Source: Candidatus Termititenax sp. (GTDB lineage: Bacteria; Margulisbacteria; Riflemargulisbacteria; GWF2-35-9; DYQY01). From it: a DNA stretch of 64,000 nt. The stretch spans positions 62,001 to 126,000 of the forward strand of contig DYQY01000004.1 of NCBI GenBank assembly GCA_020719045.1, read 5' to 3'. This document shows, one piece after another, positions 1-64,000 of this stretch (position 1 is its first letter; every line of letters begins with the position of its first letter). Under the pieces are notes generated by a model, which was not told the origin of the DNA, searched no databases, and was given only the letters and a program-made list of their open reading frames with translations. A program made the position numbers and the translations under genes.

Positions 1-60
1 TGCAAAACCCATTGTCATTAATACTAAAAAAACTGCTCCTCTTACTAATATGTTCCTCAT
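1..60 (-). CDS. 5' end of a secreted or envelope protein (truncated by window edge)
   Basis: The first 20 codons of a minus-strand gene are visible, reading MRNILVRGAVFLVLMTMGFA. This is a classic signal peptide: one or two basic residues, a hydrophobic core and a small-residue end. An AAGGGAG ribosome site lies about eight bases before the ATG. The rest lies outside the window, so only export can be inferred. It follows the 268-residue gene at 163-969 in the same direction. Confidence 0.6.
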   Translation of the reverse strand, partial: MRNILVRGAVFLVLMTMGFA

Positions 61-162
61 CCCTTAACTCCCTTCGTTTATTAAAAATCCACTAATCAAA
101 TCATATATACCACAACCACAACAAAATAATTCATCCAAATATATTAATGCATCCTAGCAAAA

Positions 163-969
163 TTATGTATCATCACGCTTCTCTAATTTTGCATCCAATC
201 CAAGATCTACAGATGCTCTAAAGAACATACTAGGTCCAACTGCAGGAACTTCAGCCTTATAAACTTTATTAGTTCCATCTTCTTCTTTTAGCATAGCACC
301 AGCTGGAGTCCAAGTTTTTAAGTCAAAAGAACTCTGAATGCTAACACTATTCGAAGAATCCTGAGTTGCAGGCATCATTAAATTTACATTCAGGGGTGAT
401 TTTGTAATTTGTATATTACCATTAATTACAGGCAATAAAGCATCAGTAAAATAATTATAATACTCTGCATCTGTCACAATCAATGCTTGCTGTTCAGCAG
501 AAGGATTTATGCCGTATTTTGAATAATCAGCAGGATTAACCGTCTTTGTATCAGTAATATTAATTTTTGTGCCATTAAAGTCCCAAACAAACATTGCATT
601 CCTAACAGAAGCAACAGGATTATCAACTATAAATAAAGGATCCTCATCAGTACTTTTAACATACTTCATGGCTGTATTCGTATATGGCTTAGAAGTATCG
701 TCGGCAACTTCCATTTGTTGAAGTAAAGCAATATTGGCAGGTGTTATATCAAAACTATTAAATGGAGTAATAAAAGAGCTTAAAGCAGTTGCTAATACTT
801 GTGTTCCTGGATCACTTAAATTTAAATTACTTAATTCAGTTTGCTCTATTTTTCCATTTTTAGCTACGACAGTGTTACTACCATCTAACAACGAAAGAGT
901 AGAACTAATTCCTTCTGTCTGATACTTTCCGATTCTTGGGACTCCATTTATTAGTGTTATTCCTGCCAT
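163..969 (-). CDS. Hypothetical protein with a C-terminal SSxDLxxW-type beta module
   Basis: 268 residues, not recognised as a whole. There is no signal peptide or membrane helix. The C-terminal 60 residues read SVSIQSSFDLKTWTP, then about 20 residues, then MFFRASVDL. This resembles the small beta domain (QSSxDLxxWxxV...FYRVxV) found at the ends of many secreted proteins in Verrucomicrobia-like bacteria. That comparison rests on pattern only. The start is supported by AAAGGAGTG nine bases before the ATG. It stands alone downstream of the pyr operon and may be co-transcribed with the signal-peptide gene at the window edge. No function is assigned. Confidence 0.75.
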   Translation of the reverse strand: MAGITLINGVPRIGKYQTEGISSTLSLLDGSNTVVAKNGKIEQTELSNLNLSDPGTQVLATALSSFITPFNSFDITPANIALLQQMEVADDTSKPYTNTAMKYVKSTDEDPLFIVDNPVASVRNAMFVWDFNGTKINITDTKTVNPADYSKYGINPSAEQQALIVTDAEYYNYFTDALLPVINGNIQITKSPLNVNLMMPATQDSSNSVSIQSSFDLKTWTPAGAMLKEEDGTNKVYKAEVPAVGPSMFFRASVDLGLDAKLEKRDDT

Positions 970-1068
970 AATTTATCACTCCTTTTATAAGATTACTCGT
1001 CAAATTATCGTTATGACTTTCACATATTCCCATCAGAATTCAAAAAAAGCATCGAAAGATATTAATAT

Positions 1069-2178
1069 TTAAACAATAGTTGCTTCTCTATTACCATCTA
1101 TATAGCTTAAAATAATATTATCTCCTGAAGCTAGCTGACTAGCTGAGGATACAACTCTTCCAGATTTACGAACTATAGCAAACCCACGTTTAGAATAAGC
1201 TGAAGGATCAAGTGACTTAAGTTTAGTCGCTAAAAGCTCAACCTGTTGCTTTCTGAAAACAAAAATATTCTTAATCCTTTGTTCTATGGAAAAACTTAAG
1301 TCTGCTAAGTCCATCTTCTTATCCTGCACCTTATTTAAAAGTAACTGCTTATAACGTTCTTTAATATTAATAAGGCTCTGAAGGTACTCTTCTCTAGGCA
1401 AAGAAACCATAACCCCAGCAGCTGTTGGGGTTGCAGCCCTTGCATCAGCGACAAAGTCAGAGATAGTATAATCCACCTCATGTCCTATTGCACTGATAAT
1501 TGGTGTCTTACACGCAAAAATTGCTCTTGCAACTACTTCTTCATTAAATCCCCATAGTTCCTCAATACTTCCGCCACCTCTGGCAAGAATAATTACATCA
1601 GCATTACAAGAATCGTCAGTAATTCGTATATTCTTCGCGATACTTTCTCCGGCCTTCTCGCCTTGAACCACTGTCGGGACAATAACTATCTCGACTGCAC
1701 GATTCCTAGACCTAATCGTTGAGATAACATCATGAAGCGCCGCTCCACTAGGTGACGATAATACTGCAACTCTCTTAGGAAACCTGGGGATAGATTTCTT
1801 ATACTCAACCTGAAATAATCCTTCAGCTTCTAACTTGCGCTTAAGCTGTTCAAATGCGATAGCTAAAGCACCAATACCAGAAGGTTCAAGATATTTTATA
1901 TGTAAAGAATAAGTGCCTCTTTTATCATAAATTGCTACTTTTCCACGAGCAAGTACTTGCATATTCTCTTCAAGATTAAAATTGAGTATTGAAGTCTGAA
2001 ACATCACGCAACTTATCTGCGCATCTTCGTCTTTGAGCGTAAAATATATTTGTTTGCCTATTTTGTATTCTTTTAAGTTAGAAACTTCACCTTTAACCCA
2101 AACATCATCCAGTATTGGATCTACCTTGATTAATTCTTTAAGATATCTAGTAAGCTCAGCTACTGTAAGAAACTTCAC
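1069..2178 (-). CDS. xseA: Exodeoxyribonuclease VII large subunit
   Basis: Catalytic subunit of exonuclease VII, which degrades single-stranded DNA to oligonucleotides with the small subunit XseB. An N-terminal OB fold (about residues 1-100, with VWVKGEVSNLK) is followed by the nuclease core containing RGGGSIEELW, AIGHEVDYTISDFVAD and RAATPTAAG. At 369 residues it is shorter than the usual 400-450, mainly in the C-terminal helical region. It starts at GTG in a TAGTG overlap with carA, so it is probably translationally coupled as the last gene of pyrB-pyrC-carA-xseA. No xseB lies nearby. Confidence 0.93.
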   Translation of the reverse strand: MKFLTVAELTRYLKELIKVDPILDDVWVKGEVSNLKEYKIGKQIYFTLKDEDAQISCVMFQTSILNFNLEENMQVLARGKVAIYDKRGTYSLHIKYLEPSGIGALAIAFEQLKRKLEAEGLFQVEYKKSIPRFPKRVAVLSSPSGAALHDVISTIRSRNRAVEIVIVPTVVQGEKAGESIAKNIRITDDSCNADVIILARGGGSIEELWGFNEEVVARAIFACKTPIISAIGHEVDYTISDFVADARAATPTAAGVMVSLPREEYLQSLINIKERYKQLLLNKVQDKKMDLADLSFSIEQRIKNIFVFRKQQVELLATKLKSLDPSAYSKRGFAIVRKSGRVVSSASQLASGDNIILSYIDGNREATIV

Positions 2179-3299
2179 TACTTTCTCATTGACTGAATAA
2201 ACTCATCAAACAAATAATCACTATCGTGAGGTCCTGGTGACGCTTCTGGGTGATACTGGACAGAAAAAATAGGCTTATTCGTCACCTTAATACCTTCGAC
2301 AGTTTGGTCGTTAAGATTAATATGCGTTACTTCGGAATTCTTTGGCATAGTTTCAGTTTTTACTGCAAACCCATGATTCTGTGAGGAAATCTCGGTTTTA
2401 CCATTCTTAAAAAACTTAACTGGTTGATTACCGCCCCTATGACCAAACTTAAGCTTATATGTTTCAGCACCCAAGGCGATACCTAATAGCTGATGTCCTA
2501 AACAAATTCCAAAAAGCGGAATATCTTCTTTAAGTAACCCTTTAATATTATCAACAGCATAAGTTACTGCAGCAGGATCGCCTGGACCATTCGAAAGAAA
2601 AACACCATCAGGAGAATATGTTGCAAGCAGTTCTTTATAACCCATTGTAGCTGGAACAACAGTTACTTTGCATCCCCTATCAACAAGTTTTCTAAGAATA
2701 TTAGTTTTGATACCATAATCATAAGCAACCACATGAAAACTGTCCTTTGCTTCTGTATTACAAAATGGAATAAATTCCTTAATGCTTTTTTCTGTAAAGC
2801 TATAGGCTTTACTTGTAGTAACATCTTTTACTAAATCTATTCCTTCCATACCAGGAACAGCCTTAATTTTCGCAATAAGCTTTTCTACGTCAAACTCAGT
2901 AGTAGAAATAATACCCATCTTGGAACCTTTATCTCTTAGATGTTTAGTTAATGACCTTGTGTCTATACCCTCAATCGCGATAATTTTATTCTTCTTTAAA
3001 TAATCACCTAATGACGATGTTGCTCTATAATTGGAATAAACTTTACTATATTCCTTCACAATAAAACCACTTACCTGAACTTTGTCAGACTCCACATCCT
3101 CTTCGTTTACACCATAGTTACCAATCATCGGATAAGTCATCGTTACTATCTGATATTTATAAGACGAGTCGGTAAGTATTTCCTGATACCCAGCCATACT
3201 TGTGTTAAAAACTACTTCACCAATAACTTCACCTTCAGCACCAAAATTATCACCATAAAAATGTCTACCATCTTCTAATACTAATATTGCCTTAACCAA
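2178..3299 (-). CDS. carA: Carbamoyl-phosphate synthase small (glutaminase) subunit
   Basis: Hydrolyses glutamine and channels ammonia to CarB for carbamoyl phosphate, feeding both pyrimidines and arginine. The class I amidotransferase domain shows the nucleophile elbow [11 protein letters not shown] and the catalytic His/Glu in [11 protein letters not shown] chose a TTG start at 3299 ([10 protein letters not shown] is the usual N-terminus), with AAGGAG nine bases upstream inside pyrC. An ATG at 3329 would add ten atypical residues. The first eight bases overlap the end of pyrC. CarB is not in the window, so the large subunit must be encoded elsewhere. Confidence 0.93.
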
Positions 3300-4566
3300 C
3301 GCTCTTCTCCTTCCATACCACTTTTCCATCTATTATTGTCATTACTGCTCTTCCTTTACCACTAAACCCTATAAACGGCGAATTCTTGCTTTTAGAATTA
3401 AACATATTCTCCGTTACTTTCCAACCTTGTTCAACATCAATAATTGTTAAATCAGCAACTTCTCCCTTTGCTACCTTGCCTGAGCTAACATCTATTATGT
3501 TTGCAGGATTAGTTGAACATAGAGAACAAATCTTCTGCATTGAAAAACCTTCTTGGTGATGTAACGTATTAATTATCAGCATAATTGCTGTATCCAAACC
3601 GGTAATACCAAAAGAAGCTAAATTAAACTCTTTATTCTTATCATCTGTTGTATGTGGCGCATGGTCAGTTGCAATTGCATCGATTGTTCCATCACGTAAA
3701 CCTTCAATGATTGCTTTTCTATCTTCCTCTGTTCTAAGAGGAGGATTCATTTTTGCATTTGTATTATATCCTTCAACGCTTGCTTCTGTTAAAACAAAAT
3801 AATGAGGAGCTGTTTCAGCTGTAACCTTAATGCCCCGTTGTTTAGCAAATCTAATTATTTCAACTGAACCTTTTGTGCTTACATGCGCAATATGTATTCT
3901 TCCAAAGTATTTAGCAACTTCAATTCCTTGAGCAATCGCAACTTCTTCAGAGGCTCTGTGTATACCAGGTAAACCTATTTTCGTTGATAATAGTCCTTCA
4001 TTCATTGCACCACCATCAGCCAGTTCTTTATCCTCACAATGTAAGAATAAAGGTTTGTCATAAATGCTTAAATATTCTAATGCTCTTCTTAAAGTTGCCA
4101 TGTTTATAACTGGCAATCCGTCATCAGTAAAAGCAACTGCTCCATTTCTTATCATGGATGCGTATTCACTAATCTCTTGTCCTTGCAACCCCTTGGTAAT
4201 ACTTCCAGTTGGGTAAAGCTTGGCCATTCCAACTTCCCATGCTCTATTCTTAAGAAACTTAATTAAAAACTTATTATCTATAACTGGATCAGTATTAGGC
4301 ATTGAACATACAGCAGTATAACCACCATAAGCAGCAGTCTTAAGACCAGTAGATAATGTTTCTTTCTCTTCTTGCCCTGGTTCTCTTAAATGAACATGCA
4401 AATCAATAAACCCAGGAAAAACATATTTACCATTTAAATCGTAAACAGTTTCAGCAACATCAGTTATGACATTTTCAATACGAACAATTCTACCTTTATC
4501 AATTAAGACATCTTTCTTTTCTATTGAATCAAAGTTCACTACATTTGCATTCTTTAAAAGAATCAT
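3292..4566 (-). CDS. pyrC: Dihydroorotase
   Basis: Cyclises carbamoyl aspartate to dihydroorotate in pyrimidine synthesis. It is a 424-residue class I amidohydrolase of normal length. The metal-binding [10 protein letters not shown] motif lies near residue 57, GAVAFTDDG in the middle, and the conserved ATDHAPH near residue 300. Its ATG overlaps the pyrB stop in an ATGA junction, so pyrB and pyrC are coupled. It belongs to the pyrB-pyrC-carA-xseA unit read from the promoter at 5499-5527. Confidence 0.96.
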
Positions 4567-5489
4567 AATTCGTTTCTCCTCGCTAGTAGCAAATAAAGTA
4601 CCGCCATCCTAACAGCTACTCCATTCCTAACTTGCTCTAATATAATATTGTATGGACCATCAGCAACTTCTGTACTTATCTCAACACCTCTGTTCATTGG
4701 TCCTGGGTGCATAATTAAAACATCTGCTTTCGCTGCCTTTAATCTAGCAGAAGTAATTCCATATTCATGGTAATACTCTCTTACAGATGGGAAAAAATTT
4801 CCTCTTTGCCTCTCAAATTGAACTCTTAGAACATTAATAAAATCCGCATCTTTAATCGCATCTTCTACTTTATGGACTACTCGGCATCCCATCTCTTCAA
4901 TTCCATGTGGAATTAATGAAGCAGGTCCGCAAACTGTAACTTCAGCACCAAGTTTTGATAATCCCCAAATATTTGAGCGAACAACTCTACTATGCTTAAT
5001 ATCTCCTATTATTGTAACCTTCTTACCTTCAATATAGCCCTTTTGCTCTATCATGGTAAACATATCAAGTAATGCTTGAGTTGGATGCTCATTAAATCCA
5101 TCACCAGCATTAATTACAGGCACATCTACGTTATTTGCAATTAACTCTGGAACTCCTGCCATTGAGTGTCTAACAATAAACCCATCAACTCCCATTGAAG
5201 CTAAGTTTTTAATTGTATCAACTAATGTTTCACCCTTGCTCGCACTGCTGTTACTTACTGCAAAATTTAGAGAACCTGCACCTAACATTTTGATAGCCAT
5301 ATCAAAACTACCCTTTGTTCTAGTACTATTTTCATAGAATAATGAAACGATTGTTTTATTACGTAGAGTTGGAACTTGTTTTACTGGACGGTTAAAAAGT
5401 TGTTTGAAATAGGTAGCTTGTTCAAGTATTTCCTTGATTTCTGTTGCGGAAAGATATTTAAGACCTAGTAAGTTATTATGTTCGAACAC
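4563..5489 (-). CDS. pyrB: Aspartate carbamoyltransferase catalytic chain
   Basis: Condenses carbamoyl phosphate with aspartate. The carbamoyl-phosphate loop FYENSTRTKGSFDMA and the later HPTQALLDMFT and HPGPMNRG motifs are intact. I set the start at GTG 5489, giving 308 residues, the family norm, and the typical N-terminus HNNLLGLKYLSATEI. The reading frame stays open for 44 more codons, but that stretch is non-homologous and contains the promoter. With +1 predicted near 5492 the message would be nearly leaderless. First gene of the pyrimidine operon; no pyrI regulatory gene follows. Confidence 0.94.
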   Translation of the reverse strand: MFEHNNLLGLKYLSATEIKEILEQATYFKQLFNRPVKQVPTLRNKTIVSLFYENSTRTKGSFDMAIKMLGAGSLNFAVSNSSASKGETLVDTIKNLASMGVDGFIVRHSMAGVPELIANNVDVPVINAGDGFNEHPTQALLDMFTMIEQKGYIEGKKVTIIGDIKHSRVVRSNIWGLSKLGAEVTVCGPASLIPHGIEEMGCRVVHKVEDAIKDADFINVLRVQFERQRGNFFPSVREYYHEYGITSARLKAAKADVLIMHPGPMNRGVEISTEVADGPYNIILEQVRNGVAVRMAVLYLLLARRNEL

Positions 5490-5498
5490 TAAAACTAT

Positions 5499-5527
5499 AG
5501 TATACTCTAAAAAATAATGGTTGTAAA
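5499..5527 (-). promoter_or_regulatory. Promoter of pyrB-pyrC-carA-xseA
   Basis: On the minus strand, -35 TTTACA (5522-5527) and -10 TATACT (5499-5504) are separated by exactly 17 bases. Initiation would fall near 5492, three or four bases before the GTG of pyrB. The site overlaps the divergent pdxA promoter box for box. Confidence 0.72.
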
Positions 5528-5529
5528 AT
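5501..5529 (+). promoter_or_regulatory. Probable promoter of pdxA-ksgA
   Basis: A -10 box TAAAAT (5524-5529) lies seven bases before the pdxA ATG, with a weak -35 TATACT (5501-5506) at a 17-base spacing. There is no ribosome site before the ATG, so a leaderless transcript is likely. Each box coincides with the opposite box of the divergent pyrB promoter. Confidence 0.5.
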
Positions 5530-5536
5530 ATGCAAT

Positions 5537-6535
5537 ATGAAGAATTTACTAGCAATAACGTGTGGAGATGTAGCAGGAATTGGACCAGAAGTAATTGCAA
5601 AATCCCTAAATGAGCCCTCAATAAAGGACTCCAACTATAACTTTCTACTAATAGGCCCTGAAAAAATCATAAAAAAAGAATTAATTAAAAATACAAATAT
5701 TGATACAAGTATAATTCAAACCATATCAAACTTTGAATCTATAAATAAAAACAATAAATTCACCATTCTAGATGAAACAAAAGATGAACTTATCAACATA
5801 GAAAAAGGAAAGTTATCCACAATCGCTGGTAAATGGTCATATAACTTTGTTGATAGAGCTGCAGACCTTGCAATATCAAAACAAGTATCAGGAATAATCA
5901 CAGCACCAATTAACAAGGATGCCTGGTCAAAGGCCGGAGTTAAGGCAAAAGGACATACAGACTTTCTTGCTGAAAAAAGTAATACCAACATCTTTGCTAT
6001 GGCTTTTTATACAGAGGATTTAAAAGTTATTTTAGTAACCACACATTTGCCTATTAACAAAATATCCACAAGTTTGTCCACAGATAAAATACTTAGTAAA
6101 ATTGTTCTAGCTAATTCATTTCTTCTTAGCTTAGGGCTTGAATACCCAACAGTTGGTGTGTGTGGTTTAAATCCACACGCTGGAGAAGATGGTCTACTTG
6201 GTGATGAAGAAATTCATTTTATTATCCCAGCCATAAAAGAAGCACAAAACATTGGAATTAATGCAATCGGACCATATCCCGCAGACACGATTTTCTACAA
6301 CGCATACCATCATAAAAAAGTTGATATGATAGTTAGTATGTATCACGACCAAGCTCTTTGCCCACTTAAACTAATTCACTTCCATGATGCGGTTAACATC
6401 ACTCTTGGACTGCCTTTTGTTAGAACCTCCCCTGATCATGGAACAGCTTTTGATATTGCTAGCATGAATATTGCAAACCACAACAGCATGAAAAATGCTA
6501 TACTCTTAGCTATGAGACTGAGCAACAATGGATAG
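5537..6535 (+). CDS. pdxA: 4-hydroxythreonine-4-phosphate dehydrogenase
   Basis: Oxidises 4-phosphohydroxy-L-threonine for pyridoxal phosphate synthesis by the DXP-dependent route. 332 residues, full length. The N-terminus ITCGDVAGIGPEVIAKSL is typical, and the metal-binding histidines sit in KGHTDFLAE, NPHAGEDG and TSPDHGTAFDIA. Its last eight bases overlap ksgA, a pairing common in bacteria (pdxA-ksgA). No Shine-Dalgarno sequence precedes the ATG, consistent with a leaderless start. No pdxJ is in the window. Confidence 0.96.
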   Translation: MKNLLAITCGDVAGIGPEVIAKSLNEPSIKDSNYNFLLIGPEKIIKKELIKNTNIDTSIIQTISNFESINKNNKFTILDETKDELINIEKGKLSTIAGKWSYNFVDRAADLAISKQVSGIITAPINKDAWSKAGVKAKGHTDFLAEKSNTNIFAMAFYTEDLKVILVTTHLPINKISTSLSTDKILSKIVLANSFLLSLGLEYPTVGVCGLNPHAGEDGLLGDEEIHFIIPAIKEAQNIGINAIGPYPADTIFYNAYHHKKVDMIVSMYHDQALCPLKLIHFHDAVNITLGLPFVRTSPDHGTAFDIASMNIANHNSMKNAILLAMRLSNNG

Positions 6536-7310
6536 ATTCAAAAAGTCCTTAGGACAGAATTTTCTTACAGATAAAAATGTTATCAAGAAACTACTAAAAA
6601 ATGTTCCTAATCATCACCCTATATTAGAAATAGGCACTGGAAATGGTAATCTTACTATTGAATTAGTAAGTCACACGGGGGAGCCAATCAAAAGCTATGA
6701 AGTAGATGAAATGGCCTATAATGAAGCCAAAGAAAGATTATCAGAACACTCAAACCTAGAACTAATACTTGAAGACTTTCTTATAGCAGAGATAGGTTTT
6801 ACTGAACCATTTATAGTTGTTGCCAATATTCCTTACAATATAACAAGCCCTATCATTGCGAAGTGTCTTTCTTTACCTAATATTGTTGGCATATACTTAC
6901 TTATCCAAAAAGAAATGGCAGATAGAGTCATCGCAAAAAACGGAACAAAAGACTATAGTTCCTTTTCCATTTTTTGCCAAACAAGAGCTAAATGCAATAG
7001 ACTATTTAATGTACCAGCCACATGCTTTGTTCCTCAACCAAAGGTTGATTCAAGTTACATAGAACTAATCCCAACAAATGAATATACATCCAAAATTATA
7101 AAAATTGATACATACAATAAAATAGTCAAAAACTCTTTCTGGGGTAAAAGAAAGACTCTACTAAATTGTCTTGTAAAAGGTCCATATATTAAATACCTAA
7201 AAGAGGACATACTTAAGATACTAAACGAATTAAAAATAAATGAAAAAGCAAGAGGACAAGAACTTCCTGTGGAAGATTTTATCAAAATATCAAATTGCTT
7301 AAGTAGCTAA
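6528..7310 (+). CDS. ksgA: 16S rRNA adenine dimethyltransferase
   Basis: Dimethylates two adjacent adenines in the 3' hairpin of 16S rRNA during small-subunit maturation. 260 residues. The N-terminal KSLGQNFLTDKNVIKKL, the SAM-binding EIGTGNGNLT and the catalytic NIPYNITSPII motifs are all present, and the C-terminal domain ends with FWGKRKTLLNCL. It overlaps pdxA by eight bases. Its 3' end runs 12 bases into the end of the convergent small gene at 7299-7619. Confidence 0.96.
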   Translation: MDRFKKSLGQNFLTDKNVIKKLLKNVPNHHPILEIGTGNGNLTIELVSHTGEPIKSYEVDEMAYNEAKERLSEHSNLELILEDFLIAEIGFTEPFIVVANIPYNITSPIIAKCLSLPNIVGIYLLIQKEMADRVIAKNGTKDYSSFSIFCQTRAKCNRLFNVPATCFVPQPKVDSSYIELIPTNEYTSKIIKIDTYNKIVKNSFWGKRKTLLNCLVKGPYIKYLKEDILKILNELKINEKARGQELPVEDFIKISNCLSS

Positions 7311-7619
7311 ATTTACTATTGAATCTGCAGGCAATAAGCTTCTAATTAATTGACCTAACTGTTCTCTCTGGTTCGGTGGCAGAGGCTTTAACTCATCTAA
7401 AGAACTTACATAGTAGACATTTCCATATTTAACTATTTTTATTGGAAATACTTGCTCTGGAAACTTCTCAAACTGACTTTTCGGCTCTAATAATTCATTC
7501 TTCTTTGCATCAAACCAAAAAATACGAGTTATACCCTCTTCGATAATTGGTATCGACTCAAGCTTTTCAGCAATATCATAAAGATTATCACGATTAATAC
7601 TTATTATCTTGTGTTTCAT
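7299..7619 (-). CDS. Hypothetical protein, 106 residues
   Basis: Small soluble protein with no motif I recognise. It has a mixed, charged composition with a Pro-rich stretch (KPLPPNQREQL) near the C-terminus. It lies 27 bases after the receiver-domain gene in the same direction, so the two may share a message. Its last codons overlap the 3' end of ksgA on the other strand. No clear ribosome site is visible, so the start is uncertain. Confidence 0.6.
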   Translation of the reverse strand: MKHKIISINRDNLYDIAEKLESIPIIEEGITRIFWFDAKKNELLEPKSQFEKFPEQVFPIKIVKYGNVYYVSSLDELKPLPPNQREQLGQLIRSLLPADSIVNLAT

Positions 7620-7646
7620 ATTAATCTTATCGATAGAAAAAAATTA

Positions 7647-8000
7647 TTATTTCAGCAAACTATGTATTAACTCTAAAATCTTATCATCATCAAATGGTTT
7701 AATAATGTAATGATTTGCACCTTGCTCTAAAGCTACATGAAGTGTTGATTGATCACCTTCACTTGTCAACATAACAACTTTTACTTCTTTATTAATGTTT
7801 CTAATCTCTTTTAACGCAGTGATACCATCTTTTATTGGCATAACAACATCCATAAAAATAATATCTGGATTATCTTCCTTAAACATTTGAACAGCTTGCT
7901 CTCCGTTCTCAGCTTCTATCACTTCAACATCTAGCAAAGACAAAACGCCTTTTAGCTTCATTCTTACAAAATATGCATCATCAACTACTAATATTTTCAT
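7647..8000 (-). CDS. Single-domain response regulator (CheY-like receiver)
   Basis: A 117-residue stand-alone receiver domain. The acidic pocket is VVDDAYFVRMK, the phosphorylated Asp is in IIFMDVVMP, the switch Thr in VVMLTSEGD and the invariant Lys in YIIKPFDDD. There is no output domain, so it acts by protein contact. AGGAGAG precedes the ATG. No kinase or chemotaxis gene is near; it follows mlaD by 52 bases. The partner cannot be inferred from the sequence. Confidence 0.9.
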   Translation of the reverse strand: MKILVVDDAYFVRMKLKGVLSLLDVEVIEAENGEQAVQMFKEDNPDIIFMDVVMPIKDGITALKEIRNINKEVKVVMLTSEGDQSTLHVALEQGANHYIIKPFDDDKILELIHSLLK

Positions 8001-8052
8001 TTATACTCTCCTACTTAATACTATCTCAAATTATACTTTTAGTACATAACCT

Positions 8053-9261
8053 CTAGTTAGAAGTTAATCCCATACCTACAAAAAACTTCTGATCACTAGC
8101 AGAACGATAATCATAACCTGCAATTGCTTTTACGTTTGGTGTAAAAAACAAATTAGTCTTTAATCTATACATCCAAGTAGTTGCATTATATAAAGAGTGT
8201 TCAAATTTAACAGATTTATTCAACTGATGGTCAATCTTTACTCCTGGAGAATCTTCAACTAAACCAACCGCAGCAAGAACTCCATCAATTACGTTTCTAC
8301 CGTACGTTAACTGCGTAACTTTTGCACTTGTACCTGTTCCTTTGTTTCCAACAACAACACCTATAACATTTTTACTTACTGAAAGGACTGTACCAACACC
8401 ATATTCATTATTATCTAATACTGAAGCAACTAAATTAACTGAAGTGCTATCCAAAAAGTCAGTATTTGATTCTACTCTTGAACTAATACTTCTAGCGTCT
8501 TTAATAATTCCACCAGTTTCTTTTTCTAAGGTCTTGGTAAAAGATTCTAAGTTCTTTATCATTTTATATACGTTGCTTTTATCTTCACTAGAATCAACTG
8601 AACCAATTAAGCCATTTAAATTCTTAACAAGAGAATCAAGACCAAAAAGAATATTATTAACTCGTTTACTCCAGTCATTAATATTATTCTTGTTAAGTAG
8701 TGAATCAACCGAGCCAAGAACAGAATCAAGTTTAGTAGAGATTGAATCCAGATTTAAAACCAGATTTTGTAAAGACTCTTCACTTTTTTTATTAGTAATT
8801 ATTTTACGAAAAACCTCAAGAATCTGTTTTGTTTCATTTAAGTTCTGAGTTCCAGAATTAACAAAGTCAACTAAACCAGCTGCCGTATGCCCTTTCAAGG
8901 TATCACCTGGCTTCAAATATTTCTGTGTAGCAGTATTTGGAATAATATTTATATACTTTTCACCTATTAATCCATCAAAATCCACTCTTAATGAAGAACC
9001 TTCAGTAATAAAAACACCACGCTTCACATACAGTTTAACAATTATTTTATAAGGATCTGGGGAAATAGAAGAAACTGTCCCAACAATAAAACCTCTATAC
9101 CTAACCTCTGCTCCAGGAAGCAATCCATTAACAGACTCGAATGAGCCGTTAATAACATAACCTTTGGCCCTAAGAACCAAACTACTTTTCCAAATAATAC
9201 CAATAGCTAGTACTATCAGTGCACAAAAAACGAATATTCCTAATTTTGTCTCTAATTTCAT
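8053..9261 (-). CDS. mlaD: MlaD-family (MCE domain) lipid-transport protein
   Basis: Periplasmic substrate-binding component of an Mla-type phospholipid ABC transporter. One N-terminal membrane helix (about residues 8-26) is followed by an MCE domain (about 35-115, with PGAEVRYRGFIVGTVSSI and DGLIGEKYINIIPN). A helical segment of about 120 residues and a beta-rich tail ending FFVGMGLTSN come next. At 402 residues it is over twice the E. coli MlaD length; this tail resembles long MCE proteins of other diderms. It follows mlaF by 29 bases in queH-mlaE-mlaF-mlaD. Confidence 0.87.
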   Translation of the reverse strand: MKLETKLGIFVFCALIVLAIGIIWKSSLVLRAKGYVINGSFESVNGLLPGAEVRYRGFIVGTVSSISPDPYKIIVKLYVKRGVFITEGSSLRVDFDGLIGEKYINIIPNTATQKYLKPGDTLKGHTAAGLVDFVNSGTQNLNETKQILEVFRKIITNKKSEESLQNLVLNLDSISTKLDSVLGSVDSLLNKNNINDWSKRVNNILFGLDSLVKNLNGLIGSVDSSEDKSNVYKMIKNLESFTKTLEKETGGIIKDARSISSRVESNTDFLDSTSVNLVASVLDNNEYGVGTVLSVSKNVIGVVVGNKGTGTSAKVTQLTYGRNVIDGVLAAVGLVEDSPGVKIDHQLNKSVKFEHSLYNATTWMYRLKTNLFFTPNVKAIAGYDYRSASDQKFFVGMGLTSN

Positions 9262-9290
9262 ATTACCCTAATATAAAGCATAAACTCATC

Positions 9291-10019
9291 TTACTCAACC
9301 AATCCGTTAACAAAATTATAAATTATCTTATCTTTACTCTTCATTATCTTGTCAGCCGCTTCAGTTTTAATTGCTTTTCCTTCAACAAACATATATATTT
9401 CCTGAGAAACATTAAGGATTGTACTTATCTGATGTGTCACTATTACAGAGGTAGCTCCTATATAATCCGTTAACTTATTAATTAATTGCTCAATTACTGT
9501 AGAAGTTATAGGGTCAAGCCCAGTTGTCGGTTCATCAAAAAATATTACTTTTGGATCATTAATAATAGCCCTTGCAATAGCTACCCGTTTTTTCATGCCA
9601 CCACTTAATTCAGAAGGAAGCTTGTTATAAGCACTTCCTAGCTCAACAAGGTCCAATGCATTCATCACCTTGGACTTAATCTGACCAGTAGTCATGTTAG
9701 TATGCTCTTTTAATACCAACCCTACATTTTCTGCTACAGTCAATGAATCAAACAATGCTGATGATTGAAAAACCATCCCAAAACCTAGTCTTATCTTATT
9801 CTTTTCTCTCTCTTTTAATCCACTCAAAGATGTTCCATCTATTAAAATTTCTCCTGATTCAAATTTCTCTAAACCTAAAATAAGCCTTAATAAAGTACTT
9901 TTACCACATCCGCTTTGACCAATAATAGTTGTTCTTTTTTTCTCCTTAATACTCAAATTAAGTCCATTTAGGATTCTTTTATCATTATATATCTTAACTA
10001 AATTATTTATCTCTATCAT
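9291..10019 (-). CDS. mlaF: MlaF-like ABC transporter ATP-binding protein
   Basis: ATPase of the Mla lipid transporter. 242 residues with Walker A IGQSGCGKSTLL, Q-loop FGMVFQSSALFD, ABC signature LSGGMKKRVAIARA, Walker B VIFFDEPTTGLDP and the H-loop VTHQ. Its ATG overlaps the mlaE stop (TAATG), indicating coupling with the permease. It should sit on the cytoplasmic face with MlaE. Confidence 0.92.
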   Translation of the reverse strand: MIEINNLVKIYNDKRILNGLNLSIKEKKRTTIIGQSGCGKSTLLRLILGLEKFESGEILIDGTSLSGLKEREKNKIRLGFGMVFQSSALFDSLTVAENVGLVLKEHTNMTTGQIKSKVMNALDLVELGSAYNKLPSELSGGMKKRVAIARAIINDPKVIFFDEPTTGLDPITSTVIEQLINKLTDYIGATSVIVTHQISTILNVSQEIYMFVEGKAIKTEAADKIMKSKDKIIYNFVNGLVE

Positions 10020-10783
10020 TAGAACACCAAAAAGGAAACGAAAAAATTAAGAATGAACAAAATAATCAAAGACGCAACAACTGCTAAAGTGGCTGACATA
10101 CCTATTCCCTGTGAACCTGACTTAGTTCTTGATCCAACAAATGTAGCAGTTAAAGCAATAACAGCTCCAAACAAAGGACCTTTAATCAAAACACCTGCCA
10201 GAATATCTGTAGCATCTAACATATGAGCTGCAGATACAAAATATGCTACAGAATTTCCGTTATAAACTACAACATAAATAAGCATACCAGCCATAAATCC
10301 AATAAAGTCAGCAAAAATAATGAGTAATGGTAACATACATACCAGAGCAATAAATCTTGGAGCATATAAATATGAATATGGATCAAGCGCCATTGATTTA
10401 AGCGCATCTAACTGCTCTGTAACCTTCATAGCAGCTATCTCTGAAGATATTGCAGCACCAACCCTTGCGGCAACAACAACTGCAGTTAACAATGGTCCTA
10501 ACTCTCTCCATATAGCAAAGCCTACTATTCCACCAATAATCTTGGCAGCACCCATTCTTAAGAACTCTTTAGTTACCTGACTTGAAAATACCATACCAAC
10601 GAAAGTTAAAGTGATAGCTGTAATTACAAAAGACTGAGCTCCAACTTTATACATCTGCTCGGTAACTCGACTCATTTTAAGCTCTTTAGAAAATACTCGT
10701 TTTAAAACACGACTACAAAATAAGGAATAAGACCCAAGTATATTAAATATATTAATTACATAACTACCTATTACTTCAAACAT
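10019..10783 (-). CDS. mlaE: MlaE-like ABC transporter permease
   Basis: Inner-membrane permease of the Mla lipid transporter, 254 residues with about five or six hydrophobic segments. Family hallmarks are GAAKIIGGIVGFAIWRELGP, VAARVGAAISSEIAAMKV and EQLDALKSMALDPYSYL. It starts three bases after the queH stop. A TATAAT six bases upstream of its ATG could be an internal leaderless promoter, but its -35 box is poor. Confidence 0.93.
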   Translation of the reverse strand: MFEVIGSYVINIFNILGSYSLFCSRVLKRVFSKELKMSRVTEQMYKVGAQSFVITAITLTFVGMVFSSQVTKEFLRMGAAKIIGGIVGFAIWRELGPLLTAVVVAARVGAAISSEIAAMKVTEQLDALKSMALDPYSYLYAPRFIALVCMLPLLIIFADFIGFMAGMLIYVVVYNGNSVAYFVSAAHMLDATDILAGVLIKGPLFGAVIALTATFVGSRTKSGSQGIGMSATLAVVASLIILFILNFFVSFLVF

Positions 10784-10786
10784 ATC

Positions 10787-11347
10787 TTAATTATAAGGTT
10801 TTATTCTTAACCTTTCCAGCTTACTATAAACACAACCACAATAATCCTGCCTATACATACCTTCGTTTTTACTAAGTTCTACAGACTTTTTATAACCATT
10901 TTTTTTCTTAAAGTCCCTCTCCAAATAGTTCATGCCGTATTCGTCACCTAAACGTTTGCCAATCTCATTTATCATTTCAGCATGCTTATATGGACTAACG
11001 GTAAGCGTAGAAGCAAAATAACCAATGCCATTCTCAGTGGCTTTCATTGCTGTTAACCTAAGTCTATCTTCATAACAATAATAGCATCTATCTCCGCTTT
11101 TCTCTGTTGCCCATTTATTGTCACTCACCATCTTAAACCAAGCCTTAACATCTGAACTATCAAAGTAGAATGCTAATCCAAGTTTACTTGCATACTTCTC
11201 TGATTCAACTCTTCTTAATTCCTGCTCTCGTACTGGATGAATGTTTGGATTATAAAAAAACAGATATACGACAAATTCTTTACTTAACTCTTCAATAACT
11301 GAAGTTGAGCATGGAGCACAGCACACATGTAATAGAAGCTTTTCCAC
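10787..11347 (-). CDS. queH: Epoxyqueuosine reductase QueH
   Basis: Reduces epoxyqueuosine to queuosine in tRNA, the non-orthologous alternative to the cobalamin-dependent QueG. 186 residues. The four-cysteine signature is present: LLHVCCAPCST at the N-terminus, CYYCYEDRL in the middle, and DYCGCVYS near the end, with YNPNIHPVREQELRR between. It begins with GTG four bases after the RNase J stop, with no good ribosome site, suggesting coupling. queD lies at 21029, so two steps of the pathway are in the window. Confidence 0.93.
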   Translation of the reverse strand: MEKLLLHVCCAPCSTSVIEELSKEFVVYLFFYNPNIHPVREQELRRVESEKYASKLGLAFYFDSSDVKAWFKMVSDNKWATEKSGDRCYYCYEDRLRLTAMKATENGIGYFASTLTVSPYKHAEMINEIGKRLGDEYGMNYLERDFKKKNGYKKSVELSKNEGMYRQDYCGCVYSKLERLRIKPYN

Positions 11348-11351
11348 TTAA

Positions 11352-12980
11352 TTAAAGAATGATAGGAATTACCAATGGTCGTTTACCAATTTTTTTGAGC
11401 ATATATTTTCTAACACTGTCAGAAATTTCTTTCTCTATATTTTCAAGAGCTATATTGCCTGCTCCTGAACGATAATTAAACTGGTCAACGATACTATCCT
11501 TAATCCCAATCATAAAATCATCAGGAGGATTTGATATCCCTTTCATCTTAAGTGCTACATTTTGGATAATCCTTTTATCTCGATCCATAAACACAACAAT
11601 ACTAACAACTCCATTAGCTGCCATTAATTGCCTGTCATCAATTATTCCTTGGTCTTCAAAGCAATTGCTATTACTATCAATGTATATTAAAGAGTTCTCA
11701 ACTCTACCAACTAAAGAAATCTTCTTCTTATCAATCTCTAACTGATCACCATTTTCAGGAATATAGACTTTCTCAACAATTCCAAGCTCCTCGGCTAACT
11801 CTTTATGCGCTAATAAATGTCTATACTCACCATGAATAGGAATAAAGAACTTAGGCTTAACAAGCTCAAGCATCAACTTAAGTTCTTCAGCATAGGCATG
11901 TCCGGAAACATGCATCTTTGAACCAGCTTCATAAATAACCTTTACACCTTTTCTGCCTAGTTTATTAATGTTTGAGTAAACCATTTTCTCGTTACCAGGG
12001 ATTGGCAATGCTGACATAATAACCGTATCGTTTTCTTTTAAAGAAAAAAATGGATGCTTATCATTTGCCATCCTAGTAAGTGCTGCTAATGGCTCCCCCT
12101 GACTCCCAGTAACCAAAACTAATATCTGTTCGTCAGCGTAATTATCAACATCGTTCATAGAAATAATATCTTCATCATCAAAATCTAAATAACCAAGTCT
12201 TCTTGCAATAGCTGAGGTATTTTCCATGCTCTTACCAACAAAGCAAATCTTACGTCCAAACTTCTTTCCTACATTTATTGCTTGTTGTAATCTATGAATA
12301 TTGCTCGAGAAAGTGGCTACTAAAAGCCTTCCATCTACACCTGCAAACTCTTTTTCAAAAGCATCCCCAACATGCTTCTCCGACTGAGTATGGCCTTTTT
12401 TTACTGCATTTGTACTATCGCTCATGAACAGTAAAACGCCCTTATTTCCGATATTTGCTATTCGCTTCAAATCAACTACTTTTCCGTCTACTGGAGTGTA
12501 ATCAATTTTAAAATCACCTGAATGCACAATTAGACCTGCTGGTGAATGAATAATCGTCATAACACCATCTGGGATAGAGTGACTTACTCTTACGAACTCC
12601 AAACGAAAATGGTTAAACTTAACAACACTCTTTTCATTTACTTCAACTAATTTATATTTCTTTATATCAGCTTCCATCAGTTTATGTTCAACCATACCTA
12701 ACGTAAGCTTAGTTCCATAAATTGGAACATTAATCTTTTCTATAAAATGAGCAATGGCACCAATATGGTCCTCATGACCATGAGTTAAAAAAATTCCCTT
12801 AATGTCCTTTTGATGTTCTTCAAAATAGGAAAAACTTGGTATTATTTTATCTATACCATGCAAATCAGCATCAGGGAACATAATTCCAGCATCAATGATA
12901 ATCATTTCATTAGCATGCTGAAAACTCATCATGTTCATGCCTATTCCATCTAGGCCACCAAATAAGCTTAGCTTAACCAT
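11352..12980 (-). CDS. rnj: Ribonuclease J
   Basis: Metallo-beta-lactamase/beta-CASP ribonuclease with endonuclease and 5' exonuclease activity in mRNA decay. 542 residues. The zinc site is FLTHGHEDHIGA, followed by VRVSHSIPDG, IVHSGDFKID, SDSTNA and the late SGHAYAEELKLM and PIHGEYRHL. It directly abuts dapA (stop TAA followed at once by ATG). The dapA-RNase J neighbour pair also occurs in Bacillus. Confidence 0.94.
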   Translation of the reverse strand: MVKLSLFGGLDGIGMNMMSFQHANEMIIIDAGIMFPDADLHGIDKIIPSFSYFEEHQKDIKGIFLTHGHEDHIGAIAHFIEKINVPIYGTKLTLGMVEHKLMEADIKKYKLVEVNEKSVVKFNHFRLEFVRVSHSIPDGVMTIIHSPAGLIVHSGDFKIDYTPVDGKVVDLKRIANIGNKGVLLFMSDSTNAVKKGHTQSEKHVGDAFEKEFAGVDGRLLVATFSSNIHRLQQAINVGKKFGRKICFVGKSMENTSAIARRLGYLDFDDEDIISMNDVDNYADEQILVLVTGSQGEPLAALTRMANDKHPFFSLKENDTVIMSALPIPGNEKMVYSNINKLGRKGVKVIYEAGSKMHVSGHAYAEELKLMLELVKPKFFIPIHGEYRHLLAHKELAEELGIVEKVYIPENGDQLEIDKKKISLVGRVENSLIYIDSNSNCFEDQGIIDDRQLMAANGVVSIVVFMDRDKRIIQNVALKMKGISNPPDDFMIGIKDSIVDQFNYRSGAGNIALENIEKEISDSVRKYMLKKIGKRPLVIPIIL

Positions 12981-13877
12981 TTACTTCGTTAGTCCAAGAG
13001 ACACAAGAACTGATTTAATCTTCTGCTCTTGCTCGGCATTTACAGGAACTAATGGCAATCTTGTACCACCAACATTAAGCCCTGCTAATTTTAAAGCAGC
13101 CTTAACAGGTGATGGATTTGATGTAATAAACAGAACGCTAAAAATATCCTTTAATTTCTGATTAATAGCTTCAGCAGTTTTTAAATCACCTTTCTCGAAA
13201 GCTGAAATCATTGCCTGAATATCGTTACCAACTAAGTGAGAAGCAACACTGATAACACCAACAGCTCCAATTTTTAGAGCATCAAGCGTTAGTCCATCAT
13301 CTCCACTGTATAATGTAAAATCTTTCTGTTTTACTAAATCAACTACTTCTTTCATCTGATCAATATTTCCAGATGCTTCTTTAATACAAATATATTGTGG
13401 ATTTGCTTTAACAATCTTATTAACTGTTTCAGGAAGCATATTAACGCCTGTACGTCCTGGAATATTATAAATTATCAAAGGAAGCTCTGTATTTTCAGCT
13501 ACTTTTGAGTAATGAGCAAACATTCCATCTTGAGATGGTTTATTGTAATAAGGAACAACAATCATGGCACCATGCACGCCAATCTTTTCTGCCATCTTTG
13601 TATACTTAATTGTTGTTTCAGTAGAATTACTGCCTGTACCAGCAATAACTTTTACCTTACTACCAACTTCATCCAAAACAGTAGCATACAACAGTAAATC
13701 TTCTTCGTGACTTAAGGTTGGAGACTCTCCAGTTGTTCCAGTCACAAGAATTGCATCACTACCTTCATTAACTAATTTACGTGCTAATGCCTTTGTTTGT
13801 GCAAGATCTATCTCACCGTTCTTATCAAATGGTGTTACCATTGCTGTTATTACTTTACCAAAATACGGCATACTCAT
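12981..13877 (-). CDS. dapA: 4-hydroxy-tetrahydrodipicolinate synthase
   Basis: Condenses pyruvate with aspartate semialdehyde, the first committed step to diaminopimelate and lysine. 298-residue TIM barrel. The Schiff-base lysine is in ICIKEASGN, the catalytic tyrosine in IIYNIPGRTG, and the phosphate-loop motif is TGTTGESPTLS. It sits with dapB and asd in one transcription unit, so early DAP enzymes are made together. AGGAGG precedes the ATG. Confidence 0.95.
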   Translation of the reverse strand: MSMPYFGKVITAMVTPFDKNGEIDLAQTKALARKLVNEGSDAILVTGTTGESPTLSHEEDLLLYATVLDEVGSKVKVIAGTGSNSTETTIKYTKMAEKIGVHGAMIVVPYYNKPSQDGMFAHYSKVAENTELPLIIYNIPGRTGVNMLPETVNKIVKANPQYICIKEASGNIDQMKEVVDLVKQKDFTLYSGDDGLTLDALKIGAVGVISVASHLVGNDIQAMISAFEKGDLKTAEAINQKLKDIFSVLFITSNPSPVKAALKLAGLNVGGTRLPLVPVNAEQEQKIKSVLVSLGLTK

Positions 13878-13888
13878 TCTGTTCCTCC

Positions 13889-14485
13889 TTATTTATAGAT
13901 ATATATTGTAAAATCATTATCTAAATAATCGTGTCTTAATATAACACGTTCATAACGATTCTTACACAACGCAAAAATCTCTAATGGATTATAATAATAC
14001 AAACTTGGATATCTTTCATCTGAATTAGCATAACTACTAAGTAAATTAAAAGCGATCCCTTTCTTTGCTACCCTGTCCAAGCAGGTAATCTGGTCTGTAA
14101 TATATCTTAGATTATCCTCAACTAATAAATTAAAAGCTCCAGAAACAAAAACATAATCATATAGTCTATTACAGTTCTGCAACTCTAACTCTGCAAATGA
14201 GCCATCTGGATACTTTTTATAAGCTAACTGGACCATCTTTGGATGCAAATCAATACCCTGATAACTTACTGCAGAAAAGTTCTCATTAAGAAAAGGAAGA
14301 AAATCTCCAACTCCGCAACCAACATCCAGAACAGAACTTAAGCTAATATCTGCAATCTGTGTTAAAACATTAAACCTTATTAGCTGTGTATCTTTTGAAC
14401 TCCATCCAATAACTTCCGAGCTATCTATCGGATATGAAGAAATCATCAAATCAAAAAACTTAATAATTTCTTTCTTAATCGTCAT
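13889..14485 (-). CDS. Class I SAM-dependent methyltransferase
   Basis: 198 residues with the glycine-rich SAM loop VLDVGCGVGDFLPFL and a following acidic YQGIDLHPKMV. The substrate is unknown. It abuts asd exactly (TAG then ATG) and ends 11 bases before dapA, so it is co-transcribed with the DAP genes. That placement does not by itself show a role in DAP synthesis. Confidence 0.82.
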   Translation of the reverse strand: MTIKKEIIKFFDLMISSYPIDSSEVIGWSSKDTQLIRFNVLTQIADISLSSVLDVGCGVGDFLPFLNENFSAVSYQGIDLHPKMVQLAYKKYPDGSFAELELQNCNRLYDYVFVSGAFNLLVEDNLRYITDQITCLDRVAKKGIAFNLLSSYANSDERYPSLYYYNPLEIFALCKNRYERVILRHDYLDNDFTIYIYK

Positions 14486-15502
14486 CTAGATAAGTTCTTG
14501 ATTCACTAACTCAAAAGCAATCTGTACTGCATTGAAGGCAGCACCTTTTCTGAGATTATTAGAAACACAGAATAAAGCTATTCCATTTGGAACTGAAAAA
14601 TCACGTCTAATTCTTCCTACTAAGGTATCATTAGTTTCTACACAATCAGCTGGTGTCGGATAAGTATTAGTTGCAACGTCATCCATAACCCTAACATTTG
14701 GAACTCCAGCAATAAGCTCTCTTACTTTCTCAATATCAAAAGGTTTCTCAGTTTCAATATTTAGAGCTTCGCTATGTCCAATGAATGCAGGAACTCTAAC
14801 GCAATTGGCAACTACTTCGATACTATCGTCTCCAAAAATTTTTTTTGTTTCATTAGTCATCTTCATCTCTTCTTTAGTGAATCCATTTTCTAAAAATGAA
14901 TCAATATGAGGAATAACGTTGAAGGCTATCTGTTTTGTAAACTTCTTTGGTTTAGTTGGACCATTCCCATTAACAATACTGATTGTTTGATTTAACATCT
15001 CATCCATTGCTTCTTTACCGGCTCCAGAAGTTGCCTGATATGTAGAAACAACAACTCTCTTAATCTTAAAATGCTCATGAATTGGAAGCAAAGGTAATAC
15101 CATCTGCGCTGTTGAACAATTAGGATTAGCAATAATACCCTGATGCTTTCTTACATCATGCGCATTTACTTCTGGCACAACTAGTGGCACATTTGGATCC
15201 ATTCTAAAAAAGCTAGTATTATCAATAACAACAGCACCACTAGCTGCGGCGATTGGAGCATACTTCTCACTAACAGAACTACCTGCACTAAAAAGAGCAA
15301 TATGAATACCCTTAAATGACTCTTCAGTCAATAATTCAACTTTAACATTTTCACCATTATACTCAATACGAGAACCAGCAGAGCGCTCTGATGCTAAAGG
15401 CAAAAGTTTAGCTACAGGAAACTTTGTTTCCTCTAAAACTTTTATCATTTCTGTTCCTACTACTCCTGTTGCTCCTACTACTGCTACATTATACCCTTGC
15501 AT
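14486..15502 (-). CDS. asd: Aspartate-semialdehyde dehydrogenase
   Basis: Reduces aspartyl phosphate to aspartate semialdehyde for DAP, lysine, threonine and methionine. 338 residues. The NADP loop is VVGATGVVGTEM, the catalytic Cys is in NPNCSTAQMV, and SGAGKEAMDE and the late FIGHSEA complete the site. I start at ATG 15502, because GGAGG lies six bases upstream; an ATG at 15514 would place that ribosome site inside the gene. Confidence 0.95.
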   Translation of the reverse strand: MQGYNVAVVGATGVVGTEMIKVLEETKFPVAKLLPLASERSAGSRIEYNGENVKVELLTEESFKGIHIALFSAGSSVSEKYAPIAAASGAVVIDNTSFFRMDPNVPLVVPEVNAHDVRKHQGIIANPNCSTAQMVLPLLPIHEHFKIKRVVVSTYQATSGAGKEAMDEMLNQTISIVNGNGPTKPKKFTKQIAFNVIPHIDSFLENGFTKEEMKMTNETKKIFGDDSIEVVANCVRVPAFIGHSEALNIETEKPFDIEKVRELIAGVPNVRVMDDVATNTYPTPADCVETNDTLVGRIRRDFSVPNGIALFCVSNNLRKGAAFNAVQIAFELVNQELI

Positions 15503-15533
15503 AATTTCCTCCATTGATAATTTTTGTTTATTA

Positions 15534-15575
15534 TAAAACTAAAAGATAAAAGACAAAAGATTAAAGATTAAAGGC
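15534..15575. repeat. Heptanucleotide repeat array (six units)
   Basis: Six consecutive degenerate seven-base units: TAAAACT, AAAAGAT, AAAAGAC, AAAAGAT, TAAAGAT, TAAAGGC. They fill the gap between the dapB stop and asd. The reverse complement gives CTTTT-type units like those at 20991, 25030 and 43452. Confidence 0.7.
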
Positions 15576-15576
15576 A

Positions 15577-16317
15577 CTAAGAAAGGCCGAAAATATCTTC
15601 TAATCCGTATGTTAATCCTGTTCTATTAATTACTTCTCTTATTGATAGCAAAACACCAGGCATGTAACACTCCCTAGAAGTTGCATCATGTCTGAGCGTT
15701 AAGTATTGTCCAGTTGCACCAAAAATAACTTCTTGATGAGCTACCATACCTGGCAACCTTACACTATGAATTTTGATTCCTTTAAAGTCACCACCTCGAG
15801 CACCTTCAATATTGGCAACTTTATCTTTCGTGTTTAAGTTAAACTTATCTCGTTCCTCAGACATAAGCTGAGCTGTTTTAACTGCAGTACCGGAAGGAAA
15901 GTCAACTTTCTGATCATGATGGTATTCAACAATTTCAGCTGTATCAAAGTGCTTTGCAGCAATCTTGGCAAAATGCATTTGAAAAATTGTTCCAATAGCA
16001 AAGTTTGGACCAATAATTACATTCTTTTTATACTCTGAACACCATTTCTTAACCTGATCTAAATCCTCATCCGTAAAACCTGTAGTACCAATTACAGCAT
16101 GAGCTCCATTACTCAAAATAGCCTTAACATTTTCCATTCTACTTTCTGGCCTAGTAAAATCAACAACAACATCAACCTTATTATCCTTTAAATAGTTATT
16201 AAGATTGTCATCAGCATCTAAACCTTTAACAAATGTCATATCTTTTTCATTACTCACAGCATTAATTACTGTTTTGCCCATTTTACCTAAGGCGCCATTA
16301 ATTACTATCTTTATCAT
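15577..16317 (-). CDS. dapB: 4-hydroxy-tetrahydrodipicolinate reductase
   Basis: Second step of the DAP branch after DapA. 246 residues. It has the N-terminal dinucleotide loop INGALGKMGKTV and the signature EYHHDQKVDFPSGTA carrying the catalytic His and Lys. It is 11 bases after dut, in the same operon as asd and dapA. Confidence 0.95.
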   Translation of the reverse strand: MIKIVINGALGKMGKTVINAVSNEKDMTFVKGLDADDNLNNYLKDNKVDVVVDFTRPESRMENVKAILSNGAHAVIGTTGFTDEDLDQVKKWCSEYKKNVIIGPNFAIGTIFQMHFAKIAAKHFDTAEIVEYHHDQKVDFPSGTAVKTAQLMSEERDKFNLNTKDKVANIEGARGGDFKGIKIHSVRLPGMVAHQEVIFGATGQYLTLRHDATSRECYMPGVLLSIREVINRTGLTYGLEDIFGLS

Positions 16318-16328
16318 GCCTATCTCCT

Positions 16329-16772
16329 TTATTTACCAGTGGAACCAAAACCACCCTCGCCTCGTTTTGTCTCATCAACATTCACAACAACATTGAATGC
16401 TGCTTGAACAACTGGAGCTAAAACAAATTGAGCAATCCTGTCTCCTCGCTTAATCACAAACTCCTCATTTCCACTATTCCATATTATAACTTTAACTTCT
16501 CCCCTATAATCTGCGTCAATTGTTCCTGGGGAATTTGGAATCATTATTCCATATTTATACGCAAGTCCACTTCTTGGACGAACTTGCCCTTCATAGCCCA
16601 CAGGTATTTCCATCTTTAACCCAGTAGCTACTAAATCTCTTTGGCCTGCACGTAAAACCTTATCCTCAGCTGAAACCAAATCAAATCCAGAAGCAAATTC
16701 TGTTTGATATTTAGGCAAATCTAGCCCTTCAAAGTGTTGCAGTTTCTCAATATTTAATTTCACTATATCCAC
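16329..16772 (-). CDS. dut: Deoxyuridine 5'-triphosphate nucleotidohydrolase
   Basis: Hydrolyses dUTP to dUMP, keeping uracil out of DNA and supplying dTMP synthesis. 147 residues with all five trimeric dUTPase motifs: SGFDLVSAED, RPRSGLAYKYGI, PGTIDADYRGEV, RGDRIAQFVL and the C-terminal RGEGGFGSTGK that closes over the active site. It starts with GTG five bases after the M16 peptidase stop, with a GAAGGA site upstream. Confidence 0.96.
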   Translation of the reverse strand: MDIVKLNIEKLQHFEGLDLPKYQTEFASGFDLVSAEDKVLRAGQRDLVATGLKMEIPVGYEGQVRPRSGLAYKYGIMIPNSPGTIDADYRGEVKVIIWNSGNEEFVIKRGDRIAQFVLAPVVQAAFNVVVNVDETKRGEGGFGSTGK

Positions 16773-16777
16773 AGTAG

Positions 16778-18055
16778 TTATCCTTCTAAATTAAACATAT
16801 CTTCAAATGGATTCCCATCAAAGTCACCAATTGCAGTTAACGAGAAATGTTTCTCATCAAACAAATACTCACAAAGATGTATTATATCTTCTTTTTTTAT
16901 TCTTTCCACTTCCTCAGCAACTTCATCAATACTGACAGATTTTCTATAATAAAAGAAGTTTTTGCCATTCCAGCTCATCTTGCTAGAAGAAGATTCAAGC
17001 CCTAAAATAAGCCCGCTCTTCAATTGATTCTTAGCTCTTTGCAAGTTTTCATCGTTTATCAATGAAGGAAATGTCCTAAATGTGTCCAAAATAATTTTAA
17101 CAACATCTATGATATTTTTCATGTCTGCACCAGCATAAACAGAAAACAGACCACAATCCCTAAAATACATTGGATAGGAATAGATAGAATATACCAAGCC
17201 CCTCTTTTCTCTAACCTCTTGAAATAAAACACTACTCATTGATCCACCAAGTATACTTGATAAAACCAACAGAGGGTATCTATTAGGATTATGATAAGAA
17301 ATACCTCTAGTTCCTAAACATAAATGTACTTGCTTTGTATCTTTCTTAACTAAATTAATACCAGGATGATAAGAAGGTAAAGGAAAAGACTTAACTCTTT
17401 CAATGGTAGGTGCAAATCCACCAAAATACTTATCGATCTTGGCTAAAATATCTTTTTTATCACAATTACCAGAAACCGAAATAGTTATGTGTTCTGGCAA
17501 ATAATGTTCACTAATATACGCAAGGATATCTTCCCTTGTAATTTTTTCAACAACTTCTTTTGTACCTATCACTGGTTGACCTAAGTAAAACCCTGGCCAC
17601 ATATTTCTAACAAAAAGATCGTGGATATACTCATCTGGACTGTCTTCATACATCTTTATCTCTTGCAAAATTACTTGCTTCTCAGTATCAATATCTTTTT
17701 GCTCGTATTTTGAATTAAAAAAAATATCAGCTAACAAATCTAAAGCAACATCAAAGCAATCATCAACTACAACAGAATAATAGCTAGTATGTTCCTTACT
17801 GGTATAAGCATTTAACTTGCCTCCTACAGAGTCCAATTCTTCAGCTATTTGCTTAGCATTACGTTTGCTAGTACCTTTAAAATTCATATGCTCAATAAAA
17901 TGGGATATCCCGTTTTGGGAAGGCAACTCAAAAGCAGAACCACAGTCCACAAATATTCCGATGGCTATGCTTCTTACACTTTCAACAGGCTCGACAATGA
18001 CAGTTATGCCATTGTCGAGTCTAGTAATCTCAGCAGTAGATGCTGACTTAGTCAT
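16778..18055 (-). CDS. M16 family zinc metallopeptidase (processing-peptidase type)
   Basis: 425 residues. The inverted zinc motif HFIEH (in ISHFIEHMNFKGTSKR) lies near residue 50, with the third ligand Glu expected in YEDSPDEYIHDLF. The C-terminal partner-like domain has REKRGLVYSIYSYP. The length fits the single-subunit bacterial homologues that often follow pnp. Its start overlaps the pnp stop (TGATG). The substrate is unknown. Confidence 0.92.
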   Translation of the reverse strand: MTKSASTAEITRLDNGITVIVEPVESVRSIAIGIFVDCGSAFELPSQNGISHFIEHMNFKGTSKRNAKQIAEELDSVGGKLNAYTSKEHTSYYSVVVDDCFDVALDLLADIFFNSKYEQKDIDTEKQVILQEIKMYEDSPDEYIHDLFVRNMWPGFYLGQPVIGTKEVVEKITREDILAYISEHYLPEHITISVSGNCDKKDILAKIDKYFGGFAPTIERVKSFPLPSYHPGINLVKKDTKQVHLCLGTRGISYHNPNRYPLLVLSSILGGSMSSVLFQEVREKRGLVYSIYSYPMYFRDCGLFSVYAGADMKNIIDVVKIILDTFRTFPSLINDENLQRAKNQLKSGLILGLESSSSKMSWNGKNFFYYRKSVSIDEVAEEVERIKKEDIIHLCEYLFDEKHFSLTAIGDFDGNPFEDMFNLEG

Positions 18056-20133
18056 CAGCCTCTTTTTAAGTTTAGACGACCTTTTTCGTCTATCTTTTCT
18101 AATACAACTGTAATCTTATCTCCAACAGAGTAAACGCTTGCAAGATTTTTGATAAACTCATCAGAAACCTTAGAAACGTGAAGTAAACCTTCTTTACCTT
18201 TGAAAAGCTCTACAAACAAACCAAAGTCTACGACTCTCATAATAGTACCATGGTAAGTTGCTCCTACTTCTGGTTCTCTTATAATAGACATAACTTCAGC
18301 TTTAGCTGCTTCCATACTATCTCCGTTGTTGGAAAATATTTTAACTATTCCACCATCTTCAATATCAATAATTGCACCTGTTTCTTCAACTATTCTACGA
18401 ATATTCTTTCCACCAGGTCCAATTAATTCACCAACTTTATCTTCAGGAATCAAGATTGACTCAATTCTTGGAGCATACTTAGACATCTCACTAGTTTCGG
18501 CAATTGTTCCACACATTTTATCTAAAATCTGTAGTCTAGCTTTCTTTGCTTGCTCTAATGCTTTTGTCATAATATCAAAAGTTACACCAATAATTTTAAT
18601 GTCCATCTGTAAAGCAGTGATACCATTAGTTCCACCAGCTACCTTGAAATCCATATCACCTAAATGATCTTCAAGTCCAGCAATGTCTGTTAATACAACA
18701 TAATCATTCTCTTCTTTAATAAGACCCATTGCAATACCAGCGATAGGTGTCTTAATAGGCACACCTGCTTGCATTAGTGCTAATGAACCACTACAAACCG
18801 AAGCCATTGAAGAAGAACCATTTGATTCCAAAATATCAGAAACGATTCTAACTACATAAGGGAATATTTCTTGTGATGGCATAGTATAAGAAAGCGCTCT
18901 TTCAGCCAAAGCTCCATGACCAACTTCTCTTCTACCTGGTCCAGGTCTTCCACCTACTTCATTTACGCTAAAGGATGGAAAATTATAATGTAAGAAAAAT
19001 TTCTTCTTATACATTGTATTTAAACCATCTACCATAACTTCGTCTTTACCAGCACCTAATGTTACAGTACCTAAGCTCTGAGTCTCGCCTCTAGTAAATA
19101 AGGCTGAACCATGAACTCGTGGAAGAACATTAATTTCACAATCAATTTCTCTTATCTCCTCAAGTTTTCTTCCATCAGCTCTTAACTTATCGTTAACAAT
19201 CATCTTACGGAACTCTCTACTCTCGAGCTTTGAAAAAGCGTTTGCAATATCAAACTTATGAGAAGATTCCCATTCTTGGCCATATTTTTCAACAGCAAAT
19301 TGAGCAATTGCTTCTTTTACATCGTCAATAGCTTTATACTTTTCAAGTTTACCAGAAACCCTAAAAGCTTTTACCATTTTATCTGTAAACTCTTTATCAA
19401 TAACTGACCAAAATTCAGAGTCAATTTGCTTTAAAGTAATATTCCACTTTTCTTTTCCAGCAACTTTAACTAAATCATCTTGAAATGAACACAAAGCAAT
19501 AATTGCGTCATGCCCAACCTTAAGAGCTTCTAGCATCTGATCTTCAGTTAAGAAATCAGAACCTGCTTCTACCATTGTAATAGCATCCTTTGTTCCTGCC
19601 ATAGACAACTTTAACTTGCTTCTTTCAGACTGTTCTAATGAAGGATTAACAACAAACTTTCCATCAACTAATCCTACAATTACTCCAGCACATGGTCCAT
19701 TAAACGGTATAGGAGAAATTGATAGAGCAGCAGAAGCAGCTAAAACCGTAACTCCTTCTGGACTATTAACTCCATCATAACTAAGAACTGTTATGGTTAT
19801 ATGTACATCATTAAAAAACCCGTCTGCGAACAGTGGTCTTAATGGTCTATCAGTAAGCCTAGTTATTAAAGTTTCATCTGTTGATGGTCTACCTTCTCTT
19901 TTGAAAAAATTACCTGGTATACGACCAGCTGCATACATTTTTTCAGTATAGTCTACTGTTAAAGGGAAAAAATCTTGATCATCTTTTGCTTCTTGTTTAG
20001 CAACTGCTGTTGCTAAAAGTACTGTTTCTCCATAGGTTAGAAGTACAGAACCCCCTGCTTGTCTTGCTATTCTACCTGTCTCAATATAAAGTTCGACTCC
20101 TCCAAGTGTTGTTTTTACTATTTTTTTATCCAT
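18055..20133 (-). CDS. pnp: Polyribonucleotide nucleotidyltransferase
   Basis: Phosphorolytic 3'-5' exoribonuclease of mRNA decay. 692 residues: two RNase PH-like domains joined by a helical linker, then a KH domain (ILIPEDKVGELIGPGGKNI) and an S1 domain (VVDFGLFVELFKGKEGLLHV). Catalytic-core motifs ATAVAKQEAKDDQDF, GRIPGNFFKREGRPSTDE and GSSSMASVCSGSLALM are intact. It lies 46 bases after rpsO, the classic rpsO-pnp arrangement, and overlaps the M16 gene. Confidence 0.97.
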   Translation of the reverse strand: MDKKIVKTTLGGVELYIETGRIARQAGGSVLLTYGETVLLATAVAKQEAKDDQDFFPLTVDYTEKMYAAGRIPGNFFKREGRPSTDETLITRLTDRPLRPLFADGFFNDVHITITVLSYDGVNSPEGVTVLAASAALSISPIPFNGPCAGVIVGLVDGKFVVNPSLEQSERSKLKLSMAGTKDAITMVEAGSDFLTEDQMLEALKVGHDAIIALCSFQDDLVKVAGKEKWNITLKQIDSEFWSVIDKEFTDKMVKAFRVSGKLEKYKAIDDVKEAIAQFAVEKYGQEWESSHKFDIANAFSKLESREFRKMIVNDKLRADGRKLEEIREIDCEINVLPRVHGSALFTRGETQSLGTVTLGAGKDEVMVDGLNTMYKKKFFLHYNFPSFSVNEVGGRPGPGRREVGHGALAERALSYTMPSQEIFPYVVRIVSDILESNGSSSMASVCSGSLALMQAGVPIKTPIAGIAMGLIKEENDYVVLTDIAGLEDHLGDMDFKVAGGTNGITALQMDIKIIGVTFDIMTKALEQAKKARLQILDKMCGTIAETSEMSKYAPRIESILIPEDKVGELIGPGGKNIRRIVEETGAIIDIEDGGIVKIFSNNGDSMEAAKAEVMSIIREPEVGATYHGTIMRVVDFGLFVELFKGKEGLLHVSKVSDEFIKNLASVYSVGDKITVVLEKIDEKGRLNLKRG

Positions 20134-20179
20134 TATACTACTCCTTCTTTACCTTACAACGTGGGTAGCAATGGATTAT

Positions 20180-20449
20180 TTATCCGCGTAAACCTAATCT
20201 TGTGATTACATCTTGGTATCTTGATGGACTTTTTGAACCTATATATTTCAATAGTCTCTTTCTCTGACCAACCATTAACAAAAGACCTCTTCTTGAATGA
20301 TTATCTTTTTTATTAATTTTTAAATGCTCAACTAAATGATTGATTTTCTTTGTTAAAATTGCTACTTGCACCTCAGGCGAACCTGTATCCCTGTCGTGGA
20401 TTTTATATTCCTCAATAATTTCTGCTTTTTGTTTATCTATCTGACTCAA
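20180..20449 (-). CDS. rpsO: 30S ribosomal protein S15
   Basis: 89-residue primary binder of the 16S central domain. [21 protein letters not shown] and [20 protein letters not shown] match the family. Translation starts at TTG 20449, supported by GGGAGGTG eight bases upstream; no ATG fits the homologous N-terminus. First gene of the long rpsO-pnp unit. Confidence 0.96.
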
Positions 20450-20500
20450 TTCTTTTCACCTCCCATGTAATTTAATTCTGTATATTAATAACAAGGGCTT

Positions 20501-20530
20501 ATTTTAACATAAACTAATACTTGTGAACAA
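20501..20530 (-). promoter_or_regulatory. Promoter of rpsO-pnp
   Basis: On the minus strand, -35 TTGTTC (20525-20530) and -10 TAAAAT (20501-20506) are 18 bases apart. Transcription would begin near 20494, leaving a leader of about 45 bases with a strong ribosome site. Confidence 0.6.
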
Positions 20531-20552
20531 ATGTTTTATTGCAATATTGATT

Positions 20553-20930
20553 TTACTTAAAAGTGATTTTCTTATTTAAAGCATACTGTAAAACGAAAAT
20601 ACCAGCCATTGCAAAAAACTTTGAAATATAAGGATCAAACCCTAAGACTGAAACTGTGACGTAAAGAAAAACAGAAGTAACTATCATACCAAAAAGACAA
20701 ATCATAAAATAAGTAAAATACCGCACCAAAAACTTATCTTTTGCTTTGAAATTAAAATGTGCATTTAGAAAAAAATTATTATTAAACCCAAAAAAGGAAC
20801 CTATTAAATTAGCAATAACCTCGCCAACTCCTACGATGTTATAAAATAAAGCAAATATCGAAAAGTCCAATACTGCTCCTGAAATACCTATAACAAAATA
20901 CCGAACAAACGTATTTTTTAACATCCGCAA
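20553..20930 (-). CDS. GtrA-family membrane protein
   Basis: 125 residues with four hydrophobic helices; the basic FVRYFVIGISGAVLDFSIF start and the FFGFNNNFFLNAHFNFK loop are typical of GtrA/DPMS-like proteins. Family members are thought to move or present polyprenyl-linked sugars for glycosylation. No glycosyltransferase lies next to it, so the sugar cannot be inferred. It converges on nothing and is read separately from rpsO. Confidence 0.85.
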   Translation of the reverse strand: MRMLKNTFVRYFVIGISGAVLDFSIFALFYNIVGVGEVIANLIGSFFGFNNNFFLNAHFNFKAKDKFLVRYFTYFMICLFGMIVTSVFLYVTVSVLGFDPYISKFFAMAGIFVLQYALNKKITFK

Positions 20931-20990
20931 ATTATAACATATTGTAACTCATAGAAAAGTAAATAATTTTATAAAAACTAAAAACCTTTT

Positions 20991-21018
20991 ACTTTTAACT
21001 TTTCACTTTTAACTTTAT
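20991..21018. repeat. Heptanucleotide repeat array (four units)
   Basis: Units ACTTTTA, ACTTTTC, ACTTTTA, ACTTTAT run directly into the TATAAT box upstream of queD. Same family as the arrays at 15534, 25030 and 43452. Confidence 0.75.
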
Positions 21019-21021
21019 AAT
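20994..21021 (+). promoter_or_regulatory. Probable promoter of queD-amj
   Basis: A consensus -10 TATAAT (21016-21021) ends seven bases before the queD ATG; TTTAAC (20994-20999) is a fair -35 at 16 bases. There is no ribosome site, so the transcript is probably leaderless. The boxes lie in the heptad array. Confidence 0.55.
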
Positions 21022-21028
21022 AAAGCTC

Positions 21029-21385
21029 ATGTGGAGATTAAGCGTAGACAAAACATTTTCAGCAGCTCATCAACTAACAAACTATAATGGTCCTTGCGAG
21101 AATTTACATGGACATACCTGGAAAATCCAGATTGTTGTAGAAGGAGATAAACTTGACGAAGCTGGAATGCTTGTTGATTTCAGAACACTTAAAGGACAAC
21201 TAAAAGAAATCACAGAAAAATATGACCATAAATTCTTAAACGATCTTTTTGAAGAATCTCCAACATCTGAGTTTCTTTCTAGGCATATATATAAAAGCCT
21301 TCAAAACACACTTCCTTCGGTAGTAAAGCTTAAAGAAGTTAGTATTTGGGAATCAGAGACATCAAAAGCAACTTATTTTGAATAA
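21029..21385 (+). CDS. queD: 6-carboxy-5,6,7,8-tetrahydropterin synthase
   Basis: Converts dihydroneopterin triphosphate to 6-carboxytetrahydropterin, an early step to preQ0 and queuosine. 118 residues of the PTPS/QueD fold. Zinc histidines are in TFSAAHQL and ENLHGHTW, with the catalytic Cys in NGPCENLHGH and the late SIWESETSKATYFE carrying the substrate Glu. It joins amj through a TAATG overlap. queH is at 10787, but queE, queC and queF are not seen here. Confidence 0.94.
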   Translation: MWRLSVDKTFSAAHQLTNYNGPCENLHGHTWKIQIVVEGDKLDEAGMLVDFRTLKGQLKEITEKYDHKFLNDLFEESPTSEFLSRHIYKSLQNTLPSVVKLKEVSIWESETSKATYFE

Positions 21386-22206
21386 TGATTGATATTACAA
21401 CCTTACTAATAGTTTGCTTCTTCACCTTCTTAATTAATATCACAGAGTCATTGGCATATTGCATGCGCTATTCAGGCCTAAAAACCAAACAAATTTCTAT
21501 AGCAATGGCCTTTGTTACTTCAACTCTATTAGTCTCTAGATTAAGCAACATGTTTCAAGCTCCATTACTTGGAAAAATGGTTGATCAAACCATAATGATT
21601 GGAACTGCCGAGTCCCTACTCCAACTTGAAGAATCATTCAGAACGATAATTTTCTCAGGATTCTTAGGGGTATTAATCGCAGCCTTTCTAGCCCCAACAT
21701 TTGTTAATATTTTTGAAATTGCTATAAAAACATTTCTCCGAGTTGGTTCAATCCCAAAAATGTTTTTTATGACAATTACATCACCAAGAAGAATTGCAAA
21801 AATCGCTAAATGCATCCGAATTCCTAACCCAAACATGCTAAAAAATGTTAGTTTAAAAAACATTCCAAAAACCTTTCTTGTTCTAAACGGATTTGTTGCT
21901 TCAATATATACAATAGGGGTACTTGCTTCTCTACTTGCAGGCGCATATCTTCCTGATTTTCGAGCAACCGCTATCCAGTTATCAGGAATAGTTAACGGCA
22001 TTGCTACAATCATGTTTACTCTCTTAGTTGACCCAGCAGGTGCTAGAATTACTGACCAAACCGTACACAATAATAGACCAACTTCAGACGTAAAAAGCGT
22101 TGTTGTTTTCTTGATGCTTTCAAGGATGATTGGAATATTAATTATCTCTCAAATTATATTTATTCCAGCTGTTGACTATATCATAACTATCACCAAGCTG
22201 ATATAA
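21385..22206 (+). CDS. amj: Amj-family lipid II flippase (YdaH-like)
   Basis: 273-residue integral membrane protein with about six helices. The N-terminal half (ITESLAYCMRYSGLKTK, then LVSRLSNMFQAPLLGKMVD) matches Amj/DUF2837, the alternate lipid II flippase first described in Bacillus. By family it would flip the peptidoglycan precursor across the inner membrane in place of, or alongside, MurJ. It is coupled to queD by TAATG and followed at once by a strong terminator. The assignment is by motif memory, so moderately sure. Confidence 0.8.
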   Translation: MIDITTLLIVCFFTFLINITESLAYCMRYSGLKTKQISIAMAFVTSTLLVSRLSNMFQAPLLGKMVDQTIMIGTAESLLQLEESFRTIIFSGFLGVLIAAFLAPTFVNIFEIAIKTFLRVGSIPKMFFMTITSPRRIAKIAKCIRIPNPNMLKNVSLKNIPKTFLVLNGFVASIYTIGVLASLLAGAYLPDFRATAIQLSGIVNGIATIMFTLLVDPAGARITDQTVHNNRPTSDVKSVVVFLMLSRMIGILIISQIIFIPAVDYIITITKLI

Positions 22207-22234
22207 AAAAAGCCTGCTGATTAGCAGGCTTTTT
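22207..22234. terminator. Bidirectional rho-independent terminator
   Basis: A 12-base stem with core AGCCTGCT / AGCAGGCT and a GATT loop, flanked by A and T runs on both sides. It serves amj (plus) and the radical SAM gene (minus), which ends at 22257. Confidence 0.92.
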
Positions 22235-22256
22235 AAACTAAATTAAATCAACTATG

Positions 22257-23342
22257 TTACATTGCTAATACGAACTCATCCTCAGCCTGAATCTCTTTAA
22301 GTCTCAACTTATACTTATCTAAAAACTGACCAAGCTTTTTTGAATACTTTTGTGATGAAACAAAAGAATTCTTAATTGGAAGCCTTTTAGCTAACTGATA
22401 ACCAATAACATCTAATTCTTTTTCATAAACTTCTACTGGCTCAAATCTTTTCTTAGGGAACACAGCATCAGGACCACATGTTCTAATCTGCCCAAAATCG
22501 TTTACTCCAGCTTGAACAAACTTATTAATATTTGTACAAATGTTTATTGGAACTGATATATCTACATCTGAAGGTAATATTTCTTTAGCAATCCTAACTG
22601 TTTCCAAAACCAATTCTTCTGAACAACCTTGGAAGTCTCTCATAGCGATTCTCGGATCGCTAACAAATGGAATTACTTTGAAATTCTGAATGCTTCTATA
22701 CTCATCATAAAGTTCTCTAACTCTAGTAATCATTTGTATTCTATCTTCTGGACTTTCACCTATGCCAACAAGCATACCTGTATTTGTTGGAATATTTAGC
22801 TTACCAGCATATTCTAAAAACTTAAAACGAACCTCAGGGTTCTTACTTGGTGATAATTTATGTTGCACACCATTAAACATTTCAACATTTGTTGTCTCAA
22901 CCATTAACTCTACTGAAGCGATTATTTCCCTAAGGTATTTAAGCTCATTAAAAGACAAGTATCCAACATTAAGATTAACAAGTAATCCCTCCAAAAATGC
23001 TAACTCAGCAACAGTGTAAAGATATTCTGAGTAACTATTAAATCCCCAGATATCAAACTTTGCTCTTACTGAGGTACAACTATCTGGTCTTTCACCAGCG
23101 ATTAAATTGGCTTCTCGAACACCCATCTTCCTCGCTTTTTTAAAAATCTTAATTGAAGAATAAGGAACTATTAAATTATCCTGATCTCTTCTAAACCCAC
23201 AATAACCACAATTATTTCTACAAGCAGTACTAATAACTAGATCTACTGCGCTCGAATAAGTAACCACCGAATCCCTATTTAGAAAAGGTAATATATCCTC
23301 GTTATCTCCAAAACCTGTCAGTTCTTTTTCTTCTTCATCCAT
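22257..23342 (-). CDS. CofG-like radical SAM enzyme (divergent)
   Basis: 361 residues. The radical SAM cluster is ACRNNCGYCGFRR (CX3CX2C) near residue 40. LIAGERPD, SEYLYTVAELA, LVGIGESPEDRIQMI and RELYDEYRSIQ follow the order seen in CofG, the 4Fe-4S half of FO (deazaflavin) synthase. Usually conserved stretches differ: the LPHTNxG motif reads LVNLNVGYL and FTTGILIG reads TNTGMLVG. No cofH or other F420 gene is in the window. It may be a CofG paralogue with another product. A TATTAT five bases before the ATG suggests a leaderless message. Confidence 0.72.
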   Translation of the reverse strand: MDEEEKELTGFGDNEDILPFLNRDSVVTYSSAVDLVISTACRNNCGYCGFRRDQDNLIVPYSSIKIFKKARKMGVREANLIAGERPDSCTSVRAKFDIWGFNSYSEYLYTVAELAFLEGLLVNLNVGYLSFNELKYLREIIASVELMVETTNVEMFNGVQHKLSPSKNPEVRFKFLEYAGKLNIPTNTGMLVGIGESPEDRIQMITRVRELYDEYRSIQNFKVIPFVSDPRIAMRDFQGCSEELVLETVRIAKEILPSDVDISVPINICTNINKFVQAGVNDFGQIRTCGPDAVFPKKRFEPVEVYEKELDVIGYQLAKRLPIKNSFVSSQKYSKKLGQFLDKYKLRLKEIQAEDEFVLAM

Positions 23343-23517
23343 AAACTATAATACGCACCTTTCTAATCTAAGTTTTGTAATGCTTTGGCAAAACGAATGT
23401 TATTATACAAATAATAGATACCCAATTTCAACATATATTTTTCAAACACCCTTAAAAGTCTTATGGTTATTGGTTTTTACTTTACTGAAAGCACAAATTC
23501 ATCGTACCATATATATT

Positions 23518-24714
23518 ATGACAAACCTAAAAGAATCATGTCCTTACTATGGAACTTGTGGAAGTTGCAAACTTTATAATTTATCTTATTCAGAACAACT
23601 AGACTACAAAAAGCAACGTGTCATTCAGGTTTTCGAAAAACTAAACAGAAGCTTATTAAACGAAATTAACGGAGATTCACTTCAGTTTGATATTAGCAAA
23701 ATCACTAACCCAGTTTCTGCCCCATCCAAATATCATTATAGAAATAAAATGGAATTTACGTTCTTCAAAAAAAACGGAGCAACCTGTGTGGGTTATCATG
23801 AAAGCGGTCAGTTCAATAAGTTTGTTGAAATAGATGATTGCTTACTAATGAAAGCTGAGAATAAATCTATTCTCAAAGCAACAAAAGATTGGGCTAATAA
23901 AAATAAGATTGAGTCATATAACAAGAAAACTCATAAAGGTGTTTTGCGTTACCTCATGATTCGCAACTCCAATAAAACAAAGGAAACAATCGTCACCTTA
24001 GTAACGTCAGATGGTAGTGCTGAAATGTTTGAACCACTAATAGCTGAACTTAAAAGCTGTGTTGCATTAAAAGGTTTTGTTTGGGCAAAACATTCTGAGT
24101 TTGCAGATGTTGCATCACTTAAAGACTCTACACTTCTCTATGGTGAAGATTCGCTAATTGATAGTATCGGCGATAAAGATTTCATAATTCCATTTGATTC
24201 TTTTTTTCAAGTAAATAACGAAACAGCAAAACTTCTATATGACAAAATATACTCATATGTTAAAGAAAACGATAATGTAATTGACTTGTTTTGTGGAGCT
24301 GGAACAATAAGCACCTATATTGCTGATGAAGCAAACCATATCCTAGGAATCGAAATTGTTGATTCTGCTATAGCCCAAGCCAAGGACAATATGAAATTAA
24401 ATGGAATACCTACTAGTAAAGCTGAATTTGTAGCTGGTAGAGTGAGAGAAGAGCTTTCTAAAATCCGTTTTGAAAATGAATATAATCTTATAATTCTTGA
24501 CCCGCCCCGCTCTGGAACTGATAAACACACTATGAGACACATAGGAAAAAGACAACCAGAAAGAATAGTCTATGTTGCTTGTGGTCTTGGTGAATTAGCC
24601 TATAACTTAAAGTCAGTCATGGAGTTTGGATATAAAGTAATTGAAGTTTCTTCTGTAGACATGTTTCCTTGGACGCCCCATGTTGAGGTTATCGTATATT
24701 TAGAAAGAATCTAA
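23518..24714 (+). CDS. rlmD: RlmD/RumA-type 23S rRNA (uracil-5-)-methyltransferase
   Basis: Methylates a uridine at C5, most likely in 23S rRNA. 398 residues from the ATG at 23518. An N-terminal iron-sulfur cysteine set (ESCPYYGTCGSCKLYN, with a later DDCLL) precedes the RlmD fold. The SAM loop is VIDLFCGAGTIS, motif IV ILDPPRSGTDK, and the nucleophile Cys is in VYVACGLGELAYNL. The frame is open for 46 codons upstream, but they lack homology and hold promoter-like sequence. The TrmA branch cannot be fully excluded, though the Fe-S cysteines favour RlmD. Confidence 0.87.
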   Translation: MTNLKESCPYYGTCGSCKLYNLSYSEQLDYKKQRVIQVFEKLNRSLLNEINGDSLQFDISKITNPVSAPSKYHYRNKMEFTFFKKNGATCVGYHESGQFNKFVEIDDCLLMKAENKSILKATKDWANKNKIESYNKKTHKGVLRYLMIRNSNKTKETIVTLVTSDGSAEMFEPLIAELKSCVALKGFVWAKHSEFADVASLKDSTLLYGEDSLIDSIGDKDFIIPFDSFFQVNNETAKLLYDKIYSYVKENDNVIDLFCGAGTISTYIADEANHILGIEIVDSAIAQAKDNMKLNGIPTSKAEFVAGRVREELSKIRFENEYNLIILDPPRSGTDKHTMRHIGKRQPERIVYVACGLGELAYNLKSVMEFGYKVIEVSSVDMFPWTPHVEVIVYLERI

Positions 24715-24732
24715 TCTAATTAGTCCATTATA

Positions 24733-24825
24733 TTATTTTTTACTATTAAATACTTCTTCGTAATGCCATATCATTTGCTTCAGAAGCATTTCTTCCTCTA
24801 TTAGTATCTTTTCTGTATTTCCCAC
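24733..24825 (-). CDS. Possible small protein, 30 residues
   Basis: A GTG-started frame with GGGAG eight bases upstream encodes 30 residues (MGNTEKILIEEEMLLKQM, then 12 more), predicted to be one amphipathic helix. It follows the 34-residue frame by 15 bases. Both lie in the 362-base space between rlmD and smpB, opposite to them. No family recognised; coding is suggested only by the ribosome site and tandem layout. Confidence 0.35.
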   Translation of the reverse strand: MGNTEKILIEEEMLLKQMIWHYEEVFNSKK

Positions 24826-24840
24826 AAAAATCGCTCCCTA

Positions 24841-24945
24841 TTAACAACCAGTTAAAGCATGTATCGCATCTTGCAACCAACAAACAGGCTTATACAAATC
24901 ATATGCTATCTCGTTTTTGAATTCTTCGCCCATGATTTTCCCCAT
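24841..24945 (-). CDS. Possible small protein, 34 residues
   Basis: An ATG-started frame of 34 residues (MGKIMGEEFKNEIAYDLYKP, then VCWLQDAIHALTGC). A second ATG at 24933 has GGGGA upstream and would give 30 residues. The frame stays open about 18 codons further upstream without a start, so it could instead be the tail of a decayed gene. Not recognised. Confidence 0.35.
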   Translation of the reverse strand: MGKIMGEEFKNEIAYDLYKPVCWLQDAIHALTGC

Positions 24946-25029
24946 TAAAAATTTCTTATTAATTCTTTTGCCCAGATTATCGTATATTAAACATTCATTT
25001 TGTTTATTGTTTGGTCTTTAATCTTATGT

Positions 25030-25071
25030 CTTTTCACTCTTCACTTTTTACTGTTTACGTTTTACTATTAA
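25030..25071. repeat. Heptanucleotide repeat array (six units)
   Basis: Units CTTTTCA, CTCTTCA, CTTTTTA, CTGTTTA, CGTTTTA, CTATTAA lie immediately before the smpB start at 25077. They can be read as an in-frame extension of smpB but have no homology. They also supply TTCACT and TACTAT at a 17-base spacing, a possible leaderless promoter. Confidence 0.75.
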
Positions 25072-25076
25072 CCATC

Positions 25077-25523
25077 ATGACAAATTCATTTGTTAATAAA
25101 AAAGCTTGGTTCAACTATGAAATGATCGAAACATTCGAGGCAGGCATTGCCTTGCTAGGTAATGAAGTAAAATCTATTCGTGGTGGTAAACTAAATATTA
25201 CAGAAGCCTTTATTCGTATCAAAGACGGAGAAGCGACTATTCATAACATGGAAATACAAGCATACGAAAAAGTTAACACTTTTCAACTTATATCACCAAC
25301 AAGAACAAGGAAACTTTTACTTAAGAAAAATGAAATAAACAAGCTCGTTGGTAAAATCAATGAAAAAGGACTTACTCTAGTAGCACTTAAAGTTTACTTT
25401 AAAAGACAATATGTTAAGCTTGAACTTGGACTTGGAAAAGGCAAAAAAATGGGAGATAAGCGAGAAACAACAAAACTAAGAGAAATAGATAGAGAGATAA
25501 GCAGAGCTTTTAAGTATCGTTAA
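25077..25523 (+). CDS. smpB: SsrA-binding protein SmpB
   Basis: Brings tmRNA to stalled ribosomes in trans-translation. 148 residues from the ATG at 25077. Hallmarks are the N-terminal NKKAWFNYEMIETFEAGI, LLGNEVKSIRGGKLN and TRTRKLLLKKNEI, plus a basic tail GDKRETTKLREIDREISRA. The upstream 22 codons of open frame consist of heptad repeats and are excluded. No tmRNA gene is recognised next to it. Its stop overlaps the convergent 559-residue gene by four bases. Confidence 0.95.
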   Translation: MTNSFVNKKAWFNYEMIETFEAGIALLGNEVKSIRGGKLNITEAFIRIKDGEATIHNMEIQAYEKVNTFQLISPTRTRKLLLKKNEINKLVGKINEKGLTLVALKVYFKRQYVKLELGLGKGKKMGDKRETTKLREIDREISRAFKYR

Positions 25524-27199
25524 GCGGCTAATTGTAATTCTTCTTGGTGAACACGTGGCTCTATTTTCATTCTTTCTGAAAGAATCTTAGACAAAATTGC
25601 AATGTTTGCTTTTAACTTAGAGATCTCTTGATTTAATGAATCAGACTGAAGATTATTTGTCTTTGAATAAACATCACAAATATTTGTTAAATCAACAACA
25701 AGTTTATTTATTTTGTCATTTGGTACACTTGTTACAAAACCTATATTTCCAATCGTTTGACTAATTATGGTGTTTATATTTGCTATTGCTAATTGCTTTA
25801 ATACATCAAAATCTGCTATTTCTTTATCAATCATAGATATCAATATTTTAATTCTTGATAACACCTTCTCATCTCTTTCTTTAATAACATCACTCATTGC
25901 TTTCTTATCTAAATCATTCATATTACTTTCTTCAATTATTTTTAATTCAATATTCCTTTGTTTAGATATTCTCGAATGTGCTACAAATAGCCCACCTCTA
26001 TGGGTTGATAGCTCTGCTCTGATATCATTAACTTGCCTTAATGAATGTATAAGCTCAATTAAAAAAGCCTCTTTCCTCTCCCCAAAATCATCACCTCTTG
26101 ATCTAATTACATTACTAATTCTATCCTTATTAGCGATTGTATCTTTAACTAAAAACATAAAAACTTCAGCAAATTCACTGGAATCATTTGTAAAATCAAC
26201 GCCTGAAAGCTCTGATAAAGTCTTTCTTTCATCTTCTTCTTCCTCTTTCGATATATCCTTGCCTGAAATAACTCTATCAATTATTCCTTCCAATATTACT
26301 AACATATCTTTTTTGCGATCCAATAAAACCAATTGATTACTAAAAAATGATTTATCTATTCCATTATTAATTAATCCCCTAAGATAAATTTCTCTACTGC
26401 TTATTACATCTAACTCAGTATGGATTGATCTCTTTGTTTCGATTGCTGTTGAGTGGTTAATACTCATTGTATTAGTATTAATATCTAAAAAAGACTTTAT
26501 TAATGATAATGACTCCCTAATTTGACCAATTACAGCATCATACTTAGAATTAATCTGTTTAATCATATCTGCTTTATCCTTATCTAATAACACATCATTT
26601 TCCATTACTATACTAAGACTTTTTTGTCTTAATTCTTCCAGTAAAGGTATTCTATCTGATAAACGTTTTGCAAAAGATGTAGCCTCTTTTCTTACTGAAC
26701 TAGCATCTTTTGTAGAAGAAATCAACCTCGTAACTCTTTCACTTATTACCGTCCTTGACATCGTAATAGCTGCTTCATTCAAAAAAGAAACTTTTTCATC
26801 TAATTTAACAGTATCCTTAGTTAATCCTTCTTCACTGTGAGCTAAACAGACTTTAGGCTCATTAAAAGTAAGATTATTTTCTATTGCGTCTAAAATACCA
26901 ATTTTTCTAAGTGCACTTCTTACAATATCAGAAGAACAACTCGTCAATATCACTATATTGGAATCCAAACGTTTGATTTCTTTCTTAACTAGTCCTAAAT
27001 GTGCTTCCATTTCACTAATTACATTTGCATTAGAGTCACTAACTTCATTAATTAGAACATTAATACGCTCTGCTAATACTGCTTCTTCTTCTCTTAGAAT
27101 AGATAAATAAACAAAATGTTTATTTATCATATAAAAATTAGTATTGGCTAAAATAGATAATTCAAATTTTGTCTTAATTGCTACTAGTTTATACTGCAT
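25520..27199 (-). CDS. Unknown 559-residue helical protein
   Basis: Not recognised. It is almost entirely predicted helix, rich in charged residues, Ile and Ser, with no signal peptide, membrane segment or nucleotide-binding loop. Several stretches look like coiled coil (for example KRLSDRIPLLEELRQK). I start at ATG 27199 because AAGGAG is six bases upstream; a TTG two codons earlier is less suited. It follows three small genes of equal novelty (27274-28169) in the same direction and may be the effector or scaffold of that set. It does not carry a chemoreceptor signalling hairpin. Confidence 0.7.
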   Translation of the reverse strand: MQYKLVAIKTKFELSILANTNFYMINKHFVYLSILREEEAVLAERINVLINEVSDSNANVISEMEAHLGLVKKEIKRLDSNIVILTSCSSDIVRSALRKIGILDAIENNLTFNEPKVCLAHSEEGLTKDTVKLDEKVSFLNEAAITMSRTVISERVTRLISSTKDASSVRKEATSFAKRLSDRIPLLEELRQKSLSIVMENDVLLDKDKADMIKQINSKYDAVIGQIRESLSLIKSFLDINTNTMSINHSTAIETKRSIHTELDVISSREIYLRGLINNGIDKSFFSNQLVLLDRKKDMLVILEGIIDRVISGKDISKEEEEDERKTLSELSGVDFTNDSSEFAEVFMFLVKDTIANKDRISNVIRSRGDDFGERKEAFLIELIHSLRQVNDIRAELSTHRGGLFVAHSRISKQRNIELKIIEESNMNDLDKKAMSDVIKERDEKVLSRIKILISMIDKEIADFDVLKQLAIANINTIISQTIGNIGFVTSVPNDKINKLVVDLTNICDVYSKTNNLQSDSLNQEISKLKANIAILSKILSERMKIEPRVHQEELQLAA

Positions 27200-27273
27200 C
27201 GCCAACTCCTTGAATTTAAGCTTTCATAAAAGTTATCGTAACTTAATCTGAAAAGTAGCAACAATTTTAAATA

Positions 27274-27447
27274 CTATACATCGTCTTTTTCTGGTTTATA
27301 TTTAGTAATCCTTAATGAGTCCACAATATCAAGCAATCGCTTCTCTACTGCATCAAGTTTTGTATGCTTCGTTGTTTTTGGTAATTCCTTCATCTTAATT
27401 TGTTCATTTATATAAGAATAAAAATTTCCATCATTACTATTCAACAT
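27274..27447 (-). CDS. Unknown small protein, 57 residues
   Basis: ATG-started frame beginning inside the end of the 103-residue gene (11-base overlap), with AGGAG seven bases upstream. The product starts MLNSNDGNFYSYINEQIKMK and is basic in the middle and helical (LDAVEKRLLDIVDSLRI). Good ribosome site and overlap support translation. Function unknown. Confidence 0.6.
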   Translation of the reverse strand: MLNSNDGNFYSYINEQIKMKELPKTTKHTKLDAVEKRLLDIVDSLRITKYKPEKDDV

Positions 27448-27748
27448 TTTCTTCTCCTAACCTTAACTTTCTAAATAATTGTCTAATTTTTCTTTCAGCT
27501 GCCAATATATCATAAGTATCTTCAGCAATTTCACTAAAGTCTTCCAGTATTTCTACGGTGTCTTTCTTTCTTCTTTTAATTTCAGTGTTTGTGCTACTCA
27601 TTGCAGATTCAACAGGAATACCTGATAAATGGTTATGCAATACTTTTTGAAAGTTACTACCAGCAATTAATTGTTCATTCTTAACAACTTGATTTTGCTT
27701 ATTGATGTTATTTAAATTTGCTTCAAATCTTTCGGAGAAAACCTGCAT
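27437..27748 (-). CDS. Unknown small protein, 103 residues
   Basis: Soluble, Asn/Gln-rich N-terminus (NLNNINKQNQVVKNEQ), then a charged helical C-terminal half ending LFRKLRLGEENVE. AAGGAG six bases before the ATG. Overlaps the following 57-residue gene. No family recognised; part of the 25520-28169 cluster. Confidence 0.6.
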   Translation of the reverse strand: MQVFSERFEANLNNINKQNQVVKNEQLIAGSNFQKVLHNHLSGIPVESAMSSTNTEIKRRKKDTVEILEDFSEIAEDTYDILAAERKIRQLFRKLRLGEENVE

Positions 27749-27846
27749 ATATACTCCTTACACAACACTTTATGTATTAATATATGCCCAATATTTATAT
27801 ACTTAAACATTAATTAGAAAAAATAAATATCATCTGTGAAAGAATG

Positions 27847-27869
27847 AAAAACTTCTACAAAAATAGAAG
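27847..27869 (-). terminator. Terminator overlapping the end of the 104-residue gene
   Basis: On the minus strand a CTTCTA / TAGAAG stem with a TTTTTG loop is followed by TTTTT. The stop codon of the 104-residue gene lies in the stem. It would partly insulate that gene from the ones downstream. Confidence 0.55.
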
Positions 27870-28169
27870 CGCTTTTAGTGTATCAACTACAACCGGATCT
27901 TGAGACAAATCTATTGAATGGTTCTCTAGTATACTATTAAACACCTCTTTAACAATAGGATTATCCTCTACATTCTGATCAAAACCAAAAGGGTCAGAAG
28001 AATAACCAATAAGGAGATCATCATCACAACAAGAAGCTGATTCTACATTCATATTCGTATCATATATATTATTTTGAAATGATAATGATATCTCATCTAT
28101 AATGTCTTTTTCATTATTAGCGACACTTAAATTCATGCCCTGCGTATTTGTTATGTTAATGTCTGACAT
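27855..28169 (-). CDS. Unknown acidic protein, 104 residues
   Basis: Strongly acidic and Asn-rich with a CC pair (SASCCDDDLL) and few basic residues; net charge clearly negative. No signal peptide. AAGGAGAG precedes the ATG. It leads the 28169-25520 unknown cluster, with its own terminator at its 3' end. A small acidic partner or chaperone is conceivable, but nothing in the sequence proves this. Confidence 0.6.
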   Translation of the reverse strand: MSDINITNTQGMNLSVANNEKDIIDEISLSFQNNIYDTNMNVESASCCDDDLLIGYSSDPFGFDQNVEDNPIVKEVFNSILENHSIDLSQDPVVVDTLKALLFL

Positions 28170-28307
28170 ATACTCTCCTTATACTTGTCCAAAAAACAAA
28201 GAAAAACAATTTTCATCTATTTTATTATATATAACGTTTTAACAAACCATAAACTTGTACCTATATTTCTTAATATAAATAAAATAATCTAAAATAAAAT
28301 GTTTAAC

Positions 28308-28336
28308 TTGATATTTTTCGGGCATAACAATAAACA
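28308..28336 (+). promoter_or_regulatory. Possible promoter of the 46-residue gene
   Basis: TTGATA (28308-28313) and TAAACA (28331-28336) are 17 bases apart, about 25 bases before the ATG at 28361. The rest of the 191-base divergent space (28170-28360) is very AT-rich and holds no other feature I can support. Confidence 0.4.
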
Positions 28337-28360
28337 AGATAAATGACAGGGGGGATTAGG

Positions 28361-28501
28361 ATGAAAGAATCAAAAACAGAAAGGTTTGACTATTTAATGA
28401 ACAGCTTATTAAATGAGGACGCTGAGGTTAAAATGGAACTATCAAAAGAAGAAGAAGACTTCTTTTCAAGTATAGATTTAACTGAAGTGCTATTTATCTA
28501 A
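28361..28501 (+). CDS. Unknown small acidic protein, 46 residues
   Basis: Starts MKESKTERFDYLMNSLLNED and continues with a Glu-rich helix and a hydrophobic end (DLTEVLFI). A strong GGGGGGATT ribosome site precedes the ATG and a plausible promoter lies upstream. It is the only plus-strand gene here, divergent from the unknown cluster and ending eight bases from the purB stop. Not recognised. Confidence 0.6.
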   Translation: MKESKTERFDYLMNSLLNEDAEVKMELSKEEEDFFSSIDLTEVLFI

Positions 28502-28508
28502 TTATAAA

Positions 28509-29801
28509 CTAAGAAAAAACACGTTTAAAAATCATATCTACATTCTTTTTGTAGATATTAAGATCAAAAACGTCATCGATTTCTTGCTCAGTTAAATTAT
28601 TAGTTACTTTGCTATCAACTTTGATAACATCTCGAAACTTCAAACCATTGTCCCTCGCCTTCATGGCATTTGCTTGAACAATTTGATATGCATCTTCTCT
28701 AGTAATCCCCTTATTCACCATAGTTAATAGTAATCGCTGAGAACATACTACTCCACCTAACAAGTCTAAATTCTTAGCTAAACTGTCCTCGTGTACTACC
28801 AAGTTCTCTAATACTGATTTAAGTGTAACAAGCATATGATCCATCAGCATGGTACTATCAGGGAAAATTATTCTCTCTGTTGAAGAATGCGAAATATCGC
28901 GCTCATGCCATAAACAAATATTTTCCATACTAACTAACATATTTCCACGAATAACTCTTGCAAGACCTGTTAACTTCTCGCAGGTAATTGGATTACGCTT
29001 ATGTGGCATCGCAGAACTACCCTTTTGGCCTTTTTTGAAACCTTCTTCCAGTTCATTGAACTCTGTCTTCTGTGAAGCACGAATCTCGGTTGCAATTTTT
29101 TCTATTGTTCCAGCCATCACAGCTAAAACAGACATAAACATGGCATGCCTATCTCTCTGAATTATTTGAGTAGAAATATTTACCTGTTTAAGTCCTAGCT
29201 TCTTACAAACATATTCCTCAACATAAGGATCTATATTGGAATAATTTCCAACAGCCCCAGAAATCTGACCAACAGCAACTTCCTTAATTGCTGACTCAAA
29301 TCTTCTAATATTCCTTCCAAACTCATCATACCAAAGAGCAAACTTTAAACCCAATGTCATTGGTTCAGCATGTACACCATGAGTTCTGCCCATCATCATA
29401 GAATCCTTATATTTATAAGCTAAGTCCTTTAATACAGGCAGTAGCTCCTTCATGTCCTGCAATATTATTTCAGCAGATTGTTTGATTAACACAGAAAATG
29501 CAGTATCAACTACATCAGAAGAAGTTAGTCCAAGATGTACATATCTTGATTCAGGACCAATATATTCAGCAACACAGGTAGTAAATGCAATTACATCGTG
29601 ATTTGTAATCAGCTCTATCTCATTAATTCTCTCAACATTAATATCAGCCTTTTTTTTAATAATCTTTAAAGCTTCAGTTGGTATATTTCCTAATTTGTTA
29701 TGAGCCTCACATGCAACTATCTCTACATCCAACCAAACTCTGAACTTATTTTCAAGAGACCAAATATCCTGCATAATTTTTCTCGAATATCTTTCAATCA
29801 T
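28509..29801 (-). CDS. purB: Adenylosuccinate lyase
   Basis: Cleaves SAICAR and adenylosuccinate in purine synthesis. 430 residues of the fumarase/aspartase superfamily. Signature GSSAMPHKRNPITCE carries the catalytic serine loop; GRTHGVHAEPMTLGLK and HLGLTSSDVVDTAF carry the conserved His residues. Preceded by AAGGAG. It lies 20 bases after ispG and is likely co-transcribed with argS-ispG. Confidence 0.96.
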   Translation of the reverse strand: MIERYSRKIMQDIWSLENKFRVWLDVEIVACEAHNKLGNIPTEALKIIKKKADINVERINEIELITNHDVIAFTTCVAEYIGPESRYVHLGLTSSDVVDTAFSVLIKQSAEIILQDMKELLPVLKDLAYKYKDSMMMGRTHGVHAEPMTLGLKFALWYDEFGRNIRRFESAIKEVAVGQISGAVGNYSNIDPYVEEYVCKKLGLKQVNISTQIIQRDRHAMFMSVLAVMAGTIEKIATEIRASQKTEFNELEEGFKKGQKGSSAMPHKRNPITCEKLTGLARVIRGNMLVSMENICLWHERDISHSSTERIIFPDSTMLMDHMLVTLKSVLENLVVHEDSLAKNLDLLGGVVCSQRLLLTMVNKGITREDAYQIVQANAMKARDNGLKFRDVIKVDSKVTNNLTEQEIDDVFDLNIYKKNVDMIFKRVFS

Positions 29802-29821
29802 CTTTATCTCCTTCTATTCTT

Positions 29822-30862
29822 CTATAGTTTATCTGACTTAATTAGCTTCATCAACTCATCTACTAATGAATCGAATGGAACTGTCTTTATTTTATTTCCT
29901 CTTTCAAAAATCATACCTGCCTCTTTTGTACCACAAATACCATAATCAGCATCCTCAGCTTCGCCTGGACCATTAACAATACAGCCCATAACCGCAACTT
30001 TCAAATGTCTTTTAACATCTTTGACTCGCTTATCAACTTCTGTTACAAGCTTCTCTAAGTCTATCTCAGTTCTACCACAAGTTGGACAAGAAATAATCTC
30101 AACTCCCTCTTTAAGTAGTCCTAAAGAACGCAAAAGAACTTTAACTGGTTTAATCTCTTTTACTGGCTCACCGGTCAATGACATTCTTACAGTATCACCT
30201 AACCCGTCTACCAGTAATGCTCCGATTCCAGCTGATGATTTAATAAGCCCTGCCTCACCAAACCCAGATTCAGTAATACCAATATGTAGTGAATAATTAT
30301 ATTTCTTAGCAAAAAGCCTATTCATTTTAACAGTTGAAATAATGTCGGAAGATTTTAAAGATATAACAAGTTCTTGAAAATCTCTACTCTCGAAAAAGGA
30401 AATATACTCTTCTAAAACTTTCAAGGATAAACTTACCTTATCGTCGCTCTTACCAATAGAACCGTGGTTAACTCCTATCCTTATTGGAACAGAATACTCT
30501 TTAGCCTTAGTTATTATCTCTGTAAGCTTATCTTCCCCACCCATATTCCCAGGGTTAATCCTAATCTTAGCTATACCTGACTCAATCGCTCCAATAGCTA
30601 ACTTATAGTCAAAATGGATATCAGCAACAAGTGGAACCGGACTTGCCTTTACAATATCTGAAACGCAGTCAAGTGAACGCTTATCTGGAACAGCAATTCT
30701 AACTATTTCCGCTCCGGCTTTCTGCAGGTCTTTTATTTGATTAATTGTCTTAGCGACATCATAGGTAAAAGTATTAGTCATTGATTGAATAACTACCTTA
30801 TTCTGTCCACCTATTTGAACGTTACCTACTTTAACTGCTTTTGTATTTTCTCGTATAAACAT
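29822..30862 (-). CDS. ispG: 4-hydroxy-3-methylbut-2-enyl diphosphate synthase
   Basis: Iron-sulfur enzyme of the MEP isoprenoid pathway. 346 residues, the short bacterial form. TIM-barrel part with VQIGGQNKVVIQSMTNT and RINPGNMG; cluster cysteines in SCPTCGRTEIDL and VMGCIVNGPGEAEDADYG. ATG 30862 overlaps the argS stop in TGATG; a GTG one codon earlier is possible. No other MEP gene is in the window. Confidence 0.96.
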   Translation of the reverse strand: MFIRENTKAVKVGNVQIGGQNKVVIQSMTNTFTYDVAKTINQIKDLQKAGAEIVRIAVPDKRSLDCVSDIVKASPVPLVADIHFDYKLAIGAIESGIAKIRINPGNMGGEDKLTEIITKAKEYSVPIRIGVNHGSIGKSDDKVSLSLKVLEEYISFFESRDFQELVISLKSSDIISTVKMNRLFAKKYNYSLHIGITESGFGEAGLIKSSAGIGALLVDGLGDTVRMSLTGEPVKEIKPVKVLLRSLGLLKEGVEIISCPTCGRTEIDLEKLVTEVDKRVKDVKRHLKVAVMGCIVNGPGEAEDADYGICGTKEAGMIFERGNKIKTVPFDSLVDELMKLIKSDKL

Positions 30863-32406
30863 CACATTTTCTCTGGAGCACTTACTCCTAATAAATCCAA
30901 ACCTGTAGCTAATACTTTCTTTATTGCAGAAATTATAGCTAGTCTATTTGCTGATAATTTTTTGTCATCTGAAATCACTTTGCATTGATGATAAAAAGAA
31001 TGAAACATATTTGCTAATTCCATTAAATACGTTGCAATTCGATGTGGTTCTCTGTTTTGGACAGCAATCATTAGCTCATCCTCAAAATGGACAAGATATC
31101 TCATTAAACTATGTTCTATCTCTTCTACTACGATATCTTCATCAAGTTCTGCCTTAATTTGAGATGTATTCAAAATACTACAAATCCTAGCATGCGCATA
31201 TTGAACATAAAAAACTGGATTATCTGATGTCTGCTTCTTTGCTAACTCTAAATCAAAATCAAGGGCTGTATCTGCTTGCTTAGAAACCAAAAAGAACCTA
31301 CCAGCGTCACAACCGATGTCTTCTATTACTTCTTCAAGTGTAATCATTTCACCTGTTCTCTTACTCATTCTTACTTCTTCGCCATTTCTAAAAAGCGAAA
31401 CAAGCTGACCAAGCAAAACTTCCAGCTCGACCTTGTCACCAAACAAAGAAAATAAGGCTGCTTTAACGCGTTTAATGTACCCATGATGGTCTGCGCCCCA
31501 TATATTAATTAAATGATTGTATCCCCTATCCACTTTATTCTTATGATATGCGATATCAGCAGCAAAATAAGTATAACTACCATCTGCTTTAATAAGTACC
31601 CTATCTTTATCATCGCCAAAGTCAGTTGAACGAAAAAATAATGCACCCTCTTGCTCATAAGTAAGTCCTTTTTCTTTCATCACAGAAACAGCTGAATTAA
31701 CAAAACCATTCTCGTGAAGTTCTTTCTTTTCACTAAACCATCTATCGAAAGTAACCTTAAATTTCCTCAAAATATCTGTCTGTTGCAGAAGAACAGCTTG
31801 GATTGGATCGGCTTCTTTTACTAAGTCCTTAACATATTCACCAGCATACCCATCCTCAGGTAATGGCAGATTGTTTCTTCTTGCTTCAATCGATAGTAGC
31901 AAATTTGCTATCTGATTACCTGCATCATTAATATAAAACTCAGTATCCACATCATAACCAACGTGCACCAAAATCCTTTTTAAGGTATCACCCATTGCAG
32001 CCCAACGACCATGTCCAATATGCAAAGGTCCTGTTGGATTTGCAGAAACATACTCTAAAAGGACTTTTTTATTACTTTCAACTAACTTTAAACTAAACCC
32101 ATCATTACCAATATATTCAAAACAATAATTTGATTTTAGTTTAAAATTAATAAACCCTCTTAAGGCAAATATCTCGAAGGCTCCACTCATTTTCTCTTCG
32201 AAAATCTTTACTATTTCAGGAGTTATCTGATCAGCAATAATCATTGGGGACAATTTCAGTGTTGCTGATAACTTAAAAGAGATATTTGTAGCATAATCTG
32301 CAATTTTCTTATCTTTAGGTATTTCAACTATCCATCCAGTTGCTTCATAACCTTTTTGGACAATATACTCGCTAATTACTGCCTGAATTCTATCTATTAT
32401 TCTCAA
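30862..32406 (-). CDS. argS: Arginyl-tRNA synthetase
   Basis: Class I synthetase, 514 residues. The HIGH motif is in TGPLHIGHGRWAAMG and the KMSKS equivalent is VRMSKRTGEMITLEE. N-terminal Add-1 region and C-terminal DALR helical domain (SLMRYLVHFEDEL, ELANMFHSFYHQCKV) are complete. Somewhat shorter than the usual 550-580. First of argS-ispG-purB. Confidence 0.96.
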   Translation of the reverse strand: MRIIDRIQAVISEYIVQKGYEATGWIVEIPKDKKIADYATNISFKLSATLKLSPMIIADQITPEIVKIFEEKMSGAFEIFALRGFINFKLKSNYCFEYIGNDGFSLKLVESNKKVLLEYVSANPTGPLHIGHGRWAAMGDTLKRILVHVGYDVDTEFYINDAGNQIANLLLSIEARRNNLPLPEDGYAGEYVKDLVKEADPIQAVLLQQTDILRKFKVTFDRWFSEKKELHENGFVNSAVSVMKEKGLTYEQEGALFFRSTDFGDDKDRVLIKADGSYTYFAADIAYHKNKVDRGYNHLINIWGADHHGYIKRVKAALFSLFGDKVELEVLLGQLVSLFRNGEEVRMSKRTGEMITLEEVIEDIGCDAGRFFLVSKQADTALDFDLELAKKQTSDNPVFYVQYAHARICSILNTSQIKAELDEDIVVEEIEHSLMRYLVHFEDELMIAVQNREPHRIATYLMELANMFHSFYHQCKVISDDKKLSANRLAIISAIKKVLATGLDLLGVSAPEKM

Positions 32407-32427
32407 AGTTACTCCTTATTAAATAAA

Positions 32428-33711
32428 TTATTTTGGACTTAGACTATGTATATCATCAAAACTATGAGACGAAAAGTCAACAGATTTTTTCTCTATTGTA
32501 ATAACAGGAGACGCAACGACCTCTGATTGTTTGATTATATTTCCTTCTTTAATACAATCAAAACTTTCACGAAGCTTATACAAATAAGCTAATAAATTGC
32601 CTCTTGTAAGACCTACCTCTGGGTTAACCATACTTGCATCAATAACCCCTAAATTCGCAAGTTTATTTGCATGCACATAAAACAAATCTCTTTTAGATAA
32701 ATCCACAAAATCATATTCAATCATCTTCTTATTACTAGTAACTATCTTGCTAATTACAGTTAGAGCCTCTCGCCTACTAATAATATTTTCAGGAATAAAC
32801 TTTTCTTGTGATTGAATTAATCCTTTAGAATGAAAGGAAAATAAATACTTTCTAAGTTCTGAATCAGAAATATTTGAAAAAAAATCAGCCTTTGTTACAA
32901 CTTTATCTTCCAAAAATTCTTCAGTCTTTGGATAATCTGCAACGCTTAAAAGCCTACCCCATTTATCCTGTAATACAACATCCAAATCATAAAAAGCATA
33001 CTTTCTTACTATCCTTATGCTATGTGTCTTCTTCCCTGAATACTTTCCATCCAATGTAATTATGAAATCATTAATACCATATTTGGGAATATCTAAAGAT
33101 TTAATAAACATACCATCAGAACGCAAGGATATCTCATCTCCGCCGAAATACACTTTACCATTATCTAAATAATAGCCCTTCACAGTAATATTCTTCCTTG
33201 TAGTCTCTAGCTCACCTTTAGGATAAACCATACTAAACAATTCAGCTTCACTTGAATCAACACCAAGGTCAAACCCATAAGTCAAGCCAACCATTATTCC
33301 CTGGGCCTGCTTAACATAAGGAGAAAAAGCACCTAAACTGTAGCTAAGCTGAAGATACGGAGCAACTTTATCACCCACAGCCTCTATGCCGACCTCTAAG
33401 TCAGATAAATCAATCCGAAAAACCATTCCAGCATAAAGAGACTGCTTAGTATAATTTGCCAACACATCACTAACTCCAAAAATATAGGCTGATGATAATA
33501 AATCCTGATACTTATAATTAAAGCCTATTCCTATAGAATAACCATTTGCCCCACCCAACAATAAATCAGTAGAAAAAGAATTAAGACCATCTAGATACAA
33601 ATGTCTAGCAAATCCTACTGAAAAAAAATCATCAGAATTACACACCTTTGCAGAATAATCAAAAGCAAAAATTACCGAAATAAATAAAAAGAATAAAACA
33701 ATATTTTTCAT
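32428..33711 (-). CDS. Secreted barrel-like protein with C-terminal SLH-like repeats
   Basis: 427 residues. Signal peptide MKNIVLFFLFISVIFAF. Residues 20-155 alternate polar and hydrophobic like an outer-membrane beta sheet. Residues 170-240 form an Ig-like module (VKGYYLDNGKVYFGG, then GINDFIITLDGK). Residues 290-400 look like two S-layer-homology units (RREALTVISKIV; VDLSKRDLFYVHANKLANLG; LTRGNLLAYLYKL). This suggests a cell-envelope protein tying outer membrane to wall. Lies 21 bases before argS. The exact role is unknown. Confidence 0.65.
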   Translation of the reverse strand: MKNIVLFFLFISVIFAFDYSAKVCNSDDFFSVGFARHLYLDGLNSFSTDLLLGGANGYSIGIGFNYKYQDLLSSAYIFGVSDVLANYTKQSLYAGMVFRIDLSDLEVGIEAVGDKVAPYLQLSYSLGAFSPYVKQAQGIMVGLTYGFDLGVDSSEAELFSMVYPKGELETTRKNITVKGYYLDNGKVYFGGDEISLRSDGMFIKSLDIPKYGINDFIITLDGKYSGKKTHSIRIVRKYAFYDLDVVLQDKWGRLLSVADYPKTEEFLEDKVVTKADFFSNISDSELRKYLFSFHSKGLIQSQEKFIPENIISRREALTVISKIVTSNKKMIEYDFVDLSKRDLFYVHANKLANLGVIDASMVNPEVGLTRGNLLAYLYKLRESFDCIKEGNIIKQSEVVASPVITIEKKSVDFSSHSFDDIHSLSPK

Positions 33712-33754
33712 GTCGAATAATTATAGCAATAAAGAGAAATTGAAAAAATGATAA

Positions 33755-34846
33755 TTATTTAAAAATATCAAAGCCTTTATCAAATAACTTCTTTGCGTCT
33801 TCAACCAATGTGACCTTACCATTAACCCCACCTTTGGTCTTGCTACCAAGCAAAACAACTAATAGTCGCTTACCATTACGTTTTGCTGTTGCAACTATAT
33901 TAAAACCTGACATAGATAAAAAACCAGTTTTAAGGCCATCTGCTCCATCATATTTTCCAACCAGAATATTTGTATTATTTCTTGTAGTAGTTTTATATCT
34001 ATACTTTCTACCTTCAACTAAATTATCTTTTAGTGGATAGGTAAAAGAAGTCATAGAATGAACTTCCTTAAGCAACTTACTATTCTGGTTAATATACAAA
34101 TTACAAAAATCAGCAAATTGCCTAGCGGTTATTCTATTAAACCCACTCATGCCAGATGGTTCTTCAACATGAAGCTGATTAAAACCATACTTAGATAACA
34201 AATCATTAATCGTTCTAGCATAGTTATCTTTTCCGCCAAATAGTTTATTAACAAACAGATACGCTGCGTCGTTTGCTGAAACAATTGCTAAGCCTTGGAT
34301 TAACTGTCTATATGTTACTCTTTGACCTTGCTCTAAATGCATTGTAGTAGCATCTACTGGCATATTTCCAAGCCACTCTTCTTTTTCTATATCTACGTAC
34401 TCGTCTAAATCTATCTCGCCACGATCAACCTTCTGCATAACTAAATACAACAAAAAAACTTTAGACAATGAAGCAGCTGTCCAATATCTGTCCGCGTTCT
34501 TTTCATACAAAACTTCACCAGAATCACAATCAATCATAATGGCAATATCTGTCTTTATCTTGGTTTTGACTTTTCGCAAACCAGAAAAGTTTCCTTCAGC
34601 ACTGTCATCAAAATGAGACATTACATTCTTTTTATCAGGAACTTCTTTTACAACAGCTTCTTGTTCTGGGAAATTTGGTATATGTTCAAGAAAAACAGTA
34701 ATCTGATTATCACAAGTTGAGACTTGAACACTTAGACTAACAGAAACATTGCTAGTTTCCACAATCGGCATTTCTGCTTCTTGAAGGATGTTAGGTGTTA
34801 TTGAAAAAGCTAAGCTAATTAATAAAAAAAATACTACTTTCTTCAA
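33755..34846 (-). CDS. dacA: D-alanyl-D-alanine carboxypeptidase (S11, DacA-like)
   Basis: Periplasmic PBP5-type enzyme that trims peptidoglycan pentapeptides. Signal peptide at residues 1-16, then a disordered spacer to about residue 95. Active-site motifs are S126-L-S-K129 in TAASLSKVFLLY, the SxN triad in IVSANDAAYLF and the KTG box in DGLKTGFLSMS. It ends soon after the catalytic domain, without the PBP5 C-terminal beta domain. Overlaps yqeY by four bases (ATGA). Confidence 0.92.
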   Translation of the reverse strand: MKKVVFFLLISLAFSITPNILQEAEMPIVETSNVSVSLSVQVSTCDNQITVFLEHIPNFPEQEAVVKEVPDKKNVMSHFDDSAEGNFSGLRKVKTKIKTDIAIMIDCDSGEVLYEKNADRYWTAASLSKVFLLYLVMQKVDRGEIDLDEYVDIEKEEWLGNMPVDATTMHLEQGQRVTYRQLIQGLAIVSANDAAYLFVNKLFGGKDNYARTINDLLSKYGFNQLHVEEPSGMSGFNRITARQFADFCNLYINQNSKLLKEVHSMTSFTYPLKDNLVEGRKYRYKTTTRNNTNILVGKYDGADGLKTGFLSMSGFNIVATAKRNGKRLLVVLLGSKTKGGVNGKVTLVEDAKKLFDKGFDIFK

Positions 34847-35277
34847 TTAAGCAAACTCTCGACTATTTCTTTTACTAACTGGCTATCAACAGGTAAGCCT
34901 TTTTTCATAACTCCACCCATTACTTTGCCTGTTTCCTTTTTGCTGGTTGCACCAACTTCTGCAATAACCTCTTTAACTAACTTAATTGTTTCTTCTTTAG
35001 TAAGTTTCTTTGGTAAATATCTTGATACTACTTCTAACTCAGACTTAAGCTCCTCTGCTGCTTCAACTCTATTATTATCTTCGGATAATTTTAAAGCATC
35101 TTTAAGATTCTTTTCATATGTACTAAGTATCTTAAGCACCTCTTCATCGGAAATCTCACCCCTAGCATCAACTGTCATTATTTTGGACTTCATCATCCTT
35201 AAAACTTCTAATGTCTTAGAATCTTTTGCTTTCATTGCTGTTTTCATATCTTCTGAAATTGTTAAATAAATACCCAC
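34843..35277 (-). CDS. yqeY: YqeY/GatB-like protein
   Basis: 144 residues of the GatB/YqeY domain family (SEDMKTAMKAKDSKTLEVLR; YLPKKLTKEETIKLVKEV; GKVMGGVMKK). Members resemble the tRNA-binding tail of GatB; the cellular role is unsettled. GTG start with AAAGGAG upstream. Coupled with dacA. Its promoter would have to lie in or near the repeat beginning at 35300. Confidence 0.9.
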   Translation of the reverse strand: MGIYLTISEDMKTAMKAKDSKTLEVLRMMKSKIMTVDARGEISDEEVLKILSTYEKNLKDALKLSEDNNRVEAAEELKSELEVVSRYLPKKLTKEETIKLVKEVIAEVGATSKKETGKVMGGVMKKGLPVDSQLVKEIVESLLN

Positions 35278-35299
35278 TATATTTCTCCTTTACTTTTTT

Positions 35300-35430
35300 C
35301 TTGATAAAAAAGTAAACAAAAAATCAAGAGCCTCCAACTCGCTTCGTGACTTTTGGGTAATTTTTTGCGCACCCCTTAATGCGGGGAGCCAAATGCTTAA
35401 AAATTACTACAAAGGCATCTTGCTCAAGTG
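35300..35430. repeat. Island-bounding repeat, copy A
   Basis: About 130 bases matching copy B (39499-39675) in inverted orientation. Shared blocks are AAAAAATCAAGAG, GTGACTTTTGGGTAATTTT and AAAATTACTACAAAG followed by CATCTTG and TCAAG. The two inner blocks are also near-inverted repeats of each other, so each copy can fold. The outer part forms an ACTTTTTT / AAAAAAGT hairpin at 35292-35313. On the plus strand past 35400 a frame reads QRHLAQVESQLNVQDFSD to a stop near 35500, perhaps the tail of a decayed gene. Confidence 0.75.
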
Positions 35431-35522
35431 GAGTCTCAACTTAATGTTCAAGATTTTTCAGATGTTATTGTAAAGTTTAGCAAAAAGGATGGCAATAGAT
35501 AAAACGCTTTATGTTAAGGGGC

Positions 35523-35915
35523 TTACTCTTTAATAAAACCTATACGATTCTTATTATTTTCTAGTGGTGGTTCCATTAACTGCTTAATTGCTTCAAAAAC
35601 AACAGCTATTTCTTTATCATGCTGATTATATTTTTCTTCAAGTTCATTTAACTTCTTATATATTTTTATATTAGAGGAAACAACCTTTCTCATTTCAACA
35701 AAAGCACGCATTATCTGAATATTCACAGCTACTGCTTCCCTACTTCTCAATATTCCAGACAACATTGCTATGCCTTGTTCCGTAAAAACCCTTGGCACTT
35801 TTCTAGTTCCACCATAACTTGAAGTTCCAAAATGGAACATCAAATCTTTAAATTCTATGGATGTAAGACTAAACATGAAGTCCTCAGGGAACCTATATAT
35901 GTTCCTTGAAACATC
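35523..35915 (-). pseudogene. ORF6N (KilA-N-type) protein, 5' truncated
   Basis: From the ATG at 35876 a 117-residue product remains: TSSYGGTRKVPRVFTEQGIA and IQIMRAFVEMRK are typical of ORF6N proteins, followed by a coiled coil and FEAIKQLMEPP. Homology continues upstream of that ATG to 35915 (VSRNIYRFPEDFMF), then stops at a TGA. The normal first 40 or so residues are missing and replaced by the RloC-like frame. ORF6N proteins are DNA-binding-type products of phages and mobile elements. Probably a remnant, though the short form could be translated. Confidence 0.75.
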
Positions 35916-36904
35916 TCAAATCTATTTTTATCACTTATTAAGTGTTTCATAGCTTCAACTGAAAGTGTTTCTGAATAAATCTTAATAAGAACATCTATTT
36001 TGTCTTTAATTATTTCATCTATAATATGAACTAATTTAGTAATTTTATCGAAATCAATGTTGAAATTTAAGTTAATTTGTTTCTTCTCTAAATCCGAAAT
36101 TATATAGGATTTTAGTTCTGATATATCATGATTAAAAGCATCTAACTCTACATCAACTCCTAACGATGAAAATTTATTCTTGTGCTCAAGCAATACTTGC
36201 TCAACAAAAAATTCACGAAAAAAAGATAAAGACATATTAACAGATTCATTCAACTGTTTATATGTCTCGCTAAATAATATTTTATAAGAATCAATTAATT
36301 GCTCTGCTTCACCTACTATTTTTTGTCCACAAAAAACACAATTGGGATGATCTTCTTTTAATAAAGAAGTCCCTTTTTCTAAAAAAAACATTCCTTCATA
36401 ACTTTTTTTATTAAAATTACCTAATATATGTGTTTTTATTTTCCCTTGCTCCACCTCAATAGTCCGAGAAAGGTCATCATATCTAATTTTATTAATTATA
36501 TTTAATTTATCTTTTAAAGAATTCAATAGATCCTTAATAACTAGTTGATTGCCTATCGCTTGTAATTTTTTATCTATTTCAATAATTTGCTTATCAATAT
36601 CTCTTTTTTCAGTATACCCTCTGAATTCTTTAAAATTAATAACATCCTTATTAAATGCACTATTGTATTGATTTGTGATTTCAGTCCTTTTCTTTTTATT
36701 TTCATCAAGCGCTTCTTTTGCTTGACTATAACTCATCTCAAGTTCAATTCCTTTATCTCCAAGTATTATTGAAACTATCTTTTCTTGTTTGTTAGTGTCT
36801 AAAGACTCCTCACTATAAATATTCTCACTAATGTACTTATTATCAAAAATACAAACATCTTTTTTGTGATTCCATGAACCACTTTCAAAAACATAATTAA
36901 TCAA
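35855..36904 (-). pseudogene. RloC-like AAA_13 ATPase, middle fragment
   Basis: 349-codon frame continuing the Walker A fragment at 36919-37146 in another frame. It begins with the family's CIFDNKYISENIYSEESLD, then long coiled coils around a zinc-hook-like HPNCVFCGQKI (CX2C), then another helical arm. It stops at the ORF6N junction with an out-of-frame tail. The ABC signature, Walker B and any C-terminal nuclease are absent, so about 40 percent of a normal RloC-like protein is lost. RloC proteins are anticodon nucleases used against phage; this copy should be dead. Confidence 0.75.
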
Positions 36905-36918
36905 ATCATCCTTAATAA

Positions 36919-37146
36919 CTACTTTTTGTTCAGTTGTGAATTAAAAGTCTTTCTACCAATAATGAAATCACTATTCCCTGTACTTAATGACCTAAATATT
37001 GATACTAACGTACTTTTGCCATGTGTATTTTTCCCAAAAATAAAAGTATATTTTTTAAAAGATAACTCACTTAAACCAGAAGAAAAACTAACAAATCTGC
37101 CAACATTTTTGATATTTAATATTTTTTCTATCAACTTCGACTCCAA
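36919..37146 (-). pseudogene. RloC-like AAA_13 ATPase, N-terminal fragment (frameshifted)
   Basis: 75 codons with Walker A FGKNTHGKSTLVS and IIGRKTFNS. The frame then runs into a stop, while homology (TEQKVVIKDDLINYVFES) resumes one frame over at about 36935. A one-base deletion or two-base insertion near 36938-36945 explains both. Starts at TTG 37146 just after the restriction gene. Either a true pseudogene or, less likely, an assembly error. Confidence 0.75.
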
Positions 37147-37179
37147 AGATTATCAACTCTTAATTACAAAATGTAATTG

Positions 37180-37878
37180 CTACTCAAATTGAGACCAATA
37201 CGATTCCTCAATAAAAATCATATTTTTATTAGATTTAACTACCCAAGAAACAAAATCCCGAAAATCATCCTCGTTTAATCCAACTATCTTAGTAATTCCT
37301 TCAAGTTCCATCCATTTATGCTGTCCATTATTAGCATTTAATCTATACCATTTAATTATTTCAGTATTATTTCTAATAGCAGAACTTGAACTATTCTCAG
37401 TGTTGCTTCTATTCTTTACTTGAAGCAACTGTCCTCGCTCATTACAGAAATCTACCGCCCTAATTGATGCTCCCCAGCAACAATACCAACCATATGGTCT
37501 CAATTTAATACTCAAATACTCCTCTAATAACTGTCCCAAAATATTTTCAGCTGACATCGAAAGCCTATGAGCATATTTAATTATTTCTAAATCCATATTT
37601 GTTACCTTAGGCAATCTTTCAACTAAAATAAAATCAATTAAAGAATCTGGGATTGTACCTATTGGATTACTTCTTCTCAGTGATGGTCTGTTTAAATAAC
37701 CTTTAAAATATTTTTTAAGCCACTTCTTAATTTCTTTCTCATCAGGCATCTTATTGCAGTCTTGCTTTATCCAAGTTGTAAAAACAACCTCAGCTTCATG
37801 ACACCACTCATATCCAGCTTCTCCAATTTCTTCCAAATACGTTCTTGCTAATTTGATATAATGTTGATGTGTGAGCAT
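37180..37878 (-). CDS. SinI-like type II restriction endonuclease
   Basis: 232 residues, the length of R.SinI. Family-type core: ENILGQLLEEYLSIKLRPYG, then AVDFCNERGQLLQVKNRSN and TENSSSSAIRNNTEIIKWYR. The Asp in AVDF with QVK forms a PD-(D/E)xK-like centre. By family it should cut GGWCC. It lies 40 bases downstream of the cognate methyltransferase in the same direction, so methylation capacity is made first. Identified from memory of the family motif, not by search. Confidence 0.82.
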   Translation of the reverse strand: MLTHQHYIKLARTYLEEIGEAGYEWCHEAEVVFTTWIKQDCNKMPDEKEIKKWLKKYFKGYLNRPSLRRSNPIGTIPDSLIDFILVERLPKVTNMDLEIIKYAHRLSMSAENILGQLLEEYLSIKLRPYGWYCCWGASIRAVDFCNERGQLLQVKNRSNTENSSSSAIRNNTEIIKWYRLNANNGQHKWMELEGITKIVGLNEDDFRDFVSWVVKSNKNMIFIEESYWSQFE

Positions 37879-37918
37879 ACTCTAAATATTACATCATCTA
37901 TAACAAAAAGTGAAATTG

Positions 37919-39274
37919 CTATATAAAATCTAAATGACTAGTATTCTTATATCTAGAATAATTAAATTCAGGATATTCTTTTATACCTTCACCATTTAAT
38001 AACTTCACCACATGTTTTCCAATAGCATAACCAAGGCTTACTGGAACGGCATTTCCAATCTGTTTATATTTATCTATCAAAGTGCCACAAACTATCCAAT
38101 CATCCGGAAATTCTTGAACTCTCTTATATTCCTGCACACTAAGTGGTCTATCCTCTTTTGGATGAGCTAAATCTGTAGCAGGCATAGCTGGATGAGTAAC
38201 AAGAGTAGGAGAAGGCTCATCCCAGTCTAACCTTCTTAAAAACCCAGTCTTTCCTCCACCTGCATAATAAGATGCTCCTAATGCTTTCTTCTGTTTTTCT
38301 ACTGGTAAATTCTTCCAATTTTCTCCTGACTTAAGCAATCTATAATAAACTAATCTCTTCTCAGGAAATGCAATATATTCATGATTAGCTGTTTTTAAAT
38401 CCTTTACTACACTTTTAAATGTATTCCATTTTAGCAATCCAAATTCGCCTTTTTCAGAATGAGTTGGCTCAAGAAATGGAACTATTTTGCCATCTCTTGA
38501 ACAAATCATAACAACTCTTTCCCTTTTTTGAGGAGAACCGAAATTAGCTGAATTATATAAATTAAAAGAAACCCCATATCCTGCTTCTTTTAATAAAGAC
38601 AAAATGTATCTTAATGCTCCACCTTTTTGTTCATCAAGTGATAAAGGAGAAAAGGCAGTACCTCTTTCAGAATGGGGTCTGTGCAACATTGGAGCAGACA
38701 ACAGCCCCCTTACGTTTTCAATAACTGCAAATTTAGGATTTAGACCAATTATCCTTTCAATAAAAGTAAGAAAAACATTACCACGTTCGTCATTAAAACC
38801 ATGCCGATTCCCAGCTGTACTAAATGCCTGACAAGGTGGGCCTCCTAAAATTACATCAATTTCTTGATTATCAGTTAATCCTGCATATTCTCGAATATCA
38901 CCTACAGAATACTCACTAATATTACCAATTAATCCAATGTCTGGATTATTCGCAAGGATTGTTTGTCTGCAACGTTTATCTATTTCTGATGCTAAACGAA
39001 CAGAAATGCCTGCTTTCTCTATACCAATATCAAGCCCCATTGCTCCTGAAAAAAAACTCAATGCTACTATCTCAGACTTCTTGTTATCAGTGAACTTTCT
39101 GTCAGATACTAAGCTATTTTTAAATTCATTTTTAGGTAAAGTATTTTGAAATGCAACCCAAGTACTCCCAACTTTCTTGCCAGGAAGAGATCCTTCTCTT
39201 AATAACGTTCTAATATGTTGTTCTGATTTATCATTTTTCTTTGATATTTCTTCAACCGAATATAAATTCATCAT
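37919..39274 (-). CDS. DNA (cytosine-5)-methyltransferase with N-terminal HTH
   Basis: 451 residues. Motif I ALSFFSGAMGLDIGIEKAG, motif IV GGPPCQAFSTAGNRHGF with the catalytic Cys, motif VI ENVRG, motif VIII QKRERVV and motif X QIGNAVPVSLGYAI are intact. The first 45 residues (YSVEEISKKNDKSEQHIRTL, then LREGSLPGKKVG) look like an excisionase/MerR-type helix-turn-helix. This could let the enzyme repress its own promoter, as known for some m5C methyltransferases. Modifies the site cut by the neighbouring SinI-like enzyme. Confidence 0.92.
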   Translation of the reverse strand: MMNLYSVEEISKKNDKSEQHIRTLLREGSLPGKKVGSTWVAFQNTLPKNEFKNSLVSDRKFTDNKKSEIVALSFFSGAMGLDIGIEKAGISVRLASEIDKRCRQTILANNPDIGLIGNISEYSVGDIREYAGLTDNQEIDVILGGPPCQAFSTAGNRHGFNDERGNVFLTFIERIIGLNPKFAVIENVRGLLSAPMLHRPHSERGTAFSPLSLDEQKGGALRYILSLLKEAGYGVSFNLYNSANFGSPQKRERVVMICSRDGKIVPFLEPTHSEKGEFGLLKWNTFKSVVKDLKTANHEYIAFPEKRLVYYRLLKSGENWKNLPVEKQKKALGASYYAGGGKTGFLRRLDWDEPSPTLVTHPAMPATDLAHPKEDRPLSVQEYKRVQEFPDDWIVCGTLIDKYKQIGNAVPVSLGYAIGKHVVKLLNGEGIKEYPEFNYSRYKNTSHLDFI

Positions 39275-39284
39275 AGGTACCTTT
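39273..39284. promoter_or_regulatory. Putative operator copy 1 of the methyltransferase
   Basis: ATAGGTACCTTT, overlapping the ribosome site and start of the methyltransferase. It differs by one base from the copy at 39312-39323, 39 bases away. The core GGTACC is a palindrome. Candidate binding site for the enzyme's HTH domain. Confidence 0.4.
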
Positions 39285-39303
39285 ATTTTATTTCTTATAC
39301 GAA

Positions 39304-39332
39304 AGTATATAATAGGTTCCTTTAGATTTCAA
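39304..39332 (-). promoter_or_regulatory. Promoter of the restriction-modification operon
   Basis: Minus strand: -35 TTGAAA (39327-39332) and -10 TATACT (39304-39309), 17-base spacing. Leader of about 25 bases with AAAGG before the ATG. Confidence 0.75.
39312..39323. promoter_or_regulatory. Putative operator copy 2 of the methyltransferase
   Basis: ATAGGTTCCTTT, lying between the -35 and -10 boxes of the methyltransferase promoter. A protein bound here would block RNA polymerase. Pairs with copy 1 at 39273-39284. Confidence 0.4.
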
Positions 39333-39461
39333 GAAAACATTTTGGGGGTAATTATGTTATGAATATACTATCTAGCATAATAAATATAATCATCTTTCAC
39401 AAGAACATTTTCTATTCCGCTACATTAAAAGTGACCGAACAACTGTTTGAAAGGATATAAA

Positions 39462-39480
39462 ATTGCAGAAATTCTGCAAT
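39462..39480. terminator. Palindrome, possible recG terminator
   Basis: ATTGCAGAA, a central A, then TTCTGCAAT: a perfect 9-base inverted repeat. On the minus strand it is followed by TTTTAT, on the plus strand by CATTTTT. It may end transcripts leaving recG before the island. The remaining part of the 416-base space 39275-39690 has promoter and operators, this palindrome, repeat copy B, and near 39364-39415 a short minus-strand frame tail (SGIENVLVKDDYIYYAR) that may be a gene remnant. Confidence 0.45.
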
Positions 39481-39498
39481 CATTTTTCCGAGTACGGA

Positions 39499-39675
39499 AC
39501 TTGAACAAGATGACTTTGTAGTAATTTTAGGAGCATGCCCACATACGCTTGAATAATATTTTTCCATTCAACCAATGGGTGCGATTAAAATTACCCAAAA
39601 GTCACGCAGTGAATTGTAGCACTCTTGATTTTTTTGCTTCGTTTGGACTTGTACTGAGCATGTCGAAGTATCAAG
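39499..39675. repeat. Island-bounding repeat, copy B
   Basis: Inverted relative to copy A at 35300-35430, with the shared blocks listed there. Its outer part contains CTTCGACATGCTCAGTACAA on the minus strand, a sequence type I recall as an intergenic repeat in other bacteria. Inner blocks TGACTTTGTAGTAATTTT and AAAATTACCCAAAAGTCA pair at 15 of 18 positions across a loop of about 60 bases, MITE-like. No transposase lies between the copies. Confidence 0.75.
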
Positions 39676-39690
39676 GCAAAAATGAAGAGA

Positions 39691-41730
39691 TTAGTTCATG
39701 CCTTCGCTACCTATAAACAAACTTGGTCGTTTATACATTTCATCAAACACTGTTTGATACTCATTACTATCTTGTTTCTCAACAACTTCTTCAGCAATCT
39801 TTCTTGCCTCATGAATCATCTTTTCATCTTTAATGAGGTTAGCAACCAGCATGGTAGGTAACCCGCTTTGTTTCGCTCCAAAATAATCCCCTGGTCCTCT
39901 TAATTCCAAGTCTACCTCTGCTAATTCAAACCCATTAGTTGTAGCAACTAGTGCACCAATTCTCTTCTGAGATACCTCTGTTTTTGAAGTACTAATTAAA
40001 TAACAAAAAGATGCTTTATTACTTCTACCAATACGTCCTCTAAGCTGATGTAATTGTGATAGCCCAAACCTTTCCGCATGCTCAATCACCATGATAGTAG
40101 CATCAGGCACGTCCACCCCAACCTCAATAACCGTTGTTGCAACAAGGATATCTATCTTCTTATCCCTAAAGTCCTTCATTACCTTATCTTTTTCTTCTTG
40201 TTTCATCTTCCCATGAAGAAGCCCTACATTTCTGTTTGGAAAATAATTAGCTTTAATAAACTCAGAGCCTTCTGTTGCTGCTTTTAAGTCAATCTTTTCG
40301 CTCTCCTCTACTAATGGAAAAACCCAATATGCTTGATTACCCTTAGATAGCTCTTCTTCAATTTTAATTAAAAGTGGCTTACTGATTTTCCTTAACCAAT
40401 CAGTTTGTATCGGCGTTCTTCCAGGTGGCATCTCATCCAAAATTGACTTATCTAAATCTCCATACAAGGTAAGCGTTAAAGTACGGGGAATCGGCGTTGC
40501 TGTAATGACCAACAAGTCAGCTTCTCCCCTTTTGGACTTTTGGCGAAGCGCTGACCTTTGCAGTACTCCAAACCTGTGTTGCTCATCAATAATTGCTAGG
40601 CCTAGGTTAGCAAACTCAACTTTATCCTGAATCAAAGCATGCGTACCAACGACTACTTGCGCTGAACCATTGGCAACTAGATATTGTCTTCTATCCTTGC
40701 TCTTTGCAGTAATACTACCAACCAGAAGTTCTACCCTTACACCTAATGGTTGCAAATAGCGAATCATCTTTTGGTAGTGCTGATAAGCAAGAATCTCGGT
40801 TGGAGCCATGATTGCAACTTGATAGTCATTCTCAACTGCTAAGAGAATTGAAGACATAGCAACTTCTGTTTTACCAGAACCAACATCACCCTGCACCATC
40901 CGATTCATCGGTCTTAAGGAATTCATATCCTTCCTAACTTCTGCCATAACACGCTCTTGTGCTCCAGTTAATCTATATGGAAGCGAATCGAAATATTGCT
41001 TACTTAGAGTATTCTTGAGCTCAAAAAATATTCCCTCTTCTTTGTCTCTGTCTTTTTTGCGATTCAACATTAGAGCTAACTGTAAATAAAAAATATCTTC
41101 AAAAATTAGTCGACGCTTAGCTGATAAGTAATTATCTCTATCCTTTGGGTAATGATAGTACCAAATCGCATGGCTTAATGTCATTAAGGAGTACTTCTCC
41201 CGTAATTCAAGAGGAAGTGGGTCTAGTAAAGTTTTCAGCTCTTGCTTTAGACACTTTTCTACAATCATTCTAACTTGTTTTTGATATACGCCTTTGGTTA
41301 AAGAGTAAATGGGGATAATCTTGTCTACATTATCTTCGGTAACCAACTCATGGTCACTTACCTTCATAGTTTTCCGTCTTGAAATAGGATCTATTTCTAT
41401 TTTCCCAGAAATAAGAACCTTCATACCAGACTTAAAGGCTTTTAGTAAAAAAGGCTGGTTAAACCAAGTTGCCTGCATCTCTCCTGTACTATCATCCATA
41501 AGAACATTCAGGATATGATACTTACCTTTTTTGTATTCAGTAACTCTGGAAATCCTACCAATGGCAAAAGTATCTTCACCTGGCACAAGATGATAAATCT
41601 TCTTTATGTTCCTTCTGTCTTGATACGATACTGGGAAAAAAGATAAAACATCTTTTGCTGTGAATAGACCTAACTTTTCTATTTTTTTTGCTAAAGAAGG
41701 ACCGACACCTTTAACATACTGAATATCCAT
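39691..41730 (-). CDS. recG: ATP-dependent DNA helicase RecG
   Basis: Remodels stalled forks and branched DNA. 679 residues: N-terminal wedge/OB domain (about 1-230), Walker A VQGDVGSGKTEVAM, DEQHRFGVLQR box, ITATPIPRTLTLTLYGD, and helicase C motifs VVEKQ-adjacent ATTVIEVGVDVPDATIM and QLHQLRGRIGR. It follows the unknown gene at 41739 by eight bases. Confidence 0.96.
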   Translation of the reverse strand: MDIQYVKGVGPSLAKKIEKLGLFTAKDVLSFFPVSYQDRRNIKKIYHLVPGEDTFAIGRISRVTEYKKGKYHILNVLMDDSTGEMQATWFNQPFLLKAFKSGMKVLISGKIEIDPISRRKTMKVSDHELVTEDNVDKIIPIYSLTKGVYQKQVRMIVEKCLKQELKTLLDPLPLELREKYSLMTLSHAIWYYHYPKDRDNYLSAKRRLIFEDIFYLQLALMLNRKKDRDKEEGIFFELKNTLSKQYFDSLPYRLTGAQERVMAEVRKDMNSLRPMNRMVQGDVGSGKTEVAMSSILLAVENDYQVAIMAPTEILAYQHYQKMIRYLQPLGVRVELLVGSITAKSKDRRQYLVANGSAQVVVGTHALIQDKVEFANLGLAIIDEQHRFGVLQRSALRQKSKRGEADLLVITATPIPRTLTLTLYGDLDKSILDEMPPGRTPIQTDWLRKISKPLLIKIEEELSKGNQAYWVFPLVEESEKIDLKAATEGSEFIKANYFPNRNVGLLHGKMKQEEKDKVMKDFRDKKIDILVATTVIEVGVDVPDATIMVIEHAERFGLSQLHQLRGRIGRSNKASFCYLISTSKTEVSQKRIGALVATTNGFELAEVDLELRGPGDYFGAKQSGLPTMLVANLIKDEKMIHEARKIAEEVVEKQDSNEYQTVFDEMYKRPSLFIGSEGMN

Positions 41731-41738
41731 TCAAGCGT

Positions 41739-42299
41739 CTAGGATTCTTCTACTTGCTCTAACCCTAACACATCACTCAAAATATGAGTAAGTTCTTCAG
41801 AAAGCACCTTTGGGACTTTAATTGTAAGAAACTCTTCAGCTTCAGCAGCTTTATCTTTGGCAATCCAATCAGTATTCTTAAGTATGTACTTAAGAGCACT
41901 TCTATTAACTTTCCTACTTACTCGCTTTGCTTCATCTTCGATAGTTTTTTTCATATTCTTAACTATCTCGTTTTCCTGAGACTTATCTCGGATTCCTTGA
42001 AGAGCTTTCTCTTCTACTTTCTTATCAATCTCTACTTTTTTATCTTCTTTATTCTTTGTATCTGCTACTTGCTGGGACACTACTTGTCCAGCTTGTGCTA
42101 TTTGACCAGGCTGTGGTGCTTGGTTAGCTACAGGTTGCTGTTGTGGGATTGGTGCTTGCTGTACATTAGGCATTTGTTGATTAGGCATCATAGGCTGAGT
42201 CTGGTCTACTGGTCTATTTTGAACTGAACTTGGCTGAATAACTCCTGGTTTTGGAGCCATACTTGGCATTTGTGGGGCACCTGAAATGGGATTTACCAA
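41739..42299 (-). CDS. Unknown Pro/Gln-rich protein, 186 residues
   Basis: N-terminal 75 residues are low complexity (Pro, Gln, Met: PMMPNQQMPNVQQAPIPQQQ); then a lysine/glutamate-rich helix and a compact C-terminal part (LKYILKNTDWIAKDKAAEAE). No signal peptide. TTG start with AGGTGAT upstream. It precedes recG in the same direction; a role is not evident. Confidence 0.65.
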   Translation of the reverse strand: MVNPISGAPQMPSMAPKPGVIQPSSVQNRPVDQTQPMMPNQQMPNVQQAPIPQQQPVANQAPQPGQIAQAGQVVSQQVADTKNKEDKKVEIDKKVEEKALQGIRDKSQENEIVKNMKKTIEDEAKRVSRKVNRSALKYILKNTDWIAKDKAAEAEEFLTIKVPKVLSEELTHILSDVLGLEQVEES

Positions 42300-42363
42300 T
42301 TACATCACCTATACTTTCCTAATTAATACTTTTAAATATTATACATTAATTACTTAAATAATA

Positions 42364-42395
42364 AAGAAAGGGGAACAAAACAGTCCCCCTTTCTT
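42364..42395 (-). terminator. Terminator downstream of the envelope gene
   Basis: Perfect 10-base stem AAGAAAGGGG / CCCCTTTCTT with a 12-base loop, 28 bases past the stop of the gene at 42423. The T-rich run after it on the minus strand is interrupted. A period-8 repeat (TCAAACAC, TCAAACTC, TTAAACTA) follows at 42402-42425. Confidence 0.65.
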
Positions 42396-42422
42396 GAAAT
42401 CTCAAACACTCAAACTCTTAAA

Positions 42423-42995
42423 CTATATACCTACTGCTAATCCAGCTCTGAAGTAAAGACCATTACGATTAACATTGCTCATATCAAAAGAACCGCCAAT
42501 AACTTGTTTGTTAACTTCTGTTTGACCATCAACCAACTTAAAAAGCATTCCAGCTTGACCAAAATATGAAACAAGTGGGATTAACTCTTTCTGATAATGG
42601 ATAAATGCCCCACCATAGATACTTCCAGGTAGTGCTACTGTCTGCGTACCATTGTCACCTGTAAGTAAATCTACAAGCAATGTTCCACCAACATTACAAT
42701 CCATGATTGAAAAAGGAAGTTTTGCTTGCATCTCAAACGCTGTTGCTTTCATTTTAGCTGTACCTGAAAATGAAACACCACCAATAGTACCTGTACCTGT
42801 AACATCAGCATCACCAAGCATATGCAAATAAAATGTAGTGTCTACCAAAGGAATTAATGGGAAATTTAAACCAAGACCTAACCCACCCTGTTTTGCAAAC
42901 GCAGAATACGTTCCCTCTACTCTTAATAAAGAAAAGGACATCGATGTCATTAACAAAACCGCAACCATTAACCCAACTACTCTAAACTTTTTCAT
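42423..42995 (-). CDS. Putative outer-membrane protein, 190 residues
   Basis: From ATG 42995 (AAGGAGG five bases upstream) the product starts MKKFRVVGLMVAVLLMTS, a signal peptide ending near SMSFS. The rest alternates hydrophobic and polar residues, glycine-rich (FAKQGGLGLGLNFPL), and ends YFRAGLAVGI without a terminal Phe. This fits a small 8-10 strand barrel. No close family recognised. Confidence 0.68.
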   Translation of the reverse strand: MKKFRVVGLMVAVLLMTSMSFSLLRVEGTYSAFAKQGGLGLGLNFPLIPLVDTTFYLHMLGDADVTGTGTIGGVSFSGTAKMKATAFEMQAKLPFSIMDCNVGGTLLVDLLTGDNGTQTVALPGSIYGGAFIHYQKELIPLVSYFGQAGMLFKLVDGQTEVNKQVIGGSFDMSNVNRNGLYFRAGLAVGI

Positions 42996-43121
42996 CTTTA
43001 CCTCCTTATTTTTTGGTTTCACCCAATTAACTCTATTATACCAATAAATAAGAAATGATTAATAGTAAATAGCTTAAATCTCATTTGTTGCAATATTCAT
43101 GGCTCTCTGCTATCATACAAT

Positions 43122-43150
43122 TTGCTTTTAAAATAACTAATTAATATATT
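43122..43150 (+). promoter_or_regulatory. Promoter of rpsT
   Basis: TTGCTT (43122-43127) and TATATT (43145-43150), 17 bases apart, about 19 bases before the ATG. The short leader carries AGGAGAGG. Confidence 0.7.
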
Positions 43151-43169
43151 TAATACAGGAGAGGTACAC

Positions 43170-43433
43170 ATGGCTAACAGTAAATCAGCAATTAAAAGAA
43201 TAGAAGTAGCGCAAAGAAACAAAGAGAGAAATGCTTCACAAGAATCTAGAATGAAATCAAGCATTAATAAAGCAATTACTGCTATTACTGCAAAAGACGA
43301 AAAAAGCGCTGAGATTCTAAAGAATACTATTAAGGTTGTAGATACCGTTGCAACCAAAGGCATTATTCATAAGAATAAAGCTAACAGAATCAAATCAAGA
43401 TTAACAAAAAAGCTAAACAAAACAGCTGAATAG
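43170..43433 (+). CDS. rpsT: 30S ribosomal protein S20
   Basis: 87-residue 16S rRNA-binding protein. MANSKSAIKRIEVAQRNKER, then RMKSSINKAI and the basic HKNKANRIKSRLTKKLNK tail match the family. Monocistronic, with its own promoter and terminator, on the strand opposite its neighbours. Confidence 0.95.
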   Translation: MANSKSAIKRIEVAQRNKERNASQESRMKSSINKAITAITAKDEKSAEILKNTIKVVDTVATKGIIHKNKANRIKSRLTKKLNKTAE

Positions 43434-43451
43434 CTCACTCCGTTAGCAGAC

Positions 43452-43479
43452 GAATAGTGAATGGTGAAAAGTGAATAGA
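43452..43479. repeat. Heptanucleotide repeat array (four units)
   Basis: Units GAATAGT, GAATGGT, GAAAAGT, GAATAGA; the reverse complement matches the ACTTTTC-type arrays at 20991 and 25030. Sits between the rpsT stop and its terminator. Confidence 0.7.
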
Positions 43480-43487
43480 AAAAAATT

Positions 43488-43514
43488 AAAAGGCCTCTAA
43501 TGAAGTCTTTTTTA
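43488..43514 (+). terminator. Terminator of rpsT
   Basis: AAAAGGCCTC pairs with GAAGTCTTTT (one wobble, one mismatch) around a TAAT loop and ends in TTTTTT. The last bases overlap the stop of the convergent WYL gene. Confidence 0.6.
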
Positions 43515-44450
43515 ATACATGCCAATCATATTTAATAAATCTTTTCTCATCCTTCGCCTAATCTCTATTGGCTCAAGAATCTCAGCTTGCGCACCAAACG
43601 ACAAAAGCCAACGATAAGTTCCTTCTGTATCATTTGAAGTAAAGCTTAATAATGCCCTACCTTTATCATCTATCATTATCTCCGAAGATTGACCAAAGAC
43701 TTTCTCTGACACAATACCAGATAACTCTTTAGCAAACCTAACGACAACTTTAAGTTTTTGCTGTGAAATATTTTCTGAAACTGTATTATTTTGAACCACA
43801 GCAAATCCTGTCTTTAACACTCGTAACTCTACGATTTTATCTAATGCATATTTTGCTTCTTCATTTTTTTCATTCAAGGCAATCAAGAACCATTCACCAA
43901 AAATAAATGTAAGCCTTAATGGTTTAACGCTTAACTTTACAGACTTCTTGTTTGAAAGATGTGCTAAATGAACAATACTTAGAATCTTTCTATCTTCTAT
44001 GGCAGAAGCAATAGTGCGTAACCTAGCAAAATATCTCTTATCCACATCAATCTTGTCAGCAAGCTTTAAATCCATAGAAAATGTAGAAGAACTCAAGTCA
44101 ACTTTATCATCTAAAATAGAAGAGAATTTCTTAAAAGCCGACTCAATGATTGTGTAATAAGGGGTATCTTTATAGTTCTCAAGCACAACTCTACCAAGCA
44201 ACAAGGAAACAATATCACCCTCGGTTAAGGAAATATCCTCAAGCTTAAATTCCTTACTATAATAATACCCATTCTTGCTCTTGGAGTACCTTAACGGTGC
44301 GCTAAAAGATTTCTTCATAAAATCAATATCTCTTAAGATTGTTCTGTCGGATACATTAAAAAAATGTTGCAATGTCTGACAGTTCGGAAAAGTATTCGCC
44401 CTTACAAGTTTATCTATTTCTAATATTCTAAGGTAAGATTCATTAACCAT
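43512..44450 (-). CDS. WYL-domain HTH transcriptional regulator
   Basis: 312 residues. N-terminal DeoR-like winged helix (TLQHFFNVSDRTILRDIDFM) followed by a WYL ligand-sensing domain (LRLTFIFGEWFLIALNEKNE) and the C-terminal WCX extension (RWLLSFGAQAEILEPIEIRR). Such proteins respond to nucleotides or nucleic acids. Its start overlaps the LptD-like stop, placing it last in the block that includes dnaB. Confidence 0.85.
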   Translation of the reverse strand: MVNESYLRILEIDKLVRANTFPNCQTLQHFFNVSDRTILRDIDFMKKSFSAPLRYSKSKNGYYYSKEFKLEDISLTEGDIVSLLLGRVVLENYKDTPYYTIIESAFKKFSSILDDKVDLSSSTFSMDLKLADKIDVDKRYFARLRTIASAIEDRKILSIVHLAHLSNKKSVKLSVKPLRLTFIFGEWFLIALNEKNEEAKYALDKIVELRVLKTGFAVVQNNTVSENISQQKLKVVVRFAKELSGIVSEKVFGQSSEIMIDDKGRALLSFTSNDTEGTYRWLLSFGAQAEILEPIEIRRRMRKDLLNMIGMY

Positions 44451-45952
44451 TACATCTTAAATACTACACTAAACTGATTCCTAATGTCATCATATGAGAA
44501 ACTAAAATCTAAACAATTATAAAATGGTAACCGAAAAGTATACTTTCTCTGATAATAATCACCAGACCATTTCTTTCTGGCATCAAACTCAAACAGAAAA
44601 TAAGGCAACTTTGCTTTCATTCCATACAATAAATTATTTTCCCTACTAATTTCATATAAATCATGACTAAACGGTGAAGAACCGTCAAAAAACAACATGA
44701 ACTCTGAACCTACATGAAAATCAAAAATAGAATATGGAACTGTAATCTTAACAGTATCCCATATCCTTGAGTGACTCCTATCACTATAATAACTTGATAG
44801 TCCAGCAAGCTCGTTACCAACACCAAACACTCCAAAACCTAAGTTAGTAAGCACCTTGGCTTCAACCTGCCTTCTCCAGTCAGAGGTTACAACTCCTGTG
44901 CTATATGTTAGCTCGTTTAAGTATGCATACTCATAACTTGCTTTTAAGGTGTTATTTGAATCTAATTTCGAAACACTCTCAATCGTAATCCTTGGAACCT
45001 GATCAACAAACCAATTATTTATAAGCTCCTTTTGATACCACTTAACTTTAATCTTTAAACTATCAGACAAAAGTTTATCTTTATCAAAAAGATACCAAAA
45101 CAAATAACCACTTTTTTCTTCTGTTTGGAAAAAATCGTATGAATACTCTGCTCCACCTTGAAGTAACTTTGGATTATAGTAAAAAGAAGCGTTAAGTAAA
45201 TTTTTAGGCCCCAATATAACAAAATGGTCTACCCCTACTTTAGGACCAAGCTTCTCCAAATATCCTAAAAATAAAGACCCACTATTCATGCTATCCATAT
45301 AGTAAGGTATTCGTTCTTTAACATAATTACCTTCTGCTTCATTACTTCCAATCTCAGGAATAAACTCACTAACCTTGTTATACTGATGTCCTCCCATAAA
45401 ATAAGCTGGCAAATAAAAAATAGGAATATTGTAAATATAAAAAATAGAATTAAAAACCACCATAAAGCCAAGCTTAGGATACATTACCATCTGTCCACTG
45501 GAAATATAAAAAACAGGAGGATCACCATCGCAAGCAGTGACTCTTACATTATCTAGATGATACTCATTCTTTACAGTACGAAGCTTCTCTCCTTTAATGT
45601 TATATTTCTCAAAAAACATTAAAACATTATTGGCAGTAAGCATCTTTGTCTTATTATTTAGCTCAAGGTTCTTTCCTTGTATCTCTTGCCCATTATACAG
45701 TATTGAAAAATCATTATAAAAATTAAAAACATCTTTATCTATAGAGTATTCTACTAAGTCGCTATTAAACTTATATACAAAGCTACTAATTTGTACGTTT
45801 TTAGAAAGGATTAATATCTGCTCATCTGCACTTAGTCTGAAAGCATCAGCAGTAACATAAACAGCATTTTCATTAACAGTATCTATTACCTGACTACAAA
45901 AACTAATCACTGAAAATAACAGAACAATAACTAGCTTTAACTTACTGCTCAT
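44450..45952 (-). CDS. LptD-like (OstA) outer-membrane assembly protein
   Basis: 500 residues. Signal peptide SKLKLVIVLLFSVISFCSQ, then an OstA-like beta-jellyroll (VYVTADAFRLSADEQILILS; ELNNKTKMLTANNVLMF) and the LptD hallmark YISSGQMVMYPK with IYNIPIFYLPAYFMGG. The C-terminal 300 residues look like barrel strands. It is shorter than typical LptD (about 780), so a reduced or related assembly protein is possible. It overlaps dnaB by 11 bases. Confidence 0.77.
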   Translation of the reverse strand: MSSKLKLVIVLLFSVISFCSQVIDTVNENAVYVTADAFRLSADEQILILSKNVQISSFVYKFNSDLVEYSIDKDVFNFYNDFSILYNGQEIQGKNLELNNKTKMLTANNVLMFFEKYNIKGEKLRTVKNEYHLDNVRVTACDGDPPVFYISSGQMVMYPKLGFMVVFNSIFYIYNIPIFYLPAYFMGGHQYNKVSEFIPEIGSNEAEGNYVKERIPYYMDSMNSGSLFLGYLEKLGPKVGVDHFVILGPKNLLNASFYYNPKLLQGGAEYSYDFFQTEEKSGYLFWYLFDKDKLLSDSLKIKVKWYQKELINNWFVDQVPRITIESVSKLDSNNTLKASYEYAYLNELTYSTGVVTSDWRRQVEAKVLTNLGFGVFGVGNELAGLSSYYSDRSHSRIWDTVKITVPYSIFDFHVGSEFMLFFDGSSPFSHDLYEISRENNLLYGMKAKLPYFLFEFDARKKWSGDYYQRKYTFRLPFYNCLDFSFSYDDIRNQFSVVFKM

Positions 45953-47288
45953 CAGCCGTTGTCTCTTTAGACCTAAACTTAGTGATATCTTTTTGAAATA
46001 CTAACTGACATTTACCTGTAGGACCGTTTCTATGCTTTGCAATAATAATGTCCGTTAAACTGTTTGGTCCAGCATTCTGATGGTCATAAAAATCTTCTCT
46101 ATGAATAAATACGACTAAGTCAGCGGTCTGCTCGATTTCTCCAGACTCTCTCAAATCGCTTAATTTAGGAGTTTTATCATTTCTCTGCTCAATGGATCTA
46201 CTAAGCTGAGAAAGTGCCATTACTGGAACTTTAAGCTCTCTTGCAATTGCTTTCACTTGCCGTGCTATCTCTGATATCTCCTGAGTTCTATTTTCCGAAT
46301 TCTTCTTACTACCATGCATTAACTGAAGGTAGTCAATAACAACCAAATCTAAGCCTCTCTCCGCTTGTATTCTTCTTGCCTTAGCTCTTATCTCTAACGC
46401 TGTCATAGATGGCGAATCATCAATATATATCTTTGCTTCATCTAATTTCCCTAAAGAACGCATCAGTTTCTTCCAATCATTATCCTGAAGGTTCCCTGTT
46501 TTAAGCTTATTAGAGTCTATCTGAGCGTGGGCACATAACATACGACTTACAAGCGACTCTTTAGACATTTCTAAACTGAATATTCCAACGCTCTTGCCTT
46601 GCTTAACAGCTGCATCCATCACAAAGTTTAATGCTAGTGCTGTTTTTCCCATACTTGGTCTTGCAGCTAAAATTATCAAATCCGAAGGCTGGAAACCAGA
46701 AGTAATTCTATCTAAATCAACAAAACCTGAAGATAATCCTAAAAGACTAATCTCATTATTATACATAGCCTCTATCTCATCCATTACTGTTCCTAGGATA
46801 TTCCCAATGTGAGTAAAGCCCTTTTTCATCCTCTTATCAGCAACCTTGAATATCTGCTGTTCTGCGGAGTCCAAAATATCACTAACCTCTAAAGATTCAG
46901 AAAAAGCCTGCTCAACTATGTTTGAACCAGTTGTAATTAGGTTTCTAAGTACTGCCTTTTCCTCAACAATCTTTGCATAATATTCAATATTTGCTGATGT
47001 ACTAACCACATCAACCAAATCTGTTAAGTAAGTCATTCCCCCTACACGTTCTAAATCATTACTAGTTCTTAGCTTTTCACTTAGGGTAACTAAATCTACT
47101 GGTTCTGCTTTAGTAATCAAATCTATCATTGTTTGATAGATTATTTGGTGAGCATTCTTGTAAAAATAATCAGGCATTAGTATCTCTAACACTCTTTGGA
47201 TTGCTTCTGAATCTATTAATATTGCCCCTAAAACTGACTGTTCAGCATCAATATTCTGCGGTGGTATCTTTTTTTCTAGTTCTGCCAT
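45942..47288 (-). CDS. dnaB: Replicative DNA helicase
   Basis: 448 residues. N-terminal DnaB domain (NIDAEQSVLGAILIDSEAIQ), linker, then the RecA-like motor with Walker A ARPSMGKTALALNF, Walker B LDLVVIDYLQLM, SQLSRSIEQRNDKTPKLSDL and HRNGPTG. No intein. It is preceded by the WalJ-like gene (44-base gap) and overlaps the LptD-like gene. Confidence 0.97.
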   Translation of the reverse strand: MAELEKKIPPQNIDAEQSVLGAILIDSEAIQRVLEILMPDYFYKNAHQIIYQTMIDLITKAEPVDLVTLSEKLRTSNDLERVGGMTYLTDLVDVVSTSANIEYYAKIVEEKAVLRNLITTGSNIVEQAFSESLEVSDILDSAEQQIFKVADKRMKKGFTHIGNILGTVMDEIEAMYNNEISLLGLSSGFVDLDRITSGFQPSDLIILAARPSMGKTALALNFVMDAAVKQGKSVGIFSLEMSKESLVSRMLCAHAQIDSNKLKTGNLQDNDWKKLMRSLGKLDEAKIYIDDSPSMTALEIRAKARRIQAERGLDLVVIDYLQLMHGSKKNSENRTQEISEIARQVKAIARELKVPVMALSQLSRSIEQRNDKTPKLSDLRESGEIEQTADLVVFIHREDFYDHQNAGPNSLTDIIIAKHRNGPTGKCQLVFQKDITKFRSKETTADEQ

Positions 47289-47332
47289 CTATTCCTCCGA
47301 TAAAGTTATTATACCTAAGTAACGGGTTTTGT

Positions 47333-48151
47333 TTAAGTCGCTTTAATGAAATATCTCTTTAGCTGGTCTGTATGAATCTCTATTTTATCTCCAACAGGAT
47401 GATTCTTTAGTTTATTCTTAACTGTTTTAACTGCCAATTCTGAACTATTACAATCACGACTAATATGAGCTAAAAACACATGTTTGGTTCTACTAACATC
47501 TACTAACTCGTATAAATAATCAGCAGTTTGCTCATTTGATAAGTGCCCTTGGTCGCTAATAATTCTATTCTTTAAAAAAAATGGTCTATCAGATGAGGCC
47601 TGCATATCTATATCGTAATTTGCTTCTATAAAATACACATCATTGTTACTGTGAAACTTCTTCATGTTGTCAGTTAAATGACCAAGGTCAGTCATAAACG
47701 ACATCCTATGTCCATTTGATTCAAAAACAAAACCAATATGCTCACCAGTATCATCATATCCTTCACCTTTACCAATATGAGGAAGTCGACAATAACTAAC
47801 TTTCAAATCAACAATAGTTTCTTCTTTAATGCCGTTCATCACTTTAATTCTGTTATCGAATTTTGATAAACCAGGATATTTCTTCATTAATACTGTCTTA
47901 GTAGCAGCTCTGGTATAAACATCCGCATTATGATTCTTCATGAAAACTAGAAGTCCCTGAACATGGTCAGCATGAGCGTGTGTTATATATACCCTATCAA
48001 TATCTTCAATCTTAACTTTAAAAAGGTTTAGACTATCTACAATTTTTTTATAAGAAACACCTACATCAACTAAGACTTTCACATTGGCTGTTTCAACTAA
48101 GGTACAATTTCCAGAACTACCACTAAATAAAGGAATATAAGAAAAAATAAT
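47333..48151 (-). CDS. WalJ/YycJ-like metallo-beta-lactamase-fold hydrolase, apparent ATT start
   Basis: Metal site ITHAHADHVQGL, then FMTDLGHLTDN and LAHISRDCNS; family members are DNA exonuclease-like enzymes linked to replication. The first canonical start (GTG 48082) cuts off the conserved N-terminus. In frame upstream lies IIFSYIPLFSGSSGNCTLVE, matching the family's SGSSGN segment, and no ATG, GTG or TTG precedes it. ATT at 48151 (or 48148) with AAAGGTGA upstream is the best start, giving 272 residues. The junction TAATT mirrors TAATG overlaps nearby. Confidence 0.8.
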   Translation of the reverse strand: MIFSYIPLFSGSSGNCTLVETANVKVLVDVGVSYKKIVDSLNLFKVKIEDIDRVYITHAHADHVQGLLVFMKNHNADVYTRAATKTVLMKKYPGLSKFDNRIKVMNGIKEETIVDLKVSYCRLPHIGKGEGYDDTGEHIGFVFESNGHRMSFMTDLGHLTDNMKKFHSNNDVYFIEANYDIDMQASSDRPFFLKNRIISDQGHLSNEQTADYLYELVDVSRTKHVFLAHISRDCNSSELAVKTVKNKLKNHPVGDKIEIHTDQLKRYFIKAT

Positions 48152-48933
48152 TAATCACCTTTCCTAACATAAAACTTTTGAATACCAGTAAAAGTTTCTC
48201 CTGGAGATAATCTTGTCATTGGCCAAACTAATTCAGCTTCCAAATAAGTATCATTTTTGTAAACTTCAATATTACACCTATGAGGGAACTCTGTTTGCAA
48301 TTGCTTTTCAGATAAAATAATTTCTTTAATTAAGGTTAGCTTTCCTAAGCTACACTCAAGAACATTATCATCAGAAATTGCACCTAATTTAAAATCTAAT
48401 CCTTGCTTAGGTGTTACAGTATATTTATTATTAATACTTAAGTTATTTGTTGCAACCAAACTATCCAGCGTTATGTTTTCTGGGTAATCAAACACCTTAA
48501 CTTCTGTTGCACTGAAAGTAACTGACAACTCATGAACTGGCAGTTGTGAAATATTCCACAAACCCCACTCAACAGGACTAGAAGATGTATTAGAAAAAGA
48601 ATTTTCTACAATTAACTCTTCATCAATAAAATAAATGGTTCTAGACAAAACAATACCATTCCAAGAAGGAGAAGTAATTTCTAACTTTATATCTGTCTTG
48701 GAGAAACTCCATGCCAAGCTATCAAACTCTTTAACTGGTGGCCATCCGCCCCATTTTGCCTGAGGAGCCAACCAAAGAAAATCGCCACCATAGTTAGTCC
48801 ATCCACTATCTGTAGGCTTATTTGATGAATAAAATAACGGAATATCTTGATAGTATACCTGCTCTATCCTTCCACCATGTGTAGGATTCACAACAACTTT
48901 CAATTTACCTTTTTCTAAGAAAAGCTGACTCAC
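48151..48933 (-). CDS. DUF4380-type beta-sandwich protein
   Basis: 260 residues, no signal peptide. NPTHGGRIEQVYYQDIPLFY, NYGGDFLWLAPQAKWGGWPP and the late ELVWPMTRLSPGETFT fit DUF4380, a family with a galactose-mutarotase-like fold. It directly abuts the GH8 gene (no spacer), suggesting a role with the same carbohydrate. Activity unknown. Confidence 0.72.
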   Translation of the reverse strand: MSQLFLEKGKLKVVVNPTHGGRIEQVYYQDIPLFYSSNKPTDSGWTNYGGDFLWLAPQAKWGGWPPVKEFDSLAWSFSKTDIKLEITSPSWNGIVLSRTIYFIDEELIVENSFSNTSSSPVEWGLWNISQLPVHELSVTFSATEVKVFDYPENITLDSLVATNNLSINNKYTVTPKQGLDFKLGAISDDNVLECSLGKLTLIKEIILSEKQLQTEFPHRCNIEVYKNDTYLEAELVWPMTRLSPGETFTGIQKFYVRKGD

Positions 48934-51900
48934 TTACTTATATTTACGGTTCTTTTTATCTTTTCTACGCTTATAAAGATAAAAAACAACTGCAGTAAGA
49001 ATAATAAGTAAAACAATCCATTTCCATGGAATACCAAAACCTTTTTGTAGTGATGAGTACATCTTAGGATCAAAATCCAGTAATGAAACTATTAAGAATT
49101 TTCTAGTCTTATTTTTCTCATCATATTCAACTACAACACTATCCTTAACTTTTACAGGAGCTAATGTCATTGGACTATACACTGTTCCTAAATCAACCAT
49201 CCCTCTGTATCTGCCTGAATGATTTGTTGTTTCAGTTAATCTTACCTTCACTGGATAGTAGTTATCACCAAGAGGATAAACTAAAACTTTTGAATCAAAA
49301 ATATCTAACTTAGTAGGATCTGCATCTTTTCCTAATACCTCAACATATACTTTCTTGAACTGAATATTATCATCCTTACCAATCTCTGCTACGTAACCTG
49401 GATCATGGAATAACTTAACTGTTTGAACTAGGGTTGGACGCTTCTTCCCAACTCGATAGTTTTTGTTCTTTAAGTATACTTTATTAATCTTACATGTTTT
49501 ATCTAATTTACCAGCACTATCTATTAAGAATTGGATATTTCTAACTTTATTAAAATCAAAATCATCTGTCACATCAACATACTGTTGCTGATCAGCACTC
49601 CAACCTTTCCACCAAGACCTATCTCTAATTTTATCCTTCTGCACCAACTTCATTTCCACGTCAGAACCTAATCCTTCTGCAGCTGACCATTCATAAACTC
49701 CAGCACCTTTTTCTGAATTCCATGCTGCATATCCATTAAGTACAGCTTTATTACCTGACTCATCCTCGATATCAACCCTTAGCTCACCTGGGTTATTATC
49801 TAATTGCATTTCTACAATTAAATCTTCTTTATCTGACCAGTCAGCATAACGTCCATTAAGTCCCCAAGCTCCGAAGTATGGATAGTCATCACCACGATAT
49901 CTCTTATACACATCTAAGTGCTTCTTACCTTTTCCAGCAACTTTAAGCATATATGATTTATCAGCAGCTTCTGAACCAGCAATCCACCAAATAACTGGAT
50001 ATTTGTCATCAATACTACCATCAGCAAAATCGTCGATTATATGAATTAAGTCAAATAATCCAACTTCAAATTGGGCAGCTTTAGCTTTTTCTACAGGAGG
50101 AACAATCTTAACCTTACTTCCCCACGCAGCACCTAAAATATCCTCATCCTTATATGTATTTAAGTCAGTGCTAAATGCACCTCTATATATTCCTGTATTT
50201 GCCCCTGTTTCCTCTAAAACAACAATAATCGACTTATCGTTAACAACCGCATCATTACTATAAAGCTCTACATTAATCTTATCTCTACTGTTTTTATCTC
50301 CGTCTCTCCCTTTAACTTCTAGATAAACTTTCTGAGTTGTAATTAAATTCTTAAGCTCATACTTATACAGTTGGTCTCTGAACAATTTTACATACTCAAT
50401 ATTTTTTGGGTTGGTTCTGCCAATGTGTTTATTGCCTCTTATTAGATACATATCGTCAATCTCAACAACAGAATCAGCCTTTTCACCACCACCAATACTA
50501 AGCTCTACATTAAGAATATCTCCTAATTTAAACTTACTAGTAACATCAACATAGTTCTCTACAGTTGTATCGTATGATTTCCAGAATCTTCTATCTTTAA
50601 TAGGTCTTGTATCTATAGCCCTATCGGATACTGCTCTACCAGACTGATAATTAGAACTCCAACGATACCAACCAGGACCCTTATTATAATTGTACGGATT
50701 ATAAGAATTTAGAACTGCTGTTTGTCTATTAGAGTCCTCAATGTCAACTTGAATGTCCCCAATATTTCCTGGTAAATATATCCAAAAAACGAATTCAGTC
50801 TTATCGTTCCATTTTTTCAAATCCCCACTAAGACCCCATTTACCAAGATATGGATAATCTTTACTAAAATATGTTTTTCTTATCTGCAGTGAATTTGGTC
50901 CAGAAACACTTCTCTTATTTGAAATCATTAATTCATAAGATTTAGTTCTGCCGTATTCCTTAACAATAAAAGGAATAGTGTATGCTTTATTCCAATCGTT
51001 TGGACCTACGGAGGTTAATTGTGGATACTTTTTACCATCAATATAGTTTTCAATCTGCACAAATGTTCCATCAAGCGTAAAATCGATACCATCTTCTGCA
51101 TATTTCTCAAAAGCTGAAAATTCAACGCTCTTTGGAGTACTCTGAGCAACAGAATCACCTTGTTCAATATTGTATCTATTAATAATGTTAATATTTCCAT
51201 CACTCTTTAATGAGCCAGTAAACTTATGAGTTGTTTGGTCTGATGACCATCTTAAATACCATGTATTATTATCTTTCCAAAGGAAATAACCAAGCTTTTT
51301 TCCTGCTGGATATATAGGTCTGCCATCTGTTGGATCGATATTATCCACCCACCAAGAATCAGGATTAATACCAGCAGCAATATCATCAAAATTATCTAGA
51401 AGAATCTTTAAGTCAAACTCTCCTATTTTAAGTTGCTTCACAAAACCTTTTCTTACATCAGAAAAAACCTTGATTGTACTACCAGCACTTGCACCAATAA
51501 TCCTATGAGCAAAATCTGAATAAACACCAATCTTCAAATGTCCTCTATATATACCAGAATTTATATCAGTCTCAATAAGCTCTAAATCCATGTCCTCACA
51601 ACCTGGATGCTTATCGCTTGTCTCTATTCTTATTTTAAATCTATCTATTGTTTCTTTTGAGGCATCTTTGCCTGTTACTTGAATATATACATTGTCTTTA
51701 TTTAACAACGATTTATCGGCGATAACTTTAGTAAACTCTTTATCATTATAAAATGCTATATCAGCTATTGATTTAGGTTTATTAAAAGCATAATAATAGT
51801 TATCTTTCTTTAATGTAAGATTATCAATAATTAACTCTGAGTTGTCTTTATTTCCACCATTAATACAAAACATTATATTCTTAATGTTTGCTAGATTAAT

Positions 51901-54900
51901 CTCTTTTGTTCGCTCTACATTTCTTCCTTTGTCAAAAGACCAACCCTTCCACCAGTTTCTATACCTTATAGAAAAAGGTTGAAGTAAATTAGCATTTACG
52001 TCCACGCCGAGCAAGTTATTAGACTTCCATTTATACCAACCTGCACCCTTTTCTCTGCTCCAAGGATTATATCCATTTAAAATAACTACTGTTCCATCTT
52101 CATCCTGAATATCAACCCTTATTGTTCCAATATCATTTTTCAAATAAACATCAAATTCAAACTCGTCAAACTGAGTCCAGTCCTTATGTTCTTCATTAAA
52201 AACTACTGCTCCAGCATATGGATATCCTTTACCAATATAATTTTTATTAATCTTAAGCGCGTAATTTGAATTATAAGCAATACTACTGCTCATTTGATAT
52301 TTATAAGTTCCTGTTTCACCAATATTTCTTAACACTAATGGAGCACCAAAAGAACTTAATGCATCAACACCGATTTTAAATGCTTCAAGGTCATATACAC
52401 CGTTTCTTTTAATATCAAATATTACGTATTCTCCATCAACAGTAAAATCTATTCCATCTTGTCCATTACGTTCCTGAAAACTAAAATCTACTGACCTCTC
52501 AAGCTTTTTAAACTGATCTGTATTCTCTGTATCAGAATTACCAGCATAAGTAACCTTCCCATCAGTAAGTATCATTCCATGATAAATCTCACCATTATCT
52601 CCTGCTAGAAAACGAATATGCCACTTAGTATCTTTCCAAATATATATCCCAGCGTCTTTTCCTACATTAAATGCGGGCTTACCGGAACTTGGAAAAATCG
52701 AATCTGTCCACCAAGCCATTGGATTTGCATCGTCATATGCTCCATTTTCGAAGTCTTCTACAATCATAGGAATTACAAGCTTACCAATCATGTATGTTTT
52801 ATTTATCTTTGGTTGATGATCAATAATAACCTTAATTTCCTTACCAACAGAAGCTGCAATTACCTTACCAGCCTTACTACCATCAAGTCCTATACTGAAA
52901 CTTCCAGTGTACACACCTGTCTTATTACCAGTCTCAGCCACTTTAACAATTATAGGGTCTGCACCTTTCTGATTAGATTCCACTCGCACATAGAAGAAAT
53001 CCCTTCGTTTTGGATTTTTATCTTTTCCAACCGCTTTTACGTAAACAGTGTCAACCATTATAGGTTCGTCTTTTACTTTATAATTAAATGCAGAATCTAA
53101 ATACAAATCGAAATCAATAATGTTTGGCTTAGTATTGTCATGTGTATAAAAATTCTTAATCATTCCAGCAAAATGTGCTAAACCAAACCAAGCCCATGTA
53201 CTACTAAAATAATCCATTTGAGCATTCCATTCAGAGTGATCAAAAACTGTCCAATAACCACCCTCTTTACTCTTACTGTACCAACCATCACCATCTTTGT
53301 ATGGAGTACCAATCTCTACACGAGAATCAACCTTTTCAGCTGGAACGTGCTTAGCTAAATTAGCTGGCGTTTCCTTTGCTAACTGATCATCAGGGATAAC
53401 ATACTGTCTTTTACTAAAACCATCTGCCTCTGGTGTTATTAATGGAGTAAGTAACTTTTCAACTATTTTAAAAGTCTTAGGGTTTGGGTCAGACAAATAG
53501 GATGACCAGAAATAAGACAAATAAACACCATACTGAGCACAATTAGCCCTTGAACTAAATGAATTTTGTACATAAGAATCATTTGGTTTTGGCTCATAAT
53601 TTGACTCATATAAAGCATAAGAACCATCATGCCAAAATACTGAAGCAATTTTCTTGGCTTCATCATAGTTAGTTGTTTTATCCCAATTTCCCCTACCGTC
53701 ATTCATTCTGTATGTTAGAAAATTGTAAGGACCTAGATTGCTGTTTTTTCTTAAATAGTCTCTTGCCCTGTCATCACTATACCAATCATAATCAACAGCT
53801 ATACGCCATAATCCTCTAAAAGCATCAGTACCAAACTCTGGCTCTCTTCTACTCTGACCGTCCCTTAATTTACCATCCTTATCAACATTAACCCAGTCTG
53901 GTAAAAGGTTTGCTTTTGCCCAACGCTGTCTTTTCTTTGTATTCTGATTATGGTTTTCACCTTTCTTATCAACCCAATCCTTAAGTGGCATTACTGACGA
54001 TTCATGAAATACCCTGTATGTTGAATCAACAACATCTTGCCAATTGTGTTCAGGATCAAAATCATCAAAGATTCTATAAGTAAAAGGTGAAAGATATCCT
54101 GGCTCAATATCCTTTATATTATCTCCACCAGCAAAGTAACGCTCTCCATTATTTATAAATGTCTCTTTTTTCCAGATATCCTTAATAATATCTCTAGCAT
54201 TCTGCTCATAGTCTAAAAACCTATCGCCCTTTTTGCTGCCCCACAGTTTATGAGCAAATATCAAACTTAACGCAATATCTTCATCTGCATCTGATGCAGC
54301 ATCATATCCATCTCTCCATGGTTCATTTGGATTATTCTCTTTGGATGGAGGTTGCCATCTATAATAGATAATTCCATCTTCCTTCACCCCATCGCCATCT
54401 CGGTCTGCTATTGTAGGTGCCCATCTCCAAGCAAACAAATTATCTTTATCAAGACCTAACTGGCTCATTGATTTCCATCCATTGTCAGGATGGTTAATAT
54501 CTTTCCAAAAATAAACATACTCTAGCTGACTATGCTGAAGGTTCTTCTTAGTCCAAGCCCACACTTTGTCGAAAGTTTTCTTGTCTTTCATCCAAATAGC
54601 TCTTAATAATGCATAAGAAGAGGATTCACTTACAACTAATAACTCAAATGGCTTTTTAGGGTCTGACCAATTAATGTCTGCAATACCGTCCCTATCAACA
54701 TCTCCAGAATCCATAAAAGCATAAGGAGCGCCATCATCACCAATCATCTTTGGGTGTGTAAACTTACCAGACCACCAATCTGCATCAAAATTTTCATGAG
54801 TAATATAATGGTTCCAAACAGACTCTAATATACCCTTGGAAGCTTTTTGATAATCAGAAATCTTACCACTTACATTTTTATTTCCAGCGCATCCTCGTAA

Positions 54901-54996
54901 TAACAAAATAATTATAATTACTACTGCGACAAAACCTAAAAAATAAAATAAATTTCTTCTTAATTTTGATTGATTGTTATATTGTTTTTTCAGCAT
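48934..54996 (-). CDS. Giant membrane-anchored GH8 glycosidase with tandem 454-residue repeats
   Basis: 2020 residues. N-terminal helix 16-34 ends LLLRGCAG (poor lipobox at Cys36). GH8 domain about 50-620: proton-donor Glu124 in VVSESSSYALLRAIWM, then SDADEDIALSLIFA at 235-248; Ca-loop-like DVDRDGIAD and DRDGDGVKEDG. From 630 three modules repeat, each with an ETxxxSGxYxG beta domain (688, 1142, 1596, and a lone fourth at 1921) and a CBM-like part (YPYAGA / YPYLGK / YPYFGA; GTIRVDIQDEDG and variants). The first two units are 454 residues apart; the third lacks 130 residues. Helix 1992-2008 and a Lys/Arg tail close it. Family GH8 enzymes cut beta-1,4-glucans, xylan or chitosan. Confidence 0.82.
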   Translation of the reverse strand: MLKKQYNNQSKLRRNLFYFLGFVAVVIIIILLLRGCAGNKNVSGKISDYQKASKGILESVWNHYITHENFDADWWSGKFTHPKMIGDDGAPYAFMDSGDVDRDGIADINWSDPKKPFELLVVSESSSYALLRAIWMKDKKTFDKVWAWTKKNLQHSQLEYVYFWKDINHPDNGWKSMSQLGLDKDNLFAWRWAPTIADRDGDGVKEDGIIYYRWQPPSKENNPNEPWRDGYDAASDADEDIALSLIFAHKLWGSKKGDRFLDYEQNARDIIKDIWKKETFINNGERYFAGGDNIKDIEPGYLSPFTYRIFDDFDPEHNWQDVVDSTYRVFHESSVMPLKDWVDKKGENHNQNTKKRQRWAKANLLPDWVNVDKDGKLRDGQSRREPEFGTDAFRGLWRIAVDYDWYSDDRARDYLRKNSNLGPYNFLTYRMNDGRGNWDKTTNYDEAKKIASVFWHDGSYALYESNYEPKPNDSYVQNSFSSRANCAQYGVYLSYFWSSYLSDPNPKTFKIVEKLLTPLITPEADGFSKRQYVIPDDQLAKETPANLAKHVPAEKVDSRVEIGTPYKDGDGWYSKSKEGGYWTVFDHSEWNAQMDYFSSTWAWFGLAHFAGMIKNFYTHDNTKPNIIDFDLYLDSAFNYKVKDEPIMVDTVYVKAVGKDKNPKRRDFFYVRVESNQKGADPIIVKVAETGNKTGVYTGSFSIGLDGSKAGKVIAASVGKEIKVIIDHQPKINKTYMIGKLVIPMIVEDFENGAYDDANPMAWWTDSIFPSSGKPAFNVGKDAGIYIWKDTKWHIRFLAGDNGEIYHGMILTDGKVTYAGNSDTENTDQFKKLERSVDFSFQERNGQDGIDFTVDGEYVIFDIKRNGVYDLEAFKIGVDALSSFGAPLVLRNIGETGTYKYQMSSSIAYNSNYALKINKNYIGKGYPYAGAVVFNEEHKDWTQFDEFEFDVYLKNDIGTIRVDIQDEDGTVVILNGYNPWSREKGAGWYKWKSNNLLGVDVNANLLQPFSIRYRNWWKGWSFDKGRNVERTKEINLANIKNIMFCINGGNKDNSELIIDNLTLKKDNYYYAFNKPKSIADIAFYNDKEFTKVIADKSLLNKDNVYIQVTGKDASKETIDRFKIRIETSDKHPGCEDMDLELIETDINSGIYRGHLKIGVYSDFAHRIIGASAGSTIKVFSDVRKGFVKQLKIGEFDLKILLDNFDDIAAGINPDSWWVDNIDPTDGRPIYPAGKKLGYFLWKDNNTWYLRWSSDQTTHKFTGSLKSDGNINIINRYNIEQGDSVAQSTPKSVEFSAFEKYAEDGIDFTLDGTFVQIENYIDGKKYPQLTSVGPNDWNKAYTIPFIVKEYGRTKSYELMISNKRSVSGPNSLQIRKTYFSKDYPYLGKWGLSGDLKKWNDKTEFVFWIYLPGNIGDIQVDIEDSNRQTAVLNSYNPYNYNKGPGWYRWSSNYQSGRAVSDRAIDTRPIKDRRFWKSYDTTVENYVDVTSKFKLGDILNVELSIGGGEKADSVVEIDDMYLIRGNKHIGRTNPKNIEYVKLFRDQLYKYELKNLITTQKVYLEVKGRDGDKNSRDKINVELYSNDAVVNDKSIIVVLEETGANTGIYRGAFSTDLNTYKDEDILGAAWGSKVKIVPPVEKAKAAQFEVGLFDLIHIIDDFADGSIDDKYPVIWWIAGSEAADKSYMLKVAGKGKKHLDVYKRYRGDDYPYFGAWGLNGRYADWSDKEDLIVEMQLDNNPGELRVDIEDESGNKAVLNGYAAWNSEKGAGVYEWSAAEGLGSDVEMKLVQKDKIRDRSWWKGWSADQQQYVDVTDDFDFNKVRNIQFLIDSAGKLDKTCKINKVYLKNKNYRVGKKRPTLVQTVKLFHDPGYVAEIGKDDNIQFKKVYVEVLGKDADPTKLDIFDSKVLVYPLGDNYYPVKVRLTETTNHSGRYRGMVDLGTVYSPMTLAPVKVKDSVVVEYDEKNKTRKFLIVSLLDFDPKMYSSLQKGFGIPWKWIVLLIILTAVVFYLYKRRKDKKNRKYK

Positions 54997-55004
54997 ATCT
55001 CTAT

Positions 55005-55033
55005 ATTATGCACATCAACAGAAATATAGTCAA
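55005..55033 (-). promoter_or_regulatory. Promoter of the GH8 gene
   Basis: TTGACT (55028-55033) and CATAAT (55005-55010), 17 bases apart, in the 50-base gap after the permease. The start would fall at most a few bases before the ATG, so the message is near-leaderless. Confidence 0.6.
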
Positions 55034-55046
55034 TTTGGTCTTTTGA

Positions 55047-56855
55047 CTAGCCTTTTACGGCGCCAGCAGTAAGACCTTTTACGATATGTTTCTGTAGCAA
55101 GAAAAACAACACTAAAACTGGAAGGGTTGCTATAGTAGCAGCAGCCATCATTAGGTCGTATCTGTTTTGATAATTTCCAACAAACAGTCTAATTCCTATT
55201 GGAATAGTTAGAGTGTCTGAATCGGTTAAAATCCATGCAAACATTAGCTCATCCCATGCTTGAAGGAAAATATAAATACCAGTAGCAACAATACCAGGCA
55301 CCGCTAATGGCAAGGTAATTTTATAGAAAACCTGAAAAGCATTACATCCATCTACTCTAGCTGACTCTTCTAGTTCAACAGGAATAGAAGCAAAAAAACT
55401 TCTTAATATCCAAATAGAAAAAGGAACAAAAAAAGCAGTATAGATAAACGTTAAACCACCATGTGTGCCTTGAACCGAAACACCAGTAACATCACTAACC
55501 CATTTGAACATAATGAATATTGGGATTAAATACATTATCTGAGGAATCATTTGTGTAGCTAATATCGATACACCAAAAGCCTTATTTCCAGGGAAATTAA
55601 ATCTAACTAAAGCATAAGATGCTAAAGTAGCTAAAATCATAGCAAAAAGCATTGTAAAGCCTGAAATAATAATACTATTCTTTAAATATAGTCCAAAATC
55701 TATATTCTTCCAAAGGTCAGCATAATTCTCTACCATTACTAGTCTATGACCAAGTGGAAGCTGGAAAGAATCATATGGCTTTCCTTTTAAGTCTTTTATA
55801 AAAGATACTCTACCATAAGATGACCCTAGTATAACCTCATCACCATTTGCAATAATTCTAGTTACCTCACTACTAGAATAGTCAGATTTAGGATCTACAA
55901 CAACCCCATCCTTTAATTCTCTAACTAAATGATAAGCCTCAATATCAACTTTACCTGTATTCAAATTAGCTACTTTTAATCCTGTTGGACTAACAATGTA
56001 TACGGTTTCACCTTTAATGATAATATCTTCAAATAAACTAACACCAAAATCCTTTACATCAAGAACGGCTTGCTTATCAGTATCTATAAAATATATCCCA
56101 TTCTGAACTAATAGTAATAGATTATTACCCTTAACCTGCTTAACCTCTTGAACACCTGCTGGTAGATAATTATCACCTAAATCTATCCTTTTCTCCTCAA
56201 CAAATGTTTGCTTATTTAGAACTAACAAGTACCTGTTTGTATTAACATATAACTTATCACCTATTATTTGAATATTGCGAATAAAACTATCACTATTAGT
56301 TTCTAGCTTAACTTTTCTTGCTAAGGATAAATCATTTTTATTATAAACATATATTCTATTCATACCTTTAAGTTCTATTGAGTAAACGACAACATCATCG
56401 TAGGCAACTATAGATGTTTTACCTAAACGATTAGTGTCTACTCCTGTAACTGGACTAGATGCTTCTTTTTTAATCTCTAATGTTCTTCTGTCTATTTTAT
56501 ATAGACCCTTAGTCGAATTTGCAAAATAGATAAAATCGCTATCTAAAAAATAACTTACGTCTCTTCCATTAACCTTTAACTTATTTAGCGATTTCTTTGT
56601 ATCAGCATCATAGACAGCAATCCCACCATCTTGAGAAAAAACATAGAAATCCTTTCCAGCAAGCTCCATGCCAATAACATCGTTTTTTGCTCTACTGAAT
56701 CCAACTTTTCCACTTAAAATATCATTATTATTTTTAAAAGAAGAAAACATCATCCAAAATATCGGAAATGAATTTATAATCAAAAAAGCAAACATTATTA
56801 CAAGAAAAACGTTTCTTAAGATTCTCTCTTTTTGATAATAATTAACAAAAGCCAT
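55047..56855 (-). CDS. Sugar ABC transporter permease (MalG type) with inserted beta-propeller-like domain
   Basis: 602 residues, twice the usual 280. Helix 1 (14-36) and FSSFKNNNDILSG are normal, and from residue 366 the sequence resumes as MalG (VENYADLWKNIDFGLYLKNS; EAA loop ELEESARVDGCNAFQVFYKI). Between them, about 52-365, lies a beta-rich insert with repeated blades: GIAVYDADTKKSL, LYKIDRRTLEIKK, IYVYNKNDLSLARKV, LLVLNKQTFVEEKRI. By topology it should face the periplasm, next to the binding protein. Joined to the other permease by TAATG. Confidence 0.88.
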   Translation of the reverse strand: MAFVNYYQKERILRNVFLVIMFAFLIINSFPIFWMMFSSFKNNNDILSGKVGFSRAKNDVIGMELAGKDFYVFSQDGGIAVYDADTKKSLNKLKVNGRDVSYFLDSDFIYFANSTKGLYKIDRRTLEIKKEASSPVTGVDTNRLGKTSIVAYDDVVVYSIELKGMNRIYVYNKNDLSLARKVKLETNSDSFIRNIQIIGDKLYVNTNRYLLVLNKQTFVEEKRIDLGDNYLPAGVQEVKQVKGNNLLLLVQNGIYFIDTDKQAVLDVKDFGVSLFEDIIIKGETVYIVSPTGLKVANLNTGKVDIEAYHLVRELKDGVVVDPKSDYSSSEVTRIIANGDEVILGSSYGRVSFIKDLKGKPYDSFQLPLGHRLVMVENYADLWKNIDFGLYLKNSIIISGFTMLFAMILATLASYALVRFNFPGNKAFGVSILATQMIPQIMYLIPIFIMFKWVSDVTGVSVQGTHGGLTFIYTAFFVPFSIWILRSFFASIPVELEESARVDGCNAFQVFYKITLPLAVPGIVATGIYIFLQAWDELMFAWILTDSDTLTIPIGIRLFVGNYQNRYDLMMAAATIATLPVLVLFFLLQKHIVKGLTAGAVKG

Positions 56856-57814
56856 TAAAAAATCTCCTCTGTCTTTTTATAGTGTTTGTACCAAAAATTA
56901 ACAACTATAATCATCACCAATAGTAATAATACTGACGTCGCTGCACCAGCTCCAAAATCCCATCTCATAAACGAGTTACGGAAAATATTTGTCATCATTA
57001 AATCGCCCCACTTACCAGGGAATCCAGCACCATTACCAAACATCATAATTACAATATTAAAAGAATATGTATTATAAATCATTCCAAATAACACTAAAAT
57101 CATCCATACTGGACTAAGCATTGGCCATGTTATCTTCCAGAAAGTTTTCCACTTACCAGCACCATCAATCTTGGCTGCATCATATAAAGACTGAGGAACA
57201 TTTTGTATGCCTGCAAGTAACATCAACATTGAAAATGGCCAAAATCTCCATATAGTAGGAATAATAATTGCCCATATTGAGTTAACTCCTACCAACCAAA
57301 ATGGCTTTTCAGCAAGAAGATGCAACCAGTCAACAAGAATAATATTGATAATACCTATCGTCTGTTGGAACATAAATCCCCACAAAATACCTGTAACATA
57401 AGTTGGAACTATCCAAGAAAACATAAACAAGGTTCTTACAAGTCCTCTACCTTTAAATTCAATACTAAGCATCAAAGCTACAACCATACCAACTGCTGTT
57501 TGCCCAATTGTAACTAAGAAGGAATAAATGATTGTATTTCTTACTGCATCATAGATACCAATTCTCATTGGACTTGATGGGTTAAACATAACGTCATAAA
57601 AATTACCAAAACCAATAAAAGGAGCACCCAAATATTGATTAAGAGTAAAATTATTTAATCTTAAAAAAGACATATACAATCCCTGAACGATTGGGAAGAA
57701 ATGCATTAGAACCATAGCTATAGCTGTTGGCAATACAAAGTAATATGCTATTTTATACTTATGATAGTAATACTTTGTTTTTTCTAAAAAAGTCATTTCA
57801 CTTATATTAACCAT
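56855..57814 (-). CDS. Sugar ABC transporter permease (MalF/UgpA type)
   Basis: 319 residues with six membrane helices. EAA loop VPQSLYDAAKIDGAGKWKTF followed by ITWPMLSPVW, and FPIVQGLYMSFLRLNN after helix 1. Normal size, unlike its partner. It follows the binding protein by seven bases. No ATPase subunit is encoded in the window, so a shared MsmX/MalK-type ATPase elsewhere is expected. Confidence 0.93.
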   Translation of the reverse strand: MVNISEMTFLEKTKYYYHKYKIAYYFVLPTAIAMVLMHFFPIVQGLYMSFLRLNNFTLNQYLGAPFIGFGNFYDVMFNPSSPMRIGIYDAVRNTIIYSFLVTIGQTAVGMVVALMLSIEFKGRGLVRTLFMFSWIVPTYVTGILWGFMFQQTIGIINIILVDWLHLLAEKPFWLVGVNSIWAIIIPTIWRFWPFSMLMLLAGIQNVPQSLYDAAKIDGAGKWKTFWKITWPMLSPVWMILVLFGMIYNTYSFNIVIMMFGNGAGFPGKWGDLMMTNIFRNSFMRWDFGAGAATSVLLLLVMIIVVNFWYKHYKKTEEIF

Positions 57815-57821
57815 TATCTAG

Positions 57822-59174
57822 CTATCTATTCATAAGCAATACTTTATCAACTTCGATTGCTGCTTTCTTTAATACATCATCATAAATAACATCTGTAGTA
57901 AATTTATCTTTGTTATTTAATACATATTCCCACATAATACCAAACCTTCTGTTAAGTGGTTGCTCAATTTGTGCCCACTCTGGGATACAAGGATATGCAC
58001 GACCATACTTAACTGCTTCTCTATAAACTGATCTTCTTACATCTTGAGTAAAATATGGATCATCAAAAGCCTCCATTGCTGATGGCAAGAATCCACTTCT
58101 CTTTGAGTATTCAACTTGAGCTTTTTTACCAACTAAATACTTGATTACTTCCCATGCTTCATCCTTATTCTTGGAGTTCTTAAACACTGAAAGGTTGCTA
58201 CCACCTACGAAAGTGACCTTTCCTTTTGGACCTTCTGGATAAGGAACAATATCAAATCTTTTTGCAACATATGTATTTGCAGCTCCACCTTGCTCTTCTG
58301 GAGTTGTTAGAGCTCTTAACTCATTTGAACCAGTAAATATAATTGCATATTCACCATTGTTAAAAGCATTTTCTACTTGAGAAGTATTTTGCTCTAAACA
58401 AGATGCTGGGACATAACCTTTGATTACTAAATTAACTAAATATGATAACCCGCTTGCTGCTTCATTTGAATAAAGAGCACATTCTTTATTGCCTTCCTTT
58501 AAGAAGTCTCCACCAGCCATCCAAATCCATGGCGCTAAGTTATGAACAACATTCCAGTCGTTCTTACCAGTAATACCAAGTGGGTATACTTTCTTTCCAT
58601 CAATTGTTAAATTTGCTTTGTTAATCTTATCTAATGTGTTTTGGAATGATTCCCAAGTAGCTAAATCATTTTTCGTTAAACCTAATCTATTAAAAACGTC
58701 TGTTCTATAGTACATAGCTCTTGCATCTACAAACCATGGAATAGAAGTTACTGCATTTGAACCATCTATGCCAGAATACTTCCAAGAAGATGGTAGAAAA
58801 TATGAAGAACCACCAAGCTCAGATACTTTACTTGTTAAATCAGCTAAAGCGCCCATGCCAGTAACTGCTCCAACCCATGTCGTACCAAGCTGTAATATGT
58901 CTGGACCTTCGCCTGACATTGTAGCGATTGTAATTCTTTGCCACGCTGAACCCCAATCTAAAGAGGTAATTTGAACTTTAATATCAGGATTTTCTTTATG
59001 GAAGTCTTCTAAAACATCAGATAAGTCATTAATTGGCTCAAGCGAGTTAGGCATTACCCACATAGTAACAACTGTTTGACCACTTTTTTGTTCTTTAGCT
59101 CCGCAACCTGAAATTAATATTGAAAACGAAACGAGAATTACTGAAATTAATATGGACGAAAAAATTTTATTCAT
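57822..59174 (-). CDS. Sugar-binding lipoprotein of ABC transporter (family 1)
   Basis: 450 residues from ATG 59174; a GTG four codons earlier would lie within the AGAGGTGG ribosome site. Signal peptide with lipobox LISGCGAKE. The body is MalE-like: VTMWVMPNSLEPINDLSDVL, MSGEGPDILQLGTTWVG, NNGEYAIIFTGS and GKVTFVGGSNLSVFKNS. It delivers an oligosaccharide to the two permeases; the ligand is unknown but the GH8 gene points to beta-linked glycans. Confidence 0.93.
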   Translation of the reverse strand: MNKIFSSILISVILVSFSILISGCGAKEQKSGQTVVTMWVMPNSLEPINDLSDVLEDFHKENPDIKVQITSLDWGSAWQRITIATMSGEGPDILQLGTTWVGAVTGMGALADLTSKVSELGGSSYFLPSSWKYSGIDGSNAVTSIPWFVDARAMYYRTDVFNRLGLTKNDLATWESFQNTLDKINKANLTIDGKKVYPLGITGKNDWNVVHNLAPWIWMAGGDFLKEGNKECALYSNEAASGLSYLVNLVIKGYVPASCLEQNTSQVENAFNNGEYAIIFTGSNELRALTTPEEQGGAANTYVAKRFDIVPYPEGPKGKVTFVGGSNLSVFKNSKNKDEAWEVIKYLVGKKAQVEYSKRSGFLPSAMEAFDDPYFTQDVRRSVYREAVKYGRAYPCIPEWAQIEQPLNRRFGIMWEYVLNNKDKFTTDVIYDDVLKKAAIEVDKVLLMNR

Positions 59175-59208
59175 AATTGGTACCACCTCTTAGTTTTTTT
59201 CAGGCGTC

Positions 59209-59237
59209 ATCATAGCATTGGGCTTGGTCCCTGTCAA
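59209..59237 (-). promoter_or_regulatory. Strong promoter of the sugar-uptake operon
   Basis: Minus strand: consensus -35 TTGACA (59232-59237), 17 bases, -10 TATGAT (59209-59214). This is the closest match to consensus in the window. TGACGCC just after the -10 recurs in the upstream terminator stem, perhaps by chance. Confidence 0.82.
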
Positions 59238-59261
59238 TTTAATGATTACGTTTTAATGAAA

Positions 59262-59292
59262 GAAAAATGACGTCAATATGACGCCATTTTTC
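59262..59292 (-). terminator. Terminator of the UDP-sugar pyrophosphorylase gene
   Basis: 14-base stem GAAAAATGACGTCA / TGACGCCATTTTTC with one mismatch and an ATA loop, followed on the minus strand by TTTCATT. Lies 35 bases past the stop at 59327. Confidence 0.75.
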
Positions 59293-59326
59293 TAATATTT
59301 TATTGAATACAAAAAAACAAAAATAA

Positions 59327-60898
59327 CTAATCTTCTGGCAATAAGTTTTCAATAGAAAGTGGTTGCCACTTGCCATCCTTTAACATCATTCCATAATCCT
59401 TAACTAAAACACTATGCAACCCTTGATTTAATTGAGTTGCCAACTCTCTATACTCTTCAGGATAATTTGCATTATCTAACCCTATTCCACTGGTCATTAA
59501 TAACTCGGTGTACATTTTTGCAGCTAAAAATCTTGCATCTTTATTAACCGCAATGAACATAGGGTTAGCCATCATACCAATAACTTCCCAAGTAACTTGT
59601 TCAGCTTGAACGTACGTCCCTGCATCTTTTTTCTGCACACTAACTCTCATTGGAAGATTATCTGCAATGTTATCTATATTCGTTATAATCCACTCCAAAT
59701 CAAACACACCAGTTGCACAATTAAAAAGTATTGGATGACCTTTTTCATCTAGTTCCTTAATTTTTTCTTCTTTGACAGCAACACCAATGTCACCACAATT
59801 ATATTTACCAAACTGATCTTTAATTAAAACGCCACCCTTAACATCCGCTTTAGTCTTAAAAGAAAAATCAAAAGCACCATTTTTACCAGTAATTGCAAGA
59901 GCTGCAACAGAAGCTGGATCATACATATTTGCCATATTATCGATATTTCCTAAATAATAATAACGGACTCCTGACTTATATAAAGAAGTAAATACATCTT
60001 TTAAAACCTCAAAATTATGACCATGTCCTCTTGGCATTGGAATAAGGCCATGTTTTTTACCAGTAGCAGTAGTAAACACATCTGCTGGCCTACCTCCTGC
60101 AGTAATTGCAGCTAATAATGGCTGAGAACCAGTAAGAAAAATATCTTTTAAACTTACATCACCTAATGCTTCTAACAAGTCTTTCAATAAAGGACTATTT
60201 TGATATTCCTCTAATTTGCTTTGAATAATCTCATGATTTAAAACACTATCCATTTGAAACATTTTAACAACATCCTGCGATGTAGTACCTTCATGAGTTC
60301 TCATATACTGAAGGGCTCTAATTAATAAAGCTCTTATTTTAATCTCCATAATATCAAAACCTTTAGAACCATCAGGATTAATATAAGCTTCAGTTAATCC
60401 TTTTGGAATTTCATTATAGGTTGAAGCGCTCTCTATTTGATTACGATATAACTCATATAAAGCAGGATATCCACCACTATTCTTTTTCTTATCAACGTAG
60501 CTACTTGCTGAACCACCATTCAACATCCCATAGCCAACATATGGAAATAGTTCATTACCAATCTTTGTAAGTGCATCAAAACTAAAAATAGCGTTTCCAG
60601 CTTCATCGATCTCAGCAAAATCTCTAAGCTCAATATTAATACCCTTAGAATCAAATAACGCTTGAGCCGTTGCTAAGCCAACAATAATATTAGAACCTTC
60701 TTTAATCTCAATTACAGACTCTCCATCAATACCTGGAATTTCTTTAGCCTCTATTGGCTCATATCCATCATACTTCCCTGCATTAAATGCATCTATTGTT
60801 CTTTTTGTTAAGCTTGGATCTATATTTACAGACTTCATCTTCGCATCTAATTCTGGTGAAAAAACGAAACCACTATCTGCTACCACTTTATTCCTCAT
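59327..60898 (-). CDS. UDPGP-family nucleotidyltransferase (UTP-hexose-1-phosphate uridylyltransferase)
   Basis: 523 residues from ATG 60898 (GAAGGGAG upstream). The nucleotide loop is MLNGGSASSYVDKKKN, with ITAGGRPADVF, MPRGHGHNFEVL and GNIDNMANMYDP as in the eukaryote-like UDPGP family. It likely makes UDP-glucose or UDP-N-acetylhexosamine for envelope polymers. A TTG frame extension to 60967 holds the promoter and is not included. Substrate not settled from sequence. Confidence 0.82.
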   Translation of the reverse strand: MRNKVVADSGFVFSPELDAKMKSVNIDPSLTKRTIDAFNAGKYDGYEPIEAKEIPGIDGESVIEIKEGSNIIVGLATAQALFDSKGINIELRDFAEIDEAGNAIFSFDALTKIGNELFPYVGYGMLNGGSASSYVDKKKNSGGYPALYELYRNQIESASTYNEIPKGLTEAYINPDGSKGFDIMEIKIRALLIRALQYMRTHEGTTSQDVVKMFQMDSVLNHEIIQSKLEEYQNSPLLKDLLEALGDVSLKDIFLTGSQPLLAAITAGGRPADVFTTATGKKHGLIPMPRGHGHNFEVLKDVFTSLYKSGVRYYYLGNIDNMANMYDPASVAALAITGKNGAFDFSFKTKADVKGGVLIKDQFGKYNCGDIGVAVKEEKIKELDEKGHPILFNCATGVFDLEWIITNIDNIADNLPMRVSVQKKDAGTYVQAEQVTWEVIGMMANPMFIAVNKDARFLAAKMYTELLMTSGIGLDNANYPEEYRELATQLNQGLHSVLVKDYGMMLKDGKWQPLSIENLLPED

Positions 60899-60937
60899 AT
60901 TCTCTATACTCCCTTCAGGTTTATGTTTTAGTATAGA

Positions 60938-60967
60938 ATTATCGTAACTTAATTGTACTTTTCCCAA
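60938..60967 (-). promoter_or_regulatory. Probable promoter of the UDPGP gene
   Basis: TTGGGA (60962-60967) and GATAAT (60938-60943), 18 bases apart; an alternative pair TACAAT and TATACT overlaps it. Either leaves a leader with a ribosome site before ATG 60898. Confidence 0.5.
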
Positions 60968-61018
60968 TAATATTAAATTGAAATAATCTGTTGCTTTAAG
61001 AATAACAGGAAAATTTTA

Positions 61019-62053
61019 CTATCTCAAGTAAGACATCATATGGCCATCGCGAGTCTGTTGTCTTAGCTTCTCTAAAGCTTTAGCTTCTATTTGTCTAATA
61101 CGCTCTCTAGTTACATTATATACTTGCCCTACTTCTTCGAGCGTTCTTGGCATCCCATCATGTAATCCAAACCTTAGTCTAAGAACCATCTGCTCTCTTT
61201 CAGTTAGAAATGTCTGAAGAACGGTTTCTAAATCTTCCCTTAAAAGGTCAGATAATACTCGTTCCTCTGGGTTCTTTTCAACTTCACTCTCTACAATATC
61301 AGACAGACTATTACTATCATCATCACCAATTGGAGTCTCAAGTGATATTGGCAACTGAGCTATTTTAGCTAATTCTTGTACCTTAGTTAAAGATAACTCG
61401 CTAAACTCTGCAAGTTCTTCGTCAGTTGGTTTCCGTTTATGCTCTTGCATAAACATTTTAGATATCTTTTTCAATTTATTTAGAGTTTCAACAACATGAA
61501 CAGGAAGTCTAATTGATCTAGACTGGTCAGCTATTGCTCTTGTGATTGCTTGCCTAATCCACCAGGTAGCATAAGTTGAAAACTTATAACCTTTTGTATA
61601 GTCATACTTATCAACTGCCTTCATAAGACCAATATTGCCTTCTTGAATAAGGTCTAAAAATGATAAGCCTCTACCATTGTATCTTTTAGCGATACTAACA
61701 ACTAAACGCAAATTAGATCTTATCAGAATCTTCCTTGCTTCATCATCATTGTTCTCCTGAATTCTTTGGGCAATATCAAACTCCTCGGCTGTGGTTAATA
61801 GTTTGATTCTTCCAATTTCCTTAAGGTACATCTTAATTGAGTCATACTTTGTACCCTTATTACTATCTTCCTCAAGTACAATATTTTCCTCTATATCTAC
61901 TTCTATCTCAACATCATCAAGCTCTTGAGGGTCTACATCATCAGTAGCCTCTGCATCATTGGTTATTTCAGCAAGATCAACATGAGTATCTTTTAATATT
62001 TCTAAAATATCATTTGGGGAATCAATTGATTCGAATAAAACTTCTGTATTCAT
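61019..62053 (-). CDS. rpoD: RNA polymerase primary sigma factor (sigma70)
   Basis: 344 residues: short acidic N-terminus in place of region 1.1, region 1.2 ([20 protein letters not shown]), region 2 ([20 protein letters not shown]), region 3 and region 4 ([20 protein letters not shown]). These regions fit the TTGACA/TATAAT promoters seen here. Overlaps dnaG by four bases (ATGA), the common dnaG-rpoD pairing. Confidence 0.96.
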
Positions 62054-63768
62054 TTATTTTTGACCAACTCCGACAGTTGCTGATTTAGCAACATAAGTTT
62101 ATCAAAATCGCCAGTTTTTTCAAGTTCAATTATCTGTTTCTTAAGTTCAAGCACCTTTTCCCTGTTATTTCTTTTTTTCAATGAATCAACTGCTTCTTGC
62201 AAAAATAATGATGGGTTAGAAAAATTAATCTTCATACAAAGACTAACCAGCTTCTGGTCAGTAACTAAATCGCATAAATACTGAACATCTTTCTCAGGAT
62301 TATTCAAAATTAAGGTAAATATTTTCTTATGGTCTATATCCAGAAAGTCCTCCACAGAAAATTTTCCAAGAAATTCACCTCTAAGCGATGTATGACTAAG
62401 AAGGATTGATAAAACGTCTTCCTCTAACTTAAAAAACTTATCTTTTGAACCTTTATCTTGTTTATAATCCTTCTTTTTTGACACGGATATAGTGTTATAG
62501 GTAAAAAAGAAACTTTTAACTTGATCCAAATCAACAGCTAATTTATTGGAAATAACTGAAATATACTCATTCTTAATAATGTCATTCTCAAAATGCACTA
62601 TGGATTTTAATTCCTTTAGAACTCTTGATTTATCCTCTACTGCCATCTTCTTAACATCTGTACTATGTCCATGAATTAAAATAGAATGATCAATCAAAAA
62701 CTCTTTATAAGTTATTGCATCTATCATTTGTTTTTTAAAGCTATCTAACCCATACTTTTTTATAAACTCATCTGGGTCCTTACTATCTTTTAAGTTTATA
62801 ACCTTTACTTCTACCTCTGGATCTTGTAAAACATCATTAACCCTAAACATTGCATTCTTGCCTGCATCATCATTATCAAAACACATATACAAAACCTTTG
62901 CAAAACGCTTCACCAAATTAAACTGTTGAGGAGTTACAGCAGTGCCTAAAACAGCTGATACATTTTTTATGCCAGCCTGGAAAAGACTAATCGCATCCAT
63001 ATATCCTTCAACTAAAACTAACTGGTCGCTATTTTCTCTAATATATTTTTTTGCCATATTGAGGCCATACAGCACATTACTCTTATGATAAAACCTTGTT
63101 TCAGGAGAATTAACATACTTTGCTCCCTCACCAGCAATAATCCTGCCACCAAAACCTAATGTTCTTCCCTGTAAATCTATTATCGGGAACATGAACCTCT
63201 TATAAAACCTATCTTTAACTTTACCCTGCGACTCAATTCCAATTCCAATATCTATAAAATCAGCATCTTTAGAATCCTCGCTACTTAACATCTCATCACA
63301 ATAAACCTTAGAAGCAAAACCTAACTGAAAAGCTTCAATTGTTTCATTATCGAGCTTCCTATCTTTCACAAAATTTTTGGCTTCATCACTAGCTAATTGT
63401 TTATGGTAAGCATCCTTGATCTTACTAAGCAAAGCAAAGCCATTTTCTCTATCATCTTTTTCGAAATTATTTATCTGATCATCATTTATCTCTACTCCAG
63501 CTTTTTCAGCTAGCAACCTGACTGTATCAATAAAACTAAGCCCATCCACTTTCATCAAAAATGAAAACACATTGCCACCAGCGCCACAACCAAAACAGTG
63601 AAATATTTTCTTATCAGGACTAACTACAAAAGAAGGAGTTTTCTCGTTGTGAAAAGGACAAAGACCCAAAAAATTTAAGCCTCTTTTACGTAGCTTAACG
63701 TATTGGCCTATAATTTCAACAATGTCAGCTCTTTCCTTAATTAACTCTATTGAATTTTCATCAACCAT
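62050..63768 (-). CDS. dnaG: DNA primase
   Basis: 572 residues. Zinc finger [20 protein letters not shown] with [12 protein letters not shown] polymerase core, [24 protein letters not shown] and [13 protein letters not shown], and a C-terminal DnaB-binding helical domain. Makes primers for replication. Six bases after the M20 peptidase gene, and coupled to rpoD. No clear ribosome site. Confidence 0.96.
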
Positions 63769-63774
63769 AAAGGA

Positions 63775-64000
63775 TTAGTCTTTTAACTTTTTAACAATAG
63801 CCAAAATATACTCTGTTGCTTTTACCATGTCAGATATTTTTATCTCTTCATCACAAGTATGAACTTTACTCATTCCTGTGCTTATAACAACCGTAGGAAT
63901 ACCACTCTTATTGAAAACATTTGCATCACTACCACCGCCAGTTGATTTCTCGACGTGCTTAACGCCAATGCTTTGAGAAGCTTTTTTGCAAATCTTTAGA
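63775..64000 (-). CDS. M20-family aminopeptidase, C-terminal part (window edge)
   Basis: The last 74 codons of a minus-strand gene. EKSTGGGSDANVFNKSGIPT and STGMSKVHTCDEEIKISDMV match PepT-like M20 peptidases: the GGSDAN loop and the late His zinc ligand. The start lies beyond the window. It is the first gene of the visible dnaG-rpoD unit. Confidence 0.8.
   Translation of the reverse strand, partial: LKICKKASQSIGVKHVEKSTGGGSDANVFNKSGIPTVVISTGMSKVHTCDEEIKISDMVKATEYILAIVKKLKD

Follow-up and report, generated by a model that had tools for sequence, protein, structure and literature searches.

The window analysed here (the whole 64,000-nucleotide stretch from Candidatus Termititenax sp.) encodes a sugar-importer locus on its minus strand. 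At 55047–56855 (minus strand) is a MalG-type ABC permease of 602 amino acids with an inserted propeller, recognized from BPD_transp_1 and MalG matches, an AlphaFold2 model, and comparison with orthologues. Its frame begins with an ATG, has zero internal stops, and is intact. Upstream of it are the genes for a MalF/UgpA-type partner permease of 319 amino acids, identified by domain matches and lacking a P2-type insert (56855–57814, minus strand), and for a lipoprotein solute-binding protein with the lipobox ISGC, by homology of the CbpB/betaGlyBP (cellodextrin, beta-glucoside) type (57822–59186, minus strand). Downstream, after a gap of 50 bases, is a 2020-amino acid protein with a GH8 domain match and hydrophobic segments at both ends (48934–54996, minus strand). 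It is followed by a 260-amino acid protein (48151–48933, minus strand) for which a Pfam search gave no match, but which locus comparison places after GH8 at two other loci (L002 and L008) as well. Farther along, at 44450–45952, there is a 500-amino acid protein that by eye resembles an outer-membrane protein of the LptD/OstA type, which would fit a diderm envelope.

The 602-amino acid permease can be assigned to the MalG type (CUT1) on the presence of both a BPD_transp_1 domain (residues 407–595, E 2.4e-17) and a MalG-like core (family NF008231, residues 389–602, E 4e-37). The CUT1 partner set is present too, with MalF and the solute-binding protein in the operon and a UgpC/MalK-type ATPase in the genome. 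Where it departs from the type is in length: members are typically about 280–300 residues with a short P1 loop, although this is not strictly defining, and orthologues without the insert are 282–291 amino acids, half of 602, in line with the twofold difference first noticed. By hydropathy, transmembrane helix 1 spans residues ~9–40 (56736–56831, minus strand; a helix at 6–46 in the AlphaFold2 model), and the next hydrophobic segment starts from ~389, with none in between. Helices 2–6 and the EAA loop make up a permease core at residues ~373–602 (55050–55739, minus strand), and these C-terminal 230 residues match SugB (E 2e-35) and E. coli MalG (E 5e-30) in the PDB. The family matches on the core and the hydropathy gap between helices 1 and 2 bear out the original prediction of a MalG-type permease interrupted by about 314 residues, and its conversion of residues 52–365 to bases 55761–56702 is arithmetically correct. 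It had also put the insert outside the cytoplasm, and this agrees with its location in the loop that joins helices 1 and 2, P1 in MalG; by homology with MalG, the insert would face the periplasm.

The insert itself (residues 52–365; 55761–56702, minus strand) is predicted to be a folded, seven-bladed, Reg_prop-like beta-propeller, on the basis of the model, fold matches, a profile match to sensor propellers, conservation, and dN/dS. An AlphaFold2 run built with 27 homologues placed seven four-stranded blades within residues 60–365, at approximately 60–94, 101–132, 147–183, 192–225, 235–268, 277–307, and 326–365, with pLDDT mostly ~80–93 and 70–72 at 221–240; the membrane part is low-confidence in both AlphaFold2 models. 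When residues 55–375 were compared with solved folds (Foldseek, VIA-align), propellers were the only folds among the matches listed, with VIA Z of 24–25 over ~280 residues at ~2.9 Å for those aligned by VIA-align. A propeller-like region after helix 1 had been proposed from the sequence letters, with structure prediction as the way to check it, and the modelled seven-bladed domain and its fold matches support that proposal.

The insert is not peculiar to this locus. Its profile matched 31 of the 55 genomes examined from the same phylum (E up to 1e-5), within permease frames of the MalG-type family, one match being split across two contig ends (G006) and another weak and partial (G032). A permease from the same genus is 81% identical over its full length, and those from the same order 57–58%. 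Homologues with the same layout are found in Marinamargulisbacteria, Saganbacteria, WOR-1, and Fibrobacterota. In the last of these the insert is patchy, in about 4 of 60 sampled genomes; two other Fibrobacterota matches to large-frame permeases (G059:C4 and G058:C49) proved to be ordinary permeases without it. A chimeric assembly of two genes had been named in advance as something that would undo the prediction. Since numerous assemblies made independently share the architecture, and their inserts are homologous and identically placed, there is next to no chance that it is an assembly artifact.

Besides permeases with none, there are three size classes of insert, with 191–193, 310–357, and 444–462 residues. 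They are homologous, the profile of the long form matching the short form at E 9e-37 and the Fibrobacter form at E 3e-24. For the short form (WOR-1 type), of ~190 residues, four blades are predicted, the region of blades 4–6 being the part that is missing; no solved four-bladed ring was among the structure matches listed for it. In the largest class, from Fibrobacterota (L028, L036, L037, and L039–L042), an extra ~110–120 residues lie between blades 2 and 3. This segment includes an invariant LFRWCLAER motif, and its profile matched no solved structure. At one of these loci (L028:11615–12778) a histidine kinase with a response-regulator domain is encoded directly downstream of the insert-bearing permease. 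On a permease-core tree, whose root is uncertain, the size classes need 5 changes, versus 28 in shuffles. One insert-free copy (L023) falls within the clade of short inserts, and a clade without the insert is nested inside the insert-bearing Margulisbacteria, so that, with the same uncertainty about the root, loss of the insert is the simplest reading for both.

Such a record of sizes and losses would suit a propeller that is a spacer or scaffold, or an old insertion that has been tolerated, with a role in stability or assembly and not in substrate handling; blades, or the whole domain, could then be lost. Rates of change bear on this from both sides. In seven gene pairs, in several of which dS is saturated, dN/dS was 0.04–0.21 for the insert and 0.008–0.07 for the permease core, and the insert was mostly several-fold above the core. 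The faster change is what a spacer or relic might show, but the insert values are well under 1, and the domain has been kept in most importer-bearing lineages of the phylum and in some Fibrobacterota. The insert is under purifying selection, constrained yet fast-evolving, and a purely structural or vestigial role seems unlikely.

The gene neighborhood was considered in the light of the original suggestion that the propeller may serve to tether the giant GH8 protein of the downstream gene. The repeated modules of that protein begin with motifs such as VEDFENG, LLDNFDD, and IIDDFADG and resemble the stand-alone NFEDG (CBM11/SGBP-like) proteins that Saganbacteria-type loci encode after the permease, on its downstream side. 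Adjacency on the same strand, in the window and at L001, L002, L003, and L008, is the point in favor of a tether. These loci, all from the order of the window, are the only ones with a GH8 homologue beside the permease, and none was found in the fetched flanks of insert-bearing Saganbacteria-type and Fibrobacterota loci. Neighbors elsewhere include proteins of the GH26-CBM9, GH94, GT2, and SGBP/CBM11-like kinds; Fibrobacteria have an outer-membrane-barrel-like protein there. An insert-free locus (L017) keeps the same GH26/CBM-like neighborhood as the insert-bearing ones, and the hydrophobic segments at both ends of the GH8 protein also count against its being held by the permease. With GH8 confined to one order and the insert found elsewhere without it, the insert goes with the importer rather than with GH8. 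The search for other insert-bearing permeases, proposed at the outset as a check, leaves tethering without standing as a general function, and it is very improbable as an explanation of the propeller.

The importer can be characterized further from its binding protein, which is homologous over its length to Thermus betaGlyBP (E 6e-102) and Clostridium thermocellum CbpB (E 1e-93). Two aromatic sugar-stacking sites, the Trp residues of DWG and TTWVG, are conserved in it; the Thermus chains on deposit vary at both, apparently as a result of engineered mutation. For the ATPase, there is a single match over the UgpC cut-off in G000, on another contig. The genome of the window also has one GH94 phosphorylase, an enzyme present in 2 of 14 control genomes. 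In C. thermocellum, CbpB is a cellodextrin-binding protein and the ATPase gene of its transporter lies outside the cluster (PMC9601137). This transporter B and the Thermus betaGlyBP importer resemble the present system in binding-protein type and in having the ATPase encoded elsewhere. A binding protein of Fibrobacter succinogenes has been reported as similar to a C. thermocellum cellodextrin-binding protein (PMC3079729). Judged by homology, from the binding-protein type, its Trp sites, the distant UgpC-type ATPase, and GH94, this is likely a CbpB/betaGlyBP-type importer of beta-glucan oligosaccharides.

One copy of the binding protein occurs in nearly every permease-bearing genome, whether the insert is present or absent. 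Nearly all copies with a readable N-terminus have the lipobox cysteine, in insert-bearing and insert-free genomes alike. Anchoring is thus uncorrelated with the insert and was rejected as the variable explaining it. In one insert-bearing genome (L142; G018:C22:9800–15000), the binding protein and MalF are in a single 832-amino acid frame with a hydrophobic joint, which may reflect either a genuine fusion or an error in sequencing; in sister genomes (G013, G015, G008, and G010) the binding-protein frame is closed by a stop codon. A GH26-MalF fusion at L020 is only apparent, spanning a scaffold gap of Ns.

Among solved structures, the insert is closest in sequence to the Reg_prop propellers with which two-component systems of Bacteroides sense glycans. 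In a PDB search with a profile built from 22 inserts, the leading matches were the Bacteroides sensors 3va6 and 3ott (both E 5e-33, a total that sums several repeat matches), 4a2l (E 4e-31), and 3v9f (E 1e-20), with PG93 (1e-4) and BUB3 (7e-4) the next chains. The strongest single stretch, over residues 6–249, has E 3e-12. Among the same 22 inserts, at E up to 0.01, Pfam Reg_prop (PF07494) matched six, with L005 above its cut-off and the window copy unmatched, the PorZ N-terminal propeller 14, and PQQ_2/BamB 10. Propeller repeats resemble one another, so the Reg_prop relationship may be one of fold type only.

This relationship nonetheless raises the possibility that beta-glucan oligosaccharides bind to the propeller, which would give the importer a second sugar site, either to capture substrate or to sense it and modulate transport. 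The best-matched Bacteroides chains are far ahead of the next ones, and members of that group do bind sugars: in BT4663 the propeller entry faces are where disaccharides bind (PMC5121618), and purified sensor domains of hybrid two-component systems bind oligosaccharides specifically (PMC3243724). The inserts themselves look less like a sugar site. Invariance is limited to four residues, an Asp-Gly pair plus two other Gly; the aligned copies lack a conserved aromatic (Trp/Tyr) site, and that in the window has no Trp at all. In addition, Reg_prop proper is matched by a minority, and the insert diverges rapidly while the binding protein stays one type. Glycan binding was among the functions first suggested; the kinship to glycan-sensing propellers speaks for it and the missing aromatic site against it. 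It is plausible but on balance doubtful, and ranks as the foremost rival of the docking reading given next. A more specific version, in which a Reg_prop glycan-sensing domain has moved into the permease and uptake is gated or primed when it binds oligosaccharides outside the channel, is decidedly unlikely.

The reading preferred here, tentatively and at somewhat less than an even chance, is that the insert is a putative docking platform for the lipid-anchored CbpB-type binding protein at the translocation site. A Reg_prop-type propeller filling the MalG P1 loop would project into the periplasm beside the channel mouth and could hold the binding protein there, perhaps along with other glycan-handling partners that vary by lineage. 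It would then be the MalG-side counterpart of the enterobacterial MalF P2 domain. In the E. coli/Salmonella maltose importer, Daus et al. (2007; cited in PMC3150292) are said to have found that the binding protein MalE contacts both MalF P2 and MalG P1. The location in the helix 1–2 loop of a MalG relative, the occurrence of a lipoprotein binding protein in nearly all permease-bearing genomes, and the purifying selection on the insert are consistent with docking. Several observations weigh against it. Binding proteins of the same family persist in close relatives that lack the insert, which is therefore dispensable for docking. Within the order, identity is 36–39% for the insert and 65–66% for the binding protein, so the insert is the faster to diverge. 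In a partial Mantel comparison, insert and binding-protein distances were related with r 0.39, which is not discriminating against the MalF control at 0.31. Finally, G018 retains the insert though its binding protein appears to be fused to MalF.

The usual picture of a type I ABC importer is of two minimal permeases and a binding protein. In the present case an entire propeller occupies the loop whose E. coli counterpart faces the binding protein; it has been maintained under selection across many lineages of a phylum and is variable in size, and close insert-free relatives provide natural controls. The overall pattern suggests that a further surface for docking or sensing, outside the inner membrane, was acquired by importers of Margulisbacteria and some Fibrobacterota. 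It raises the question of whether permease loops can become docking or sensing domains, and whether the inserts in Margulisbacteria and Fibrobacterota, in Thermotogales MalG, and in Proteobacterial PstC had separate origins.

Comparison with known systems shows that the architecture, for which the original prediction gave no earlier description, has precedents. The Thermotogales MalG1 and MalG2 were reported in 2008 to have a ~500-amino acid hydrophilic region between helices 1 and 2, without similarity to known proteins and of unknown function, and insert-free paralogues exist (PMC2246101). The likeness is in having a large hydrophilic region at this place in a MalG homologue; compared by description only, the Thermotogales region is longer (~500 versus ~314 residues in the window) and belongs to a maltose-type operon. 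PstC-type permeases of ~749 amino acids with a propeller-like region after helix 1 were also seen (L096:1165–3414 and plasmid NZ_CP070468.1:88997–91255), those of Aeromonas caviae and a Pseudomonas aeruginosa plasmid being 50% identical. Their insert matches Pfam Beta-prop_WDR3_1st at E 8e-5, under the curated cut-off. These too are type I ABC permeases with a propeller-like region in the helix 1–2 loop, but of a phosphate-type family with pst-like neighbors and a WD40-like insert, in contrast to the MalG/SugB-like core, sugar binding protein, and Reg_prop-like insert of the window; they are probably an independent case of the same architecture. A search for COG4590, presumably a name for this PstC-type precedent, gave no match. 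The P2 domain of E. coli MalF is similarly a periplasmic outgrowth of a permease loop, adjacent to the binding protein, but it is in MalF rather than MalG, between helices 3 and 4 rather than 1 and 2, with ~180 residues and another fold. Bacteroides hybrid two-component sensors such as BT4663 share the seven-bladed periplasmic propeller, the context of glycan utilization, and the sequence-profile relationship; they have two propellers and a YYY domain on a histidine kinase, whereas the 602-amino acid protein has one propeller within a permease and lacks the second propeller, YYY, and kinase. For a propeller in a sugar permease, a literature search covering mostly open-access papers gave nothing direct. 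An insert between helices 1 and 2 is itself known, then, and what is new here is the Reg_prop-like propeller, the new lineage, the size classes, and the insert-free controls.
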